Shown here: piece by piece, positions 1 to 64,000 of the stretch
Layout: each line of letters begins with the position of its first letter
How positions within the stretch are numbered: the first letter of the stretch is position 1
NCBI GenBank assembly: GCA_029856105.1
Contig: JAHQWH010000189.1
Coordinates: 54,263 to 118,262 of the forward strand
Length of the DNA stretch: 64,000 nucleotides
Direction of reading: 5' to 3'
Source: Promethearchaeia archaeon
Lineage (GTDB): Archaea; Asgardarchaeota; Lokiarchaeia; Sigyniarchaeales; SOKP01
Translations under genes and position numbers: made by a program
Notes under the pieces: generated by a model
Told to the model about the DNA's origin: nothing
Database searches by the model: none
Seen by the model: only the letters and a program-made list of their open reading frames with translations

Positions 1-1
1 T

Positions 2-304
2 AGGTTCCTTAAAACCGGTGAAAAACGCCCAAAACATGGGTTAATTTTTCAGTGGAATTTGATTAGAGGAAGTAAAGCGTATAACCGTGGAAAAATCTCT
101 AGAGTGATTTCAGGGAAAATAGGAATTGCAACTAAAGTAGATTTTTTTAAAGGCGAGTTCATAGGAGATACTTTAGCAAAAGAAATTGAAGAAAAAATAA
201 AAGAGATTGAAAAAAAATATCCAAAACCTCCAACAAAAAAAAGTGAGCCCAAAACCAAAATAAAATCAAATAAAAAGCAAACAAATAAGAAAAGAAGGAG
301 GTAA
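2..304 (+). CDS. nop5: Nop5/Nop56 C-terminal part (5' end outside window)
   Basis: This is the C-terminal end of the archaeal Nop5 (Nop56/58) protein, the scaffold of box C/D sRNPs that joins L7Ae-bound guide RNA to fibrillarin for 2'-O-methylation of rRNA and tRNA. The frame is open to the left window edge. It reads through the family signature 'KHGLIFQ', then 'RGKISRVISGKIGIATKVD', followed by a Lys-rich tail. The usual length is about 380-420 residues, so only about a quarter is visible, and internal TTG codons here are not the start. Fibrillarin follows 7 nt downstream, the standard archaeal pairing, so the two are almost certainly co-transcribed. Confidence 0.9.
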   Translation, partial: RFLKTGEKRPKHGLIFQWNLIRGSKAYNRGKISRVISGKIGIATKVDFFKGEFIGDTLAKEIEEKIKEIEKKYPKPPTKKSEPKTKIKSNKKQTNKKRRR

Positions 305-311
305 AGTTAAT

Positions 312-1001
312 TTGAGCAATTTTAATATCAGAACACATCCAAAATACTCTAACGTTTATATATCTGGACCTCCACATAACCTAAAACTTTATTCTAAAAA
401 CCTAGTTCCGGGTAATAGAGTGTACGGTGAGAAGCTAAATACATTTAAAGGAGAAGAATATCGAGAATGGGACCCTCATAGAAGTAAATTAGCTGCAATG
501 ATATTGGAAAAACCTTCAGTGGATTTCTTATCTAGCGAATTAAAATGTTTGTATTTAGGAGCGTCATCCGGTACTACAATATCTCATCTTTCAGACATAG
601 TTTACAATGGAATTATTTATGGAGTAGAATTTGCTGAGCGTAGTATGCGACAATTAATTCAAAACACCAAAGATAGAAAAAATATTGTTCCAATATTAGG
701 AGACGCTAATTTTCCGGAAAAATATGCTAATTCCGTTTTTACTAATATTGATTTAGTTTATCAAGATATTGCTCAACCAAACCAAGCACAAATTGCTATT
801 GCGAACTGTAGTTATTATCTAAAGGATAAAGGAACTCTAATTCTTGCAATTAAATCTCAATCAATAGATAGTGTTCAAAAGCCTGAAAAAATATACATCC
901 AAGAGAGAAAGATTTTAGAAAAAGCGGGTTATAAAATAAGCGAAAGCTTCAACATTCATAAATACGCAGCGAATCACATTATTTTAATTGTCCACAAATA
1001 A
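312..1001 (+). CDS. flpA: Fibrillarin-like rRNA/tRNA 2'-O-methyltransferase
   Basis: Fibrillarin is the SAM-dependent 2'-O-methyltransferase of box C/D sRNPs. The 229-residue length matches the archaeal family. Visible features are the N-terminal 'GEKLNTFKGEEYREWDPHRSK' type segment (family: R-x-W-x-P-x-R-S-K-L-A-A), the SAM-binding loop 'YLGASSGTTISHLSD', the acidic 'GVEFAE' strand end, and 'VYQDIAQPNQ' in the catalytic region, with a later Lys in 'AIKSQSID'. The start is TTG at 312, just after a purine-rich AAGGAGG that overlaps the nop5 end and acts as ribosome binding site. It forms an operon with nop5. Confidence 0.95.
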   Translation: MSNFNIRTHPKYSNVYISGPPHNLKLYSKNLVPGNRVYGEKLNTFKGEEYREWDPHRSKLAAMILEKPSVDFLSSELKCLYLGASSGTTISHLSDIVYNGIIYGVEFAERSMRQLIQNTKDRKNIVPILGDANFPEKYANSVFTNIDLVYQDIAQPNQAQIAIANCSYYLKDKGTLILAIKSQSIDSVQKPEKIYIQERKILEKAGYKISESFNIHKYAANHIILIVHK

Positions 1002-1041
1002 TTTAGGCAATATTTTTGTTAATATTCATTTTAAAAAAAAT

Positions 1042-1758
1042 TTATACAAAATCAGTAATTTTTTTCGAATATAATTCTTCTCTGATAATTTTTTTCGTAG
1101 TTTCCCATGATTTTCTCGCGATAGGTGGAGCTTTCTTATTCTTTCTTATCCATTCTCGAAGGAATGTAGTACTTCGTACATCTGAGGGATATCCTGAGCC
1201 AAAATCTCCATATTCTTTTTTTAATTCTTCAATGATTCTATCCCTCATATCTTTAGCGATAATTGAGCTCGCTGAAACTATTGGGTATAAATCGTCAGCC
1301 TTATGTTTAGAAATGATTTTTTTTGGTGAATAATTTAATAATGTTTGAATAGATGTTTTAAATCTATCTTCAATAACATCTGCTGCGTCTATATAAATTA
1401 CATCTGGTTTCAGTTCATTAATAATTTCTGCCATTTTCAGTTCTTCAAGTCTATTCAGTGTGATTTTCTTCTTTTCTCTTGCGTCTATTTCTTGAGCTCC
1501 AATAATTTTTGCTATATATGTTTTACAATTTCCTTTTATAATTTTAGCTAATTCACTTCGTCTTTTAGTAGATAATTTTTTTGAATCTTTAACCCCGATT
1601 TCTGTTAGAAGCCCCAATTTTGATTTAAGGAAGCACACACCACAAATAACCATAGGGCCCAAGACAGGCCCTCTACCCGCCTCGTCAATGCCACAAATAA
1701 CTTCTTGGTTAGTTCCCTGATTCTTGGATGAGCTCAACGAATTCCTCTTCATCATCAA
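1042..1758 (-). CDS. rnhB: Ribonuclease HII
   Basis: RNase HII cleaves RNA in RNA-DNA hybrids and starts removal of misincorporated ribonucleotides. The N-terminal catalytic motif 'GIDEAGRGPVLGP' is clear, followed by 'KDSKKLS', 'YIDAADV' and a later 'HKADDLYPIVSASSIIAK', all family signatures with the catalytic acidic residues in place. The length of about 220 residues is typical. The start is uncertain: the first ATG cluster (1758) overlaps the upstream regulator by 50 nt, and a TTG a few codons downstream is an alternative. It is downstream of, and overlapping with, the HTH gene, so probably translationally coupled to it. Confidence 0.95.
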   Translation of the reverse strand: MMMKRNSLSSSKNQGTNQEVICGIDEAGRGPVLGPMVICGVCFLKSKLGLLTEIGVKDSKKLSTKRRSELAKIIKGNCKTYIAKIIGAQEIDAREKKKITLNRLEELKMAEIINELKPDVIYIDAADVIEDRFKTSIQTLLNYSPKKIISKHKADDLYPIVSASSIIAKDMRDRIIEELKKEYGDFGSGYPSDVRSTTFLREWIRKNKKAPPIARKSWETTKKIIREELYSKKITDFV

Positions 1759-2719
1759 TTTTTTCTAGATTTCTAATTCTAATGATGGGAATTTTAATTT
1801 TTTTAAGAGAATCGGGTATTTTAATCTCATTGTTTACTATAAAAAGAGAATTTTTTTGAAACAGTTCAGTAAACATCTTCAAACATCTAAAACTAAGCTC
1901 GTTAATTTTTTTATCTTCTTCAGAAACTCCTGAAAAGAGAGGGTAAACGCTGCTTTCTTTATTCTCGTCAATATATTTAGAATATAACGATAGTTTGAAA
2001 GGAATTGAACCTTTCTTAGACCAATAAGAACAAATTCCAATGTCATTCAAAACTTCTTGAAGATGAGATTCAAAAGAGCTCAAATTGATATCTTCTTGCA
2101 GGTCTTTTCGATCCATACTAAAATTGAAATTCCAATCAAAAATGTTAATTCTTCTAAAAAGATCATTACATTCTAGTATTAATGAGATTTTATTAGCTAT
2201 TTTTTCAGAAGGTCGCATGCTTTCATTTTCATACGCACAGACAGTTCTTTTAGTAATTCCAAGTCTTCCAGATAGTTCTTTTCGTGAGATTGCTTGTTTT
2301 TCTCTCAAAGATTTCATTAAATTACCGTTTAAAAACATCACACCCCCTCCTCTTCTCGCTAGAATGTATGGATATAACTCTTTACTGAGAATATTTTCTA
2401 ATGTAGTTAAAGTTATAAACGGCAACCCCTCTCTAATGTAAATAGTGTTATCTTCTAATTTGTGATAACGATTTCTAATTCCTATTAACAAGGGTTTAGA
2501 TTTTAACAATAGGGATAAAGATTTTATATCGTTTATTATATCAGCGTTTAAATTATCAATATTGGAAAAAATTTTTACGCTAAAAACTAAATCATTTTTT
2601 TTTACTAATAAGTCAAAACAAAACTTGCTTTTTTTATTAGAAAAGGAATCTAAAATAAATGTCTCAAATTTAGCCCTTTTAAGCATATTATCTATTTTTT
2701 CAAGTACCGCTTCAATCAT
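1709..2719 (-). CDS. Archaeal HTH-type transcriptional regulator
   Basis: This 336-residue protein matches the conserved archaeal family of putative HTH-type regulators. It has an N-terminal alpha/beta domain of about 125 residues resembling a nuclease-like or Mrr-like fold ('FCFDLLVKK..LVFSVKIFSNID'), then a Cro/XRE helix-turn-helix ('LREKQAISRKELSGRLGITKRTVCAYENE', about residues 138-166), then a family-specific C-terminal domain. No target is known to me. Its 3' end overlaps rnhB by 50 nt. The AT-rich gap upstream holds the promoter. Confidence 0.8.
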   Translation of the reverse strand: MIEAVLEKIDNMLKRAKFETFILDSFSNKKSKFCFDLLVKKNDLVFSVKIFSNIDNLNADIINDIKSLSLLLKSKPLLIGIRNRYHKLEDNTIYIREGLPFITLTTLENILSKELYPYILARRGGGVMFLNGNLMKSLREKQAISRKELSGRLGITKRTVCAYENESMRPSEKIANKISLILECNDLFRRINIFDWNFNFSMDRKDLQEDINLSSFESHLQEVLNDIGICSYWSKKGSIPFKLSLYSKYIDENKESSVYPLFSGVSEEDKKINELSFRCLKMFTELFQKNSLFIVNNEIKIPDSLKKIKIPIIRIRNLEKIDDEEEFVELIQESGN

Positions 2720-2834
2720 ATATTCCCATTAATTAAAAGATAAATAGCTAATTAAATTTTTTTTTATTGTGATATTACCTTCAAACTAAATTAATTTAAT
2801 TGTTATTTTAATTTCTCTAAATGAAGATTAACCT

Positions 2835-3401
2835 TTAATTACTTGTGAGTTTAAGGAAATCAGCATCAGTTATAATTCCAATAAATACATTATTTTCTTT
2901 TACTAATACGGCAGAATATTTAATTAATAAATTTGATATGTCTTTAGCGTTCCAATTTTTTTCAACTTCTGGAAAGGGCAATTCTATAATAGTTAAAATA
3001 TCTGCGTTTATTAAATCTGGAGTTGTAGTAATATGTTTCTGAATTTTTTTGGCAGTTATACTTCCGAAATTATGGTTTTTTTCTAAAATCGGTATCTGTG
3101 AAAAATTGTATTTACTCATTAACGTAATAACATCCTTTATGGTCGAATCTGGTGTTATAGATATTATATTTGGAGTCATAATATCTTCTGCGTGCTTTTT
3201 TGAACTTTTTTTCTTCATTCTTTCATTTTCTAGAAATTCGATAATTTTTTTCACTTTAGAATAAGGTGGGTCCATGTCTCCATTTTCTATTCTTGAGATT
3301 GTAGATTGCGAAATATCTAATTTCTCACCTAATTCTTTTTGGCTAATGTTTAATTTTTTTCTTAAATATTTGATTTGAGATAAATTTGGCAAAACTTCCA
3401 T
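2835..3401 (-). CDS. XRE-family HTH plus tandem CBS domain regulator
   Basis: The N-terminal 60 residues form a Cro/XRE helix-turn-helix ('LRKKLNISQKELGEKLDISQSTISRIENGDMDPP'). The remainder is a pair of CBS motifs: 'AEDIMTPNIISITPDSTIKDVITLMSKYNFSQIPI' and a second ending 'VFIGIITDADFLKL'. CBS pairs usually bind adenosyl ligands such as AMP, ATP or SAM. This gene is divergent from the SAM synthetase gene across a 152-nt gap, so control of mat by an adenosyl ligand is an attractive inference. The sequence does not prove it. The 188-residue length fits the archaeal HTH-CBS family. Confidence 0.85.
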   Translation of the reverse strand: MEVLPNLSQIKYLRKKLNISQKELGEKLDISQSTISRIENGDMDPPYSKVKKIIEFLENERMKKKSSKKHAEDIMTPNIISITPDSTIKDVITLMSKYNFSQIPILEKNHNFGSITAKKIQKHITTTPDLINADILTIIELPFPEVEKNWNAKDISNLLIKYSAVLVKENNVFIGIITDADFLKLTSN

Positions 3402-3553
3402 TTTAGAATGCGTAAAACTTATTTAGTATAATTTAAGTGCATATTTCATGCAATATATGCATATTATTATCAATAATTATTAATAATTATTATTAATTTA
3501 AAAAAAACATAATAAAATAATTATTTCTATAAATAAGAAAGAGTTTAATCAAA
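3402..3553. promoter_or_regulatory. Divergent promoter region with palindromic operator candidate
   Basis: This is the intergenic space between the divergently transcribed HTH-CBS regulator and SAM synthetase. It holds a perfect 10-bp palindrome ATATGCATAT at 3455-3464 and a nearby TGCATAT at 3438-3444, followed by a run of TAATAATTATT-like repeats at about 3466-3500. The palindromes suit a dimeric XRE-type repressor. Operator function is inferred only from position and symmetry. Confidence 0.4.
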
Positions 3554-4795
3554 ATGTTGAAAATCACACAGGCTGACTTTTTACCTATTGAAAAAAGTAA
3601 ATTTCCTGAAATTTGCGAAAGAAAAGGAATAGGACATCCAGATAGCGTTTGCGATGCCGTTGCTGATGCTTGTTCGAGAGCGTTATGTGTTTACTATTTG
3701 GAACATTTCGATAGAGTGTATCATCACAACGTTGATAAGGCCGCTTTGGTTGGTGGTGTTGCCAAACCTGAATTCGGAGGAGGTATGATCATTCAACCAC
3801 AATATTTTTTAATAGTAGGAAGAGCTATACATCAAATTCTTACAGAATGTGGAACTGAGCATAAATTGGAATATGTACCTGTTGCTACTATTTGTCTTGA
3901 TACACAACGCCAAATACTCGCAAAAATATTTAGAAACCTTGATTTAGCTAGAGATATACAATTCGATTATGCAGTTCGACCAGGGTCTATAGATTTAACC
4001 GGAGTTTTTGACGAGTCTCATCATTCGGAAGAAATTCCCCTCTCAAATGATACAAGTTTTGGAGTAGGATACGCTCCATATTCAGATGTAGAAAAAATAA
4101 CGTTAGAAGCAGAATACCTTATTAATTCTCCGAGTTTCAAGGATAAATGTAAGGGATCGGGTGAAGATGTTAAGGTAATGGTTGAAAGAATTGATAACAA
4201 GGTTGGAATCACCATTGCGGCTGCAATGGTCAGCAAGTACATCAACGATGTTGATGAGTATATTAATTATACAAATCAAATTAAAGACGCTGTATTAGAT
4301 TTAGCGGCTAAAATCATCCCAGAACGCGAAGTCACTTGCCAAGTAAATGTAGCAGATATTCTAAAGAAAGAACTTTTGTTTCTTACCATAACGGGCACAT
4401 CGGCTGAGGCAGGCGATGACGGCGAAGTAGGACGTGGAAACCGGTCTAACGGTCTAATAACACCTTGCAGAACTATGAGTTTAGAGGCTGTTTGTGGAAA
4501 AAATCCAATTAATCATGTAGGTAAAATCTACAACATTTTAGGAACGGAGATCGCCAGAGAAATTTATAAGAGAGGAGAAGGTGACATTTTAGAGGCACAT
4601 GTGAAGCTTTTATCCCAAATCGGGCGCCCAATTACGGATCCATGGGTAAATTCGATAGAGTTAATTCCTGCTGAAAATGTTAATTTTGCTAGTATTGAAA
4701 AAATCGCGAAAGAAGTCTCTGAAGAAAAATTGAGCAAGGAGTCCATGATTGATCTAAGGAAGCGATTGATTGCAGGGAAAATACAAGTATTTTAA
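3554..4795 (+). CDS. mat: Archaeal S-adenosylmethionine synthetase
   Basis: Makes S-adenosylmethionine from ATP and methionine. The sequence is the archaeal-specific MAT class (about 400 residues; 413 here), not bacterial MetK. It opens with 'ERKGIGHPDSVCDAVADACSRAL' and has 'HHNVDKAALVGG', 'SFGVGYAPYSDVEKI', 'TGTSAEAGDDGEVGRGNRSNGLITP' and 'GKNPINHVGKIYN' blocks characteristic of that family. It starts at ATG 3554 after AAGAAAGAG. It is transcribed alone, followed by T-rich tracts. Confidence 0.97.
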   Translation: MLKITQADFLPIEKSKFPEICERKGIGHPDSVCDAVADACSRALCVYYLEHFDRVYHHNVDKAALVGGVAKPEFGGGMIIQPQYFLIVGRAIHQILTECGTEHKLEYVPVATICLDTQRQILAKIFRNLDLARDIQFDYAVRPGSIDLTGVFDESHHSEEIPLSNDTSFGVGYAPYSDVEKITLEAEYLINSPSFKDKCKGSGEDVKVMVERIDNKVGITIAAAMVSKYINDVDEYINYTNQIKDAVLDLAAKIIPEREVTCQVNVADILKKELLFLTITGTSAEAGDDGEVGRGNRSNGLITPCRTMSLEAVCGKNPINHVGKIYNILGTEIAREIYKRGEGDILEAHVKLLSQIGRPITDPWVNSIELIPAENVNFASIEKIAKEVSEEKLSKESMIDLRKRLIAGKIQVF

Positions 4796-4818
4796 TTTTT
4801 AAGTTTAGAATAGTAAAA

Positions 4819-4836
4819 TTTTTTTATTCTTTTTTT
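4819..4836 (+). terminator. T-run terminator candidate after mat
   Basis: Two runs of seven T residues (4819-4825 and 4830-4836) follow the mat stop codon, with no strong hairpin. Archaeal RNA polymerase terminates at U-rich tracts in the transcript. The assignment rests on composition and position only. Confidence 0.4.
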
Positions 4837-4921
4837 ATTAAATAATAGATCTGAATAGTAAAAAATAACTAGAAATTTTTGTGTAAGAAATTAAATAAAT
4901 TAAAATTGATGTGAGTTAAGT

Positions 4922-5176
4922 CTGGGATTAGAGAAGTGGATAAATCCAGAAGAAACTAAAAAAAAGCCAAAGATAAAAGATGGTACTAAAAAACCTAAAA
5001 AGACTGAATCTAAGTCTAAAGAAATAAAAGGTACAATAGGACCAAAAAATTTATTGAAATTCTACTTAGTGTGTCCAAAGGCAAAATGTAAATATCAAAA
5101 GACGATAAGAAAGAAAGAGTTAACAGATAAAGATAAAATCTGCCCTAGATGTAAAAGTATAATGAAAATCAAGTAA
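4922..5176 (+). CDS. Small Lys-rich zinc-ribbon protein, non-canonical start
   Basis: An open frame of about 84 codons has a Lys-rich N-terminal half and a C-terminal treble-clef or ribbon-like segment with four cysteines ('VCPKAKCKYQK' and 'ICPRCKSIMKIK' at the very end). The frame is closed upstream by TGA at 4907. Between that stop and the Lys-rich part there is no ATG, GTG or TTG. The likeliest start is CTG at 4922, with a GTGAG purine stretch six bases upstream. A shorter version from TTG 5054 or GTG 5069 would keep only the ribbon. The function is unknown; nucleic-acid binding is plausible. Confidence 0.55.
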   Translation: MGLEKWINPEETKKKPKIKDGTKKPKKTESKSKEIKGTIGPKNLLKFYLVCPKAKCKYQKTIRKKELTDKDKICPRCKSIMKIK

Positions 5177-5179
5177 ATT

Positions 5180-5413
5180 TTAATTAGAAATATCTTGTTC
5201 TAAAATGTCTTTATCTGGAAGGTTCTCTAGATCAAATTGAGAATCACAATTAGGGCATCGGTCTTTCTTTTTACTATATTTCAAGATGAGATAAATGAAA
5301 ATCCCTAACCCGCAAGTTAGGATAACCATGAATGCCAATATCTCATGATAAATGTGTTCAAAATTCTTGCGTCTTAGTACGATTTTTTGTTCACATGTAG
5401 GACAATAAACAAT
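5180..5413 (-). CDS. Small membrane protein with two CxxC knuckles, probable ATT start
   Basis: A frame of 77 residues encodes 'YCPTCEQ', a hydrophobic helix ('HEILAFMVILTCGLGIFIYL'), a basic loop and 'RCPNCDSQ', ending in an acidic tail. The two CxxC halves flank the membrane segment. No canonical start codon lies upstream of the first CxxC before an in-frame stop. ATT at 5413-5411 follows GGGG with 5-7 nt spacing, and a TATA-like TATATAAAA lies about 35 nt further upstream, so initiation at ATT with a short leader is plausible. It converges with the preceding zinc-ribbon gene. The function is unknown. Confidence 0.5.
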   Translation of the reverse strand: MVYCPTCEQKIVLRRKNFEHIYHEILAFMVILTCGLGIFIYLILKYSKKKDRCPNCDSQFDLENLPDKDILEQDISN

Positions 5414-5680
5414 TTTTTTCCCCGTAATAATCGACCGTTTTTTGTTATTTTATATAATTAGATAGGTAAATTGTTAATTTAATTATTTTGTGTTATAATT
5501 GAAAAATTCAAAATTAAAGCTAAAAAGCTATTTATTCTTCATTTTTTCAATTTGTAATTTTATATTGAAATAAAAAAAAAATGTAATAAACATAGGCTAA
5601 ATATTATTAATGTTGAATTTTATATCATTAATAATATTTTTCAAATTAAAAATTAAAACAAATTAGAAAAGGTTTTAACA

Positions 5681-6628
5681 ATGCCAATTTGTTATCATTG
5701 TGGAGTGGAAGTCCCTGAAACATTCAACTGTACTAAATGTGGTCAAAATTATTGTTCTTTACATAAAAATCCTATTGATCACGAATGTAATATTGTAATC
5801 GAAAGTCAACATTTACAACAATATCAACAATCACCTCCTACTTATGTTGAAAGCTCTCAAATTCCGTTTTCTCAACAAGAGCATATGTATCAGCAACAAT
5901 TAACTCCAAGCGAAGTGCGTGGAACGACAGATGGGACTTATACGTGGTATCGGCAAGAACAAACAGTTCCAGAAAACGCTTTCGATCCAGACTCTGGAAT
6001 CTCGTTCAAGGGTATATTTCTGGCTCATAAATCTGAATTAACTCATTTCTTAATTGCAGGGATAATGATATATGCCATAGGATTGTTGAGCTTTTATAAC
6101 AGTTTAGGCCCTACATATTTTTGGACTTTATTTGTACTTGCTGCTTTTTATGTGACTGCTTTTCTCTTTCACGAATTAGGGCACCGCCAAGTAGCTGTTC
6201 ATTTTAAATTGCAAACAAAATTTAGATTACTTACATATGGTTTGCTGATGACATTAATCTCTCTTGGAAGGTTTGCTTTACCTGGAGCGGTTGTCGTTTT
6301 AGGTCTTGACAAGATTAGTAGAAAAACGGGATTATGTAAAGCAGCAGGTCCTTTCGTAAATTTGGTGTATGGCACACTATTGTTTCTAATTTCATTTATA
6401 GTTCCAAGGTCATTATATCCACTGAATTATATCTTTTGTATAGGAGCTTATTTAAATTTCATGTTAGGATCATTCAATATGATCCCTTTTGGAATTTTGG
6501 ATGGGCAAAATATATGGAAATGGAAAAAGAAAGTATATTTTGGATTGATTGGGTCATTAGTACCATTGCTTATTATAACAATGGTTATTACAAATACTTC
6601 CTTAAGTCTAAATCTCTATCATCCATAA
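5681..6628 (+). CDS. AN1 zinc finger fused to site-2-protease-like metalloprotease
   Basis: Residues 4-36 form an AN1 zinc finger with the full ligand set C4, C7, C17, C20, C25, H28, H34, C36. A Gln/Pro-rich linker (about 40-95) follows, then several transmembrane helices. The membrane domain has the M50/S2P active-site motif HELGH (164-168) and the second motif N-x-x-P-x-x-x-L-D-G (266-275, metal-ligand Asp 274), so it should be an active zinc intramembrane protease. AN1 fingers in eukaryotes occur in ubiquitin- and stress-related proteins. Here the finger may recruit a substrate or partner in the cytosol. The next gene repeats the same design with a rhomboid fold. Confidence 0.9.
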   Translation: MPICYHCGVEVPETFNCTKCGQNYCSLHKNPIDHECNIVIESQHLQQYQQSPPTYVESSQIPFSQQEHMYQQQLTPSEVRGTTDGTYTWYRQEQTVPENAFDPDSGISFKGIFLAHKSELTHFLIAGIMIYAIGLLSFYNSLGPTYFWTLFVLAAFYVTAFLFHELGHRQVAVHFKLQTKFRLLTYGLLMTLISLGRFALPGAVVVLGLDKISRKTGLCKAAGPFVNLVYGTLLFLISFIVPRSLYPLNYIFCIGAYLNFMLGSFNMIPFGILDGQNIWKWKKKVYFGLIGSLVPLLIITMVITNTSLSLNLYHP

Positions 6629-6774
6629 CCTAAACGATAAAACCATAACTAGTTTAATTTCTTTAAAGTTCAATATTCTCTTGAAAGTCATAAAAAATTT
6701 TAAAAAAAATTATGTATGATGATAGTTTTAAAACATTAAATTAGATAAAATAAAGCGATTTTAAAAAAAAATTT

Positions 6775-7674
6775 ATGACATTTTGCGAACATTGTGGCGA
6801 AAAGATCACTTATTTACCTTTTAATTGTAAGTATTGTGGCGGAGTTTATTGTAAAAAACATAGACTACCAGAAAATCATCAATGTACTTTTGAAATCAAA
6901 CATGGACCTATTGTCCCTTTAAATTTGAGAGAAAGCCCTTCAAAAAGTGTTAATTCGCAAAAAACTCCAAGAGAATTTAAGAAATATATGAAAAGACAAG
7001 AAAAACAAAATCAAAGAACAATAAAATATTACGAAAGTTATGATAAAAAAACAACAAAAACCAACGGTACAACATTCTTAATTATCGCGATTTTTATCAT
7101 GTCTATAGCTGCTATGGGAGTCCCTTTATATTTAACTTTGAGTAGTTATAGCTTTATAGAATTATATTTGTGGACATTATTTACATCTCTTTTTGTTAGT
7201 TATACTTCTGACTTATTTGGATTGTTTTTTCTATTTATCTTAATAATATTTTTTAATATGATAATTAAAAATATAGAACGTGTGTTTGGAACTAAATTTT
7301 TATTGCAATTGTATTTTATTTGCGCTATTTTTACGGGATTAGTTTATATTTTATTATTACTCCTGTTACAATTGATTTACATACCATATGGAAGCTTGAT
7401 TTTTGTTCCATACGGTTTAGCCTCAGGTGCTCTATTAGGAGTCATATGCTTCATGATTTTTATGAACTGGGACCGAGAAATGACATTTTTATTATTCTTT
7501 TTTCCAATAAGGATGCGGGGAAAAACTATAATTACTTTCTTAGTTTTATTAAAAGTTGTTCCAGGTCTATTATTTGCAATTGGTGAACCACTTTATTTAC
7601 TTATTTATCTTCCTGATTTAGGAGGTATATTAGCGTCATACCTTGTTCATTACTATAAATTTAAGTATCGATAA
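6775..7674 (+). CDS. AN1 zinc finger fused to degenerate rhomboid-like membrane protein
   Basis: The N-terminal AN1 finger is complete (C4, C7, C18, C21, C26, H29, H35, C37), followed by a basic linker and six or so transmembrane helices from about residue 100. The membrane part follows the rhomboid pattern: 'IERVFGTKFLLQLY' after TM2, the serine-loop motif 'GLASGALLG' (214-222, Ser 218) and the last-helix motif 'DLGGILASY'. The catalytic His that normally precedes L-G-G is Asp 281 here, and the usual TM2 His is also not evident. It may be a pseudoprotease that binds substrates without cutting them. The start is ATG 6775. It is likely linked to the preceding S2P gene. Confidence 0.75.
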   Translation: MTFCEHCGEKITYLPFNCKYCGGVYCKKHRLPENHQCTFEIKHGPIVPLNLRESPSKSVNSQKTPREFKKYMKRQEKQNQRTIKYYESYDKKTTKTNGTTFLIIAIFIMSIAAMGVPLYLTLSSYSFIELYLWTLFTSLFVSYTSDLFGLFFLFILIIFFNMIIKNIERVFGTKFLLQLYFICAIFTGLVYILLLLLLQLIYIPYGSLIFVPYGLASGALLGVICFMIFMNWDREMTFLLFFFPIRMRGKTIITFLVLLKVVPGLLFAIGEPLYLLIYLPDLGGILASYLVHYYKFKYR

Positions 7675-7690
7675 GAATAAACGAGTTAAA

Positions 7691-8347
7691 ATGCCAGAAG
7701 AAGGATTGTCAAAAATAATAGAATTAAACGAGGATTTAATCGAAAACAACGAGCGGTTAGCAGCCAAAAATAAAAAAGATTTTAGCAAATATAATATTCG
7801 CTCGTTTGATATTGTTGGAGCTATAGGAGCTGGAAAAACAGCCCTTTTAGAATCGATATCAGAGATGATTTCTAAAGAAAAAAGGGTTTTAGTAATAAAT
7901 GGAGATGTAGCTACAAGAATTGACGCTGATCGCATAGAGAAACATGGTGTAAAAACCATCCAAATTAATACAGGTCGAGAATGCGCTCTAAATTCTTATC
8001 ACATCTCTCAAGTAATAAAAAATCACGATTTAAGCAATTACGACGTCGTTTTTATAGAAAACGTGGGAAATCTTATTTGTCCCTCAGATTTTATCTTAGG
8101 AACCAATAAGCGTATTGTAGTAGTTTCCATTACCGAAGGTCCATGGGTAATTCGGAAGCATCCTTTATTGTTTAAATTTTCAGATATTGCAATTATTAAT
8201 AAAATTGATTTAATTGATGTGATTGACGTAAAAGTTGAAGAAATGATCAACGATGCCAAGGAAATAAATCCAAACATCAAAATAATTACAACAAGTGCAA
8301 TTACAGGAGAAAACATTCCTAACCTTATTCAATCCTTAGAAATATAG
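7691..8347 (+). CDS. hypB: HypB-like nickel-insertion GTPase
   Basis: HypB is the GTPase that delivers nickel to [NiFe]-hydrogenase (or urease-like) apo-enzymes. Visible motifs are the P-loop 'GAIGAGKTALL', 'VINGDVATRIDADRI', the family signature 'IENVGNLICPSDF', 'NKIDLI' (G4) and 'TTSAITGEN' (G5). ATG at 7691 fits the family better than an upstream ATG at 7643 inside the preceding gene. In most HypB proteins a Cys-His pair after 'INTG' binds metal. Here the pair is Cys-Ala ('GRECALNSYH'), while the second Cys in 'LICPS' is present. No other hyp or hydrogenase genes are adjacent. Confidence 0.88.
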   Translation: MPEEGLSKIIELNEDLIENNERLAAKNKKDFSKYNIRSFDIVGAIGAGKTALLESISEMISKEKRVLVINGDVATRIDADRIEKHGVKTIQINTGRECALNSYHISQVIKNHDLSNYDVVFIENVGNLICPSDFILGTNKRIVVVSITEGPWVIRKHPLLFKFSDIAIINKIDLIDVIDVKVEEMINDAKEINPNIKIITTSAITGENIPNLIQSLEI

Positions 8348-8617
8348 GAGTTTAAGATTTTTTCTATACTTGTTAAATACAATGAAAGAGTATAAAACAT
8401 TTTAAAAAAGAAAGGAAAATAAGTTATACTCTTTATAATAAAAGAGCATAAAAAAATTATGGAACTACTTCTCCACTATGAAACATTTTTACTCACTCAT
8501 TTCGTTAATCTATTTTTTTCAATTTATTTTACAATATTATTTAAACCTAAAGTGAAACAACTGAAATTATAGATCAAAATATTTAAACTCCTAAAATTTC
8601 AACATATATTAATAATT

Positions 8618-9820
8618 TTACACCAAATCTGAGGGTAAAATCGGGTTAACGAGCAGATTTCGAAAGTCCTTAACTGAAGGGAATTCACCATATTTATTTA
8701 TTATGAGTTTTGCTCCAGAATTATAGGAAAAAACAGTTGTTGAGTATATAGGGTTAGAAAGTGAATTTATTTGATTTTTTATGTTTTCTTCGTTAAAAAT
8801 TTCAAAGTTTGTTGCATATTGAATTAAGTCCTCATTGTTCCACTCGTCAATAAGAGCATGATAAGCGAAATTATACCAAAAAAGCGATAATTTTCCTTTT
8901 ACTTTGCTTTGTGCTATTAATGCTTCAATAGAAGATTCTATTGACGGGTCTGGACATAATTCTTGTAAACTAACTTCAGCTTGTTCTTGATAGGAAGTAA
9001 AGAGCGCATTCGCGGCTAAATCTGCAATTCCTTCACTAATTATTAATTTAGGTGAATGTAGCAGCAATATTGAGTGTTCGAACTGATTTAACTCGCGATA
9101 TAACCTCTGTTCTTTGACCACAAATTCCGTGTGGTGTCCAGGATATCCTTCGTGAGTGGCAAAAAACAAAAACGCCGTCCAATACATACTATAATTCGGA
9201 TTGACTTCTAATCGTGAGCGAAAATTACCCAAGTACCATTCATAGCATGGGAATTTTATTTTTTGATTTTTTACTAACTCTACAATGATGTGTTCTTTTT
9301 TAGGTAGAAGATCGACAAACAATTCTTTAGTTTTCTTTTCTGCGATGTTAAGCGCTTTTTTAAACAATACAAAAACATTCGCTTCAGGAACCGTTCGTTG
9401 CACTCTTATTTCATTCATTCGCTCTTTTAAGCTTCCAGATCCCTTATAAGCCTCGTTAAACTCTTCTTTTAAGTTATCTAATTCAGATTCTTTAACGGGC
9501 CGTAAGGCTACATCGTATAACCTTAAAGCTTGTTCCTTAATAGTAATCTCGATACCGTTTAAAATCTCGATCGAAGTCCTCATCGCCGTTAACATCTTTT
9601 CTAAGTATCGCTCGCGATTTTTGTCGTAACCTTGTTTAAACAAATCTTTTTGTAAAGCTTTGCAATCGGTTAAAAGCTTGTTTGGTGAAATTATTACCTC
9701 ATTGTCAACGATTTTACGTAATTTTTTAGGACCAATATAAAAATCTACATATCCCTTATTGTGTTTGTCTATGTGAAGTGTTAAACACAGAAATCTTTTT
9801 CCATATTCAGATAATTTCAT
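8618..9820 (-). CDS. DUF885-like putative metallopeptidase
   Basis: The 400-residue cytosolic protein contains 'THEGYPGHHTEF' (HEGYPGHH at 223-230) and a downstream 'SEGIADLAANALF' about 35 residues later. This is the HE-x4-HH plus Glu arrangement of the DUF885 zincin-like family, suggesting a zinc peptidase. It is shorter than typical bacterial DUF885 proteins (500-600 residues), lacking some of the N-terminal helical part. No signal peptide is seen. It stands alone between AT-rich gaps. The substrate is unknown. Confidence 0.7.
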   Translation of the reverse strand: MKLSEYGKRFLCLTLHIDKHNKGYVDFYIGPKKLRKIVDNEVIISPNKLLTDCKALQKDLFKQGYDKNRERYLEKMLTAMRTSIEILNGIEITIKEQALRLYDVALRPVKESELDNLKEEFNEAYKGSGSLKERMNEIRVQRTVPEANVFVLFKKALNIAEKKTKELFVDLLPKKEHIIVELVKNQKIKFPCYEWYLGNFRSRLEVNPNYSMYWTAFLFFATHEGYPGHHTEFVVKEQRLYRELNQFEHSILLLHSPKLIISEGIADLAANALFTSYQEQAEVSLQELCPDPSIESSIEALIAQSKVKGKLSLFWYNFAYHALIDEWNNEDLIQYATNFEIFNEENIKNQINSLSNPIYSTTVFSYNSGAKLIINKYGEFPSVKDFRNLLVNPILPSDLV

Positions 9821-10203
9821 AGTTACACCCGGTAATTTTGTCTTTGTAAAAGTAAGTATTTTAATTATTAATAAATATTTAAGTTTTTAAATAAATATCT
9901 TATCTAATTACTTTTTTAAATTTCTCTTCATTAGCTTTCAAAGTTAATTAGAATTTTCTCCAAAACCTAATTGTGAACCATCTATTTTATTCTTAATTAT
10001 ATCGATTGCTTTTTCGAGCGCAATAACAAGGGAAAACATTCCAAAATTAGTAGAAATATTGTTCTCTAATTAATTAGAGTAAAGTTGAAATGTAATATTT
10101 AAATTAAAAATAAAAGGAAAAGACTATAATATTAATAATAATAATAAAAATTTATTGAAGGTGTTGATATATCAGTCTAAGACAATACAATACGGAATTA
10201 GGA
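9821..10203. other. AT-rich intergenic region
   Basis: These 383 nt separate divergent genes. Near the LSm gene there is a run of AATAATAAT repeats (about 10128-10147). On the minus strand, ATG 10039 opens a 31-codon frame ending at 9944 with a rather protein-like composition (hydrophobic, then charged, then Gly-rich), but no good ribosome binding site. I see no RNA gene. Confidence 0.4.
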
Positions 10204-10590
10204 TTGCTCATAGATAAGATTGTTAAAGTATATCTAGAAAAAGACAAATTCTTTGTTGGACAATTAAAAGGCGTTTCGGAAGATAGTAACCTGATTTTAA
10301 ATAATGTGAAAAATGAAAAAGGTAAAACATTCCCAAAAATGTTGATAAGAAGTAGTTACTATCATTTTGTAACGGTAGAAGAGGAGCCGTTCCCAATGCA
10401 AGCTTTGGCAAATAGAATTGCTACAATTTTTTCAAAAGGACATGTGAACTATATTGACGATCAAAATATTATATCCATTTTGAATGGTAAAATCATTGTA
10501 GATGAGAACGGAGTGAGAGGGACTGGTCCTTCTGCTGATCGCGTAAAGAAGATATACGATCAATTTAATCTTGATTTAGAAAAGGACTAA
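10204..10590 (+). CDS. LSm (Sm-like) RNA-binding protein with C-terminal extension
   Basis: The first 65 residues follow the Sm fold. The Sm1 motif is 'VKVYLEKDKFFVGQLKGVSEDSNLILNNV', and the shorter Sm2 strand 'KMLIRSSYYHFV' departs from the usual I-R-G. LSm proteins form ring-shaped oligomers that bind U-rich RNA. The last 60 residues, starting 'EEEPFPMQALANRIATIFSKG', are an extension resembling the two-domain SmAP3 class. The start is TTG 10204, preceded by GAAGGTG further upstream. It converges with the eight-gene operon on the other strand. Confidence 0.72.
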   Translation: MLIDKIVKVYLEKDKFFVGQLKGVSEDSNLILNNVKNEKGKTFPKMLIRSSYYHFVTVEEEPFPMQALANRIATIFSKGHVNYIDDQNIISILNGKIIVDENGVRGTGPSADRVKKIYDQFNLDLEKD

Positions 10591-10617
10591 TTAATATCCT
10601 TATTTTTTTAAATTTTT

Positions 10618-11139
10618 TTAAGTAGATTCTTTTCCTTTGAACGCGTTTAATAAGTTTTTTAGGTTTAAGTCTTGAATTATATTTTTCAAGATTGCTTTTC
10701 CTAATGGGGTAATTTTTATTATATCTAGATCTTCTATTTTTCTTAAATAATCATTTTCAATTAGGAACTCAACATCAGTTGCCCAGACTTCCTTAAAAAT
10801 ATCTTTTAGATCACTAATCTTTATGTTTTCATCTACTTCCTTGCTGAGGGCAAGTATCAAAGCCAAAGTACCATATTGAGAAGGTGTAATGCTGTCATCT
10901 TTACCCTCAGAGGTTAAAACGTAGAACTTTTGATCTAAAAAATTAGATTTTATAAATTCAAAACCAATTTTCTTTAAATTTAAATAAACTGTGCTTATAA
11001 TTTGTTCAAAATCGAAATTTATACTTAAATTCTGGAGATCTTCTTCTCTAATCATTTTTTGGGGGCTTGTTAAAATAATTTTAGTAATATTTTTTACTGC
11101 TTCTTCAAAATTTGTAATTTCCATATTTTTTCTTATCAA
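10618..11139 (-). CDS. Winged-helix (kite/ScpB-like) protein, last gene of 8-gene operon
   Basis: The 173-residue protein appears to be two consecutive winged-helix units: 'MIREEDLQNLSINFDFEQIISTVYLNLKKIGFEFIKS' leading into a beta-wing 'FYVLTSEG', then 'TPSQYGTLALILALSKEVDENIKISDLKDIF' with 'EFLIENDYLRKIED..IKITPLGKAIL'. Tandem winged helices of this size are the hallmark of kite proteins (ScpB, MukE, MksE, Nse1/3) that partner SMC complexes. Its start overlaps the end of the SMC-like gene by 4 nt (ATGA), implying translational coupling. The fold assignment is by pattern only; I cannot name a family. Confidence 0.5.
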   Translation of the reverse strand: MIRKNMEITNFEEAVKNITKIILTSPQKMIREEDLQNLSINFDFEQIISTVYLNLKKIGFEFIKSNFLDQKFYVLTSEGKDDSITPSQYGTLALILALSKEVDENIKISDLKDIFKEVWATDVEFLIENDYLRKIEDLDIIKITPLGKAILKNIIQDLNLKNLLNAFKGKEST

Positions 11140-12785
11140 CTCTCTTCAACTTTTAAAACTTTTAAATTCTCAATTTCTTTTTTTAATTCTAAATTTGACA
11201 TAAGAAAGATTAGTTTAAAATTAGTTAGATTATCATTATTTTCTAATATTGGTAATATTTTTCTAATAGTTCTGTAAATGGAACCACCTTTATTATAAAC
11301 ATTAGGAATGAATAAATTTGAAAACAAGATATTTTCAGATTTCATAAGGATTTTGATAGAGATGAAAAAAGCAATTATGAAATAAATTTTTTCGGGAGTT
11401 GTTAATCCTTCAAAATTGACTTTCTCTTTGTAATTTCGTTTAAATTTTGTTTGGATAAGAAAAGCCATGTTATCGTTGCTAACTACGAGCTGATATATAA
11501 TTTCTAGATGAATTTCTTTTAAGAAGCTATTCAATAAAATTTCAAGATCGTTAATAATAATCTCAAAATTCTTAAAATTTTCAAAGCTTTTAGCAACTTC
11601 TTTTTCATTAGTAGAAATAATGATTTTATCACTACCAATTTTCAAAATATTATCAAACTCTCTCAATTTTTCAATTATTAGAGTTAAGTCGCTCAAATTA
11701 TGAACATTAAATGAATCTTCTGGAATCGAAATTTTATCTAACTCCGAGGTCGTTTTTCCAATCTCATCTTCAATCTCCACGGATGGTCGTACGGGTTTTA
11801 ACATTAAATTTTCAGGTTCTTCCTCTGGAGAGTCTGTATTTGTTTTTTTGTTTTTTTCGTAATTAGATTTTACTTCCTTTATTCTTTTTTCGTCCTTTTT
11901 TATTGTTTCTAAGAGTTCCTCATAATCATTTTTATATATTTCATAATGAGGAGTAAGATTTTCTTGTTTCACTTTAGTTTCATTTGTTCTTGATCGAATT
12001 TGTTTAATTTCGTATTGAGCTTCTTTCGCTTTTTTCTGAAGAGCTCGTATCTTTTCGGCGTTAGTAAGATTTACATTAATTCCTAATTTCGCAATTGAGT
12101 CGTTGTTTTTTTCATTTAAAGAACCCTCGATTTGTCGCGTAATTCTATTAATTTGATTAAAGCATTCTTTTTTAGTTTCGTTTAGATCTCGAATCTGTAG
12201 ATCATAATTTCTTAATTCTTTTTTTATTTGATCGATCTGGTTTTTTTGCTGAAAGTAATCCTCTTCTAAATAATTCAATTCTTTCCTATTTTTTATTATA
12301 GCCTCATTTAATTTTTTAATTAAGTCAATAATTGATGCTAGATCGCTTGATTTTTTGTAAAGTTTTGATAATTCTAATTCTTCAGATAACTGATTCTTTT
12401 TTTGCGTTAAGAAGATATATCTGAAAATTTTCAATAATATTTCAGTAAGCGAGTTAAAGTCAGAAAAAGTTTCTAAATTATATTCCATAATTTTGCGATA
12501 GTTAGATAAATAATCCAATATATTTAGAGATTTATCTAAGTTAGAAAAATTAATGTTTTGGTTTTGAAAAAGATTAATAAATTTTTTAACAGGGATTAAC
12601 TCTAAATTTTCGATAATTTCTAAGAAATCTTTATTCTTATATTGATTTAGAGCATCTTTTTTGAATTTACCAAGAATTAATGTAAATCTATCTTCTATTA
12701 ATATTTCTTTCGTTCCAACTGAAAGCTTAAAATTATTTAGACTAATAGGTAAATTCACTCCTGATTCTTTTTTAATCAGATTCAA
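11136..12785 (-). CDS. Coiled-coil protein with degenerate SMC/RecF-like ATPase head
   Basis: The 549-residue protein is built like a short SMC or Rad50. Residues 1-50 resemble an SMC head start ('LNNFKLSVG...FTLILGKFKKDAL', 34-46), where a Walker A G-x-x-x-x-G-K-S/T would be expected but is absent. Long coiled coils run roughly 130-320. The C-terminal 90 residues mimic an ABC head: 'GLTTPEKIYFIIAFFISIKIL' (460 on) sits where the L-S-G-G-E signature helix belongs, and 'NILFSNLFIP' (486-495) replaces the Walker B strand without D-E. It therefore looks like a catalytically dead ABC-type head. It overlaps the upstream gene by 14 nt and the winged-helix gene by 4 nt. Confidence 0.5.
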   Translation of the reverse strand: MNLIKKESGVNLPISLNNFKLSVGTKEILIEDRFTLILGKFKKDALNQYKNKDFLEIIENLELIPVKKFINLFQNQNINFSNLDKSLNILDYLSNYRKIMEYNLETFSDFNSLTEILLKIFRYIFLTQKKNQLSEELELSKLYKKSSDLASIIDLIKKLNEAIIKNRKELNYLEEDYFQQKNQIDQIKKELRNYDLQIRDLNETKKECFNQINRITRQIEGSLNEKNNDSIAKLGINVNLTNAEKIRALQKKAKEAQYEIKQIRSRTNETKVKQENLTPHYEIYKNDYEELLETIKKDEKRIKEVKSNYEKNKKTNTDSPEEEPENLMLKPVRPSVEIEDEIGKTTSELDKISIPEDSFNVHNLSDLTLIIEKLREFDNILKIGSDKIIISTNEKEVAKSFENFKNFEIIINDLEILLNSFLKEIHLEIIYQLVVSNDNMAFLIQTKFKRNYKEKVNFEGLTTPEKIYFIIAFFISIKILMKSENILFSNLFIPNVYNKGGSIYRTIRKILPILENNDNLTNFKLIFLMSNLELKKEIENLKVLKVEES

Positions 12786-13809
12786 AATGATTTTTGAATT
12801 CTTTGTATTCTTTTTCTTTTTTTTTCTTTCTTTCTCTGATTAATTCGATAGGGTCTTTATCATTATCTTTTTGATTCAAATAATTTTCCTTAAAATTTTT
12901 ATCAAATTGCAATTTAAACTTTTGAATTTTCTCTGAAACTTCTTCTGAAAGTTCTAATTTCTTTTGATTTCCATTTACGATCACATCAGTTAATTTTTCA
13001 CGCTTTTTTTTTCGTTCTCTTCTTTCAAATTCTTTATCTGAGAATTTCAAGTAGTTTGTATAGGTTTCTGTTTGTTCTTCTTGTTTTTTTTTTAATTCTT
13101 CAATTTCACGTTTTTCTTTTCTTTTATTTACAAATTTTTTTTTTGCTAATAATTCTTCTTCCGTTAGTTTATTCTCAACAGTTTGTAAGAAATCTTCATA
13201 AGTTAACTCATGATTTAAATAGAATTGTTGTTCAAATTCTTTAATTAAAGAAGAATCTATACTGTCAGGAAATCTACTTAATTCGTCTTTTAATCTTTTA
13301 TCTATTAAATTACTATAATATTTTTTTAATTGTTCGACAGAACTTAAAAAGAGAGAATTTCGGTTTAGAGCATCTATTAATTCTAACCATTGATTTATTC
13401 CAATGGAAGAAATATAAGATGTTTGACTAATAATTTTACTAATTTTTCTATTTTCAATTAAATCTAAACCAATAATTCTAGTATTAATTTCATTTAAACT
13501 AATTAGCTTTAGATGCTCTTTAAAGTCATTTTTGTATTTATTAAGAAGTTTGTTTTGTAGGTCTAGAAATCTATTTATGTTATTGTTTGAGATCTTTTCT
13601 AAGTTTTGGTAGATATTACTTAGAAAATTTGTTAATTCGTTTAATTGATTACTAAACGATTCATCGTCGAAATATTGGGATATTAATCGTTTTTCTTCTT
13701 CTAATTTCTCAGCGATATTAGTTATTTGGTTAACTTTTCCTTGAAGATTTTCTATGGGAGATGTATAATCTCTAATTTTTTCGAGGTTAAATAATTGATT
13801 TTTCATCAT
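12772..13809 (-). CDS. Unrecognised helical/coiled-coil protein of the 8-gene operon
   Basis: I do not recognise this 345-residue protein. It is helical throughout, with a globular-looking middle ('GINQWLELIDALNRNSLFLSSVEQLKKYY'). From about residue 215 it has an extremely charged Lys/Glu coiled coil ending in a Lys-rich cluster. There is no catalytic motif, no cysteine pair and no membrane segment. Its position directly before the SMC-like gene, with a 14-nt overlap, suggests the two products bind each other. A kleisin-like linker role is one possibility, without motif support. Confidence 0.45.
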   Translation of the reverse strand: MMKNQLFNLEKIRDYTSPIENLQGKVNQITNIAEKLEEEKRLISQYFDDESFSNQLNELTNFLSNIYQNLEKISNNNINRFLDLQNKLLNKYKNDFKEHLKLISLNEINTRIIGLDLIENRKISKIISQTSYISSIGINQWLELIDALNRNSLFLSSVEQLKKYYSNLIDKRLKDELSRFPDSIDSSLIKEFEQQFYLNHELTYEDFLQTVENKLTEEELLAKKKFVNKRKEKREIEELKKKQEEQTETYTNYLKFSDKEFERRERKKKREKLTDVIVNGNQKKLELSEEVSEKIQKFKLQFDKNFKENYLNQKDNDKDPIELIRERKKKKEKEYKEFKNHFESD

Positions 13810-13856
13810 TTTTAGCTAAAAATTATATTTCGAAATTAGTATCTTCTAATACGTTA

Positions 13857-14975
13857 TTATATCTCTGGAGGACTAAATAATTTTTTATTATTATTTTCAG
13901 TTCTTTTCGTTCCTGTATAACTTTTATTCGGATTGCTTAAAACATCTTGTCTCTCAACATGAATTGCAGTGCCTCCAACTAATTTTAATGAATTGTAAAA
14001 ATGTTCATAAGTTAAACGTTCTGAATCAATAGCCTTCAATAAAGATACTTTCGTACCCCTTTCGATATCTGAGCCAGAATATCCAATAGTTAATTCGAGG
14101 AAGCCCTTTGCTTTGCTCTTTTTGTTGAGTTCATCCCATAATATATCATCTTTGAACTCAGTGATGGTATAACCTAATTTACTTTCTAAACTTATTGTAA
14201 TTGCCTTAAGTCTTTCGTATTCGTCATTTAAATTAGCTAAAATCGATTTATCAACCCCAATTTTTGCATTTTCTACCTTATTAAGGAAAGATTCAATGAT
14301 CTGCTTTCTTACATGAAAATCGGGGAATTCAAAGCTAAAATGAAAGGTAAATCGTCTCCAAATAGCTGAATCTAATTGGTTTTGATGATTTGTTGCCCCA
14401 AATATAGCTAAAGGTACGCCTTGATAATTTATTCTATCGATTGCTTGTAAAAATGATATAACCGCGCGTTTAATTTCACCAACTTCGTGAATGTTAGATC
14501 TTTCAGAACCAATAGAATCAATTTCATCGAAAAATAATATAAAAGCACCTCTTTCTTTCGCGATTTCAGCTGCTAAATCCACAACATTTCTAATTTGTTT
14601 AATTGTATCTCCTAATAATGGTGATACCAATCTATCAGTTTCTACTACACATATTGGAATTTCATAATGCTTTGCAAATCCTCTCGTAAGGGAAGTTTTA
14701 CCTGTGCCTGGAGGGCCATATAAAAGAACTGTTAAGCTGGGATTAAGTTTTGCTCCTTTTAACTGTTCCGTAAATTCATTATATTTTTTTAAAGCTTTGA
14801 AAAAATCATGTAATATTTCTTTTTTAACCTCGTTTCCTAAAATAGCGTCAATATTATCTTGAATGTCGAAAGGAAAATACACTGCTCCATATTTACCCAT
14901 CCTGTTTTTAATTACCTCGTCGGTATATGTTTTTATTTCTTCCACTTCTTCATTTGAATTGCTAATTTTTCTCAT
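13857..14975 (-). CDS. AAA+ ATPase of the 8-gene operon
   Basis: This is a single-domain classical AAA ATPase of 372 residues. Walker A GPPGTGKT lies at 87-94, Walker B ILFFDE at 146-151, sensor 1 GATN at 193-196 and arginine-finger pair at 207-208 ('WRRF'), so it should hydrolyse ATP and form a ring. The N-terminal about 80 residues lack a recognisable substrate-binding domain. A small helical lid follows with an inserted charged segment (about 235-275), and a basic tail ends the protein. It is the only evident enzyme in the operon, so it is probably the motor or remodelling component. It resembles the stand-alone AAA proteins in prokaryotic accessory systems more than PAN or Cdc48. Confidence 0.9.
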   Translation of the reverse strand: MRKISNSNEEVEEIKTYTDEVIKNRMGKYGAVYFPFDIQDNIDAILGNEVKKEILHDFFKALKKYNEFTEQLKGAKLNPSLTVLLYGPPGTGKTSLTRGFAKHYEIPICVVETDRLVSPLLGDTIKQIRNVVDLAAEIAKERGAFILFFDEIDSIGSERSNIHEVGEIKRAVISFLQAIDRINYQGVPLAIFGATNHQNQLDSAIWRRFTFHFSFEFPDFHVRKQIIESFLNKVENAKIGVDKSILANLNDEYERLKAITISLESKLGYTITEFKDDILWDELNKKSKAKGFLELTIGYSGSDIERGTKVSLLKAIDSERLTYEHFYNSLKLVGGTAIHVERQDVLSNPNKSYTGTKRTENNNKKLFSPPEI

Positions 14976-14991
14976 CTCATTTTATTGTAAT

Positions 14992-16308
14992 TTAATTATT
15001 TTTTCTTTCTTTATCAAATTTTTCACAATAATCTGCTATTTCATTAATAAATTCTTTAAGATTATCAATTTGAGAACCAATAAAGTTAAAAATTTCTTTT
15101 CTATATTGAGGGGAATCTCTTATCTTTAGTTTATCTAAACCTAAATAATTAGGAAAACATACGAGTTTCATTAAATAAGGTAGAACTTTCTCATTTGTTT
15201 GTAAATCTTTGAATATTGGATAAAAAATATTTTGATCAGATAATTTCCATTTTAAAATTCCCATGTAAATTAGAAAGGCAAAATTCATTGAAATCCAATT
15301 TATCAATTCTTTTGATAAAAATCCTCTCCTTTGTGAAGCTAACGCTAAATAATACAAAATTAAAGTTTCATTGCTCAATTTTGGTAATAATCTTATTTTT
15401 TCATCGGATTGTTTATTCTCACGTATGAAATTATTTTCTAGCATTATATCTACTAAATCTTCTTTTGGTGCAATGAAGATTTCGTCAATAACACGGAGTC
15501 CAATGCGCTCGGCAATTTGGTTTATAGCTTCTTCCTCAGCATTAGCGATTGAATCAATATATGGGTTAAAAACTTCAGTTTTTAATATCATAGGAAGTTC
15601 TTGATTACCTCTTTCAGGGAATTCTCCAAAATTTGGATCTAAATTGTAAAGAGAAGTTATATTGTTGATTAATTGATAAACTTTTGGAGACATACCAGGA
15701 ATTTCAAAAAAATCTGATCGTTCTAATTTTTCCCGATAATAAGTATGGGGTTGGAGTATATGTCGTTGGCACTCATATAAATCCGAAGAGTATTTTAGTA
15801 ATTTGTTATAAATAATCATTATATTTCTTCCTCGGGAAAATAATCTTTCTTCTATGAACTTCGTTAAAACATATAAAAATGTTTTTTCTAAACTTGATTC
15901 GTCTGGATTGGTAATATGCCGTAAAACATTCAATGCACCAATGGATTCGTACAAAAATTCAATGATATAATCTTTTATATCAATTATTGGAATGGTTTCC
16001 CTATACTTCAATATAAAATCTTTAATTATATCATAAACATTTGATCTATACATCGTATAAAATTCTGATAACGCTCTTACTTTTCGGATATTTCTTTTTT
16101 CTTCTTCTTGGCGAATTTTATCCAGGATTTCAATATCTAGTAGTAAGTCAGCGTCTAATTCGATAATTTTTCTCCTTGTTTCTCTAAGAATTGGGCGCAT
16201 ATGACTTATAAAAGTTAAATATCTAGGTAGAATATCAGTCCACTTCTCCCTTTTTCTACCTGATTTTACCATTCTAGTAGATTTTTTTTTGTAACTCATA
16301 GTTTTCAC
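14992..16308 (-). CDS. Unrecognised helical protein of the 8-gene operon
   Basis: I do not recognise this 438-residue protein. It begins with a strongly basic stretch (Lys/Arg-rich in the first 25 residues), then a helical domain with many aromatic residues. The middle section carries an acidic 'NAEEEAINQIAERIGLRVIDEIFIAPKEDLVDIMLENNF', suggestive of a winged or repeat-helical fold. No cysteine knuckles, nucleotide-binding loop or membrane segment is seen. The gaps to its neighbours are 16 and 18 nt, so it is part of the same transcript. Confidence 0.5.
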   Translation of the reverse strand: MKTMSYKKKSTRMVKSGRKREKWTDILPRYLTFISHMRPILRETRRKIIELDADLLLDIEILDKIRQEEEKRNIRKVRALSEFYTMYRSNVYDIIKDFILKYRETIPIIDIKDYIIEFLYESIGALNVLRHITNPDESSLEKTFLYVLTKFIEERLFSRGRNIMIIYNKLLKYSSDLYECQRHILQPHTYYREKLERSDFFEIPGMSPKVYQLINNITSLYNLDPNFGEFPERGNQELPMILKTEVFNPYIDSIANAEEEAINQIAERIGLRVIDEIFIAPKEDLVDIMLENNFIRENKQSDEKIRLLPKLSNETLILYYLALASQRRGFLSKELINWISMNFAFLIYMGILKWKLSDQNIFYPIFKDLQTNEKVLPYLMKLVCFPNYLGLDKLKIRDSPQYRKEIFNFIGSQIDNLKEFINEIADYCEKFDKERKNN

Positions 16309-16326
16309 TCTTTTTTTTTAACTATA

Positions 16327-17475
16327 TTAACTTTCATCGTATCCTACTACTATTTCCGTGAATATATTAGCGATCTCCACGAAAATTGGTATTTCTACAC
16401 GCACCAACTCTCCGAGAATCCACTTGTTTACATCTTTCAACAAGAAACGTATCTGATTCATTATTTTTTTATTAATTTCTGAGTCTATTATTTTGGTTAA
16501 CCATAAACCTCCTCCTAACCTATAAGCAATAATTTTTATTAATGGTTCAAAAAGAGGGTCTAAGACTTGTCTCATCATCCACGATTTTGGAATAACACTC
16601 ATATTATCTTCGTTAAAATTAGGATCGTTGAGAATGGGGTTCGTCTCATCAACAGATAATTTTGGCATAAAGCTTAATAATAGAATTAAAGCAAATATAG
16701 CAGAGATGCCGTTTATTGTATAAGAGCCCCCAATCTTCTTAATATCGTCTCTATTTATTGAAACATTAGCTAAAAACATACAAATAAAAACATTTCTGTC
16801 GAAGGCATCAGACACATAAGCATAACCTAATTCCTCATCAATTATTAAATATTTTTCTTCAAGGATTTCAATAATATCATCTGGAAATGTGTAAAAAGTG
16901 TAAACTTTCTCTTCACTTCTTCTAACATCCTTTTTTACAACTAACTCTTTTGAAACCAAACCAAACATTTTAACAAGTTCTTCAAGTTGGTTTTTTATGT
17001 AATGACGAGGTTTATTTGGATCACCAAACATAGCATAAAATTGATGATCTATAATATTAAAATCATTTCTTTTACTAAAGGCTTCTACCATCCTATTTAT
17101 TATGGGGCCTTGTGTTCCTGAAGCGATTGCTTTCGCTTTTGATGTTACAAATCCATTTAATAACTCGTTTATAATAAAATCTTGTTCATGACTTCTAGAT
17201 TTTAATATTTTATCAAAAGCTTCAGAAAAAATTTTTGTATTTGGAAAAAATGCGTTTTGAATTTTATCATTTATTGATTTTATAAAAATATCTCCATTAT
17301 TCTTTGGAAAGTGGAGCTTCATATTATTCAGTCTTTGTACTAGAGCCTCTTTTGCCCCTGGAATGTTTTCCGCATCTCTTTTTTCCAATTCATCGATTGC
17401 TTTTTCTAACCCTTTATTAAATTGCTGAAGTAATTCTTTCCAAGTAGGATTTTGAATTTCTGCCATTTTTTTCAC
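16327..17475 (-). CDS. Unrecognised protein of the 8-gene operon
   Basis: I do not recognise this 382-residue protein. It is mostly helical, with a motif-like 'GPIINRMVEAFSKRNDFNIIDHQFYAMFGDPNKPRHYIKNQLEELVKMFGLVSKELV' that may be a winged-helix-like unit. A hydrophobic stretch 'INGISAIFALILLLSFMPKL' near residue 260 could be a buried helix or a membrane contact. Starts at ATG 17475, or 9 nt later at the second Met. It is 24 nt downstream of the zinc-ribbon gene. Confidence 0.5.
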   Translation of the reverse strand: MKKMAEIQNPTWKELLQQFNKGLEKAIDELEKRDAENIPGAKEALVQRLNNMKLHFPKNNGDIFIKSINDKIQNAFFPNTKIFSEAFDKILKSRSHEQDFIINELLNGFVTSKAKAIASGTQGPIINRMVEAFSKRNDFNIIDHQFYAMFGDPNKPRHYIKNQLEELVKMFGLVSKELVVKKDVRRSEEKVYTFYTFPDDIIEILEEKYLIIDEELGYAYVSDAFDRNVFICMFLANVSINRDDIKKIGGSYTINGISAIFALILLLSFMPKLSVDETNPILNDPNFNEDNMSVIPKSWMMRQVLDPLFEPLIKIIAYRLGGGLWLTKIIDSEINKKIMNQIRFLLKDVNKWILGELVRVEIPIFVEIANIFTEIVVGYDES

Positions 17476-17499
17476 TATAGATTATAATTATTTTAAAAT

Positions 17500-18453
17500 T
17501 TACCATTTTAATTCTGCTACAATTTTCTTTAAGGCATCAATTAATGGATTTAAAAGTTTTTTATCATAAAGGTTCGGAGAACTTACGCCTCTTTGGGCTT
17601 TCCAACCCATTTGTGTTCCCCCTCCCATTTCTCTTTTTCCATATTTTAGAATATTGCTTAGGTCTCGCATCCACCAATAAAATCTTAACCATTTTTTATT
17701 TGGATTATCTTTAGAATGAATAACTGCCAAAGCTTTCCATTCTCCCATTAACCACTTTACTGTAATACCGCTTACAGGTAAATAATAATTAATAGGAAAA
17801 TTAGTTTGAAAACTTAAATCGAGATCTTTAGAAATTATATTAAAGATTGGCTGGTTAAACCCTTCTAATATGACAATTTCTCCACAATGTTGACATTCAT
17901 AATGAGATTTCATTTTTTTCATTTTTTTTTGACATTTTGGGCATGTCCTGTTTTCAATAATTCTATATTTAATAATGTCTAAGTTTTTTTCTTTTTCTAA
18001 GGTTTCTTTTGTTTTAGGTTCTCGCTTTCCGTACTTTCCTTTCCAAGTCCATATCTCGTCGAAAGAGTCATCAATTTTTTCTAATGCGGAAATAAAGTTT
18101 TTCAGAACATCCTTATCATAAATTTTAAACATCCCCGCATGTTGATAACTTTTCCACCAAGAAAGTCTTACGTATTTCTCATTCTTTAAGTAAGCACTAT
18201 GACAAATCAAGACGGCGAATAAACGAGTATCACCCTTATTTATCACAATCCCTTTTTCTGCTATTTCATATTGTTTGTTTAAACTTACATTTTTATGAAA
18301 CCACTCTCCATCTAGAAAAGTTCCTATAGGGGATTCTTCTTTTATTTTTTCTACATCTATACTTTTTTCCTTAATGATTTTCTTACATTGTGGGCATTGA
18401 AAAATTCCCGTAATTAAGGGTTCCATTTCAACATTGCATGCAGAACATTTCAT
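17500..18453 (-). CDS. Tandem-duplicated zinc-ribbon protein of the 8-gene operon
   Basis: The protein is an internal duplication. Each half has a CxxC...CxxC zinc ribbon (C3, C6, C18, C21; then 'CPKCQ...CQHCG' near 170-190). Each ribbon is followed by a beta-rich domain that ends in a 'WW' strand and a 'YDK-x-L-x-x-x-I-x-A-L-x-K-I' helix ('FKIYDKDVLKNFISALEKI' against 'NLYDKKLLNPLIDALKKI'). No enzyme motif is seen. Two copies of a ribbon plus beta domain suggest binding to nucleic acid or to a repeated protein partner. It starts 2 nt after the first gene's stop, so the two are coupled. Confidence 0.65.
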   Translation of the reverse strand: MKCSACNVEMEPLITGIFQCPQCKKIIKEKSIDVEKIKEESPIGTFLDGEWFHKNVSLNKQYEIAEKGIVINKGDTRLFAVLICHSAYLKNEKYVRLSWWKSYQHAGMFKIYDKDVLKNFISALEKIDDSFDEIWTWKGKYGKREPKTKETLEKEKNLDIIKYRIIENRTCPKCQKKMKKMKSHYECQHCGEIVILEGFNQPIFNIISKDLDLSFQTNFPINYYLPVSGITVKWLMGEWKALAVIHSKDNPNKKWLRFYWWMRDLSNILKYGKREMGGGTQMGWKAQRGVSSPNLYDKKLLNPLIDALKKIVAELKW

Positions 18454-18455
18454 AT

Positions 18456-19556
18456 TTAGTCATCATTACTGGTTATAATATATCTTTCGTAATCTAAATT
18501 TAATAATTTTAATTCTTTCTTTGTAAATCTTGTAATCTTACTATTAATTTTTACCACATCTTCTCTAAGATCAATTAAAGCATTTTGAATATTATTTACA
18601 ATATTTTCTTCGTTAAAAGAAACTTTCTCGATGAATTCAAGATAATTGTACTTTTTTCCTTTTCCTGAATAATATAATTTAATTTCTGATAATTCAGTTT
18701 CAATTTGTTTCAATTGATATCTATATTTTAATAAAGATAATAAATTAGAATTCCAATTTTTAAAGATTGGATTTTCTTTATCAATTCCATCGTAATTAAA
18801 TTTCTCTGGAAGCTCTACTTTTTCATCTTTAAGAAATTGGATAATATCTTTATTTTCTTCAATAGCTTTATTTATTTTTCTAAAAACGATTTTATTTTTC
18901 AATTTAGGCTCAAAAATTTCAATAAATTCATCAATTTTGTCCTTAATCTCCAAAAATCTTTGGTAAAACCCTTCGACTGTAATCTCAATTTTAATAGCTT
19001 GAAAAATATTTCCATACTGGTCTAAAATATAATAAAGATCATCTGATATTTTAAAATCATGATCACCTATTTCAAAAACAAATGGGTGGATAATGTTACC
19101 TTTTTCGCATCTAACTCCTTTTAATTTATTTAAAGCCAGATTAAAATTCCGCTTGGTTAGAAACTTAAATTTTTTATTTATTAGTAAAAATAGTGTATGA
19201 TCTGGTACTGAAATTGTATTATTTTCTATCGTTACTGTCTCTTCTCCTAACCGGATTATAAAATCACCGTCTTTTTGTTCAAATTCTCTTATACTTCGTA
19301 TATTTTTAATTAAACCTAAATCAATCGCAATTTCAATAAATTCTTTACTCCAAAAGCTTATAATATTATCTTTATATATCTCATCTAATATTAGGACTCT
19401 CTCATATGATTTTATGAGTTCTTGATTACTAAAATCCTTGAATAAATCATTTCTGATGACATATAAAAACAAAATGATATATCTCATATCAATGTCGTCA
19501 AGAACTGTCTCTATCAAGTTCTTATCGTGATCCATCGACAAACCCGTATGTTCCAT
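18456..19556 (-). CDS. Unrecognised first gene of the 8-gene operon
   Basis: I do not recognise this 366-residue protein. The N-terminal third looks like a small alpha/beta or winged-helix domain. A beta-rich middle (about 95-175: 'GDFIIRLGEETVTIENNTISVPDH') is followed by a helical, charged C-terminal half likely to form a coiled coil. There is no catalytic signature. It heads the operon: about 190 nt of AT-rich sequence separates it from the divergent elf1 gene, so the operon promoter lies at about 19560-19650. Confidence 0.5.
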   Translation of the reverse strand: MEHTGLSMDHDKNLIETVLDDIDMRYIILFLYVIRNDLFKDFSNQELIKSYERVLILDEIYKDNIISFWSKEFIEIAIDLGLIKNIRSIREFEQKDGDFIIRLGEETVTIENNTISVPDHTLFLLINKKFKFLTKRNFNLALNKLKGVRCEKGNIIHPFVFEIGDHDFKISDDLYYILDQYGNIFQAIKIEITVEGFYQRFLEIKDKIDEFIEIFEPKLKNKIVFRKINKAIEENKDIIQFLKDEKVELPEKFNYDGIDKENPIFKNWNSNLLSLLKYRYQLKQIETELSEIKLYYSGKGKKYNYLEFIEKVSFNEENIVNNIQNALIDLREDVVKINSKITRFTKKELKLLNLDYERYIITSNDD

Positions 19557-19751
19557 GCCTAAAATCCACTTGCTATATTTAAAATGAATAATTTATATCA
19601 GTTAAAAAGAGTAATTAAATAAATTAAACATCCCTAAAAAATTTTTCGATTTCCGTCATTCTACGCATTGAAAAAGCTAAAATTTTTTAGTTTTAATCTC
19701 TTTTTACTTAATAATTAAGAAACTTAGTATTTATTAATCAGATGATTTTTT

Positions 19752-20365
19752 ATGGGAAGGAGAAAAAGAAAGCAACAATCTTATAAAAGAGTCAAAACAG
19801 TCCCCAAAATTTTTACTTGCCCAAACAGGTAATTATGGTTTTCCCATTTACCTTGGATTGTGGGGAAAAGGCAATAAAAGTAGAAAATTTACGAAAAAGT
19901 GTTATAGCTACAGTGAAATGTGGTCATTGTGGTTTAACAAAGGAAGTTCTGGTTAATTCCATATCAGAACCTGTTGATGCTTTTGGAGATTTTATTGATA
20001 TTCATTATGCTGATCAAGAACTTCAGAGATTAGAAAAACGCATTGAGAAATTAATAAAACAAAACGAATGGGGGGAACTTGCATTATCCTACTCAATTTT
20101 ATCGGATATTTGTAAACTTAAAGTTGTTCAAGCTTTAGAAGACGAAGATAAAGTAGATCTTGATGAGGTTAATAAATGGAAAATTAAAGTTGAAGAATAT
20201 AAAAGGCTTGAAAAAGATGCTCTACTTCAATTAGACACGCTTGAATTGGAAAAGGGTATTAGAACAGACGACGAATCTTTATTTTCAGAGCACGATGAGA
20301 GTGATATGAAAAAAGAAAAGAAAATTGAAGATATCTTTGACGATCCTGGTTTTCTTGAATTTTAA
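19752..20365 (+). CDS. elf1: Elf1-like transcription elongation factor, split by a 32-nt BHB intron
   Basis: Elf1 binds RNA polymerase and aids elongation. Exon 1 (19752-19826) encodes a basic N-terminus 'MGRRKRK...' ending 'FTCPN'. Exon 2 (19859-20365) resumes 'CGEKAIKV...VKCGHCG...EPVDAFGDFIDIHYAD', matching the Elf1 zinc ribbon and its conserved S-E-P-V-D-x-x-x-D-x-I-D motif. Unspliced, exon 1 hits TAA at 19830 in the middle of the first CxxC. Removing 19827-19858 gives the four-cysteine ribbon and a 193-residue protein with an extra charged helical C-terminal half. Naive annotation would start at TTG 19817 and lose the first two cysteines. The pairing is described under the intron entry. 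Confidence 0.85.
19827..19858 (+). other. Bulge-helix-bulge intron in elf1 mRNA (32 nt)
   Basis: The flanks and insert fold as a canonical archaeal BHB. The outer exon-exon helix pairs 19816-19820 with 19860-19864 (including G-U pairs) and extends through U-A pairs 19811-19814 with 19866-19869. The central helix is CCAA (19821-19824) with TTGG (19853-19856). The 5' bulge is 19825-19827 (ACA) and the 3' bulge is 19857-19859 (ATT). The inner helix is GGTAA (19828-19832) with TTACC (19848-19852), then ATGG with CCAT and a five-base loop. Cutting after the second base of each bulge, as the tRNA splicing endonuclease does, excises exactly 19827-19858 and restores frame. Splicing itself is predicted, not shown. 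Confidence 0.85.
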
Positions 20366-20379
20366 ATAAATTGATTTCT

Positions 20380-22119
20380 TTAATTAAGCACTTTGTGTTC
20401 AATTCTCTTTTTAACGGTAAGCGGAATATGTTTCCAAATCGGAAGTTTTAAGATTAAATTGAAAAAGCGAGTTCGATTCAATTTTTTTTTTAAAATAAAG
20501 TAACTCCAGTTGTAAAATGCTAATTTATTAAAGAGATTCATTAAGTTCACACCAAATAGATTATATCTTGAAGTTAGAAAACTTGCTAAATATGCACCTA
20601 ATCGCTTATTTCGTGGGATTGATTCAGGATATACTGATTCTGATAGAGGTCTATTGAAAATTTCATAAATTGAAAAAATGGGTATAAGATCATCTAAATA
20701 TTCATTTACAATTATATTATAATTTGAGTTCTCTAACGATAAAGCAGAAAGCTCATTTAATTTTTTTAAGGCAAGATTAAATTGTTGTTCCTTAAAATAA
20801 AGCCACATAGTTCCCATTGTATCTCTCAATTTCACTAACTCATCGATAATTTCCTTTTCTTTAAAAGAAAATGAGTTTTTTTTCTCGAAATGTGTTATAT
20901 AAAGTAAAAATATTGAATAAATAGAGGTATTATCAAATTCAGTTAAAATATTATTTTCCTTAGCCTTTTGGAGATCAATTTCATTATTTGATTTATTATG
21001 GATAGAATGAGTATATAATGGTATTGTCCATAACATTTTCAAAATTTTTTCCATCAGTCGAATATGGAGCGTATATTCTTCAATTTTTGAAAATTTTTGA
21101 GATCGCTTCAAACTAGGAACTGAAAAGGTTTTAGATTGATCGATTCTAAATTTAAATCTATTAATTCTCTTTAATTTATTAATCAATTCTTTTCTTTGTT
21201 TTTTATTTATTAAAATCTTTTCAATTAGCAACTTCTTTATTGATATTAACTTCTTTATGTAGATATAGAAATCTACATTGTATTTTTTTACAATATAATC
21301 GTGCGTTATTAAAGGAATGCTTATTGTTTGTTTTTGGGTTTTAGTCTCAATACTCATTGCATGGTCCCCTATAGTATATGAAAATGTAATTGTTTCAAGA
21401 GCTTCTTCTAAACGGGAATATACACCTAACTTTTTTGGATCGTGTGTGAAATAACCGTGCAAGAGAGTATCGATTCCTTTAAACATATTATTTTCATATT
21501 TTGAAATTATAACAGATTCAAATTCACCAGGATGATGCCTTTTAATGCCGTACCGTTTACCCACAAGAAAGATTGCTTGATTAGCTCTATGACATATGGT
21601 ATGAGACCACCTAAACAATGGTTCTAATATTTTTCCAATTGTTAATAAATATCCATAAAATTCTGGTCCAAAATAGATAGGGAATCCAAAACCTCGAGAT
21701 GTTGAAAATGTAAATTGGAAAACATTCCTTGTTTTCTCACCTTTTAGAAATCCGGGAAATTTATAGTGTAAAGCTAATCTGGGATAAAGTGCTCCCAAAC
21801 CCAAATTCATCCACATCTCAAATAGAATTATGCTGTCAGGAAATTTGAATGAATCTTTTTTGATTAAGAAATCATCTCTCGATGTGTTTAACGCAGTTGG
21901 AATAGCGTAGAGCCAATCTTTATTGCTTTCTAAAGGATTTAGGCGGTTTTTAAACTTTTTTACCAACAATCGTTTTTTCTGGTTTTGTACTATAGCTTTT
22001 TTATAATAATAGTTATTCAGAACTCTAAAAAGAGAAGGAATTTCTAGGATTTGTCTTTGAAGATCATGAACTACTTTTACTTTAATAACTCCTGAATTCT
22101 TATTTGAGGATTGCTGCAC
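20380..22119 (-). CDS. Unrecognised large protein
   Basis: I do not recognise this 579-residue protein. The first 250 residues look globular and aromatic-rich, with 'NLGLGALYPRLALHYKFPGF', 'STSRGFGFPIYFGPEFYGYL', a 'HTICHRANQ' and 'GIKRHHPGEFE' that could hold metal ligands, and 'HGYFTHDPKKLG'. The remainder is helical with basic stretches. No signal peptide or clear membrane helix is seen. It converges with elf1 at 14 nt. The gene stands alone on its strand, with 174 nt separating it from the next upstream gene. Confidence 0.5.
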   Translation of the reverse strand: MQQSSNKNSGVIKVKVVHDLQRQILEIPSLFRVLNNYYYKKAIVQNQKKRLLVKKFKNRLNPLESNKDWLYAIPTALNTSRDDFLIKKDSFKFPDSIILFEMWMNLGLGALYPRLALHYKFPGFLKGEKTRNVFQFTFSTSRGFGFPIYFGPEFYGYLLTIGKILEPLFRWSHTICHRANQAIFLVGKRYGIKRHHPGEFESVIISKYENNMFKGIDTLLHGYFTHDPKKLGVYSRLEEALETITFSYTIGDHAMSIETKTQKQTISIPLITHDYIVKKYNVDFYIYIKKLISIKKLLIEKILINKKQRKELINKLKRINRFKFRIDQSKTFSVPSLKRSQKFSKIEEYTLHIRLMEKILKMLWTIPLYTHSIHNKSNNEIDLQKAKENNILTEFDNTSIYSIFLLYITHFEKKNSFSFKEKEIIDELVKLRDTMGTMWLYFKEQQFNLALKKLNELSALSLENSNYNIIVNEYLDDLIPIFSIYEIFNRPLSESVYPESIPRNKRLGAYLASFLTSRYNLFGVNLMNLFNKLAFYNWSYFILKKKLNRTRFFNLILKLPIWKHIPLTVKKRIEHKVLN

Positions 22120-22293
22120 TGAATTAACCGAATTAAAAACAAATAATTTCTTACTTTGATATATTTGTTTATCAATTTTAATTTTAATTGATTTGAACTA
22201 TTCCTAAATTAAATTATTAAAAAGTGAAAATGAGTTGTTTTTCTAATCCCTATTTCCAAGTAAACTAAATGGATTTAAAGTTAAAATTGATTT

Positions 22294-22752
22294 TCATTGG
22301 GTGTTTCTTTTAGCGAATAAGGATTTTAACTCACCCATAATAGCCCCTCTTAAACTTACAGGGCTGGCTGGACGAGCTCCGCCAGGACCTCCGGGCGGTG
22401 GTGGACCTCCAGGTGGGCCTCCAGGTGGACCTCCAGGTGGACCTCCAGGTGGACCTCCAGGTGGGCCAGCTGGGGGCGGTGGGGCACTACTTGGGGCTGT
22501 AGGCGCAGCAATGACTGGAGCTGCCCCCGTACCTCTCGTTCTAAGTGCCGAAACATCATTATTTATAGAATTGATTCGCGATTCTAATGTTGACATTCTT
22601 TGACCAACAACCGCTAAAGATTGATCTACTAAATCTGGTATCCTTAGAATCATTGACATCATTTTTTCAACAATATCGCCAAACGTATTCAATTTTTCTT
22701 CAAGAGGGGCTTTTTTTGTTTCTTGCATGAAATTTGCGAATTCTTCGGCCAT
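22294..22752 (-). CDS. Coiled-coil plus polyproline (PPGG) repeat protein
   Basis: The 152-residue protein has three parts: an N-terminal helical segment (1-70) with a heptad-like 'LAVVGQRMSTLESRINSINNDVSALRTR'; a low-complexity centre of Ala/Pro followed by repeated Pro-Pro-Gly-Gly units (about 90-128); and a short conserved-looking basic helix at the end ('LRGAIMGELKSLFAKR'). Helix plus polyproline plus C-terminal basic amphipathic helix recalls eukaryotic actin-regulatory proteins (WASH/WAVE subunits, VASP), where polyproline binds profilin and a WH2-type helix binds actin. Asgard archaea have profilins and actins, so this is plausible but unproven. The repeat DNA is markedly GC-rich against the AT-rich background. 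Confidence 0.7.
   Translation of the reverse strand: MAEEFANFMQETKKAPLEEKLNTFGDIVEKMMSMILRIPDLVDQSLAVVGQRMSTLESRINSINNDVSALRTRGTGAAPVIAAPTAPSSAPPPPAGPPGGPPGGPPGGPPGGPPGGPPPPGGPGGARPASPVSLRGAIMGELKSLFAKRNTQ
22403..22462. repeat. Five 12-bp tandem repeats coding PPGG units
   Basis: Five consecutive copies of a 12-bp unit GGACCTCCAGGT (second copy with GGG for GGA) run without interruption inside the proline-rich gene on the minus strand. Each encodes one Pro-Pro-Gly-Gly block. Degenerate units flank them on both sides. The near identity implies recent expansion, and copy number may vary between strains. Confidence 0.9.
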
Positions 22753-22894
22753 TTTACTCTCTCTAGTTTTATTAATAACGAACTTTCTTGTTAATTTTCT
22801 ATTAATTATATATTTGAACTATTTAATAAATTTAAGCTCATACAAATTACAACTTAATTTAAAAAAAAATTATAAAAAAATATAAGGTATTTAC

Positions 22895-23518
22895 TTAACT
22901 AGTTTTATTGACGGCATTTTTTAAATTAACCCAGAGATCATCAACTTCATTCTTAACTTGTAAAAATTGATTAATTTTTTTTAATAATACATCCCTTGCG
23001 CGATCAAAATCTCTTTGGGAGTCGTTCAATTCAGCCTCTAATATGTTTATCTTTTCTCCTTCGATTAAATCGTTTTTCCTTTTTTCGACAGATAACGCTT
23101 TTTTAATAACAACGCTTCTTTTACTGGCTACATCGCCTAAGGCTGCAGCAAACTCATATTTTTTTTCAATTAAATATTCTTTTTTTACTGCGAGATCCTT
23201 TATTGAATCTATGTATTTTTTATTTACTTCGATATATTCGTCATTTTTATGGATGATTTCTTGAAAATATTTGACCTCCTCGTCTTTGATATTTGATCTT
23301 CTCTCTCTTACTAGAGTTTGCATTTGCTTTAATACATCTCTAAAAGTCCTATTAACCATATCTCGTGTAAGATTTACTTTTCTCAGGTTATCAGCGTATT
23401 TTTTTTGAGAATCGATTAATGTAGTCTGGGTTTTCGCTAATTTTTTTATTTGGCTTACTAGCGCCTTCTCCATGTTGGCAAGTTCTAGTTCGTCTTCATG
23501 CGTAATTATGGGGCTCAT
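22895..23518 (-). CDS. All-helical coiled-coil protein, BAR-like
   Basis: The 207-residue protein is entirely helical, with long amphipathic helices of Lys/Glu/Asp-rich heptads ('LVSQIKKLAKTQTTLIDSQKKYADNL', 'KNEVDDLWVNLKNAV' at the end). It has no cysteines and no low-complexity spacer. The size and arrangement of three long helices are reminiscent of BAR-type membrane-curvature proteins or of tail-fibre-like coiled coils. I cannot distinguish them without structure prediction. It lies just upstream of the polyproline protein on the same strand (142 nt), which hints at a shared cytoskeletal or membrane role. Confidence 0.55.
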   Translation of the reverse strand: MSPIITHEDELELANMEKALVSQIKKLAKTQTTLIDSQKKYADNLRKVNLTRDMVNRTFRDVLKQMQTLVRERRSNIKDEEVKYFQEIIHKNDEYIEVNKKYIDSIKDLAVKKEYLIEKKYEFAAALGDVASKRSVVIKKALSVEKRKNDLIEGEKINILEAELNDSQRDFDRARDVLLKKINQFLQVKNEVDDLWVNLKNAVNKTS

Positions 23519-23781
23519 AAATTTATAAATCTCCTATGTTTTGAAAAAAAATTTTTATTCTATAGTATAATATAAATCCTTCTGATAAATATATCTTTTT
23601 TGTGCATTATTGCTGATTCAAGTTATAAGTAATCATCCATATCTTTCTGATTATCTTGAGTGTTAAAAAATTTATTATAATCTATTTTCGGGATTATAGG
23701 CAATCTTTTTATTTGACAAGTGATCATATTTAGTAGTTATATACTGTTGTATATATTGTATAATTCCATAATATTTACTTA

Positions 23782-24825
23782 CTATCTATAAGGAAAAATG
23801 GCAGTAAGAATATTATTTTTATAATTTGCTTTTATCACTTTAGCCTTAATATATTTTCCTATCAATACTTCGGAGAAAACGAGTGGTTTTTTCAATAATA
23901 TTTTAATTCCCAGAGAATCGTTGATTTTCCCTATGCACTCGTTTTTCCATCTTCCCCCGGAAACGATTTTTACTTTAATAAGGTCATCCTTCTTAAATTC
24001 TAACATGGATGTTTTCGTTCTTTTATGAATACCAAAGTCTCTAGGCCCAAGTTTTAGTTTTATTTCGTACTTTTTTTCTAGTTTGGATAATTGTAAATAA
24101 AAATAACCCCATGATTTTGGTCGAATTTTTTTTAATTTTCTACCTGTTTTGTAAATTAAATATTTTTGGATGCCAATTTGAATTTGTTTCTCAGAATAAC
24201 CTTCGCTTCTTAAATTAATGATCAACTTAATAATATCTTCTATATCTTTGTCGTTCTCTCCTGGAAACCAAACGGGTGCAATTAAAACATTAATGTTAGA
24301 ATCCAAGAGGGAATAAATATTTTTTAAAAGGCTACCAACATCATATTTTGCACAATTGCATAAATAACAAGCAGTTTCCTCCTTTAGGCTATTTAAACTT
24401 ATGTTAATTCGCGTTAAGTTGCTCTTTTTCAATTTATCAATAATATTTTTCGATAGTAATAATCCATTGCTTTGCATTGAAATAGTTGTTACTCCTTCGA
24501 TATCAGAAAGATTTTTTACCAAATTAAAGAGTTCCCTATATAACAACATTTCACCGTAAGGTGCCAGATGAATCTCGATGTTATAATTTCCTTTCATTGT
24601 TATGGCTTCTTTAACTTTATCTATTAAATAATTTGAATCTATCACGAAATTAGTGTCGTAATCACCAGAACTTACGAAACAATACCTACAACGCAAGTTA
24701 CACTGTGTTAAGGGTTTAAGTTCAAGAATGTTGGTCCCTCTGTCAATTATTCCTAGAAAATCAACGCCTGCTAGTGGAATTTCCGAAGTTCTATCGACAT
24801 AATTTATGTTTTCATTCATAATCAA
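23782..24825 (-). CDS. Radical SAM protein with C-terminal TRAM-like domain
   Basis: The canonical radical SAM motif C42-x3-C46-x2-C49 ('CNLRCRYC') binds a 4Fe-4S cluster. 'HLAPYGEMLLYRE' takes the place of the GGE strand. Additional cysteines at 'CYLCNC' may carry a second site. The last about 65 residues ('DDLIKVKIVSGGRWKNECIGKIND' to the end) form a small beta domain like TRAM, which binds RNA, so RNA modification is possible. Its start lies 12 nt after the pelota stop, so the two are co-transcribed. Confidence 0.8.
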   Translation of the reverse strand: MIMNENINYVDRTSEIPLAGVDFLGIIDRGTNILELKPLTQCNLRCRYCFVSSGDYDTNFVIDSNYLIDKVKEAITMKGNYNIEIHLAPYGEMLLYRELFNLVKNLSDIEGVTTISMQSNGLLLSKNIIDKLKKSNLTRINISLNSLKEETACYLCNCAKYDVGSLLKNIYSLLDSNINVLIAPVWFPGENDKDIEDIIKLIINLRSEGYSEKQIQIGIQKYLIYKTGRKLKKIRPKSWGYFYLQLSKLEKKYEIKLKLGPRDFGIHKRTKTSMLEFKKDDLIKVKIVSGGRWKNECIGKINDSLGIKILLKKPLVFSEVLIGKYIKAKVIKANYKNNILTAIFPYR

Positions 24826-24837
24826 AATTTTTCTTAT

Positions 24838-25911
24838 TTACATTTTATACCTTAAAATAGCAATCAGAGATCCTAAATTAATAATCTGTTGTCCTGTCGG
24901 GTGTTCACTACTTAAAATATGAACTTTACCGCCAATTTTTTCGACACCATTAATGATACTTTCGATTTTTAATTTTTGTTCTTTTGATGCCCCTCTAATT
25001 AAAATATCGGCGCAAAATAATTCCTTTACAGCACCTTTTTCTGTGGCATTAGAAATCTCGTCAAAACCAATGGCAATAATATCTGAGTTTGTACTAAACA
25101 AATTTAATATTTCTTCAATTTTTTCGGTTTCTTGTAATATTTTTACATTTTTTTTTATAATTTTTAATTCTTTTGATTTTAAAGTCTCTAATATGGCACT
25201 TTCAGTTCCGGAGCTGGCTTGAATGCTATAGATTTTTGGTAGATATGTAGATTGTGTTTTTTCTTTAAGAAATTGATTGAAATGATCCTTTGTACTTCCA
25301 GGGCCACATATAAGGATTGTGTTTATTTTTATATTCTTTATATTTTCGTCGATAAGTTTAAGAATCTCACCATAAAATTCTTCGTACGCTTTATTTCTAT
25401 AAGATTGTTCATATCTTTTACCAGGAATATTTTTTTTTATAGTGGCTAATCTATTATGACTGAAATTTGTTATTATAGCTATAGTAGCTAAACCTGTCTC
25501 AATTGCAATTATTAACATTATAAAATCAGTTTCGAATTTGGACGATTCATTAAGACGTTTTATTTCGCTCTTTAACCATTTTTCTTTAATTATTGTTAGT
25601 TTTTGGTTAGGTTCAATATTAAAAGTGTGATATTTTCCAAAAGTGATAAAATCCTCCGGGCCTTCTAAGATAGTACCTTTTACTCTTAATCTATTTGAAA
25701 ATTCATGAAAAGCGACTGATTCAACTTTTAATTTCAAGTACATTGGTTTTCTTTCTCCTTTAGAACCTTCCTTTAAAACAATTTTTCTGTACGTTCGTGC
25801 TGAAATTTTATCGTTTTTAGCTATTATGTTATAGAGCGTCCATAGATCGTTTAAGTCCTCTGTTTTAACAGTAATTACTTCTTTCTTTTTATCTATTTCC
25901 AGAATTTTCAA
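24838..25911 (-). CDS. pelA: Pelota / Dom34 ribosome rescue factor
   Basis: Pelota, with an EF-Tu-family partner, recognises stalled ribosomes with an empty A site and works with ABCE1 to split them. The 357 residues fit the family. The N-terminal Sm-like domain contains 'DLWTLYNIIAKNDKISARTYRKI'. A central eRF1 domain 2 region lies around 125-255, with 'ILICGPGSTKDHFNQFL'. The C-terminal L7Ae-like domain has 'GAVKELFCADILIR' and 'VHILSSEHPTGQQIINLGSLIAILRY'. It is upstream of, and co-transcribed with, the radical SAM-TRAM gene. Confidence 0.97.
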   Translation of the reverse strand: MKILEIDKKKEVITVKTEDLNDLWTLYNIIAKNDKISARTYRKIVLKEGSKGERKPMYLKLKVESVAFHEFSNRLRVKGTILEGPEDFITFGKYHTFNIEPNQKLTIIKEKWLKSEIKRLNESSKFETDFIMLIIAIETGLATIAIITNFSHNRLATIKKNIPGKRYEQSYRNKAYEEFYGEILKLIDENIKNIKINTILICGPGSTKDHFNQFLKEKTQSTYLPKIYSIQASSGTESAILETLKSKELKIIKKNVKILQETEKIEEILNLFSTNSDIIAIGFDEISNATEKGAVKELFCADILIRGASKEQKLKIESIINGVEKIGGKVHILSSEHPTGQQIINLGSLIAILRYKM

Positions 25912-26063
25912 ATAGATTATCTAACTCCAAATTTTAAATTTATATAATTAATGTATATATAATTAAGTATAGCATAAATCAAAAGACTAACTGTCTAAGG
26001 TTCTAATATCTTGGATAAAATAAAGAAAAAAAATAATAAAATACAACAAAAACAAAAAATTTG

Positions 26064-26216
26064 TTATTCTGCTCCTAAGGCTTTTTTGACCTTTTCTAAT
26101 TCTTCCATTCGTTTCTTTTTCTCTTCTTCGCGTTTTTTTAGTTCTTCATCGTCAACTTTTTGGAGCGAAACACCTTTTTTAATTTCTTCTTTTAATTCAT
26201 TACCTAATGGCGTCAT
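26064..26216 (-). CDS. 50-residue WH2/thymosin-like microprotein
   Basis: The small frame starts at ATG 26216, with AAAGGTG about 9 nt upstream, and ends at TAA 26064. The product begins 'MTPLGNELKEEIKKG' followed by 'VSLQKVDDEELKK' and a long Lys/Glu helix ending 'VKKALGAE'. An amphipathic helix, a short linker and L-x-K-V is the layout of WH2 and beta-thymosin motifs (L-L-x-x-I-x-x-G-x-x-L-K-K-V) that bind actin monomers. The match is by eye. A generic charged coiled coil is the alternative. It sits between pelota and an acetyltransferase gene. Confidence 0.6.
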   Translation of the reverse strand: MTPLGNELKEEIKKGVSLQKVDDEELKKREEEKKKRMEELEKVKKALGAE

Positions 26217-26324
26217 TGTTATTCAACACCTTTTATTTTAATTACTTTTTTGGGTACAATTTTAATACTTTTTATACACAAATTATAATAGAATTTATTT
26301 ATAAGTCTTGGTTTTTAGATAATA

Positions 26325-26771
26325 TTAAATATTCAAAATCATTAAATAAGCGCTTTTCTTTTGCCGGTAATAGTTCTCTATTTTCTGTACAATCCGGAAG
26401 CCAAATTTTTGATACAACCAAATGGCAACTTTATTTTTAGAGTTCACATTTAAAACTATTTCTTCAATATTGTTCATTTCTTTTATTTTATTTAAAGTAT
26501 ATTTTAATAGATATGATCCATAACCTTTATTCTGATATTGTTTTCTAATAAGTAAATTAATTAAATTTATTCGATCTTCTCGATCTTGAATAACAATAAT
26601 GAATCCAACAATTTTATTTGAAATATCATCTTCTATCAACTTTAAAAAGAAAGTGTTATTTATGATAAGATTGAGGATTGAATTTTTAGAAAAAGCATCT
26701 TTCTCGAAAGTATTATTTTCCAATCTGAATATTTCATCTAAATCCTTTATACTAACAGTGTTAATTCTCAT
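26325..26771 (-). CDS. GNAT-family N-acetyltransferase (RimI-like)
   Basis: The 148-residue protein fits a single GNAT domain: an N-terminal strand and helix ('MRINTVSIKDLDEIFRLEN'), the acetyl-CoA-binding motif 'IRKQYQNKGYGSYLL' (Q/R-x-x-G-x-G), and a C-terminal 'NVNSKNKVAIWLYQKFGF' signature. Such archaeal enzymes acetylate protein N-termini, including Alba. The start overlaps the stop of the radical SAM gene by one base (TAATG), so it is the last gene of a coupled operon beginning at cutA. Confidence 0.9.
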   Translation of the reverse strand: MRINTVSIKDLDEIFRLENNTFEKDAFSKNSILNLIINNTFFLKLIEDDISNKIVGFIIVIQDREDRINLINLLIRKQYQNKGYGSYLLKYTLNKIKEMNNIEEIVLNVNSKNKVAIWLYQKFGFRIVQKIENYYRQKKSAYLMILNI

Positions 26772-27913
26772 TAAACTCCCAACTCTTCCTTAAATACCTT
26801 GATTGGTGTTTTTTCGGTTATTTGTTGGTATTCCTCTTCTCGAAATGGTGTTATTTCTACGATATATCCTTTTAAATTATTTTGATCAATTAACTTTACC
26901 AAATCTTTCTCGATCGCGAATGATAATGGTAATTTTATATTTAACCCATCATAAGATAGAAACTTACGAGGGACTTTTAATTGATTTAATAATATATTCT
27001 TAAACTCTTTTATTTTTATTTTATCACCTTCTATTTGAGCGAATATTAACAAACCATCCTCATTTATTTCCTCATAAGGTAATTTTATAGTTTTTGCTCG
27101 CCTTAAGTACCTTTCCCTCAATTGCCAATAATCCTTGGCAATAATCGTACAAAAATGAATTTTTATCTTAACTTTTGGAGCGATTTTTTTTATTAAAGTA
27201 ATTGCAGTTTCATTACTATACTCTACAGAAGCTATTGTACCTTCTTTCAATTTAAAACCGCGTTCTTTTAAGCTTTGACTATTTGGTGAACAATACTCAA
27301 ATTCGTTCAAATTGATAAATTCTGCACCTATTTCATCTAAATAAAATATCAATTCTTCAAGATTTTCAACATATTCCTTTTCTGGAATTACCGGAACCTC
27401 AGCGCCTACAGACATACCCTTATCCAATGCGTATTTTATAACGTTCCAATTTTCTTTTGGTGGGTTGAATCTAATTTCGTCTAATCCTGCTCGAGCAAGA
27501 CTAATTGCTTTTGATTCGTTAAAATTAAGACCATTTGTATAAATGTGAACATGAAATTTTTTCCCCTTTTTCGCTTTAACATATTTAATAAATTCTATAG
27601 TGTTTTCGAAGTTGGGCTCAAATAAGGGATCCCCTCCAGTGATGCTCATACCTTTTGCTTTAATTTTATTAAGCTCGTCTAATAATTGCTCTTTAGAACT
27701 AATTTGAATTTCGTTAGCATAAGTTAAATTTTTATTTTTTCTCTTTTCAGATATCGGACAATACCACCAACAATGTTTTGGATTCTGACAGATTCCGTTT
27801 AGGAATAACACGGCTTTTGTGCCATTTAAACAGTACTGACACCCTTTGGGAATTCCCCTACTCTTTACGAAAAATGTATTTGATTTAGATTCTACTAGAT
27901 TAGGCTCGCTCAT
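26771..27913 (-). CDS. Radical SAM enzyme with unusual Cys spacing
   Basis: The 380-residue protein has the radical SAM core: 'GMSITGGDPLFEP' as the GGE-type strand, then 'HVHIYTNGL' and repeated beta-alpha units. The cluster-binding cysteines appear as C42-x5-C48-x3-C52 ('CQNPKHCWWYC'), with a further pair C25, C28 before them, unlike the usual C-x3-C-x2-C. It may be an archaeal family with variant cluster ligation, or one where C25/C28 form a zinc site. The target is unknown. It overlaps the nucleotidyltransferase gene by 4 nt and the GNAT gene by 1 nt. Confidence 0.8.
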   Translation of the reverse strand: MSEPNLVESKSNTFFVKSRGIPKGCQYCLNGTKAVLFLNGICQNPKHCWWYCPISEKRKNKNLTYANEIQISSKEQLLDELNKIKAKGMSITGGDPLFEPNFENTIEFIKYVKAKKGKKFHVHIYTNGLNFNESKAISLARAGLDEIRFNPPKENWNVIKYALDKGMSVGAEVPVIPEKEYVENLEELIFYLDEIGAEFINLNEFEYCSPNSQSLKERGFKLKEGTIASVEYSNETAITLIKKIAPKVKIKIHFCTIIAKDYWQLRERYLRRAKTIKLPYEEINEDGLLIFAQIEGDKIKIKEFKNILLNQLKVPRKFLSYDGLNIKLPLSFAIEKDLVKLIDQNNLKGYIVEITPFREEEYQQITEKTPIKVFKEELGV

Positions 27914-28617
27914 TTTTGAAATAACTTCTTTCTCACAAAGGATTTTTTGTTTGCAAGTTTTTTTAGTACCACTTCGGTAGATTCGTTAAGATCAAGTAAT
28001 CTTTTTAGAAATACCCCCGTTCTACCGTGTTTTTCTCTTTTTAAAAGAACTCTTTTTCGTTCATTAATTAAATCAATACTTACATTTACTTGTTTTGCTG
28101 CCAAATGTTCGTTTCCAATTATTGAATACTCTTCATGACCTTCTAAGGTAGGTTTAATTAATACTAATCTCTTGTCTATTCCAGGGACTCTGAGATTATC
28201 TTCTAATTGGTTTAGATTGACCTTTCCTCCAAAATCATAAAATTCCTCTGATTTTTTATCAAACTTAGATAATGGAATAGTAATACTCTCTAACTCGTTT
28301 AAATATATGTACAATTTTAATGTATCCGTTGGTGTTGCCATTATAATTTCTCTAAAGTAATTGTTGATACCATATTTTTCAAGAATAATTTCTATTTGAT
28401 AAGGTGGTATTAATTGTAAAAAGATAATATCGATATCACTATCCTTATGAACATCTCCACGAGCAACACTTCCGTAGATAAACGGGTTTAAACCTTCTTT
28501 TGTAAACATCTCCAGTAATTCTCTAGACCGTTTTCTTTTTTGATTTAAGAGATTCAAATGATCTCTAGAGTATGCTACGGTATTATAATAATCTCTTAAA
28601 ATTGTATCTTTTTTCAT
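27910..28617 (-). CDS. Nucleotidyltransferase-domain protein
   Basis: The N-terminal polymerase-beta-type fold has the motif 'YGSVARGDVHKDSDIDIIFL' (G-S, then D-x-D) that binds Mg-NTP. The rest is a family-specific region with 'FLKRLLDLNES' near the end and a basic C-terminus. The 235-residue length and domain layout fit conserved archaeal nucleotidyltransferases of unknown substrate. Start ATG 28617; the end overlaps the radical SAM start by 4 nt, so the two may modify the same substrate. Confidence 0.85.
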   Translation of the reverse strand: MKKDTILRDYYNTVAYSRDHLNLLNQKRKRSRELLEMFTKEGLNPFIYGSVARGDVHKDSDIDIIFLQLIPPYQIEIILEKYGINNYFREIIMATPTDTLKLYIYLNELESITIPLSKFDKKSEEFYDFGGKVNLNQLEDNLRVPGIDKRLVLIKPTLEGHEEYSIIGNEHLAAKQVNVSIDLINERKRVLLKREKHGRTGVFLKRLLDLNESTEVVLKKLANKKSFVRKKLFQK

Positions 28618-28623
28618 CAGAAA

Positions 28624-29478
28624 TTATTCTTTTTTCTCTAATTTACTTATATTATCTATGTTTTTTATTAATATGCTTAAAAGTACCGTTTCGTAATATT
28701 TGAATGTGCTTTTTGCTTTTTGAATGGTACGATATTTGAATTTATTTGAATTTTTCAGGGTTTTATCGCTTAAAATCTTCTTATTTGAATTCCTATTTTT
28801 TAAAAATGGATTTAAACGCTCACTGAAAATAATAAATAATTGGAACTGTGGATTTGAAACAGTTTCTAAAGTTTGCATAATTATATGATTAGCCAAATTT
28901 AACCGTGGATTAATTAAAATTAGTTTAATGTTGTTTGAATCTTTTGTAATAAAATTATAGGGAAAGCTTTTTTTATCAAAATTCACGACAACATATTTCT
29001 GACTCAATAATTGAAATTCTTGGTTATAAATCGAGAAAAATGAAGGTATAATTTGTTGAGATTCTCTTTTAATATCTCTAATCGCTTTATTTTTTCCTTT
29101 ATCAGCTTTTATTTTAAGCCAGATGTTAACTACATTAAAACCATAAGTGCTTAAACCTTCCGTCAATATTTTCAATAACATTTGTTTTCTATGCGTTCTT
29201 ATTATAAAAATTGTAGGTTTAGACGAGATTTCTTCTTGAATTACTTTGGATTTAGTCAAATTCCACTTTTTTATGTAAATTGAGGGGCGATTTAAGTTAA
29301 AACTAAGAGCCTTAACCGTTGTTCGCGTCAAAAACTCGTTTGACAAAGAAAACCTCCATCTATACGCTTCTTTAAATATTTTTACGCTGATTAGAAGTAA
29401 AACTAACAAAAATATTATGATGGTATCAACTAAAATCCAATCCACTCGAAAGATATCAAAGGCCATAAGATTATCCAA
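28624..29478 (-). CDS. Membrane-anchored protein of unknown function
   Basis: I do not recognise this 284-residue protein. A single hydrophobic helix at about residues 15-32 anchors it, followed by a basic soluble domain of alternating strands and helices ('KPTIFIIRTHRKQMLLKILTEGL', 'YVVVNFDKKSFPYNFITKD', 'FQLFIIFSERL'). This suggests a Rossmann-like or alpha/beta-hydrolase-like fold, but no catalytic triad is obvious. It lies 10 nt after cutA and 6 nt before the nucleotidyltransferase, in the same operon. Confidence 0.5.
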   Translation of the reverse strand: MDNLMAFDIFRVDWILVDTIIIFLLVLLLISVKIFKEAYRWRFSLSNEFLTRTTVKALSFNLNRPSIYIKKWNLTKSKVIQEEISSKPTIFIIRTHRKQMLLKILTEGLSTYGFNVVNIWLKIKADKGKNKAIRDIKRESQQIIPSFFSIYNQEFQLLSQKYVVVNFDKKSFPYNFITKDSNNIKLILINPRLNLANHIIMQTLETVSNPQFQLFIIFSERLNPFLKNRNSNKKILSDKTLKNSNKFKYRTIQKAKSTFKYYETVLLSILIKNIDNISKLEKKE

Positions 29479-29488
29479 CTTTTATTAA

Positions 29489-29803
29489 TTAATCTACAAC
29501 TTCACTAATCCAATTTAAATACGTTTCGGAACCCTTATTAATCTTCAAACCAATGCATTCCGGTTCAGAATAGGAATGAAGTTCTTTAACTTTCTGAATT
29601 ATTAATTCTCCCTTGCTTTCCTTAGTTTTAATTATTAATAGATGTTCGTTGTCCTCTTCAATATTTCCTTTCCACGAATAAATTGATAGTATATTTTGAA
29701 TTATGTTTACGCATGCGGCTAGCTTACTTTTAACCAAAACTCTTGCTATTTTTTTACCTTCTTCAATATTTGGAACTGTAACTAAAAAAACATAAAAATC
29801 CAT
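29489..29803 (-). CDS. cutA: CutA1-like protein
   Basis: This 104-residue protein is a full-length CutA1, a trimeric ferredoxin-like fold protein linked to divalent-metal tolerance. Conserved blocks are 'VTVPNIEEGKKIARVLVKSKLAACVNI', 'SIYSWKGNIEEDNEHLLIIKT' and 'LHSYSEPECIGLKI', the last matching the family H-x-Y-x-x-P-x-I region. It heads the five-gene minus-strand operon. Confidence 0.95.
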   Translation of the reverse strand: MDFYVFLVTVPNIEEGKKIARVLVKSKLAACVNIIQNILSIYSWKGNIEEDNEHLLIIKTKESKGELIIQKVKELHSYSEPECIGLKINKGSETYLNWISEVVD

Positions 29804-29935
29804 TTTAATCCCTTAGTCGTTATATCTAATATTTTATAATGTACATCTTAATTTCAATTTATTTAAGAAATTAGCGCCATTAGAAAATTGATTTATTCTG
29901 TAGTATTTAAATACATTATTTTGAATACATTATAA

Positions 29936-30568
29936 ATGATAATCTCTTTTTTTTTAATCACAATCAATCAACCTATAAATAATTTAGAAGAATGGCTAAA
30001 AGTGATTGATAATTCTTTTATTGCATTTAATTCCTTTGTAGAATTGTTATTTGGGTATTTTAAATACATTTTTTTTGGAATTTTATTAATTATTGGAATT
30101 TTAACTCTGTTAAGTTTAAGAGGTACTTACTTTTTAGAAAGAATCAGATATAGTAAGGAAGAAAAGTTAGAAGATAATCCTATGACTAAACCACGATTAA
30201 TCTTAGGCACAAGTTATATTATAATATCTTTTGGAATTCTATTCGATTGGTTCACATACTTTTTGATTGTTGTTTTAGATCCCTTGCCAGATCGTCTAAT
30301 TTTCAATTTTATCCAATTATCGGATACAATTAACCTGTTTGATCTCAACAGAATTTCTGATATTAGTCAAGTAATTTACCCATACGAGAAAACAATATAT
30401 TACATCGTTGCTTTATTCTCACTTGGTGCCATAATAGATATAACAATAAACATTTGTCAGATAATTAACGCTCGAAAAAGCGTAAGGAAATATTTTTTTT
30501 TTTTAATCGGTGGAATCGTAGACGGGATATTAACTGGCTTTACAACTTGCCTTCCATTATTCCTTTAA
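29936..30568 (+). CDS. Four-helix membrane protein of unknown function
   Basis: The 210 residues show about four transmembrane helices (near 38-60, 90-112, 155-175, 188-208). Short hydrophilic loops include an 'ERIRYSKEEKLEDNP' cytoplasmic stretch. The first ATG directly follows the divergent promoter gap. I see no family motif. It is separated by 120 nt from the following longin-like gene. Confidence 0.5.
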   Translation: MIISFFLITINQPINNLEEWLKVIDNSFIAFNSFVELLFGYFKYIFFGILLIIGILTLLSLRGTYFLERIRYSKEEKLEDNPMTKPRLILGTSYIIISFGILFDWFTYFLIVVLDPLPDRLIFNFIQLSDTINLFDLNRISDISQVIYPYEKTIYYIVALFSLGAIIDITINICQIINARKSVRKYFFFLIGGIVDGILTGFTTCLPLFL

Positions 30569-30688
30569 TTAAAATTTCCCTTTTTCTTATTTTTTTTTGA
30601 TTTTAAAACCGGTTTTAACAAAAAATGAAGATATAAATTATTAAAATTTATATAAATAATAAAAAAAAAATTATTATACTTTGAGGAG

Positions 30689-31420
30689 TTGATTGTAATC
30701 CTTCACAACGTTTACCTAATATCAAATTTTACGGGCATTTGTTTAGTTCATAGGAAGTATGGGACTATAGAGTTTAACCAAGATTTAGTATCTGGTTTTT
30801 TAACAGCATTAAAAGATTTTTCAGTAGAGTTCTCGAAAGGATCGGGCGAATTGAAAATCATTGATATGCAAATATTTTATCTCCTTCTTGTTTTTAAGGA
30901 AGGAATCCTGTGCACAGCAGCAGCTGATAAAAATGATGATGCAAAAATAACCCATAAAGTTCTTAGTGAGATTATAGATAACTTCCTGGAAAAGTTTGGA
31001 AACCTAATGGACTGGTCAGGAGATGTCAGGATGTTCAAGGGTTTTGAAAATGTTATGGATGTTATGCTAAAGGACGGTCATGTGTCAGAAGTCCCCTTAA
31101 AGATTCCCATCCTGAAGATATTTGAGAAAGATTTTGTAAAATCACGGAAGCAGATCGCTAAAAAAGGACTGGTATTGTCAGAAGAGGATTTAAGGGACGC
31201 TCAGAACCAGAAACCGATGTGGACATCAAAGCGACTTCCCTCCCAAGTAATTACACAAGGATTCTTGAATAAGGAACAATTTAAAATTGCTCATTTAGCG
31301 GATGGATTTCACACTATTTCGGATATCGCGGAGGAAGCAGGGGTGCCACGATCAGAGATAGATGTAATGATCGATGATCTGGATGACTTAGGGCTTTTAA
31401 AGTTTATCGATATTAAATAA
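30689..31420 (+). CDS. Longin-like plus winged-helix protein
   Basis: The N-terminal about 130 residues have the strand-strand-helix-strand order of longin/roadblock-type folds: 'IVILHNVYLISNFTGICLVHRKYG', then 'SGELKIIDMQIFYLLLVFKEGILCTAAAD', then a helix 'THKVLSEIIDNFLEKF'. The C-terminal about 75 residues form a winged helix ('LADGFHTISDIAEEAGVPRSEIDVMIDDLDDLGLLKFI'). In eukaryotes longin domains work in vesicle trafficking, and Asgards carry many. The start is TTG 30689 behind GAGGAG. Codon use is richer in G and C than in the neighbours. Confidence 0.6.
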   Translation: MIVILHNVYLISNFTGICLVHRKYGTIEFNQDLVSGFLTALKDFSVEFSKGSGELKIIDMQIFYLLLVFKEGILCTAAADKNDDAKITHKVLSEIIDNFLEKFGNLMDWSGDVRMFKGFENVMDVMLKDGHVSEVPLKIPILKIFEKDFVKSRKQIAKKGLVLSEEDLRDAQNQKPMWTSKRLPSQVITQGFLNKEQFKIAHLADGFHTISDIAEEAGVPRSEIDVMIDDLDDLGLLKFIDIK

Positions 31421-31592
31421 GCAGTAATGGTTTTCTTTTTATCTAATTTCGGGAAATAAGAAATTGGGTTTAATTTTAAATTCCTCATTATATTTTAAAA
31501 AAAAATCTTCGATAAGATTTTTTAAATTATTTCTTGGTTTTAAAAGTCGTAAACATAAAATTTATGAAAATAATTTCACTTATTTAGTTAGT

Positions 31593-33065
31593 ATGAATGT
31601 AATTAAGATTGATGAGAACATTTACGAAATACCGCCAAAAACTTTAATGGCGCGTGTAGAAGGCAAAATCGCGAAGTTTCAAATGAAAGTGCCGGTACAT
31701 ATTTATGCGAACGAGTACATATTGGAAAAGATCAAGAACGACAGAACGCTTGATCAGATTAGCAACGTTGCTTGTCTTCCAGGAATACAGAAGCATGCAA
31801 TTGCGCTCTCCGATGCTCATCAAGGATATGGATTTTGTATAGGGGGTGTTGCTGGAACTGACGCCGAATCGGGTATGATTTCGCCGGGGGGTGTAGGATA
31901 CGATATTAATTGTGGTGTAAGGTTATTAAGGACAAACCTTCACCTTAAAGACATCAATAGCTCAATTCCCAGTTTATTAAATGTTATTTTTAAGAATATA
32001 CCATCAGGTTTAGGAAGTAAAGGTAAATTAAATATAAGTTATTCAGATTTAGATAATGTATTAGATAATGGTTTGAATTGGGCTTTAGAAAATGGTTATG
32101 CGATTGAAGAGGATATATTGCACTGTGAAGAAAACGGTTTTTTAAAGGATGCTAATTCAAAAGTGGTTTCCCAGAAAGCTAAGCAGAGGGGGTTAAAGCA
32201 ACTTGGTTCTTTAGGAAGTGGCAATCATTTTATAGAAATCCAGAAGGTTGATAAAATCTACAATGATTCTATCGCAAAAAAATTAGGAATTTTTGATAAG
32301 GATCAAATAACAGTTATGGTTCATACAGGGTCGCGAGCTCTTGGTCATCAAGTATGCACCGATTCTTTACGAAATGTCGAACAGGCAATGAAAAAATACG
32401 ATATCAAAGTTCCTGATCGCGAATTAGCTTGTGTACCAGCTGATACTCCCGAAGCAAAAAATTATTTAAGTAGCATGGCGTCTGCTGCAAATTTTGGGTT
32501 CAACAACCGTCAATTAATTACCCATTGGTTAAGACAATCTTTTCAAGATTATTTTAGAAAGAGTTTAGACGAGCTAGACTTTAAATTAATTTATGGTGTA
32601 TGTCATAATATTTTAAAAATAGAGGAACACGAAGTTAATGGTAAAAAAATGAAATTAAATGTTCATAGAAAAGGAGCAACCAGAGCTTTTCCACCAGGAC
32701 ACCGAGATCTACCGCAAGATTATAAAAATATTGGTCAACCAGCTTTGATTCCTGGTACTATGGGATCAGCTTCCTACTTATGCGTTGGAAGGCCAAAAGC
32801 GATGGATCTTTCTTTTGGATCCACCGCTCATGGATCTGGTAGAGTAATGTCAAGATCCAAAGCTAAAAAAATATATTGGGGTTCTAAAGTTAAAGAAGAT
32901 TTAAAAAATAGAGGAATAATTGTTAAAGCTGCTTCACCTAAAATAATTGCTGAGGAAGCTCCAGGGGCATACAAAGATATAGATCAAGTAGTACAAGTAA
33001 GTCAAGACCTTGGAATCATAGAAAAAATTGTAAGGTTAATCCCAATAGGGGTTGTAAAAGGTTAA
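31593..33065 (+). CDS. rtcB: RtcB RNA ligase (tRNA-splicing ligase)
   Basis: RtcB joins the 2',3'-cyclic phosphate and 5'-OH ends left by the splicing endonuclease. Motifs include 'SDAHQGYGFCIGGV', 'GGVGYDINCGVRLL' (Mn-ligand Cys), 'GSLGSGNHFIEI', 'HTGSRALGH', and the guanylylated His within 'NVHRKGATRAFPPGH'. I chose ATG 31593, giving 490 residues, the family length. A longer frame from 31464 only adds a non-conserved basic leader. It faces archease on the other strand. The BHB introns in this window are the obvious class of substrate. Confidence 0.97.
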   Translation: MNVIKIDENIYEIPPKTLMARVEGKIAKFQMKVPVHIYANEYILEKIKNDRTLDQISNVACLPGIQKHAIALSDAHQGYGFCIGGVAGTDAESGMISPGGVGYDINCGVRLLRTNLHLKDINSSIPSLLNVIFKNIPSGLGSKGKLNISYSDLDNVLDNGLNWALENGYAIEEDILHCEENGFLKDANSKVVSQKAKQRGLKQLGSLGSGNHFIEIQKVDKIYNDSIAKKLGIFDKDQITVMVHTGSRALGHQVCTDSLRNVEQAMKKYDIKVPDRELACVPADTPEAKNYLSSMASAANFGFNNRQLITHWLRQSFQDYFRKSLDELDFKLIYGVCHNILKIEEHEVNGKKMKLNVHRKGATRAFPPGHRDLPQDYKNIGQPALIPGTMGSASYLCVGRPKAMDLSFGSTAHGSGRVMSRSKAKKIYWGSKVKEDLKNRGIIVKAASPKIIAEEAPGAYKDIDQVVQVSQDLGIIEKIVRLIPIGVVKG

Positions 33066-33110
33066 ATTTTTATTTTATTTATTTTCCTATATGAAAAAAT
33101 TATTTTAAAG

Positions 33111-33548
33111 TTAAATATCAAATACTATATCAATTATGGTGCTTGCGTGTTTTTCTACTATATTCATAAAGGAATAAGTTATAGCCTTAACTTCAATTCC
33201 TATTTCGTGTTTATCCAAATCGAATTTTTCACCTTTTAGAGTAGCTTGCAACTTGTAATTATCGTTGAATTTTTCAATTTTACTTACATAGATTTGACTA
33301 AAAACAAGCTCATCTACATCAAAAATATACAAAAATTCCGAGAGAAAATCAAATAATAGGGCTTCTTTATCCTCAGCCTTAATTGTTATTTTTTTTTCGA
33401 TTTTAGGAGTTATTTTTTTTAAGTCTGGCGTTATAGTCGCCATTAAACTATAAGCGGTTTGCGAAAAGGCTTCTTCTAATGATGAGCCCCAACTTCTTAC
33501 CTGAACATCTGCAGTATGCTCTCTAAACTCAAATCCGGCTTTTTTCAT
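33111..33548 (-). CDS. Archease, activator of RtcB
   Basis: Archease speeds RtcB guanylylation and multiple turnover. The 145-residue protein matches well: 'GFEFREHTADVQVRSWGSSLEEAFSQTAYSLMA' with the conserved Asp, then 'EALLFDFLSEFLYIFDVD', and a C-terminal 'GIEVKAITYSFMNI' leading to the Asp-rich end. The gene is convergent with rtcB (about 45 nt between stops), so partner genes are adjacent but separately promoted. Confidence 0.95.
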   Translation of the reverse strand: MKKAGFEFREHTADVQVRSWGSSLEEAFSQTAYSLMATITPDLKKITPKIEKKITIKAEDKEALLFDFLSEFLYIFDVDELVFSQIYVSKIEKFNDNYKLQATLKGEKFDLDKHEIGIEVKAITYSFMNIVEKHASTIIDIVFDI

Positions 33549-33668
33549 ACGAATCGTATTATTTTTAGTATAGATTTACTATAAATAGTCTCGTTTAAAA
33601 TTAAATCTTTTGTTGTTTAATTTAATTTTCCTAGGAGTTTAAAATAATAGGTCTGAAATTGTAATTAT

Positions 33669-34184
33669 ATGTTGAGTACAATTCAAAGTATGTTTATTGA
33701 TAACTTGCTTCTTTATCAAAAATTGGATATGAGAAAAATATTTTCTAACAATGAACTTTTACTTTTTCACTTCTTCCATGATATAACCAACATTTTTCCC
33801 CATAACATTATTATCGTTAAAGATATTGTGTTTTTCTTCCTTGATAACGAAAATTATTTTGAAGCGAAAATGAAATTGCCATACCTTCGAAAGAAATTTC
33901 AGCACAGAAGAATTGTCCTTGTTCGGGAAGAAAATATATTAGTTAATTTGATTTTTGGTTTTTTTCCTGATCCATATATTCATAAATTAAGAATAGAAAG
34001 AAATATTTATACTGGAAAAATAGAAATTATTGTGGGATTTCTCTCTTACGAAGAACGAGGAATTGCAGTAGGTTGTAATGGCGATTATATTAAAGCTGTG
34101 AACGAAATCTTCGATACTCAGATTAAGTTTGCGGAATATCAAGGATTTCCGGTAAGAATAAAATGTGAAGTAGTTAAGTTATAA
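33669..34184 (+). CDS. KH-domain (NusA-like) RNA-binding protein
   Basis: The C-terminal part holds a KH-type signature, 'RGIAVGCNGDYIKAVNEIF' (I-A-x-G-x-x-G-x-x-I-K), preceded by a strand 'GKIEIIVGFLSYEE' as in NusA-like proteins. The N-terminal half contains an alpha/beta segment 'NIIIVKDIVFFFLDNENYFEAKMKLPYLRKKF'. It is longer than archaeal NusA-like proteins only by that N-terminal part. A role in RNA binding is likely; the target is unknown. Confidence 0.6.
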   Translation: MLSTIQSMFIDNLLLYQKLDMRKIFSNNELLLFHFFHDITNIFPHNIIIVKDIVFFFLDNENYFEAKMKLPYLRKKFQHRRIVLVREENILVNLIFGFFPDPYIHKLRIERNIYTGKIEIIVGFLSYEERGIAVGCNGDYIKAVNEIFDTQIKFAEYQGFPVRIKCEVVKL

Positions 34185-34190
34185 ATGAAA

Positions 34191-34970
34191 TTACCAAGGA
34201 ACATCTTTTAATTTTATTAGATAAGCAATTGTGTTAGCAATAAGGCTAACAGACGGAGTTAGAATTAGTAGAAAAATTATAATATTGATATCTGGGATAA
34301 CATAAAAACCCGGAAAAAATAAAGCAGGTATTGAGGCAAAAACAATAGCCCCTACAGCAAAATCTAATTGATCTACAACCCAAAAAGGTGCGCCACTTTT
34401 TATATTAAACCTTCTCTTGAGAAAAGATCCTGCTAAGTCTCCAAATGCAGCACCGTACGAGCAAAAAATTATTCTAAAGCCCAGCATCAATATCCCTATT
34501 GGAAAAGGTCCACCTATAAAATAATACTGATAATAGGAAATGTCAGAGTACAATTTATAAATCCCTAATGTTGCTCCCGTTATTGGGATCTGTTGTATAG
34601 CGGGCCAAAGCACTATAAATAGCAAAAACAATGCGCAACTTAATGGAATACCAATGAATAACGGTCCTTTAATAAGTCCAGAAACGGTTTTATGATCTCC
34701 TAACATTCTTCTTCCATCACGCCAATTTTTTCCACGATCTAAAGGTTTTCCGCCGCCAACGATGACCATTCCAGCATTCGAGAAATATGCGGGAACGATA
34801 AAAAGCATGCTAAATATAAGGGTCGCCACCCAATCGGACCAAGTAAATAATACGGAAACAATTAAAAAGTTTAAAAATAGTAAGCACATAAAAATTACAG
34901 TTAAAAGTATTGCAAATTTTATATTTCTTCTCTTGTTATCTCTCTTATCACTATGTGTCGACATTATCAT
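34191..34970 (-). CDS. carS: CDP-archaeol synthase (DUF46 family)
   Basis: CarS adds CMP to digeranylgeranylglyceryl phosphate, making CDP-archaeol for ether-lipid head-group attachment. The 259-residue multi-pass protein carries the family motifs 'GGGKPLDRGKNWRDGRRMLGDHKT' and 'GAAFGDLAGSFLKRRFNIKSGA', then 'VVDQLDFAVGAIVFA'. These acidic loops hold the catalytic Mg-binding residues. It proves archaeal-type membrane lipids for this organism. It converges with the KH gene. Confidence 0.95.
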   Translation of the reverse strand: MIMSTHSDKRDNKRRNIKFAILLTVIFMCLLFLNFLIVSVLFTWSDWVATLIFSMLFIVPAYFSNAGMVIVGGGKPLDRGKNWRDGRRMLGDHKTVSGLIKGPLFIGIPLSCALFLLFIVLWPAIQQIPITGATLGIYKLYSDISYYQYYFIGGPFPIGILMLGFRIIFCSYGAAFGDLAGSFLKRRFNIKSGAPFWVVDQLDFAVGAIVFASIPALFFPGFYVIPDINIIIFLLILTPSVSLIANTIAYLIKLKDVPW

Positions 34971-35205
34971 TCCTATAAATAAAAAATTAGATTGAATAAT
35001 TTTTAATTAAAATTAAATTTTGGTAAATATAACTGAATATACTAAACCCTTAATAATATTGCTCCTTAAATAATTATCTTTTAATATTCCGACAATAATA
35101 ATATAAATTATTGCTTAGATTGTTGCAAATCGAATAAAACGAGAAAAATGTATTAAAGCTTTAACATTTTATCAATAATTTTTCGATTAATAATTAAGTT
35201 TAAAT

Positions 35206-35255
35206 AGAGTGGAATCGAAATATTTTATTATGCGATATTTCGAGTGGAAACTATA
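35206..35255 (+). promoter_or_regulatory. ORB-like origin recognition sites upstream of orc1/cdc6
   Basis: Two direct copies of GAGTGGAA-A/T-C (35207-35216 and 35242-35251) resemble the core of archaeal ORB boxes (C-A-G-T-G-G-A-A-A-C). Between and around them TCGAAATAT and ATATTTCGA form an inverted repeat. The second copy ends about 20 nt before the orc1/cdc6 start codon. Archaeal origins are often next to this gene, and Orc1 may also control its own promoter here. The match is by eye. The upstream 34.99-35.20 kb is very AT-rich. Confidence 0.5.
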
Positions 35256-35271
35256 TTCATGGTGTGATTAA

Positions 35272-36594
35272 ATGTTGACGAATCAAAACGGTAATAACAC
35301 ATATTCTTTTAATATCGATAAGTTTTACCGAAATTACTTAAAAGGTCCAAATCTTTTTAGGAAGCGCGAAGCTCTCGAACCTTCATTCATTCCTGATGAA
35401 TTACCACATCGAAACTCTGAGATTGAAAAGATTGCGGGTATAACTGCGTGTGCTTTAAAAGGGGATGTTCCACCCAATTTCTTATGTTATGGGATGACTG
35501 GAACGGGTAAAACTGCCACCGTCCGTTATGTTTCACAAAAATTAGCTCAACATTGCACTAATAATCCTCCATGGTGGATATATATCAATTGTACTGTAGT
35601 TTCAACGCCTTATAGAATTCTAGCTCATATCTATAACACTATTGTCGGAAGAGAGAAAATCCCAGCGACGGGTTTGCCTAAAGATGTTATTCTCAAAAAA
35701 TTACTTGGTTTATTGGATCAAAAAGTTAAAAATAGTGTATGCTTTCTTGTTTTAGATGAAATCGATATCTTAATAGAAAAAAAAGGAGGAAATGAAATTC
35801 TTTATACTTTAACTAGACTTAATGAAAGCTTAGATTTATGTAGAACAAGTGTTATTGGAATCTCTAACAAACTAAAGTTTATGGAATATTTAGATTCAAG
35901 AGTTACATCGAATTTAGATGAAGAAGAACCAATTGTTTTTCACCCTTATAATGCAAACGAATTGGCAGATATTCTAAAATTAAGAGCTAAGATTGCATTT
36001 CATGAAGGTATTATCGAAGAAGGGGTAATAAAGTTGTGTGCGGGGCTCGCTGCAAGGGAGCATGGAGATGCAAGAAAGGCACTACAATTACTAAGAAAAG
36101 CAGGAGAGATTGCGGAAAGAAATCAAAACAAAAAAATTTTTGAAAAACATGTAGAAAATGCCCAAAAAGATATTGATAAGGATCACATCGTCGAATATAT
36201 GTTATCAATGCCACTTCAAGCTCAATTAACGTTAACAGCTATTTTTTTGTTATCTAAGTATACCCGAGAACACATAATAACTTCGGGAGATATTTACGAT
36301 GTTCATTCAGAACTTACAAATAAAGTTCCGGGCGTGAAACAATTAACTCATAGAAGAATAAGTGATTATATTAATGAGTTAGCATTATCAGGTTTAATTA
36401 CTGCCAACACGAGGTCTATGGGACATTATGGGCGCACTAAAATAATAAATCTCGATATAGAAAGTGAGTTAGTAGAACGAGTTTTATCTCAAATTAAGAA
36501 AATACAGGATTATAAATTGTTAAATTACAAACCTATTTTGCTTCAAACTGATAAAGTTAAAGTAAAGAATATTGTTTTTAAAAAGTTAATTTAA
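35272..36594 (+). CDS. cdc6: Orc1/Cdc6 replication initiator
   Basis: Binds origin DNA and helps load MCM. The 440-residue protein has an AAA+ module with Walker A 'GMTGTGKT', Walker B 'FLVLDEIDIL', sensor 1 'GISNKLKF' and sensor 2 region 'EHGDARKALQLLRKAGEIAE'. A C-terminal winged helix follows ('VPGVKQLTHRRISDYINELALSGLI'). It begins at ATG 35272, shortly after ORB-like sites. The gene converges with, and slightly overlaps, the SWIM-like protein. Confidence 0.97.
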   Translation: MLTNQNGNNTYSFNIDKFYRNYLKGPNLFRKREALEPSFIPDELPHRNSEIEKIAGITACALKGDVPPNFLCYGMTGTGKTATVRYVSQKLAQHCTNNPPWWIYINCTVVSTPYRILAHIYNTIVGREKIPATGLPKDVILKKLLGLLDQKVKNSVCFLVLDEIDILIEKKGGNEILYTLTRLNESLDLCRTSVIGISNKLKFMEYLDSRVTSNLDEEEPIVFHPYNANELADILKLRAKIAFHEGIIEEGVIKLCAGLAAREHGDARKALQLLRKAGEIAERNQNKKIFEKHVENAQKDIDKDHIVEYMLSMPLQAQLTLTAIFLLSKYTREHIITSGDIYDVHSELTNKVPGVKQLTHRRISDYINELALSGLITANTRSMGHYGRTKIINLDIESELVERVLSQIKKIQDYKLLNYKPILLQTDKVKVKNIVFKKLI

Positions 36595-37274
36595 CTTAAA
36601 AAATCCCAATTATTAATTTCATTAGTAATACTTTCAAGAAAAAATGAAGCCGATTTTTCATTTTTTTTCTTTAAAAGTAAAAATAACTTTGCTAAATGTT
36701 TACAGAATTTTTTGTTCTCAGCTCTATTAGTTTGGAAATCATGGCAATTATGCTTAATGAATTTATCATTTATGGATATTTCAATATTATATGGAGCATC
36801 TTTAGAGCCTTTAACTTCAGCTTTAATGATCTTACCCTTAGGATCGAATTTAATTATATTAAATGCGCTATCTGATACGGTGACTGCTCTGTTTATAGTT
36901 CCTTTATCTAAAAACGCTTTTAATAGAGTATTAAACTTATTTAAATTATTTTTATCAAAGTTATCTATTTCTTGTGTTTCCTTTTTGGAAGATTCGATTT
37001 TTTTTAAAATTTGAGCTTTTCTTTTTATGTGCCAATTCTTTAATTTTTGTTCTAAATTATTTGATAATTTAAACATATTGTTAGGGATTTCTATTAAAAA
37101 ATTGTTGTCAATAACCTTTTGTATGAATTGATTTGCGCCGTTAGGTGAAAAAAGGAATAATTCAAACGATAATTCATACAGTAAGTCACTTAGAGATATA
37201 GATGGGAGCTCAATAATTTTCCAAATATATAAAACCATCTCAGAATTGTTATTTCTTGGGATTGCAAAGTTCAC
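36591..37274 (-). CDS. SWIM-zinc-finger-like protein
   Basis: The 227-residue protein has a variable N-terminal half with helical character. The C-terminal part resembles a SWIM domain: 'ISINDKFIKHNCHDFQ...KKFCKHLAKLFLLL', with C-x-H ... C-x-H-type ligands. SWIM fingers occur in DNA- and RNA-binding or ubiquitin-like pathway proteins, and archaeal examples partner recombination factors. It lies 33 nt downstream of the DP1 gene on the same strand, so a replication-linked role is plausible. Ligand spacing is not fully canonical. Confidence 0.6.
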   Translation of the reverse strand: MNFAIPRNNNSEMVLYIWKIIELPSISLSDLLYELSFELFLFSPNGANQFIQKVIDNNFLIEIPNNMFKLSNNLEQKLKNWHIKRKAQILKKIESSKKETQEIDNFDKNNLNKFNTLLKAFLDKGTINRAVTVSDSAFNIIKFDPKGKIIKAEVKGSKDAPYNIEISINDKFIKHNCHDFQTNRAENKKFCKHLAKLFLLLKKKNEKSASFFLESITNEINNWDFLS

Positions 37275-37306
37275 TTAAAACTACCTATTTCATTTTATTT
37301 TAACAA

Positions 37307-39094
37307 CTAATCAATTTTTTTAAAATCTAATGTAAAGAAGTTTAACGTGTCTAATTCAACAATGGGTACTATTCCTGGAGTAGGTATTATTCCAAAACTT
37401 CTCATATAATCAGTTTGAGCTTGAAAGCATCCTGAATTAACCAAAGTCACATTCCTATATTTTCCAGTCCCGTTAATATGTACATGACCTGTATGAAAAA
37501 TGTCGGGAATCTTATCTAATAAAAGCAGATCTTTGTTAATAGGGGCCAATTGGGTTTTTTCTCCAAAGGTTGGCGCGAGATGTCTACAAATAAGAAATTC
37601 CTTCATGGTTTCAATGGGGTCGTTAATATCTAAATCGGGGATTAACATATTCATGTCATGCATACTCTCCCCATGATATATAAGAGTATTAACATTATGA
37701 GTTTTTATCAAAGAGGGGTTACCCAAACATTTTATTCCCAAATTAATTAAATCTTCACAATATTTTTTTGGTACCGCGGGTAGAGGTAATGCGTTTCTTA
37801 CTGGTTCGTGGTTTCCAGACACATAAAAAATTTTAATGTAATCTGGAATTTCTGAAAGTAAATCTGAAGCTTTTTTAAACTGTTTATATATATCCGTTAT
37901 AATCAAATCTTTTTGTTGGTTTGGATAAATTCCGATGCCATCAACTAAATCACCGTTAATAACGAGGTATTTTATTTTTCCCGCAATATCTCTTAAATTT
38001 TTATTATTACTTTTACCGTTTAAAAAATTTAGAAATTTTTTAAATAACCCTTCTTCAAATTCTTTACTACCAATATGAATATCCGAAATTAACGCGATAG
38101 ATAAAGGATCTGGAGACATGTTTGGTTGAAAATTAGTCGGAATATCGATTTTTGAAATGGAATTGGCAAAAATAATCCCCCTTCTACCTTTTTCACCAGG
38201 ATTAAAGGTTCCTTTGACAAACAACATCTGATCTTTGATAGTTCTTTCAATAATTTTGATATAATCCAAGTTATCAGAGTTGTTTTGAATTAAAACACTA
38301 ATTATGCCTGTTAAATCCTCCAAAGTTAATAAATAATTTCCCTTTTTTGTTATATAAATGTTATTTACTAAACCTATTGTAGAGATTTCAGCGCTATTCG
38401 ACAACCTAAAAATATTGTTAATATTAGTCGCTGAATTTACTTCTGGTCTTCTTCTAATAAGTTTTCGAAGTTGGTTAAATTTATCGAGCGTTAATTCGTA
38501 AAATTCATCGTACTTTCCATTCGTGTGCAATTTGCTCGTTGGATCTTTTAAAATTTCGAAAATGAAATCATAATCCTTTGCTACTGGTTTAAAAATAAAA
38601 GTTGATTTGGTAGATTCGTGTGTTTTGGTTTTAATTTTCTTCTTTGCGGGTATTTTTTCTAATTGAGTATATGTTGGAGTAGACTGAGTTCGATCTTCAG
38701 ATTTCGAAGTTCTGATTTGGGTTTCAGAGGATATTGATGTAACTTCGTTGTTAAACAATTTAGTAACTGGTTTGCTTGATGAATTGAGAACATCTTTTGT
38801 GTCTATGGATTTCACATCCATAGAGAGCGAATTAGATCTGGAAATTATTCGCTTTAATGCCCTTTGTATTTCTTCGTTTGAAATTTCTTTTAAGACGGTT
38901 TCTGTTAAATGATTTTTAAAAGTTGGGATGAAACTAGTTTCTTTAATAATAATATTTAAGTTTTTCATCGGATTCTCGAGATTTACTATCCAGTCTAACA
39001 TTGTAGGAGTAATATTAATTCCTGAGTTTACCAACTTATCTAAGATAACCCGTTTCTGCTCAGATTTTTCGTTTTTCAAATCCTTTTCTTCCAA
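37307..39094 (-). CDS. polB: DNA polymerase D small subunit DP1 (proofreading exonuclease)
   Basis: DP1 is the Mre11-like 3'-5' exonuclease subunit of the archaeal D-family polymerase. The C-terminal phosphoesterase domain has all metal-ligand motifs: 'SDIHIGS', 'NGDLVDG', 'SGNHEP', 'YHGES' and 'TGHVHING'. It is preceded by an OB-like domain and a disordered Ser/Thr/Lys-rich linker (about 100-170), as in the family. The 595-residue length fits. Divergent from DP2 across about 255 nt. Unlike its eukaryotic relatives it keeps the catalytic residues. Confidence 0.95.
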   Translation of the reverse strand: MEEKDLKNEKSEQKRVILDKLVNSGINITPTMLDWIVNLENPMKNLNIIIKETSFIPTFKNHLTETVLKEISNEEIQRALKRIISRSNSLSMDVKSIDTKDVLNSSSKPVTKLFNNEVTSISSETQIRTSKSEDRTQSTPTYTQLEKIPAKKKIKTKTHESTKSTFIFKPVAKDYDFIFEILKDPTSKLHTNGKYDEFYELTLDKFNQLRKLIRRRPEVNSATNINNIFRLSNSAEISTIGLVNNIYITKKGNYLLTLEDLTGIISVLIQNNSDNLDYIKIIERTIKDQMLFVKGTFNPGEKGRRGIIFANSISKIDIPTNFQPNMSPDPLSIALISDIHIGSKEFEEGLFKKFLNFLNGKSNNKNLRDIAGKIKYLVINGDLVDGIGIYPNQQKDLIITDIYKQFKKASDLLSEIPDYIKIFYVSGNHEPVRNALPLPAVPKKYCEDLINLGIKCLGNPSLIKTHNVNTLIYHGESMHDMNMLIPDLDINDPIETMKEFLICRHLAPTFGEKTQLAPINKDLLLLDKIPDIFHTGHVHINGTGKYRNVTLVNSGCFQAQTDYMRSFGIIPTPGIVPIVELDTLNFFTLDFKKID

Positions 39095-39350
39095 AATAGA
39101 ATTATTATAATTATAATGGGATTAAGTTAAAATGTTTGTTATTAAAGAAAAAACAAATTTTTTTTTAAATATTAGGGGCTGTATTAATTCTCATAACATC
39201 ATTATAAATTGGAAATCTCTTCAAATTAAAATAACATAATTCAATCAGCCTATTAATAAAATAATTTATTTTGAAAGTGAATATTTTGAATAATATATCC
39301 CTTTTTTCTGCATTGAGATTTTTATAGTAATTTTAAGGTGTATATATTTT

Positions 39351-42300
39351 ATGGTAGAAATGAGCAAGGAAATGGAAGCGTATTTTTCACAAATACAAAA
39401 TGATGTAGATAAATGTTACGAGATCGCAGATAATGCTCGTCTAAAAGGATTGGATCCTGAAATTTTCGTAGAATCGCCCCAAGCTAAGGATTTGGCGGGA
39501 AGGGTTGAGAAGCTCGTAGGGCCAGAAGGTGTAGCTGAAGTAATAAGAAGTTTAAAAAAGCAAGGTAAAACTGACGATGAGATAGTGTTTCAAGTAGTTT
39601 CTGACATCCTTGACCAGAAAATAGTGAAGATTACATCATTAGAGGCTAGGGTTGAGAGAGCCATTCGAGTTGGGCTCGCTATAAAAACGATGGGCGTCGT
39701 TAGTGCTCCACTTGAAGGAATTTCTAAAATTTTAATTCGAGAAGATCGCCAACATAACAAATATTTATCATTATATTTTTCTGGTCCTATTAGAGCCGCA
39801 GGAGGAACAACAGCTGCGTTATGTGTGTTAATCGCAGATTATGTAAGAAAAAAATCAAATATTCCAAAGTATGAAGCGACTGAGGGGGAAATTGGGAGAT
39901 ATGTTGAAGAAGTCAAGTTGTATGATAGAAGAGTGCATTTACAATATCCTTCCTCAAATGATGAAATACGATTTGCTGTAGATCATTTACCCGTGGAAAT
40001 AAATGGAGATCCTACGGAAGATGAAGAGGTTTCTGCTTTTCGAAAATTGCCTAGAATAGAAACGAATAAAATACGGGGGGGTGCTTGTTTAGTTTTAAAT
40101 GACGGGATACTTCTTAAGGCACCAAAACTCCTAAAAATAGCAAAAAACATGAACTTAGAAGGTTGGGATTGGTTAGCAAAATTAAAAAAGATTTCTCAAA
40201 GGGATGAGAAAACAAGAAAGTTAGACATAAAAAATAAAGAAGAAAATTTCATAATTCCACCTAATTCAAAGTATGTTTCTGATATTATCGCTGGAAGAGC
40301 CGTATTTAGCCATCCTTCTAAAATTGGGGGGCATAGAATTCGATATGGGAGATCTCGTAACACAGGGTTAGCTGCTGCTGGTTTACACCCCGCAACAATG
40401 GTTGTATTAGATAATTTTATAGCAATCGGAACGCAATTGAGAATTGAGAGACCGGGAAAAAGTGCCAGTATATGTCCTGTTAGTTCTATAGAACCCCCCA
40501 TCGTGAAGCTTAAAAATGGAAACGTAATTAGGATTTCAAATGTAAAAATAGCAAAAGAAGCGTTTCCAAATATTGAAGAAATCTTGTTTTTAGGTGATAT
40601 TCTCTTTGGCTTTGGTGAATTTGCTGAAAATAATCATAGATTGGTTCCATCTGGTTATGTAGAAGAATGGTGGGCGTTAGAGTTAGAGAATGCAATAGAA
40701 GTTGAAGGAAATTTTAATTCAGAGATATACGAGTTTGTAAAAAACCCTTTTAAAAAGATTCCCTCTGCCAAGGAAGCCTTAACTCTAGCAAAAAACTATA
40801 ATATACCGTTGCATCCACTTTATACTGATTTTTGGGGAAATCTCTCAATAAGTGAGTTGCAAGTTCTAATGGAAGCTTTAATTAATGGATTTGATGAAGT
40901 CAATAAATCAATCGAATTAAAAAATGAAAAGGGATTGAAACAGATATTAGAAAAAGCATTTATTCTTCATACTATTAAAGAAAGTAACATCATTCTAAAT
41001 AAGACTACAATTGAAGTTTTTAATACAATTTTCAATTTAGAAGATAAAAAAATCGTTGATATAGGTAAAGACGACGATGTTTTCTCCTATTTCTCTAAAA
41101 TCTCTCCCATAATTATTAGAAATAAAGCCCCCTTTTTCATGGGTACTCGTATGGGTCGACCCGAAAAGTCTGAAAGAAAAAGCATGAAAGGCGTCCATAC
41201 GCTATTTCCTCTCAGCGATAAAGTTGGAAACACGAGGTTGGTCGAGAAAGCAATTGAAATTGGAAAAGTGAAAATTGACCTTTGTAGAAAAAAATGCCCC
41301 AATTGCGGAACAGTCACTCCCTTTAATCTTTGTCCTAAATGTAGAACACATACAGAATTTCAGAAGATATGTCTCAACTGTAATAAAAAACTATTTCACA
41401 AAAACGAAGAAAAATGTCCTCAATGCGGTAGCGAATTAAAATTTTCTGCAGAAGCTGGTTTTAATATAAAAAATTATGTCAAATCTGTATTAAGTTCATT
41501 GAAAACAACATTACCAAATAAATTTAAGGGTATTTTTGGATTAACCAATAAATTTAAAGTTCCAGAACCCCTTGAAAAAGGAGTTCTTCGAGCTAAAAAT
41601 GGTTTACTTGTGTATAAAACGGCTGAAATTCGCTACGATGCTACTGATATTCCATTAACACATTTTAAACCAAAAGAAATAAAAATATCAATTAACCGGT
41701 TAAAAGAATTAGGATATAAAAAAGACTATAAAGGGAAAGATTTAATTGATGAAAATCAGATTTTAGAACTTAAGGTTCAAGATGTTATTCTCTCTGAAGA
41801 TTGCGCAGACTATTTCATAAAACTTGCTAATTTTTTAGATGACGAATTGGAATTCTTATATGATATGAACAGGTTCTTTAATGTCCTAAAGAGAGAAGAT
41901 CTAATTGGACATTCAGTAGTAGGTCTCGCCCCTCATACTAGTGCGGGAATTGTTGGTAGGATAATTGGTTTTACTCTGGCACGATCTATTTATGCCCATC
42001 CTTTTTGGCATGCAGCAAAAAGACGTAACTGCGATGGAGACGAAGATGGTATTATGCTACTTTTGGATCCTTTATTAAATTTTTCGAGATATTATTTACC
42101 AAGTAAAATTGGAGGTAGAATGGACGCAACTTTAGTAATTTCTTCAATTTTGGACCCAAATGAAATAGATGGTGAGGCTCATAATATTGATACTCTTTTT
42201 AAGTATCCTTTAGAGTTTTATATAGCAACCCAAAATTTTAATATGCCGTCAGAAATTGAAGAAAAAATGGATTTAGTTATAGATCGCTTAGGAACTTCAA

Positions 42301-42788
42301 ACCAATTTGAAAATATTGGTTTTAACATACCAACAAAAGATATCAATGAGGGTCCTAAGATGACATCATACAAAACTCATAAATCAATGGAAGAAAAAAT
42401 TGATGCCCAATTACACCTCGCAAAGATCATTCGAGCGGTCAATGATAAAAAAGTCGCTGAGAAGATTTTATCTACACATTTCAATCCAGACATATTAGGA
42501 AATTTAAGAAAATTTGCTATACAGAGTTTTAGATGTGTAAAATGTAACGAAAAATTTAGACGGCCACCACTTTCAAATGCAGGAAAATGTCCAAAATGTG
42601 GAAATAAAGTGATATTGACTGTTAATCGAGGAGGTATAGAAAAATATATCCCTAGAGCTATAAAAATTTGTAATGATTTTAATTTAGATAATTATACAAT
42701 TCAAAGAATGGAATTAATAAAAGAATATGTTGAAAGTCTTACCAATAACCCTAAAATTAAGCAGCAACAGTTATCAAATTTCTTCTGA
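39351..42788 (+). CDS. polC: DNA polymerase D large subunit DP2
   Basis: DP2 is the catalytic subunit of PolD with a two-barrel core related to RNA polymerase. The 1145 residues include 'FSGPIRAAGGTTAALCVLIADY', a zinc-binding segment with three CxxC pairs ('CPNCGTVTPFNLCPKCR...CLNCNKK...CPQCG'), and the catalytic Asp motif 'RRNCDGDEDGIMLLLDP'. A C-terminal zinc ribbon 'CVKCNEKFRR...CPKCGNK' is followed by a tail that likely binds PCNA ('QQQLSNFF' resembles a PIP box at the extreme C-terminus). No intein interrupts the active site, where many archaea carry one. Confidence 0.97.
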   Translation: MVEMSKEMEAYFSQIQNDVDKCYEIADNARLKGLDPEIFVESPQAKDLAGRVEKLVGPEGVAEVIRSLKKQGKTDDEIVFQVVSDILDQKIVKITSLEARVERAIRVGLAIKTMGVVSAPLEGISKILIREDRQHNKYLSLYFSGPIRAAGGTTAALCVLIADYVRKKSNIPKYEATEGEIGRYVEEVKLYDRRVHLQYPSSNDEIRFAVDHLPVEINGDPTEDEEVSAFRKLPRIETNKIRGGACLVLNDGILLKAPKLLKIAKNMNLEGWDWLAKLKKISQRDEKTRKLDIKNKEENFIIPPNSKYVSDIIAGRAVFSHPSKIGGHRIRYGRSRNTGLAAAGLHPATMVVLDNFIAIGTQLRIERPGKSASICPVSSIEPPIVKLKNGNVIRISNVKIAKEAFPNIEEILFLGDILFGFGEFAENNHRLVPSGYVEEWWALELENAIEVEGNFNSEIYEFVKNPFKKIPSAKEALTLAKNYNIPLHPLYTDFWGNLSISELQVLMEALINGFDEVNKSIELKNEKGLKQILEKAFILHTIKESNIILNKTTIEVFNTIFNLEDKKIVDIGKDDDVFSYFSKISPIIIRNKAPFFMGTRMGRPEKSERKSMKGVHTLFPLSDKVGNTRLVEKAIEIGKVKIDLCRKKCPNCGTVTPFNLCPKCRTHTEFQKICLNCNKKLFHKNEEKCPQCGSELKFSAEAGFNIKNYVKSVLSSLKTTLPNKFKGIFGLTNKFKVPEPLEKGVLRAKNGLLVYKTAEIRYDATDIPLTHFKPKEIKISINRLKELGYKKDYKGKDLIDENQILELKVQDVILSEDCADYFIKLANFLDDELEFLYDMNRFFNVLKREDLIGHSVVGLAPHTSAGIVGRIIGFTLARSIYAHPFWHAAKRRNCDGDEDGIMLLLDPLLNFSRYYLPSKIGGRMDATLVISSILDPNEIDGEAHNIDTLFKYPLEFYIATQNFNMPSEIEEKMDLVIDRLGTSNQFENIGFNIPTKDINEGPKMTSYKTHKSMEEKIDAQLHLAKIIRAVNDKKVAEKILSTHFNPDILGNLRKFAIQSFRCVKCNEKFRRPPLSNAGKCPKCGNKVILTVNRGGIEKYIPRAIKICNDFNLDNYTIQRMELIKEYVESLTNNPKIKQQQLSNFF

Positions 42789-42859
42789 ATAGAAACTCAT
42801 TGAATCAATTGATCTTATTGTATGGAACCATTTTTTGTTTATTTAATTTTTTAAAAAAA

Positions 42860-42977
42860 TGCAGGAGGTGGGAGATTCAATCGTTGTCGATGCGACTAAA
42901 AGCGTTTTTGAACCCACGAAGACCTATGTCACTAGAACCTCAATCTAGCGCCGTAGACCAGGCTTGGCAACTCCTGC
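42860..42977 (-). tRNA. tRNA-Leu(GAG) with a T-loop intron
   Basis: Read on the minus strand from 42977, the acceptor stem GCAGGAG pairs with CTCCTGC. The D-arm is GCC...GGC, and the anticodon stem CTAGA/TCTAG carries loop TTGAGGT (anticodon GAG, Leu). A type II long variable arm follows, and T-stem GTGGG/CCCAC. The T-loop is interrupted by 33 nt (42874-42906). Splicing gives TTCAAAT, a perfect T-R-A-N-Y type loop. The discriminator base is A (42860) and CCA is not encoded. A TATA-like TTTATA lies about 30 nt upstream. Confidence 0.9.
42874..42906 (-). other. BHB intron in the T-loop of tRNA-Leu (position 59/60)
   Basis: The T-stem GTGGG/CCCAC acts as outer helix, TTCA (loop) pairs with intron TGAA as the 4-bp central helix, and bulges AAA and TCT hold the two splice sites. 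The inner helix is weak (three pairs and a bulge, followed by a GTCG/CGAC hairpin), so the motif is slightly relaxed. Cutting after the second bulge base leaves the seven-base T-loop. The same position is interrupted in the Lys tRNA in this window. Confidence 0.8.
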
Positions 42978-43248
42978 ATGAATTAAGAAGATCAATTTAC
43001 TTAAGTTCTCTATAAATTCTTAAAGCATACAAAAAATTATATAATGAAAATAAATTAAAGCAATTTTAAAAATTTTCTTTTTGTTTGCCTTCTCTAGTAA
43101 TTTAATTATAAATTAATTTATTTCTTAAATTTATAAATGAAAATTCTATTAGGTTTCTTATTTAAATAAATTTTTATTAAAAAGTTTTAACTATTTATAT
43201 ATTATTAATTTAAAATTTGATTGAACAAAAAGGAGAAATTGGGAAAGG

Positions 43249-44265
43249 TTGTCAGTTGACACAAAAAAGTTAGCAGCATTGCTCCAATGGTATAAACAGA
43301 GCCTTGGAAGTGATTTAGTCGCAGTTTTAGTAGTAAATAGAGACGGATTGATTATGGATTCTTTAATGGGTTCATCAGAAAAATCGCTGGATGAAGAAAT
43401 TATTGGTGGTGTAAGTGCTTTAGTAGAACCTGTACTAACTAGAATTACCGACGAATTCAGTTCAGGATCCTTTGGAACGGGAACTTTTGATACCGAAGAA
43501 TATAGATTCATTTTCTGTGAAGCTGGACCTGAAGCCGTTTTTGTTACGGTTTTGGATGCTATCGCGGGTGTAGATCCCGTTTTTCCTTACGCTTATTTAG
43601 CTGCTGAAAAGATTGCTCGAATTTTCGACGGAAGAACCGTAAGTCCCGTTATTCCAAAGCTAATTTCTGAGCAAGATGTAAAGCATATCCAACGAAAAGT
43701 GGATAAACTTCAAAAAATTAAAATAAAATCAGGAGAATACGCTTTTAAGTTAATTCTTGGAGGAGATGGCGCTGTTGGTAAAACGAGTATGGTACACAGA
43801 TATGTTGAAGATTATTTTGGCACTGATTATAAATCTACGATTGGTACTTCAATTATGAAAAAGAAATGCTCATTTGAAGGGCTTAAAAGTACTGTGAAGT
43901 TTGTAATATGGGATTTAGCCGGGCAAGCTCAATTTAAACGCGTTAGACAATCGTACTTAGCTAATGCAGAAGCAGGAATTTTAGTTTATGATGTAACAAA
44001 TCGAATATCTTTTGAAAATGTCAACAAGAATTGGTATGGTGAAATTAAAAAAGTGTCTCCTAACATTTCGCTTATTTTGGTTGGAAATAAGATAGATTTA
44101 GAAAATGATAGAGTAGTTTCTACTAAAGAGGGGGAATCACTAGCGGAAGAATTAAAGTTATCGTACATAGAAACATCTGCTAAAACTGGAGAAAATATAA
44201 ATGATGCTTTCAAAATGCTTGCTTTACAAATAATAAAAAAGTTTATAGTAATGGAGGATGTGTAA
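43249..44265 (+). CDS. Roadblock/LC7 domain fused to a Ras/Rab-like small GTPase
   Basis: Residues 1-130 form a Roadblock/LC7 (MglB-like) domain ('LAALLQWYKQSLGSDLVAVLVVNRDGLIMDSLMG', 'VFVTVLDAIAGVDPVFPYAYLAAEKI'). A helical linker leads to a complete GTPase: P-loop GGDGAVGKTS (171-180), switch I 'DYKSTIGTS', 'WDLAGQAQF' (switch II, 221-229), 'LVGNKIDL' and 'ETSAKTGEN'. Roadblock proteins usually act as GAPs or scaffolds for such GTPases, so the fusion may be self-regulating. No prenylation CaaX is seen at the C-terminus. The start is TTG 43249. The tRNA-Thr gene follows on the opposite strand. Confidence 0.95.
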   Translation: MSVDTKKLAALLQWYKQSLGSDLVAVLVVNRDGLIMDSLMGSSEKSLDEEIIGGVSALVEPVLTRITDEFSSGSFGTGTFDTEEYRFIFCEAGPEAVFVTVLDAIAGVDPVFPYAYLAAEKIARIFDGRTVSPVIPKLISEQDVKHIQRKVDKLQKIKIKSGEYAFKLILGGDGAVGKTSMVHRYVEDYFGTDYKSTIGTSIMKKKCSFEGLKSTVKFVIWDLAGQAQFKRVRQSYLANAEAGILVYDVTNRISFENVNKNWYGEIKKVSPNISLILVGNKIDLENDRVVSTKEGESLAEELKLSYIETSAKTGENINDAFKMLALQIIKKFIVMEDV

Positions 44266-44269
44266 ATAG

Positions 44270-44368
44270 AGCCTCTGGGGGGAGTTGAACCCCCGGCCTA
44301 CTGATGATTCGAACCAGTTGATTGGTTGATTTTACGAATCAGTCGCTCTACGACTAAGCCACAAAGGC
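44270..44368 (-). tRNA. tRNA-Thr(CGT) with a 37/38 intron
   Basis: Read on the minus strand from 44368, the acceptor GCCTTTG pairs with CAGAGGC, and the anticodon stem ACTGA/TCAGT carries TTCGTAA after splicing (anticodon CGT, Thr). The T-arm GGGGG/CCCCC has loop TTCAACT. The discriminator is T (44270). The 27-nt intron (44306-44332) sits at the canonical position after base 37. It lies 4 nt from the end of the GTPase gene on the other strand. Confidence 0.93.
44306..44332 (-). other. BHB intron of tRNA-Thr (canonical 37/38)
   Basis: The central helix is exon TTCG (positions 32-35) with intron CGAA, bulges are TAA and TCA, and the inner helix AATC/GGTT (with a G-U pair) closes a small loop. 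The outer helix is the anticodon stem. This is a textbook archaeal BHB: cutting after the second base of each bulge removes 27 nt and leaves the seven-base anticodon loop. Confidence 0.9.
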
Positions 44369-44420
44369 GAAATATTTAATATATTAAATATAAATATTAG
44401 AAAATTATAAAATTTTACCA

Positions 44421-45437
44421 ATGAATAACAACGATTATATTAGTTCAATAGGAGAAATAACATTAATAAGCATTATAGAAGAATTAATTTTTGAAAAAAC
44501 TGGAAGAAAATTAATTAGAGACGATTCTTTTTTTTTTAAAATTATAGAGGAAGATATCCTAAAAAATATCGTTCTTAACTCGGACATGTTCAATGCAGCA
44601 ACAGATGCTCCAGAACAAATGTCCTTTTATCAGATGGGACGAAAATCTGTTCTTATGAATATAAGTGACCTTGTTGTTAAGGGCGTTAAACCCCAAGGTG
44701 TTATTATTTCTCTAGGACTTCCTGAAAATTTAAAAGTTATAGATTTTAAATATTTGATTGAAGGAATTATCGATTATGTAAAATTGTGGAATATCAATTA
44801 TCTAGGGGGAGATATTAACAAATCTAAAGAAATAATTATAAATCCGACTGTATTTGGTTTTAAGGATCCAAAAAAAATAATTTATCGAAAAGGTTTAAAA
44901 CCAGACGATTTAGTTTTAATAAACGATAAATTCGGCTTAACTGGCGTAGGATTTGATATAATTTTAAATAGAAAAGAGAAAATAGAGGACTTTTCTAGAT
45001 ATAGTAGAGCTATCAAAAGTGTATTAGAACCAAACGATATAGGAATGGAAGGTATTATTATGGCGGATAACCAACTAGCAACGGCTAGTATTGATTCTTC
45101 TGATGGATTATCTAAATCTTTAAAAGATTTACTTTTGTCAAATCCTAAAATGGGGTTTGAAATTGAATTTAATGAAAACTTAATTCATCAAGATTCGATA
45201 AAATATTCAATAGAATACAATACCTCGTTAGAAAAATTAGTCTTTAATGGAGGAGAAGAATTTATTCATCTATTTACAATCGATGCCAAAAATATTAAAG
45301 CGGCTCAAAAATTCGTCAATTCGAGGGGTGGAAAATTGTTCAAGATCGGAAAGGTAATTTCTGAGGAAAAAATCTATTTTTTAAAAGAAGGTAAAAGAAT
45401 TGAATTAAAGAGTCAAGGTTATGAACATTTTAAATAA
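44421..45437 (+). CDS. thiL: Thiamine-monophosphate kinase
   Basis: ThiL phosphorylates thiamine monophosphate to the pyrophosphate cofactor. The 338 residues have the AIR-synthase-like two-domain fold: 'LNSDMFNAATDAP' (metal-binding start), 'MSFYQMGRKSVLMNISDLVVKGVKPQGVIISLGLP' and 'YLGGDINKSKEIIINPTVFG'. Later 'ASIDSSDGLSKSLKDLL' and 'FNGGEEFIHLF' are present, the latter resembling the family G-x-G/E-D-Y/F motif. The gene stands between two tRNA genes. Confidence 0.9.
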   Translation: MNNNDYISSIGEITLISIIEELIFEKTGRKLIRDDSFFFKIIEEDILKNIVLNSDMFNAATDAPEQMSFYQMGRKSVLMNISDLVVKGVKPQGVIISLGLPENLKVIDFKYLIEGIIDYVKLWNINYLGGDINKSKEIIINPTVFGFKDPKKIIYRKGLKPDDLVLINDKFGLTGVGFDIILNRKEKIEDFSRYSRAIKSVLEPNDIGMEGIIMADNQLATASIDSSDGLSKSLKDLLLSNPKMGFEIEFNENLIHQDSIKYSIEYNTSLEKLVFNGGEEFIHLFTIDAKNIKAAQKFVNSRGGKLFKIGKVISEEKIYFLKEGKRIELKSQGYEHFK

Positions 45438-45592
45438 TTTACCTTAATGAAAACATTCAAGGAATATAGAACAGAAACGACTACAGAAAAAGTTATAAAT
45501 TATTATAGATTTTATCCATTACAATTTTACTTAAATTTTAACTTTTTAACAAGAATTAAAACATTTGATCTCATTATTATTCTATTAGCACA

Positions 45593-45696
45593 GGGCCATT
45601 AGCGCAGGCAGGTAGCGCAGCAGGCTTTTAACCTGAAGGTCGTGGGTTCGATATGCTCGCTCGAAAAGATCGGGTGCGAAATTCCCACATGGCCCG
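45593..45696 (+). tRNA. tRNA-Lys(TTT) with a T-loop intron
   Basis: The acceptor GGGCCAT/ATGGCCC is perfect, the D-stem is GCGC/GCGC, and the anticodon loop CTTTTAA (anticodon TTT, Lys) sits on stem CAGG/CCTG with a G-A mismatch at its base. The T-stem is GTGGG/CCCAC. The T-loop is split by 30 nt (45653-45682). Splicing yields TTCGATT. The discriminator is G (45696), expected for archaeal Lys. CCA is not encoded. Confidence 0.92.
45653..45682 (+). other. BHB intron in the T-loop of tRNA-Lys (position 59/60)
   Basis: The outer helix is the T-stem, the central helix is TTCG (45647-45650) with CGAA (45677-45680), and the 3-nt bulges are ATA (45651-45653) and ATT (45681-45683). The inner helix TGCTCG/CGGGTG includes wobble pairs. 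Cutting after the second base of each bulge gives a seven-base T-loop TTCGATT. The motif is canonical although its position in the tRNA is not. Confidence 0.92.
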
Positions 45697-45839
45697 CTAA
45701 TTTTTTACTCTTGGTAAAGGCTGAGTCAAAATTAATTATTAAAAGAAAAGTTTTGCATGAAATAATTAATTGAGTATGCATTAAAGGTAAATATTAAGAT
45801 AGATCGTTAAAACGAATAAACTCTCTTACAGCTAAAAAA

Positions 45840-46850
45840 ATGGTTGATATAGAATTTAAATTACCATCTGATGAACCCGAGCAATTAATAATTAAATCCC
45901 AAGGCACTACTAACGAAGAATATGGGTGTGAACCGGACAAAAGAGACATAGAAACCCTCTTAAAATATGGTGTTATAAATTTAAATAAACCTAGTGGCCC
46001 AACAAGCCATGAAGTAGTCTCTTGGGCCCGTAAAATTTTAGGGATTGATAACACAGGACATGGTGGGACTTTAGATCCAAAGGTTACTGGAATATTACCT
46101 TGTGCGCTTGGTAAAGCTACAAGAGTTTTGTCGGCATTATTGTATGCGGGTAAAGAATATGTAGGAGTTATGTACTTGCACACACCTGAGAAATTAAAAA
46201 AAATAGAAAAAGTATTTAATATATTCACTGGTAAAATTTATCAATTCCCTCCTATAAAATCATCAGTAGTTAGAAAATTGAGAATAAGAGAGATATATTA
46301 TGCTAAAGTGCTTGAGGTAAACAAGAATCATGTATTATTTAAAGTCGGATGCGAAGCAGGTACATACATCCGAAAATTATGTTTTGATATGGGAGAAGCT
46401 TTATGTTCAGGAGGGCATATGTTAGAATTAAGACGAACGAGAGTAGGGAATTTTATAGAAGATAAGAGCCATGTAAATCTTCATAATTTAAAAGACGCAT
46501 ATTCTATATACCGTGAAGAAGGTGATGACTATTATTTGAGGAAAATAATTTCTCCTATGGAAAAAATGGTATCGCATTTGCCAAAAATATATGTAAGAGA
46601 TACTGCTGTTGATGCTTTATGTCATGGTGCAGATTTAGCTTCTGCTGGAACATGTTATGTAGATGCACGAATCAATAGTAATATGCAAATAGTTTACATG
46701 ACGCTTAAAAAGGAATTAATTGGTTTTGGTACTGCTAAAATGAATGCAATGAAGATTTATAAGGCAAAATCTGGAATTGTGGCTAAAACTAATAAAATAT
46801 TTATGGAACGAGGCATTTATCCTCGGTGGAACGAAATAAACAAAAAGTAA
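45840..46850 (+). CDS. cbf5: Cbf5 (dyskerin-like) pseudouridine synthase
   Basis: Cbf5 is the catalytic subunit of H/ACA RNPs, isomerising uridines in rRNA and acting alone at tRNA position 55. The catalytic block 'GHGGTLDPKVTGILPCALGKATR' has the Asp nucleophile, 'YVGVMYLH' and 'PPIKSSVVRKLRIREIYY' are family-typical, and 'CEAGTYIRKLCFDMG' completes the active-site fold. The C-terminal PUA domain starts near residue 250. In several crenarchaea this gene has a BHB intron. Here it is uninterrupted. The methyltransferase gene follows 13 nt later. Confidence 0.97.
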   Translation: MVDIEFKLPSDEPEQLIIKSQGTTNEEYGCEPDKRDIETLLKYGVINLNKPSGPTSHEVVSWARKILGIDNTGHGGTLDPKVTGILPCALGKATRVLSALLYAGKEYVGVMYLHTPEKLKKIEKVFNIFTGKIYQFPPIKSSVVRKLRIREIYYAKVLEVNKNHVLFKVGCEAGTYIRKLCFDMGEALCSGGHMLELRRTRVGNFIEDKSHVNLHNLKDAYSIYREEGDDYYLRKIISPMEKMVSHLPKIYVRDTAVDALCHGADLASAGTCYVDARINSNMQIVYMTLKKELIGFGTAKMNAMKIYKAKSGIVAKTNKIFMERGIYPRWNEINKK

Positions 46851-46863
46851 GAAATATAAAAAT

Positions 46864-47502
46864 ATGAAGCAAAAAAACCAACATTATTCTACTCAGTTCC
46901 CAGATGTAAAGATTAAAGTTTATTCCGTTCCAGAAAGTTTAAAACAGCATTTATTTATTTTTAAAACTATCACGGGAGTTTTTTCATTTAAAAAATTAGA
47001 TTTAGGAACTAAGGTTTTTATTGAGCACATGACCGTCCCAAAAAAAAAGAGCGTTGTACTTGATCTAGGGTGTGGGTATGGTGCGATTGGAATTGTGTTA
47101 GCGTATATATCACCTCAAAGTACAGTTTATCTAATTGATACAAATAAAAGAGCAATCTGGTGCACTAGGGAAAATATAAAATATAATTTATTGGATAGGA
47201 CAAATAAAGTTATTACTTTATCAGGAAACTATTTTAAACCTATAAAAAATAAAAACATAAAGTTTGATGGAATTTATATGAATCCACCTTTACGCAATGG
47301 TAGAAAAGAATTTCTCAAGTTATGTGAAGAGGTTCCTTATTTTTTAAAACCAAAAGGACTATTTCAATTCGTAATAAAAAAAAAAATGGGCGCAGAATAT
47401 GTATTAAAATACATAAATAGCAATTTTTCAAATATATTTGATATCAAGATAATTTGTAAGAGATCTGGGTACTGGGTTTTTGATCTAACTTTATTAGATT
47501 AG
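46864..47502 (+). CDS. RsmC-like class I methyltransferase
   Basis: The 212-residue protein has the MTS/RsmC-type core: SAM motif 'VLDLGCGYGAIGIVLA', acidic residue after 'VYLIDTNKRAIW', and the N-P-P-x catalytic tetrad 'MNPPLRNGRKEF' expected of N-methyltransferases acting on RNA bases. It is immediately downstream of cbf5, so an RNA target is likely, but the position modified is unknown. Confidence 0.85.
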   Translation: MKQKNQHYSTQFPDVKIKVYSVPESLKQHLFIFKTITGVFSFKKLDLGTKVFIEHMTVPKKKSVVLDLGCGYGAIGIVLAYISPQSTVYLIDTNKRAIWCTRENIKYNLLDRTNKVITLSGNYFKPIKNKNIKFDGIYMNPPLRNGRKEFLKLCEEVPYFLKPKGLFQFVIKKKMGAEYVLKYINSNFSNIFDIKIICKRSGYWVFDLTLLD

Positions 47503-47619
47503 AGTAATAATTTTGATTTTATTATAATAAAATTCAATAAAATTATTTTGTAAAAATGGAAAATTTTTTTACAAATCGAATATTCTTTTAAAAAATACAG
47601 CAAGGAAAGAGGATTTTTT

Positions 47620-47877
47620 TTGACTAAAAAAAGAAAGATAGATGTTCTACTTCATGAGCTGGTTCCCAAACATTACCTTTTAACAAAAGAAGAATCGCAA
47701 AATTTGTTAGAAAAATATAAAATACATATTTCTGATTTGCCTCAAATGTTTGAAAAAGATCCAGTAGCAATTGCGATTGGTGCAAAAGAAGGTGATATTG
47801 TTAAGATTGTTAGAGATTCTCGCACAACAGTAAAATTCATAAATTATTATCGTTATGTCAAAAAAGAAAAAGTGTAA
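47620..47877 (+). CDS. rpoH: RNA polymerase subunit H (Rpb5 C-terminal homolog)
   Basis: The 85-residue archaeal RpoH matches the C-terminal half of eukaryotic Rpb5: 'DVLLHELVPKHYLLTKEE', 'HISDLPQMFEKDPVAIAIGAKEGDIVKIVRDSRT'. It starts at TTG 47620 after an AAAGAGG ribosome binding site and lies 45 nt before rpoB, the normal archaeal order. Confidence 0.96.
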   Translation: MTKKRKIDVLLHELVPKHYLLTKEESQNLLEKYKIHISDLPQMFEKDPVAIAIGAKEGDIVKIVRDSRTTVKFINYYRYVKKEKV

Positions 47878-47922
47878 TTAATCTCTTTTATTGAAATTAA
47901 TTTTAAATAGGTTAGGCAAAAA

Positions 47923-50900
47923 TTGAGTGCTGAAAGATTATCTAATAAAGATAAATGGGTCGTTTTAAAAAGCTTATTTGATGAGAAGGGTCTAGTGCGT
48001 CAACATCTCGATTCTTATAATATTTTTATTCAAGATGAAATGCAAAATATAGTAGATGAATCGAATGAAGTAGTACCTGATATTCCCGGCTTTAAAATAA
48101 GCTTTGGAAAAATTAAAGTTGGGGTGCCTAAAGTCAGGGAAGCTGACGGTGCCACGATGGAAATCACACCTATTGAGGCTAGAATTCGAGAATTAAGTTA
48201 TGCTGCGGATATTATCTTAGAAATGACGCCCATAACTATTGATGAACGAACTCAAAGGGAGGAAGCGGAAGAAACGCTTGATATCTATATTGGTAAAATA
48301 CCTATTATGCTAAAAAGTTGTCGTTGCCCTTTGGAAAACTTAACAGAACAAGAATTAATTAACCGAGGAGAAGACCCACTTGATCCCGGTGGATATTTTA
48401 TAATAAATGGGACTGAGCGCGTACTGGTGACGCAAGAAGATTTAGCTCCCAATAGAATTTTAGCGGAAGAGGCAAGTAGAAGTTCAAGTGCTACACATCA
48501 AGCAAAGGTATTTTCTACGAGAAGTGGTTTTCGAGCACCTGTAACTATCGAAAGAAAGAAAGACGGAAATTTAAGAGTCTCGTTTCCTTCTGTTCCAGGT
48601 AAAATTCCGCTAGCGATCTTAATGCGTGCCTTGGGGTTACACTCTGATAGAGAAATTTTTGAAGCTATTTCAGAAAATGATGATATTCAGAAAGAATTGA
48701 TTCCAGTTATAGATGTTGCTTCGGAAATTCAAGTATTAAAAGACCCTGAAAAATCTCAACAAAATGCTTTAGATTATATAGGAAAGAGAGTCGCAATTGG
48801 GCAAACAAAGGATTACCGAATTAGAAGAGCACTTCAGGTTTTAGATAGATACCTTTTACCACATATTGGAAATGCGGAAGAGGATCGAATAAAGAAAGCT
48901 TATTATTTAGGTCAAATGGCTCAAAAAGTTATGGAACTCGCCTTAAAATTTCGTGAGTCTGATGATAAAGATCACTATGCCAATAAAAGATTGAAATTAG
49001 CTGGTGAATTATTTACATCCCTATTTAGAGTTGCGTTTTTAAATCTTGTAAAAGATATAAAATACCAACTAGAACGTACCGCTGTTCGAGGGAGAGCTCC
49101 TAATATCAAAACTGCTGTGAGAGCAGATGTAATTACTGAAAGAATAAGACATGCTTTAGCAACAGGCAACTGGGTTGGAGGTAAAGCCGGTGTTAGTCAA
49201 TTGTTGAATAGAACAAATCATGTTGGAACATTAAGTCATTTAAGGAGAGTAATTTCGCCATTAAGTAGAAGTCAACCGCATTTTGAAGCGAGAGATTTAC
49301 ATCCCACCCAATGGGGTAAAATATGTCCTGCGGAAACTCCAGAAGGGCCAAATTGTGGTTTGGTTAAAAACCTTGGATTAGCCTCTATTATTTCTGTTGG
49401 CGCCGATGAGCGAATTATTGAAAACATATTAATAGATTTAGGAGTAGTTCCAATTAATGAAGTAAAAAGAGTAAAGGGAGAAAAGGTAAATGTATTTCTT
49501 AATGGCAAATTAGTTGGTATTCATCAAAAATATAATCCCTTTTTGAACCAACTTAGAGAAAAGAGACGTAAAGGCGAGATTGGTCAACATGTGAATCTTG
49601 GATATTATTACGATTCTAAAGAGATTCAGATAAATTGTGATGCAGGGAGAGCGACTAGACCTTTATTTATTATTAAGAACAAACAAATTCTCATTACTAA
49701 AGAAGATATAGAGAAAATTAAACAAAGTAAGTATGCGTGGACAGATTTGATTGAGAAAGGTGTTATTGAATATCTAGACGCAGAAGAAGAAGAGAATGCA
49801 TATATTGCTATGTTTGAAGAAGATATTACGGCTGAACATACACATTTAGAGATTTCTCCTGCGGCTATTTTAGGAATATGCGCTTCAATAATTCCATTTC
49901 CAGAACATAATCAATCTCCACGAAATACATACGAAGCGGGAATGGTTAAACAAGCATTAGGACTATTTGCTGCAAATATGCATTTAAAACTTGATACGCG
50001 TGGTCATACGCTTCATTATCCTCAACAACCATTAGTTATAACGAGCCCAATGAAGATAATCGGAATTAATCGCCGACCAGCGGGACAAAACTTCATAGTT
50101 GGTATGATGAGTTTTGAAGGTTATAATATTGAAGACGCAATTATTATAAACAAATCCTCAATAGAACGCGGTCTCGCACGCAGTCATTTCTTCAGAACTT
50201 ATGATGCCGAAGAAAGGAAATATCCCGGAGGAGAATTGGATAAGTTCGAAATACCAGAAAGAGGTGTGAGAGGTTATAAATCCGCTGAATCTTATCGATT
50301 ATTATCTGAAGATGACGGAATTATCGAACCTGAAACCACTGTAAATGGGGGTGATGTTTTAATAGGACGCACATCTCCTCCACGATTTATTAAATCTTAC
50401 GAAGAATTTGAATTGATGCAACCAAATAGAAGAGAAACTTCAAAAAATATGCGTCACAATGAGAAAGGAATTGTAGATACCGTAATTATTTCTGAAACTG
50501 TTGATGGTAATAAATTAGTTAAAATTAAAGTAAGAGACCTACGTATTCCTGAATTAGGAGATAAATTCTCTTCACGACATGGTCAGAAGGGAGTACTGGG
50601 GTTAGTCCAACCGGCTGAGGACATGCCTTTCACTTCAAATGGAGTAATTCCAGATATTATTGTAAACCCTCATGCTATGCCATCAAGAATGACCTTAGGA
50701 CAGCTCTTTGAAGGAATTAGTGGTAAAATTGCGTGTACAACCGGAGAATTAGGTGATGCAACAGCATTCGAATGGAAAGATATCACGAAACTTCAAGATC
50801 AATTAGTAGAAGCAGGATTTGAATTTAATGGAAGAGAAGTAATGTATAATGGAATTACAGGGGAAAAATACGAAGCAGGAATTTACTGCGCCCCAATTTA

Positions 50901-51294
50901 TTATCAAAAATTGTATCATCTTGTTGCAGACAAACTTCACGCAAGAGCAAGGGGTCCTGTTCAAATTCTAACTAGGCAACCAACGGAAGGAAGAGCAAGA
51001 GAAGGAGGTTTACGATTCGGCGAGATGGAACGAGATTGCTTAGTGGGCCATGGGTCCGCTTTATTATTAAAGGAAAGATTGCTTGATGAGTCTGATAGAA
51101 CTGTAATTTTAGTTTGTGAGAAATGTGGGCTTTTAGCAGTTTACGATCGAAACAAAGATAAAAGATATTGTCCTGTATGTGGACAAGGAACTGTAATATC
51201 AAAAGTAGTATGTTCTTATGCTTTTAAACTGCTACTTCAAGAAATGATGAGTTTAGGACTTGCGCCACGTCTAAAATTAAAAGAAAAAATTTAA
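47923..51294 (+). CDS. rpoB: RNA polymerase subunit B (unsplit)
   Basis: The 1123-residue Rpb2-like subunit is a single polypeptide, not the split B'/B'' form of many euryarchaea. Landmarks are 'GYFIINGTERVLVTQEDLAPN', 'RNTYEAGMVKQALGLF', 'GYNIEDAIIINKSSIERG', 'LGDKFSSRHGQKGV', 'MPSRMTLGQLFE' and a C-terminal zinc ribbon 'CEKCGLLAVYDRNKDKRYCPVCG'. The start is TTG 47923. No rpoA1 gene follows, so the usual operon is interrupted here. Confidence 0.98.
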   Translation: MSAERLSNKDKWVVLKSLFDEKGLVRQHLDSYNIFIQDEMQNIVDESNEVVPDIPGFKISFGKIKVGVPKVREADGATMEITPIEARIRELSYAADIILEMTPITIDERTQREEAEETLDIYIGKIPIMLKSCRCPLENLTEQELINRGEDPLDPGGYFIINGTERVLVTQEDLAPNRILAEEASRSSSATHQAKVFSTRSGFRAPVTIERKKDGNLRVSFPSVPGKIPLAILMRALGLHSDREIFEAISENDDIQKELIPVIDVASEIQVLKDPEKSQQNALDYIGKRVAIGQTKDYRIRRALQVLDRYLLPHIGNAEEDRIKKAYYLGQMAQKVMELALKFRESDDKDHYANKRLKLAGELFTSLFRVAFLNLVKDIKYQLERTAVRGRAPNIKTAVRADVITERIRHALATGNWVGGKAGVSQLLNRTNHVGTLSHLRRVISPLSRSQPHFEARDLHPTQWGKICPAETPEGPNCGLVKNLGLASIISVGADERIIENILIDLGVVPINEVKRVKGEKVNVFLNGKLVGIHQKYNPFLNQLREKRRKGEIGQHVNLGYYYDSKEIQINCDAGRATRPLFIIKNKQILITKEDIEKIKQSKYAWTDLIEKGVIEYLDAEEEENAYIAMFEEDITAEHTHLEISPAAILGICASIIPFPEHNQSPRNTYEAGMVKQALGLFAANMHLKLDTRGHTLHYPQQPLVITSPMKIIGINRRPAGQNFIVGMMSFEGYNIEDAIIINKSSIERGLARSHFFRTYDAEERKYPGGELDKFEIPERGVRGYKSAESYRLLSEDDGIIEPETTVNGGDVLIGRTSPPRFIKSYEEFELMQPNRRETSKNMRHNEKGIVDTVIISETVDGNKLVKIKVRDLRIPELGDKFSSRHGQKGVLGLVQPAEDMPFTSNGVIPDIIVNPHAMPSRMTLGQLFEGISGKIACTTGELGDATAFEWKDITKLQDQLVEAGFEFNGREVMYNGITGEKYEAGIYCAPIYYQKLYHLVADKLHARARGPVQILTRQPTEGRAREGGLRFGEMERDCLVGHGSALLLKERLLDESDRTVILVCEKCGLLAVYDRNKDKRYCPVCGQGTVISKVVCSYAFKLLLQEMMSLGLAPRLKLKEKI

Positions 51295-51384
51295 GCAAAT
51301 TATCTCATTTTTACTCTATTTTCTATAATATATCAATTAAATAACCAAACCTCAATTATAATTGTAAAATAAAAAAAAATAGAT

Positions 51385-51810
51385 TTAAAGGCCAAATCCT
51401 AGGAATCCATAAAGTTCTGGTATCATAGTATAGAGAAGAAACAAGAAAAATAATGTTAGTAAAGATATCCATACGGCTTGATCCCAAGAAAGGTCGATTA
51501 AAAATTTTGTTAAAATCAAAATAATTAGAAATCCAATGATAGGCGTTAATTGAGTTAAATAGTTTGAGCCACTAAAAGCTATTAAATTACCAATTGCTCC
51601 TAATACTGAATTTATTGCTCCCAGAATTATTGGTATTATTAAGACGCAAATAAAAGCTAAGAGAATAATTATATATTTTTTATCAGAAGCTTTAGTTTTA
51701 GAACCAATAAGCAAAACCGAGATGTAAATGATTAACGCGACAATTACAGTTGCTAGTATTAGCCACAAAATAAATAATAAAGTAGCTTCTCCTTGAAATA
51801 ACATTTTCAA
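51385..51810 (-). CDS. Four-helix membrane protein of unknown function
   Basis: The 141 residues contain about four hydrophobic helices with one Lys-rich cytoplasmic loop ('GSKTKASDKKY'). There is no recognisable motif. It occupies the position where rpoA1 would be expected, on the opposite strand. It is transcribed as a single gene. Confidence 0.5.
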   Translation of the reverse strand: MKMLFQGEATLLFILWLILATVIVALIIYISVLLIGSKTKASDKKYIIILLAFICVLIIPIILGAINSVLGAIGNLIAFSGSNYLTQLTPIIGFLIILILTKFLIDLSWDQAVWISLLTLFFLFLLYTMIPELYGFLGFGL

Positions 51811-51996
51811 AACTCCATTTTAATTTTTAAGTTTGGTAAAATAATTATTTATAAGAAAAAAATTCTCCTTCTTTTATAAATGTTGATCATATTTACTATT
51901 GATTAACTTTGAGATTAGACTAATTTTAAAATTAGTAATGGGTTAAGGATTTTACAAAGTTGAAAAAAAATTAAAATTAAGTGCTTTTGTAATTAA

Positions 51997-52227
51997 TTAT
52001 ATACCAAACGAAATAAGGAAGAAATGGAACGCGAAACCTAGAAATACGGCTGCAAAGGTTATTGAAAGGATCGAGAGTTTAATTGATAATTCCCTGCCAT
52101 ATCTTGTATAAACTATTAAAATCGTCAAACTAAACAATCCAACTATTAGAAAAATCCACGCCAATATCCAAATAGTTAATGAAGGAATCAGAAAATCATT
52201 AATTTGAAGTAATATAAACAACATCAA
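51997..52227 (-). CDS. Two-helix small membrane protein
   Basis: The 76-residue protein is two hydrophobic helices joined by a short 'YTRYGRELSIK' loop. The start at ATG 52227 is followed by a second Met. The composition is typical of small membrane proteins, but no family is recognised. It has the same orientation as the preceding membrane protein, 186 nt apart. Confidence 0.45.
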   Translation of the reverse strand: MMLFILLQINDFLIPSLTIWILAWIFLIVGLFSLTILIVYTRYGRELSIKLSILSITFAAVFLGFAFHFFLISFGI

Positions 52228-52424
52228 TAATCGCTAAATATTTTTATGATTTAAATTTATGTTATCTTTTATTTTTTTTTAACTTTATTAATGTTCTCAA
52301 AAATAGCATCTTTTGACTTAATTTTAGTCACTTCTTACTAAATAAATTAAAATTTAAAGTTATATTCTATTTATATTATCATTATTCAGATCTATATTAT
52401 TAAAGGAAAATTAATGAGATAAAA

Positions 52425-53207
52425 ATGCATTTTTTAAGTAGATTAATTGAAACCCCAATTTTGGAAGATCCTGCAAAAAATCATATGAACATTCATAGAC
52501 ATTTCTACAGGTATTCTAAAGGAGATTTTATTGGTCCCGCAATAAAAATCACTAAAACTAAAGCAAAAATAACTTTGAAAGGAACTCATGAATATGAAGA
52601 TTCAATTTCAGAAATTATCGCAAAAACTATTTCTGATCCACAAAAAAGTTTTGAAGTGAAAGGAACACTAATTACTGGCGTGGACTTATCAGAGGCCATT
52701 ACGGATTTAGGGTTAAATTGGATTTTAAAAAAATCTACGGGTAAAACAAAGAATTACAAAGCAGATATTATTGATCAAATTAGCAAAAATCAGTTACTCC
52801 AAGCAATTGATGTATTTCGAGAAAATAGTTATTTGTTACTCTCCTTTATTATTAACACAACCACTAAAGTCACAACTAAAAAGAAGATCCCTCAACCATC
52901 TAAAAAGAAGGCTGAAGATGATGATTTAAGTAAAAGAATTCAGTTTTGTACTGGAACTATGAGTAATACAGATGCAAATATTAAGATGGTTTTAGATTCA
53001 GTTGCTTCTGATTTTAAAACGGACATCCCTAATAACTGGAAAACTATAATTTTGCTCAATAACTACAACATAACTGAGATTGTAATTCCAAAAAACATCA
53101 AGGACTCTCGCTTATTAAGGATTATGGCCATTAGGAAAGGGAAAATGTTTCGATCAATCAATATAGATGGAGAACTAATAGAAAAACAGTATTCAATCTT
53201 TGTTTAA
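52425..53207 (+). CDS. Conserved-looking protein of unknown function
   Basis: I do not recognise this 260-residue protein. The first 130 residues look like a mixed alpha/beta domain ('HRHFYRYSKGDFIGPAIKITKTKAKITLKGTHEYEDSI'). A Lys-rich linker follows ('KKKIPQPSKKKAEDDD'), then a second smaller domain. No metal-binding or catalytic signature is seen. It lies 102 nt upstream of tfe in the same direction and may be co-transcribed with it. Confidence 0.55.
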   Translation: MHFLSRLIETPILEDPAKNHMNIHRHFYRYSKGDFIGPAIKITKTKAKITLKGTHEYEDSISEIIAKTISDPQKSFEVKGTLITGVDLSEAITDLGLNWILKKSTGKTKNYKADIIDQISKNQLLQAIDVFRENSYLLLSFIINTTTKVTTKKKIPQPSKKKAEDDDLSKRIQFCTGTMSNTDANIKMVLDSVASDFKTDIPNNWKTIILLNNYNITEIVIPKNIKDSRLLRIMAIRKGKMFRSINIDGELIEKQYSIFV

Positions 53208-53309
53208 TTTTTTTGAAGTTAAATTCCATCATTTAAAAATTCAAAAAATTTAATTTTTAAAAAGGTTTATGTAAATTATTAATAGAAAAAATATGGAATA
53301 TTACGGATT

Positions 53310-53900
53310 ATGAAGGAATTAAATCCTTTGTTAAGATCGCTTTTATATATAATAGGTGGAGATATTGCCATGGAAGTAGGAATTCAGTTATTGAACACTG
53401 AAAACGAAGATATAACTGATGAAGATATAACAGAAAATATTAAAGAACGAATTAAAAGCGGAGATTATAAAATAGATATTGACCCAGATGATACTGTTAT
53501 TTTAAAATTAAATACAGTAAGAAAAACCTTATACACATTATATAGTGCAAAATTAGCTCAATTTAGAAGAATACGTGATAAGTCTACAGGTTGGTTTATA
53601 TATTACTGGTGGCATGAATTTGATTTGTTGGAAGAAATCTTAATGGAAAAAAAGAGATTAGCAGAAAGAAAGTTAAGAGAAAGGTTAGAATTTGAAGAAA
53701 ATAACTATTTTTTTATATGTAAGAATTGTCGAGATTTAAATATTAAATATAATTTTGACACGGCATTTGAATTAAATTTCAGATGTCCGAATTGTGGAGA
53801 TCCATTAGAAGCTCAAGACAATCAAAATTTTATTCAGTTTTTAAAAGAAAAAATAGTTTCAATTGAAAATGCTGACTTATCAATTGACTCAGAAATTTAA
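53310..53900 (+). CDS. tfe: Transcription factor E alpha
   Basis: TFE helps RNA polymerase open promoters and is the homolog of TFIIE-alpha. The 196-residue protein has the N-terminal winged helix ('NTVRKTLYTLYSAKLAQFRRIRDKSTGWFIYYWWHE'), a helical linker and a C-terminal zinc ribbon ('FICKNCRDLNIK...FRCPNCGDPLEAQ'). The 'GWFIYYWW' signature is very typical. Start ATG 53310. Confidence 0.95.
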   Translation: MKELNPLLRSLLYIIGGDIAMEVGIQLLNTENEDITDEDITENIKERIKSGDYKIDIDPDDTVILKLNTVRKTLYTLYSAKLAQFRRIRDKSTGWFIYYWWHEFDLLEEILMEKKRLAERKLRERLEFEENNYFFICKNCRDLNIKYNFDTAFELNFRCPNCGDPLEAQDNQNFIQFLKEKIVSIENADLSIDSEI

Positions 53901-53973
53901 TTACTTCTCAATACAGCACCAAAAAAGAATAACTTCTAATAAAAATTATCTAAATTTCCAAGGCGTTTAAAAG

Positions 53974-54510
53974 TTAATCTTTCTTTTTTGTTATAAAAGC
54001 AATATCACCAAGAGAGGAACCACGAGATTTTTTCATATATTTGCTTTGTTTGGCACTTGGTTCAATTTCATCTACTTTTTTTAGAAGCGTAATATTGTAG
54101 ACTTTTTCTATTTTTTTTGCTAATTTTATAGTTGGTTCAACTTTTCCGGCTTCGATTCTTCTTAGTAAAGAAGGTTTCTCGTTTAGTTTTTGAGCAAATT
54201 GATCTTGATTAAATCCACGGGAATTTCGAGCGTTTCTAATTCTTTTCGCGTAATCATGAACAATTTCAATATTTTCATCGCCATCTCTTTTTGGTACAAA
54301 TTTTTTCACGGGACTCTTAAGTTTAACATATGTCTGCTGTTGAGAATCAGATTTTTTAGGTTCACTCCTGATTTTTTTACCATATTGGGCACAACTTTGA
54401 CACACAGTAATTTTTGCTTCTTCTATTAAAACTTTTTGTCCTTTTCCCCATATTTTACCTCCACATATGGGGCATTCCTTATCAAATTGATTCGATACTT
54501 TTTTTGACAT
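53974..54510 (-). CDS. aMBF1, multiprotein bridging factor 1
   Basis: The archaeal MBF1 homolog combines an N-terminal zinc ribbon ('CPICGGKIWGKG...VCQSCAQYG') with a central Lys-rich linker and a conserved XRE-type helix-turn-helix ('RNARNSRGFNQDQFAQKLNEKPSLLRRIEAGKVEPTIKLAKKIE'). MBF1 associates with the translating small ribosomal subunit. The 178-residue length fits. It converges with tfe. Confidence 0.95.
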   Translation of the reverse strand: MSKKVSNQFDKECPICGGKIWGKGQKVLIEEAKITVCQSCAQYGKKIRSEPKKSDSQQQTYVKLKSPVKKFVPKRDGDENIEIVHDYAKRIRNARNSRGFNQDQFAQKLNEKPSLLRRIEAGKVEPTIKLAKKIEKVYNITLLKKVDEIEPSAKQSKYMKKSRGSSLGDIAFITKKKD

Positions 54511-54750
54511 AATACAATCTTATACAATAATTTCTAAGGAAAAGTACTATATATAATGAATTGGATGTAGAACTCTTAAAATTTTCTGTTTAAAGCTAAA
54601 AATCGTTATAAAATATAACCTATAAATTTTTTAGAAATCGATATTTTTATCATATTAGTGTATTACCTTAAATTTAAATGAATAAATAGTTATTAATAAA
54701 TTAGAAAATTTTCTTAAATTTAAATAAATAAAAGATGGGGTATTTTCTTT

Positions 54751-55959
54751 TTGACAACAACCAAAGAAAGGAGAAAAAAGGAAGAAACTAAGGATGAAGA
54801 GTATTTAATTACTTATACAAGGCACCTGGAAAAGAGATTAAGAAATTTAGAGACTGAAAAACAGTTGTTAGATGCTGAACGTCTAAGATTGGAACAAGAA
54901 CTACATAGTTTAAGAAATGAGATTGATCGGTTAAGAGAACCTCCTTTAGTATCTGCTACTGTAATTGACATGTTAGATGAAACGGGTAAAGTTATTGTAA
55001 AAAGTTCTACTGGGCCTAGTTTCGTTGTTAACCCTAGTAGAAAGGTTAAAAACGAAAATTTATCTCCGGGAATGAGAGTTGCTTTAAACCAGAGAACTTT
55101 CGCAATAATGGAAATCTTACCAACGAAATTAGATCCTTTTGTAAAAGGAATGGAAGTTATAGATGCAATTCCTAATATTAGTTACGAAGATGTCGGTGGT
55201 TTAGATGAACAAATACTAGAGGTAAGAGAAACTGTTGAATTACCTCTGCTAAAACCAGAATTATTTAAAAGAATAGGGATTGATCCGCCTAACGGTGTTT
55301 TACTTTTTGGACCTCCAGGGACCGGTAAAACATTAGTTGCGAAAGCGGTTGCCCATGAAACAAACGCTACATTCATTAGAATAATAGGATCGGAGTTAGT
55401 TCAAAAGTTTATTGGTGAAGGTGCTCGTTTGGTTAGAGAGATATTTAATTTAGCAAAACAAAAAGCCCCCGCTATATTATTTATAGATGAGTTAGATGCT
55501 ATCGGGTCTCAAAGATTAAAAATTGCTACATCTGGCGATAGAGAAGTACAAAGGACTTTAATGCAATTATTAAGTGAATTAGATGGATTTGAAGAAAGAG
55601 GAGATGTAAAAATAATTGGCGCAACAAATAGAATTGATATTTTAGATCCGGCTTTGTTAAGACCAGGTAGATTTGACAGAATGATTGATTTTCCAATCCC
55701 AGATGGGGAGGCTAGAACTTCAATCTTTAAAATTCACTCAAGAAATTTAAGCATTGAGGGAGAAATAAACTTTAAAAAGTTGGTTGAGTTAACTGAAGGC
55801 GCGACGGGTGCAGACATAAAAGCAATCTGCACTGAAGCTGGAATGTTTGCAATAAGAAAAGAAGCTGAAGCAATTATTAAAGACGACTTTATTGAAGCAA
55901 TAAATAAAGTTATGAATAAAATGAAAGATAAAGCTATTGAATCTAAGTTATACTCTTAA
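54751..55959 (+). CDS. Proteasome-activating nucleotidase (PAN)
   Basis: PAN is the archaeal 19S-like AAA unfoldase that feeds the 20S proteasome. The 402 residues show an N-terminal coiled coil (about 20-65), an OB domain (about 70-130), Walker A 'GPPGTGKTLVAKAVA', Walker B 'ILFIDELDAIG', the second-region 'GATNRIDILDPALLRPGRFDR', and a C-terminal Leu-Tyr-Ser that fits the HbYX motif needed to open the proteasome gate. The start is TTG 54751. It is followed by PUA and NAC genes in the same direction. Confidence 0.95.
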   Translation: MTTTKERRKKEETKDEEYLITYTRHLEKRLRNLETEKQLLDAERLRLEQELHSLRNEIDRLREPPLVSATVIDMLDETGKVIVKSSTGPSFVVNPSRKVKNENLSPGMRVALNQRTFAIMEILPTKLDPFVKGMEVIDAIPNISYEDVGGLDEQILEVRETVELPLLKPELFKRIGIDPPNGVLLFGPPGTGKTLVAKAVAHETNATFIRIIGSELVQKFIGEGARLVREIFNLAKQKAPAILFIDELDAIGSQRLKIATSGDREVQRTLMQLLSELDGFEERGDVKIIGATNRIDILDPALLRPGRFDRMIDFPIPDGEARTSIFKIHSRNLSIEGEINFKKLVELTEGATGADIKAICTEAGMFAIRKEAEAIIKDDFIEAINKVMNKMKDKAIESKLYS

Positions 55960-56028
55960 TCTTCCTTTTTACAAACATATTAAATATTTATAACTTTATT
56001 TTTATGTAAATAGTTGCAGTAATTTAAT

Positions 56029-56520
56029 ATGGAAAACAAATTATTCTTTGCTTTAAGAAAAGTAAAGGCTATTTCTGATTACCAATTTGGACAAACAGTA
56101 ACAAATATTTTATTTGAAAATGATAATGATATTCATATTGAGTTTTCTAAAAATACGGATAAAATAAAGCACATATATTACGATGAAAATCTTTTGCTAA
56201 ATTTGAGACCGACTAATGGATTCTTAACGTTAAGTTTATTTGCAGCTAATAAAATAATTAAAAACATTTCAACACCGAGATTGAGAGCAGTCGTGTTGAA
56301 TGATATATCTGACTTTATTAGAAAAGGTCGTAACGTATTTTGTAAACATGTTTTAGATATAGATGATAATTTAAGACCTTTAGATGAGATTATTGTTGTT
56401 AATCAAAAGAATAACCTTTTGGCAATTGGAAGACTAGCGATCCCCGTTCCTTATGTTCGAAGTTTTAAAACTGGAATCGCAATAAAAGTTCGGAAAGGAA
56501 ACGATAAATCAAAATTATAA
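56029..56520 (+). CDS. PUA-domain protein
   Basis: The C-terminal about 75 residues form a PUA RNA-binding domain ('RLRAVVLNDISDFIRKGRNVFCKHVLDIDDNLRPLDEIIVVNQKNNLLAIGRLAI'). The N-terminal part ('RPTNGFLTLSLFAANKII') resembles the C2 domain that precedes PUA in archaeosine tRNA-guanine transglycosylase. So it is a small stand-alone C2-PUA protein, probably binding tRNA or rRNA. It is 69 nt after the PAN gene. Confidence 0.85.
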   Translation: MENKLFFALRKVKAISDYQFGQTVTNILFENDNDIHIEFSKNTDKIKHIYYDENLLLNLRPTNGFLTLSLFAANKIIKNISTPRLRAVVLNDISDFIRKGRNVFCKHVLDIDDNLRPLDEIIVVNQKNNLLAIGRLAIPVPYVRSFKTGIAIKVRKGNDKSKL

Positions 56521-56570
56521 GCCTTAATAAATTTTAATATAACATATAGTTAGGAGTTATTGAGAAAAAA

Positions 56571-57050
56571 ATGGTAAAATTACCAAAAGAGATGCAAAAA
56601 AGAGAAAACAGCAAACCTAAGCGCCCTCAAGCAACAAAAAAGAGAGAAGGGCAACAAATTGCTTCAAGACAAATGCGTCGCCGAATGCAACAGCAAGGAG
56701 TTGAAATGGATCAAATTAATGCTACTCGAGTAATAATAGAAGGAGTAGAAAAAACGCTCGTAATTGATCAACCAGAAGTTGTTTTAATGAAGCAAATGGG
56801 ACAAGAAATTTATCAAGTAATTGGTGAAGCACAAGAATATTCTCCAGGGGATGTTTTAATTGGAGAAAAGGAAGATGTTGAGACTACGGAACTTGTTGAA
56901 GAATCTGAAACAAAACCAATGATTACTGAAAATGATATAATGCTAGTAGCTGCTCAAGCAAATGTCAATAAAGAAGAGGCGAATGCAGCATTAATTGATA
57001 GTGAAGGAGATATAGCAAAAGCTATTTTATTTCTGAAAAATAGACCTTAA
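56571..57050 (+). CDS. nac: Nascent polypeptide-associated complex protein
   Basis: Archaeal NAC forms a homodimer on the ribosome that shields nascent chains. The protein has a basic N-terminal extension ('KRPQATKKREGQQIASRQMRRRMQQQG', ribosome binding), the NAC beta-barrel ('ATRVIIEGVEKTLVIDQPEVVLMKQMGQEIYQVIGEA') and a C-terminal UBA domain ('NDIMLVAAQANVNKEEANAALIDSEGDIAKAILFL'). The 159-residue length is slightly above the usual 110-130 because of the extension and linker. Confidence 0.95.
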   Translation: MVKLPKEMQKRENSKPKRPQATKKREGQQIASRQMRRRMQQQGVEMDQINATRVIIEGVEKTLVIDQPEVVLMKQMGQEIYQVIGEAQEYSPGDVLIGEKEDVETTELVEESETKPMITENDIMLVAAQANVNKEEANAALIDSEGDIAKAILFLKNRP

Positions 57051-57135
57051 TAAACTATCAAATAAAATTAGCAAAAAAAAAGAATTAAGAATCATAAACC
57101 ATTCACTGTTATATAAATAATTTGGTAAGAATGAT

Positions 57136-57489
57136 ATGTCAAAAGTAAAGAAAAAACCTACTGGGCTACATGGAGGCTTATCTGAAGAAGAAGTAAAATT
57201 CGAGAAAATTATCCAATTTTCAGGTTGGATATTTTTAATCGCTCTAATTCTATTAATGGGGGCGTTTTTTATTTTTGATTCTGTATTAGGGATAATTGAA
57301 TTAGAATTAAATGCATCAACATTTACGTTAATTATTTTTTTCGGTACTAATTCTGCAATAAGTTTTGGATTAGCTACAAGAATTAAAAAAAATAGAGATC
57401 AAAAAAAGAAATTGTTCTTTGATTGGTTAATGGGCGAATTTCTACTTGGCATAATTGCTATTTTTGCTGTAGCTGTTTACCAATGGTAA
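57136..57489 (+). CDS. Small three-helix membrane protein
   Basis: The 117 residues have about three transmembrane helices (near 32-52, 62-85, 98-115), with a basic loop 'RIKKNRDQKKK' between the second and third. The hydrophilic N-terminus 'SKVKKKPTGLHGGLSEEE' is cytoplasmic by the positive-inside rule. No family is recognised. It lies 85 nt downstream of nac on the same strand. Confidence 0.5.
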   Translation: MSKVKKKPTGLHGGLSEEEVKFEKIIQFSGWIFLIALILLMGAFFIFDSVLGIIELELNASTFTLIIFFGTNSAISFGLATRIKKNRDQKKKLFFDWLMGEFLLGIIAIFAVAVYQW

Positions 57490-57523
57490 TCATTTTTTAT
57501 TACATTTCGATTACCAACTATAT

Positions 57524-57853
57524 TTATTTATAATCTTCTCTTGCTGGACTAAATACATCTATGACATCCGTATCTTCCAATATTATCGCCCCGTGTTTTT
57601 CGTTAGAATCAAAAACATAACTATCTCCTTCTTTTGCCATAAATTCTCCATTTTCAGTAATAAATTTTAATTTGCCCTTTAACACATATCCAATTTGATG
57701 TTCTTTATGTGAATGTAAGGGAATTTTTGAGCCTTTATTTAGAATAAAATGGCATAACATCATATTCTTGTTATAGGTTAAAGTTTTTCTATATATTCCG
57801 TGTAAAATTTCTACTGAATCAACAGAATTTTTGCTTACGAGGTTTTTTCTCAT
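57524..57853 (-). CDS. Cupin-domain protein
   Basis: A single small cupin of 109 residues. The first motif 'LHSHKEHQIGYVLKG' supplies H-x-H and a Glu-like ligand, and the second 'DSYVFDSNEKHGAIILED' supplies the last His. Metal binding is therefore likely (H, H, E/H, H). The substrate is unknown. Transcribed alone. Confidence 0.9.
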   Translation of the reverse strand: MRKNLVSKNSVDSVEILHGIYRKTLTYNKNMMLCHFILNKGSKIPLHSHKEHQIGYVLKGKLKFITENGEFMAKEGDSYVFDSNEKHGAIILEDTDVIDVFSPAREDYK

Positions 57854-58277
57854 CTAAATAACACTTTTAATTTGATTTCATCGATTTTTTATTTAAATAT
57901 ACTCATAGTCTTTAATTTTTAAATTTTATATACTCAATTGAAAATTACAAAATCAGTAAAGACGACATTAATTTATTTAAGGATAAAATTACGAGATTAA
58001 ATATTGTTCTTTCGAATTTTTCTGAAAAAGTATGGAGCTTTCTGCGGTTTAATTAACTGGTGTTTTAAATTGCAAATCAAGAGTTAATAAATTAAGTTTA
58101 AATTGGAAAAAATAATACATTTTTATATCAAAAGAGGTAAAATATAAACGATAACAAATAATTATTAAGGGTATTGTTTCAGTTCATAGTGCCGACAAAA
58201 ATATTTAGCTTTTAACCTGATAGTATACCTTTATCTCTTATTAGAATATTATAAATTAAAATTTGTGATGGATTGCT
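57854..58277. other. Intergenic region upstream of nrdD
   Basis: These 424 nt between divergent cupin and nrdD genes are AT-rich. I see no tRNA-like fold, no long repeat and no convincing frame. Some promoter and operator sites for nrdD, for instance NrdR-type boxes, would be expected here, but I could not identify any by eye. Confidence 0.4.
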
Positions 58278-60407
58278 ATGGTCTTGATTCCAAAATCTGA
58301 AACAACTGAAGTCAATAAAGGTTTAAGAAGTGGTTTTTTAAAAAATTTATTACCAAGAGTTTCCCGAACTGAAGGTGATGTAGTCCCTTTTGAACCTCTA
58401 AAAATAAAACAGAGTATTGTTAAAGAAACAGGGTTAAACGATAAAGTCGCTGATAGCATAACTGAATTAGCGGTTAGAAGAATTATATCCTCAGGCATAA
58501 TGTTTCTTTCTGGTCCGCACATTAGGGAAATAGTCTGTTCAATATTATCTGAACAACATTTTGAAGATGAACGAAAGCTATATACCCGAATAGGAATGCC
58601 GTTGATGGACTACGAAGCAATTTTAGAGAAGGGCGTGAATGAAAATGCTAATCAAGATATGAATCCTGAGAGCATCCATCATTGGGCTGCTAATAGAATA
58701 TCTGACGAATATGCGCTTTTAAGAATTTTAGATTCAGAAGAAGCTCATGCTCATCTTTATGGAGATATTCATGTACATATGCTCAGGTATTTTGATTTAC
58801 GGCCTTTCTGCCAAGAATGGGACCCTCGTATGATTCTTGAGCATGGACTTCCCCCTGTCGATAGTTGGGCCCATTGTAGCAAATCTGGTCCAGCAGGAAG
58901 TTTACGAGTGGCAGTTACACACTTAGCAAAATGGTTAGGGATTATTCAAGGAGAATTTTCAGGAGGGCAAGGTTACGATTATATTACCACTTTTCTTGCA
59001 CCTTATGTACGAGGGCTTTCTCAAAAAGAAATTGAGCAATCAATGCAGTGTTTAATATTCGAAACGAATCAAATTTTTGCGGCAAGAGGTGGACAAGTAC
59101 CGTTTACATCGATTTCATGCACTCCTACAGTTCCAGATGGTTTATTAAATATTCCTGCTATTGGTCCTCATGGAAAAAATATTGGTTTATATGGAGATTA
59201 TAAAGAAGAATGTCTAAAGCTTTTTGATGCTTTAACAGAAGTTTATATAAAAGGAGATTACAACGGAAAACTATTTGCATTTCCAAAGCATGAAGTAAAA
59301 ATAAAAAAAGAGTGGCTTAAAGAATTCGAACCATCTTACATTAAAATAATGGAAGAAGTAGCTACGATGGGGACTCCATATTTTCTAAATATGTGCCCAG
59401 ATTGGATGCCAGACGAAATTCATAGTCAATGTTGTAGAAAATTTCTAAGTGGGAATCAAATTATAAATCAATGTATTGTAGATCCTAAAAAAAGGAAAAA
59501 TGCAAACATATGGGAAAATTATGTTACCATTGGCTCACTTCAAAGCGTTAGTCTAAATTTACCTAGATACGCATATATGTCCAACAATGAAGACGATTAC
59601 ATTAGGATTTTAGGGGAAAAAATGGAGCTTTCAGCTAGAATCCTAAAGAAAAAATGGGATTTAATGGAAAGGCGATTAAAAACAGGGCATCTACCCTTAT
59701 GTAGTGGCAAAATTAATGGTAAGCCAATTTTTAAATTGCGAGAGCAAAATCTTTCAATAGGTTTTACTGGCTTGAATGAAGCCGTAAAAAGTATGACCGG
59801 CTTTGAATTGCATGAACATGATACAACATATAACCTTGGGAAAAGAATATTAGAATTTATGGTTGCTAAGTGTAATACAATGACAGAAAGAGATGGGATA
59901 TCCTATTCACTTTGGGAACAACCGTCTGAATCATCAAGTAATCGTTTTGCAAAATTAGATTTAAAACATTTCCCTCAAAAAGCTATTCCTCAATCAAATG
60001 GAGTTTCTGCATATTATACAAATTCAGGTCATTTCCGGTATGATGCGGATATACCGTTATCTGAAAGAATTCGAAAACAAGGAGATTATCATCCTATTGT
60101 AAATGGAGGTGTAATTACACATATTTGGTTAGGGGAACAAAAACCGGATATTCAGGCTCTTTGGGAACTCACAAAAAATATTTGTCTTAATACAAATACT
60201 GCATATTTTGCATATACTACAGATTTTATATATTGTCCGTCCTGTCGTAAGATGTATCGAGGAAGTCAATTTACATGTCCTCAATGTTATTCTGAAGATG
60301 TGAAAGTGTATTCAAGAGTAACGGGATATTACAGTGAAGTAAATAGATATAATTTAGGAAAAAGAGCGGAATGGGAAGCAAGAAAACGAGAAAATTTATT
60401 TAAATAA
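58278..60407 (+). CDS. nrdD: Anaerobic ribonucleoside-triphosphate reductase (class III)
   Basis: Reduces ribonucleotides to deoxyribonucleotides using a glycyl radical. The 709-residue enzyme has an N-terminal ATP-cone ('SRTEGDVVPFEPLKIKQSIVKETGL'), a central ten-stranded barrel with 'CSKSGPAGSLR' and 'FTSISCTPTVPDGLL', and a C-terminal zinc site 'YCPSCRKMY...TCPQCYS' before the glycyl-radical loop 'SRVTGYYSEVNRYNLGK'. The activase NrdG is not next to it. Its presence points to anaerobic life. Confidence 0.96.
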   Translation: MVLIPKSETTEVNKGLRSGFLKNLLPRVSRTEGDVVPFEPLKIKQSIVKETGLNDKVADSITELAVRRIISSGIMFLSGPHIREIVCSILSEQHFEDERKLYTRIGMPLMDYEAILEKGVNENANQDMNPESIHHWAANRISDEYALLRILDSEEAHAHLYGDIHVHMLRYFDLRPFCQEWDPRMILEHGLPPVDSWAHCSKSGPAGSLRVAVTHLAKWLGIIQGEFSGGQGYDYITTFLAPYVRGLSQKEIEQSMQCLIFETNQIFAARGGQVPFTSISCTPTVPDGLLNIPAIGPHGKNIGLYGDYKEECLKLFDALTEVYIKGDYNGKLFAFPKHEVKIKKEWLKEFEPSYIKIMEEVATMGTPYFLNMCPDWMPDEIHSQCCRKFLSGNQIINQCIVDPKKRKNANIWENYVTIGSLQSVSLNLPRYAYMSNNEDDYIRILGEKMELSARILKKKWDLMERRLKTGHLPLCSGKINGKPIFKLREQNLSIGFTGLNEAVKSMTGFELHEHDTTYNLGKRILEFMVAKCNTMTERDGISYSLWEQPSESSSNRFAKLDLKHFPQKAIPQSNGVSAYYTNSGHFRYDADIPLSERIRKQGDYHPIVNGGVITHIWLGEQKPDIQALWELTKNICLNTNTAYFAYTTDFIYCPSCRKMYRGSQFTCPQCYSEDVKVYSRVTGYYSEVNRYNLGKRAEWEARKRENLFK

Positions 60408-60453
60408 TTTCTCTTTTTTAATTTTTTAAATATTTTTGAATCTTACTAAATGT

Positions 60454-60771
60454 ATGAACAAAGAATTATCACTTAAAGAATTTCAACAACAAATTGACGA
60501 ATGGATTCTCAATCACGGGGGTTATTGGCCTCCTCTTTCTATGCTTGGTGCAATTATAGAAGAAGTAGGAGAATTAGCAAGAGAAATCAACCATCTTGAA
60601 GGTTTCAAACCAAAGAAGTCTGGCGAAATAAATTTAAATATTGGTGAAGAGCTCGCAGATGTCATTTTTGCGACAATCTGTGTTGCTAATTATTACAAAG
60701 TAAATATTAATTGGGAATTAGCCAAGGTTATTGAAAAATATACAAAAAGAGATTCAAAGAGATTTTTATAA
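60454..60771 (+). CDS. MazG-like NTP pyrophosphohydrolase
   Basis: The small all-alpha protein fits the MazG/MazG-like fold: 'LGAIIEEVGELAREI' (E-E-x-x-E) followed by 'NIGEELADVIFATICVANYYKVN' (E-x-x-D), the four acidic Mg ligands. It hydrolyses non-standard or excess NTPs to NMP and PPi. ATG 60454 is preferred to an upstream TTG at 60436. Its location 46 nt after nrdD suggests nucleotide-pool control together with the reductase. Confidence 0.92.
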   Translation: MNKELSLKEFQQQIDEWILNHGGYWPPLSMLGAIIEEVGELAREINHLEGFKPKKSGEINLNIGEELADVIFATICVANYYKVNINWELAKVIEKYTKRDSKRFL

Positions 60772-60909
60772 TTAAAAAGAAGAGCACAAATTTTTAAACA
60801 ATTTTATTAAGAAAGCTCTATCAATTTGAAAAATTTTAATCCTTTTATGCGTTTTATTTTTTTAAAACATGAATAATGATAATAACAACAACTAATTTAT
60901 AATAAAAAG

Positions 60910-62085
60910 ATGTTAAAAGAAGGATTAGAGAAACAAGAAATACTCAAATTACTTGAGAAAAAGTTAGAGAAAGATCTTTCGTACGATTCAGGCTTTATTT
61001 TAGGGTCCATGTGCACAGAACCTTTAGATTTCGCTAAGAAAATTTATATTAAATATATTTCTAAAAATTTAGGAGATCCCGGATTATTTTTAGGGACTGC
61101 AGCCTTAGAAGATGAATTAATTCTTGAAATTGGTGAGTTATTTGGAGATAAAGATATAATCGGAACATTTACTACTGGAGGTTCAGAATCTAATTTAATC
61201 GCTATGAGGATTGCTAAAAAATTACGCCCTGAAATAAAAAATCCCGAAGTTGTAGTTTCGGCTTCGGCTCATATTTCCTTCGATAAAGCAGCCGATATAT
61301 TGGGTATTACACTTAGGAAGGTACAAATAAGGGATAATTTTGAATTAGATTTAAACCATTTCGAATCTCTTATCAATAAAAATACTTGTGGAGTTGTTGG
61401 AATAGCTGGTACAACCTCGCTAGGTTTAATTGACCCAATCAAAGATATGGGTAAAATTATCGAAGGAAAGAATATTTTCTATCACATTGATGCCGCTTTT
61501 GGGGGATTTGTGTTACCATTTCTAAAAAAACTAAATTATAATATTCCTCCATGGGATTTCTCAGTAAAGCCTGTAAGTTCAATTACAGCCGATCCCCATA
61601 AAATGGGTTTAGGTGTAATACCTTCTGGGGGATTTTTCGTTAGAGATGCGTCTATACTACAAAAAACGGGTTTTGAAATTCCTTATTTAGCAGGAGGAAA
61701 TTTTAAGCACTTTCATATGGTTGGAACTAGACCAGGAGGTCCAATTATCGCATTTTGGGTAATATTGAAAGCTTTAGGTATTAACGGTTTTATTGAGATC
61801 GTAAAAAAATGTATGGATAATGCTAAATATTTAGCAAAAAGGATATCTGAAATTAATGGGATAAAATTAGCTGCTAACCCCGTTATGAACGTAGTAGGAA
61901 TAACAACAGAGAATGGAAAAAGTATATGTGAAATTGATGAAGCATTACGCAATAACAAGTGGATGTTAGGTAAATTTGTAGATTTTAATTTAATTAGAGT
62001 CGTACTAATGCCACATGTAAAAAGAGAACACATATCTAGTTTTACTTCTGATTTGGAAAAAGTAGTAAAAAAACTAAATTTATAA
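60910..62085 (+). CDS. mfnA: PLP-dependent tyrosine/aspartate decarboxylase (MfnA-like)
   Basis: MfnA-type group II decarboxylases make tyramine for methanofuran in methanogens, or beta-alanine from aspartate for coenzyme A in other archaea. The 391 residues contain 'GTFTTGGSESNLIAM', 'GIAGTTSLGLIDPI', 'YHIDAAFGGFVLPF' (PLP-binding Asp) and the lysine in 'SITADPHKMGLGVIPSGG'. With no methanogenesis genes nearby, an aspartate decarboxylase role for CoA is the likelier inference. Confidence 0.92.
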   Translation: MLKEGLEKQEILKLLEKKLEKDLSYDSGFILGSMCTEPLDFAKKIYIKYISKNLGDPGLFLGTAALEDELILEIGELFGDKDIIGTFTTGGSESNLIAMRIAKKLRPEIKNPEVVVSASAHISFDKAADILGITLRKVQIRDNFELDLNHFESLINKNTCGVVGIAGTTSLGLIDPIKDMGKIIEGKNIFYHIDAAFGGFVLPFLKKLNYNIPPWDFSVKPVSSITADPHKMGLGVIPSGGFFVRDASILQKTGFEIPYLAGGNFKHFHMVGTRPGGPIIAFWVILKALGINGFIEIVKKCMDNAKYLAKRISEINGIKLAANPVMNVVGITTENGKSICEIDEALRNNKWMLGKFVDFNLIRVVLMPHVKREHISSFTSDLEKVVKKLNL

Positions 62086-62206
62086 TATGTTTAGTTAAAT
62101 AAAAATTTTATAATATCCATCAGAAATATATTTATAAACCAAAAAATAATTTAATAATTTATATAGATTTATTAGGGTTTAATCTCTCTTAAGAAATGAA
62201 ATAGGA

Positions 62207-63076
62207 ATGGGAAAAAAAAAAAAATCACTTGGAATAAAGACAACAAGATATTTTACCAAAACTTGTACTAAATGTAAGTTTGAATACCCAAATTGGTTTA
62301 CGAATTGCCCTAAATGCGGTGCTGCTTGGGATTCTGTAGAAGCAGAAAAGACTACTGGTGCAAAAGAGGCGCTAAAGAAAACAATAAAAATTGTTGTTAA
62401 AATAACGGAAGAAGATTTTAATAATACATTAGAGAGAGTTAAATTAATTTTTAGCGCTGACCAAGGCCGATCTTGGTATCAAATGGAAATGGAGAACCAA
62501 TTGGACTTTTTTATAGCAGAAATTACTGATGTTCCTGTTGGATCTGATATTATTTATTACATTGAAGTTATATTAATTCATGGTGAGCAAGTTATTGAAA
62601 ATAATGAGGGCAATTATTTTCATTATAAAGTTGGCCTACCTATCGAAGATTTAGAAAAAGATCAACAAATTTCTAAAGGAAAAATCGAAAATCATGCGAA
62701 GAAACAACTAAATAAATCTGTAAATGAATATAACGAGGTTTTAGAAGATTTTACTTTATCGAAAACACAAATCACAAATGATTTAGTCCAAAAACCACCG
62801 AAACCACAACCTGAATATTTTAAACCTAAATCAGAATCGAATGCAAATTCAAAAAAGGAAATGATTGACAATTCAACTGAAATCTCTCAAATTTTTATTA
62901 ATAAACCTAGTATACAACCATCTCAGCATCCAAAAGAATATAGCGCTGAAGATAATATTACTATATTTGGAAGACTTCAAACTAAAATTGATCCAGATTT
63001 AAAATTATGTCCTTATTGTAATTCTAAAATCAAAAAAATATGGAGCACATGCCCCATCTGTGGTAAGAATCTTTAG
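62207..63076 (+). CDS. Protein with terminal zinc ribbons and a central E-set-like domain
   Basis: A CxxC zinc ribbon opens the protein ('CTKCKFEYPNWFTNCPKCGAAWD', 18-40) and another closes it ('CPYCNSKIKKIWSTCPICGKNL'). Between them lies a beta-sandwich-like domain of about 85 residues ('IKIVVKITEED...LIFSADQGRSWYQM..IYYIEVILI'), similar to Ig-like E-set folds, and a disordered Lys/Pro/Gln-rich linker. No enzyme motif is visible, so it is probably a scaffold. It converges with another zinc-ribbon protein with a similar linker. Confidence 0.6.
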   Translation: MGKKKKSLGIKTTRYFTKTCTKCKFEYPNWFTNCPKCGAAWDSVEAEKTTGAKEALKKTIKIVVKITEEDFNNTLERVKLIFSADQGRSWYQMEMENQLDFFIAEITDVPVGSDIIYYIEVILIHGEQVIENNEGNYFHYKVGLPIEDLEKDQQISKGKIENHAKKQLNKSVNEYNEVLEDFTLSKTQITNDLVQKPPKPQPEYFKPKSESNANSKKEMIDNSTEISQIFINKPSIQPSQHPKEYSAEDNITIFGRLQTKIDPDLKLCPYCNSKIKKIWSTCPICGKNL

Positions 63077-63102
63077 AATATTATTTTAGAATTAGAAAAA
63101 AA

Positions 63103-63999
63103 TTACAATTTACTACCACACTTATTACAAAACGCATAATCAGAAGATAAAATTGCCCCACATTGTTCACAAACTAAGAGATCTTTAGATTTTAGCTCAT
63201 TTTTCTCTTCTTGATCAGTTTGGGTGGAAGTAATTGCTGTAAAGTTACTAGGTTCGCTTTCTATATCCGCAACATTAGGAATTATTCTCAGTTTAGATTT
63301 TTCTTCTTCAGATTTTTTGGTGGCACTAAATGGTATGAAGGGAATACTTTGACTAATAGAATCTTCTTCAAATTTTTGAGTGAGTGTTTGAAATAGTGAA
63401 CTTGCTTCGTGTGTTGTGTCTAAAGGGGGAGTGGGAGGGATTGATTTTGAAGTTTTATGTTCAATTTGTTTTTCTTTCTTTTCTTTCTTTTCTTTCTTTT
63501 CTTTCTTTAATTTTTTCATATCCTCAAGTAAATTTTCTTGCTTTTCCCGTGCTTCGAGGGTTTTCTTTTCTTTTTCTTGTTTCTTTTTCCCTTTAGCAAG
63601 TTTTTTCAATTCTTTTTTAGATAAAATATTTTGAGGCATATAATCGATTAGTGATTCTGATGAAGAGGGTTGAGTGGTTGAAGTTTGAAAAAGTGGAGTT
63701 GCGCTTGTTGGTTCAGCTTTTGGTTCCGGAACAGGCTCAAATGTCATAGAAGCAGGTTGAGGCTTGGGTGGTTCCTCTCTTTTCATTACGCGAAATGGTG
63801 TCTGAGTTGAAGAACCTACTTCCGATTTTTCAGGTTGATTTGTTTGAAATTCCTTGGGTGGAGTTGCCGGCACGGGAATATTTGACGAAAATGGTATTGT
63901 TTGGGGTTTATAAACTTCATTTTCAATAGTTGAGGATTCTGGAAATATTGAAGGAAGTATTTCAGGTTCTGATTTCTCAGTTTTTTGAAGCAAAATTTC
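63103..63999 (-). CDS. Disordered protein with C-terminal zinc ribbon (5' end outside window)
   Basis: The frame is open to the right edge, so the true start lies beyond 64000. The visible 298 residues are largely low complexity: Pro/Ser/Thr/Gln-rich for the first 120, then a long Lys/Glu tract with K-E-K repeats (about 135-175), then more disordered sequence. The C-terminus is a zinc ribbon 'CEQCGAILSSDYAFCNKCGSKL'. Such C-terminal ribbons are common in archaeal proteins of unknown role. A membrane or globular domain may lie upstream, outside the window. Confidence 0.65.
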   Translation of the reverse strand, partial: EILLQKTEKSEPEILPSIFPESSTIENEVYKPQTIPFSSNIPVPATPPKEFQTNQPEKSEVGSSTQTPFRVMKREEPPKPQPASMTFEPVPEPKAEPTSATPLFQTSTTQPSSSESLIDYMPQNILSKKELKKLAKGKKKQEKEKKTLEAREKQENLLEDMKKLKKEKKEKKEKKEKQIEHKTSKSIPPTPPLDTTHEASSLFQTLTQKFEEDSISQSIPFIPFSATKKSEEEKSKLRIIPNVADIESEPSNFTAITSTQTDQEEKNELKSKDLLVCEQCGAILSSDYAFCNKCGSKL

Positions 64000-64000
64000 A

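Follow-up and report, generated by a model that had tools for sequence, protein, structure and literature searches.

The window, that is the whole stretch of 64,000 nt analysed here, derives from Promethearchaeia archaeon (GCA_029856105.1) and corresponds to positions 54,263-118,262 of the forward strand of contig JAHQWH010000189.1. It carries an elf1 gene in two parts (Table 1). The reading of the first part starts with ATG at 19752 and runs through MGRRKRKQQSYKRVKTVPKIFTCPN and AGG into an in-frame TAA at 19830-19832; the Elf1 frame resumes in the second part with TGT at 19859. Without nucleotides 19827-19858 both parts form a single intact Elf1 of 193 amino acids. The joined protein scores 64.6 bits with the PF05129 profile (curated cut-off 29.8) as compared to 37.4 bits for the longest unspliced ORF, and public proteins cover 100% of its length with identities of up to 95%. 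The insert divides the first CxxC of the zinc ribbon, exactly where an earlier reading of the DNA letters (the sequence-only reading) had placed it. The assembly of this organism comprises 3.66 Mb in 238 contigs, is 92% complete and has one PF05129 locus above the cut-off, elf1, at which two PF05129 matches abut at profile position 27. A second intact elf1, which the sequence-only reading had named as an argument against itself, was looked for by PF05129 profile search, and no second Elf1 above the family cut-off was found in this 92% complete assembly. The next-best match, C45 (23.2 bits, below the cut-off), is a separate short ORF containing two pairs of Cys.

Table 1. Positions of the elf1 exons, of the predicted intron with its bulge-helix-bulge (BHB) elements and of further genes in the window
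Feature	Position	Strand	Remarks
elf1 exon 1	19752..19826	+	25 codons, MGRR...FTCPN; end falls inside the first zinc-ribbon Cys pair
elf1 intron (predicted), BHB, 32 nt, phase 0	19827..19858	+	in-frame TAA 19830-19832
elf1 exon 2	19859..20365	+	168 codons and stop; CGEKAIKV...GFLEF
Outer helix, 5' arm, in exon 1	19811..19820	+	9 of 10 positions standard-paired with 19860-19869
Central helix, 5' arm CCAA, in exon 1	19821..19824	+	pairs with TTGG 19853-19856
5' bulge ACA	19825..19827	+	predicted cut after 19826
Inner helix, 5' arm GGTAA, in intron	19828..19832	+	pairs with TTACC 19848-19852
Inner helix, 3' arm TTACC, in intron	19848..19852	+	partner of GGTAA 19828-19832
Central helix, 3' arm TTGG, in intron	19853..19856	+	4 of 4 central pairs in the window
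3' bulge ATT	19857..19859	+	predicted cut after 19858
Outer helix, 3' arm, in exon 2	19860..19869	+	partner of 19811-19820
RtcB, expected exon ligase	31593..33065	+	single PF01139 hit of this genome; same contig as elf1, 11 kb further downstream
tRNA-Thr(CGU), predicted 27-nt intron	44270..44368	-	found by ARAGORN only in intron mode, missed otherwise
TruB_N/Cbf5-type gene	46029..46370	+	uninterrupted 350-aa frame

The nucleotides around both junctions can be arranged as a BHB. According to the BHB rule, which places the cuts between bulge positions 2 and 3, exactly 19827-19858 are excised, as the protein requires; the claim that precisely 32 nt are removed and that frame and CxxC are thereby restored agrees with the rule to the nucleotide. 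By a comparable criterion, 1051 BHB-like sites are present in the window on both strands (559 + 492) and over 105 intron lengths, which by simple arithmetic amounts to a chance of about 8e-5 per named position and length. Position and length of the elf1 insert are fixed by the protein. Of the 1051, 28 loose sites join reading frames, the elf1 junction among them. As such sites are not rare, the motif alone is unconvincing, and it is conservation that convinces. Folding energy is no argument for the BHB, because the minimum-energy fold of the window junction computed with ViennaRNA is a different structure (z -0.35), with the BHB lying 3.2-3.9 kcal/mol higher. Across 28 insert-bearing genes the BHB lies 0-4.3 kcal/mol above the minimum. 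As a test for the BHB, minimum-energy folding is uninformative or mildly adverse. To our knowledge, BHB introns are not strictly required to adopt the thermodynamically preferred fold.

Concerning the presence of the insert in other elf1 genes, a question raised in the sequence-only reading, we collected elf1 with the PF05129 profile from 83 genomes of the class, among them the own genome, together with 20 named public Lokiarchaeota loci and fetched stretches. This gave 86 records, of which 66 are distinct; G001 and G004 lie outside the fetched stretches. Left out of the junction reading were L001-L007, own-genome matches represented by the window, and, as lying outside the junction pattern, L078, L091-L093 and L097 (second matches of their genomes) and L098-L099. 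An insert at the identical codon boundary is present in 28 of the 66 distinct genes (carriers); the other 38, close neighbours among them, are colinear with similar flanks. Insert lengths are 28 nt (one gene), 30 nt (eight), 31 nt (13) and 32 nt (six), and in all 28 carriers excision by the BHB rule restores the frame at the same codon boundary. Close non-carriers retain the flanks; the pair L034/L082 shows zero differences over 18 nt at the end of exon 1 and 12 nt at the start of exon 2. Since 12 of the 20 named public records share the insert (eight are without it), a single assembly error is excluded. All carriers belong to four genera (g1, g4, g7, g8) of one family, and no insert was seen in the other genera read. 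Among 227 genomes of the phylum, 52 of which gave no match, the out-of-class matches listed show no internal stop; these are profile matches rather than junction reads, and that of G190 is partial (25-78). In 13 genomes PF05129 gave no match or one below the cut-off: in two of them exon 2 is truncated by a contig end, and in the remaining 11 no exon 2 was found at E 0.01.

Conservation of the motif was examined in 25 unique cases (three duplicates removed from the 28), in which each cut was shifted by 4 nt at most. Of the resulting 81 BHB registers, the one that the protein dictates ranks best. Central helix pairing amounts to 79/100 (permutation mean 67.1, maximum 73) and inner helix pairing to 64/75 (mean 38.9, maximum 50), in both instances with shuffles that ignore descent. 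The outer helix shows no covariation (96/100, permutation mean 96.0), its arms being nearly invariant and thus uninformative. In 23 of the 25 cases the wobble base of the Pro codon is paired with an intron base (A-U in 19, G-C in two, U-A in two); in the other two it is not. At least three central pairs are formed by 7% of shuffled introns. In alignment A1, which holds 11 of the 13 distinct 31-nt introns (L069 and L076, differently built, are omitted), changes on both sides occur at seven pairs, a result reached by 0 of 500 shuffles, descent again ignored, and pairing falls from 90.5% to 47-50% upon a slide by one column. Together these patterns show compensatory change in the central and inner helices. 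The canonical BHB with a 4-bp central helix claimed in the sequence-only reading holds for the window and is not the norm: the central helix has four of four pairs in seven of 28 carriers and one mismatch in the other 21. In the 31-nt group, pair 2 of this helix is broken in eight of 11, and RNAalifold omits the central helix from the fold of that group.

The exons around the insert also carry signs of constraint. Synonymous variation was compared between 27 carrier and 21 non-carrier genes (16 of the 66, outside 160-175 aa, as well as L074 and L028 were left out). From codon -6 to +4 the synonymous differences are 0.290 in carriers versus 0.541 in non-carriers, and away from the junction 0.341 versus 0.441. 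Variation is reduced in carriers at eight of the ten flanking codons, hardly so at -4 and +1, and codons -10 and +10, farther off, are likewise low. Bootstrapping of the near/far ratio gives ranges that touch, 0.69-1.20 in carriers and 1.16-1.43 in non-carriers. The constrained stretch approximately equals the reach of the 9-bp outer helix between both exons (UUUCACC-U-GC/GC-GGUGAAA). Codon use, counted in 28 carriers and 22 non-carriers (the 16 genes outside 160-175 aa left out), differs at Thr (ACC in 17/28 versus 3/22), Cys (TGC in 27/28 versus 12/22) and Phe (TTC in 23/28 versus 9/22). Because this bias is not significant once corrected for descent (eight independent pairs; median p 0.125 for Thr, 0.5 for Cys), we regard it as supporting evidence only. 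Synonymous and nonsynonymous codon differences in exon 1 are similar in carriers (2808/1123) and non-carriers (2183/868), which suggests that exon 1 is under purifying selection, as would be the case for a stretch that continues to be translated into Elf1. Exon 2 counts were misaligned by length differences and were discarded.

Taken as a whole, the junction pattern leads us to a probability of roughly 0.9 that the 32-nt insert is a BHB intron of the elf1 mRNA, cut by the tRNA splicing endonuclease EndA and joined by RtcB. EndA would cleave the transcribed message at the two 3-nt bulges, after 19826 and 19858, and RtcB would then ligate the exons to one Elf1 message, from which the full-length protein would be produced. 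Genes for both enzymes are present in the genome. Besides the gene for RtcB there are two EndA-family genes of about 200 aa each. The first product matches Aeropyrum pernix EndA (3p1z_B, E 3.2e-34) and retains the His replaced by Ala in the 3ajv mutant; the second is without the catalytic His and has Ser near that place. From these features we infer one catalytic and one structural subunit of a putative (alpha-beta)2 enzyme. Among 83 genomes of the class, EndA-family matches at E 1e-5 number two in 67, one in 14, three in one and none in one. In 22 tRNA loci, about 11 distinct tRNAs with introns are predicted by ARAGORN run in intron mode, one of them in the window; some are perhaps misread variable arms. 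A second mRNA intron in cbf5 of this genome is ruled out by the uninterrupted frame (Table 1).

An unspliced elf1 message would yield a short peptide only. In all 27 carriers with a whole exon 1, the unspliced reading ends 0-11 codons past exon 1 (L074, whose contig begins inside exon 1, is left out), which fits the earlier suggestion that unspliced message gives no functional factor. Since the two cysteines of the first CxxC are separated by a stop or frameshift in the insert, production of Elf1 would require EndA as well as RtcB and may be regulated through splicing. No protein identical to the full-length joined product of a carrier is present among the 120 listed of 504 matches. Colinear full-length proteins come close: P0015, P0018, P0021 and P0026 share 97.4-98.4% identity with L042 and L043, and P0003 shares 97.9% with L038. 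These may stem from intronless strains or be transcript-derived.

For the history of the intron, a tree was built from 56 elf1 coding sequences, ten of the 66 being omitted with exon 2 outside 160-185 aa. On the best tree the intron state changes 11 times, at least eight of these on well-supported branches. The insert described from the window is shared with relatives and is by no means fixed among them. The intron probably arose once in the family and was lost many times, a polarity that we infer; possible courses are a single gain followed by as many as about 16 losses (as counted on the tree drawing) or some regains. A repeated gain, in which BHB removal is the same and several insertions occurred at this site or the intron moved between lineages, has perhaps one chance in four. 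Beside the number of state changes, the 31-nt and the 30/32-nt groups have little primary sequence in common, and the flanks diverge beyond the rest of the gene in three of six carrier/non-carrier pairs as compared to none of eight same-state pairs. The P values of these three are 0.033, 0.011 and 0.005, uncorrected and from 14 hand-picked pairs tested. Such flank divergence is a hint of short-tract replacement by recombination. In L022/L068, L024/L056 and L032/L076 the differences are concentrated within about 30 nt around the intron site, resembling a conversion tract. Against repeated gain, phase, position and architecture are identical in four genera, for which a single origin is simpler. 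Moreover, in L032/L076 similarity to the intronless outgroups L014 and L016 is found in the flank of the carrier and not in that of the non-carrier, consistent with loss by replacement. More doubtful is the view that the elf1 intron is a mobile and dispensable element which enters and leaves by short-tract replacement of its flanks and couples Elf1 output to tRNA-splicing capacity. If this were true, a natural mRNA-splicing switch would act on a global elongation factor in relatives of the eukaryotic host cell.

Other explanations of the insert fare far worse than a BHB intron. It is very improbable that translation begins at a start inside the insert and covers exon 2 only, yielding a shortened Elf1, with exon 1 as a relic or leader peptide. 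The window insert does hold an in-frame ATG which is used by public gene calls, and 176-aa public proteins beginning MVFPFTLDCGEK form clusters P0067 (31 members), P0059 (18) and P0054 (2). However, 12 of the 28 carriers, read in the exon 2 frame from the last stop to the junction, have no ATG, GTG or TTG, exon 1 shows the same synonymous/nonsynonymous pattern as in intronless genes, and the product would be without the first CxxC.

We give still less credit to translational bypassing, in which the ribosome, aided by a hairpin, leaves the uncut RNA at a take-off codon and lands again at a matching codon beyond the insert. Examples are T4 gene 60 and the byps of yeast mitochondria, and in bypass elements take-off and landing codons match. 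The elf1 inserts are short, bear hairpins and often hold an early stop, and in ten of the 28 carriers the last exon 1 codon equals the last intron triplet. In the other 18, window included (AAC versus GAT), the codons mismatch, and bypassing does not need two 3-nt bulges flanking a covarying central helix at the junction. A broken, unused elf1 or an artefactual insert, to which the broken frames of every carrier might point, is scarcely credible given a site common to 28 distinct sequences and to 12 of 20 named records, the compensatory changes, the purifying selection on exon 1 and the lack of another Elf1 above the cut-off in the own genome. For a group I or II intron, 28-32 nt are far too short to hold the catalytic RNA core.

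Introns in archaeal mRNA have been described before. According to the available parts of Yokobori 2009 (PMC2738675), cbf5 pre-mRNA of Crenarchaeota contains introns whose splicing was shown by cDNA; most of them have an unconventional BHB cut by hetero-oligomeric EndA, and further archaeal genes have predicted, unconfirmed introns. As in this cbf5 account, a BHB-like, mostly imperfect intron interrupts an ORF at a functionally essential codon and is patchily present, which for cbf5 was ascribed to lineage-specific loss. Unlike in cbf5, the host gene is elf1 in another phylum, the intron lies between codons instead of inside one, and splicing is predicted. State changes number at least eight on the elf1 tree versus at least two losses reported for cbf5 in the same parts of PMC2738675. 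The accessible text of PMC7714728 gives in vivo and in vitro evidence for an intron in the 5'-UTR of Haloferax volcanii HVO_1309 and states cbf5 as the sole other reported archaeal mRNA case. An mRNA as EndA substrate, here predicted, is common to HVO_1309 and elf1, whereas the elf1 intron interrupts the coding frame.

With archaeal tRNA introns, which according to an excerpt of PMC11291895 occur in 92-95% of the tRNA genes of three Asgard genomes and are predicted in the own genome, the elf1 intron shares the motif and presumably the enzymes. It differs in that the elf1 exons are codons, wobble positions of which join in helices. Relaxed motifs, in the sections of PMC6379350 at hand meaning the loss of one bulge and not a central mismatch, are cut efficiently only by (alpha-beta)2 and epsilon2 EndA. 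The two separate short subunits encoded here resemble the crenarchaeal (alpha-beta)2 EndA (3p1z, 2cv8, 2zyz) to which these sections attribute broad specificity. For the Lokiarchaeal pair, such an assembly and specificity are putative. An Elf1 survey of 218 Asgard proteomes (PMC13289920) is without the word 'intron' in its accessible text; the portions available of PMC12397907 mention neither Asgard archaea nor cbf5, and those of PMC13149111 do not mention cbf5. The titles and abstract openings surveyed, which exclude preprints and the bulk of subscription journals, name neither an elf1 intron nor an intron in any Asgard protein-coding gene.

Very likely, then, the elf1 insert is an ORF-interrupting BHB mRNA intron like those of crenarchaeal cbf5, with both the gene and the phylum being new for this kind. 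To judge from the available parts of PMC2738675 and PMC7714728, crenarchaeal cbf5 has so far been the one confirmed case of introns in an archaeal coding frame. If true, elf1 would be the second ORF-interrupting case, this time in a different phylum and with numerous occupied and empty sites in close relatives. Gains and losses of the intron, how far EndA tolerates imperfect motifs and a possible regulation by splicing could then be tested directly. Gene calls would, moreover, be truncating Elf1, and public clusters of the truncated form exist already. Nothing in the analysis points to a tie between the elf1 intron and spliceosomal introns.

The bin G041 contains both an intronless elf1 (L025, on C169) and an intron-bearing one (L088, on C92), representing two copies or mixed strains (contamination 9%). 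In genus g2 (L066, L073, L085, L086, L090) elf1 is colinear and has two PF05129 matches in each frame of 253-261 aa, as if the zinc ribbon were doubled.
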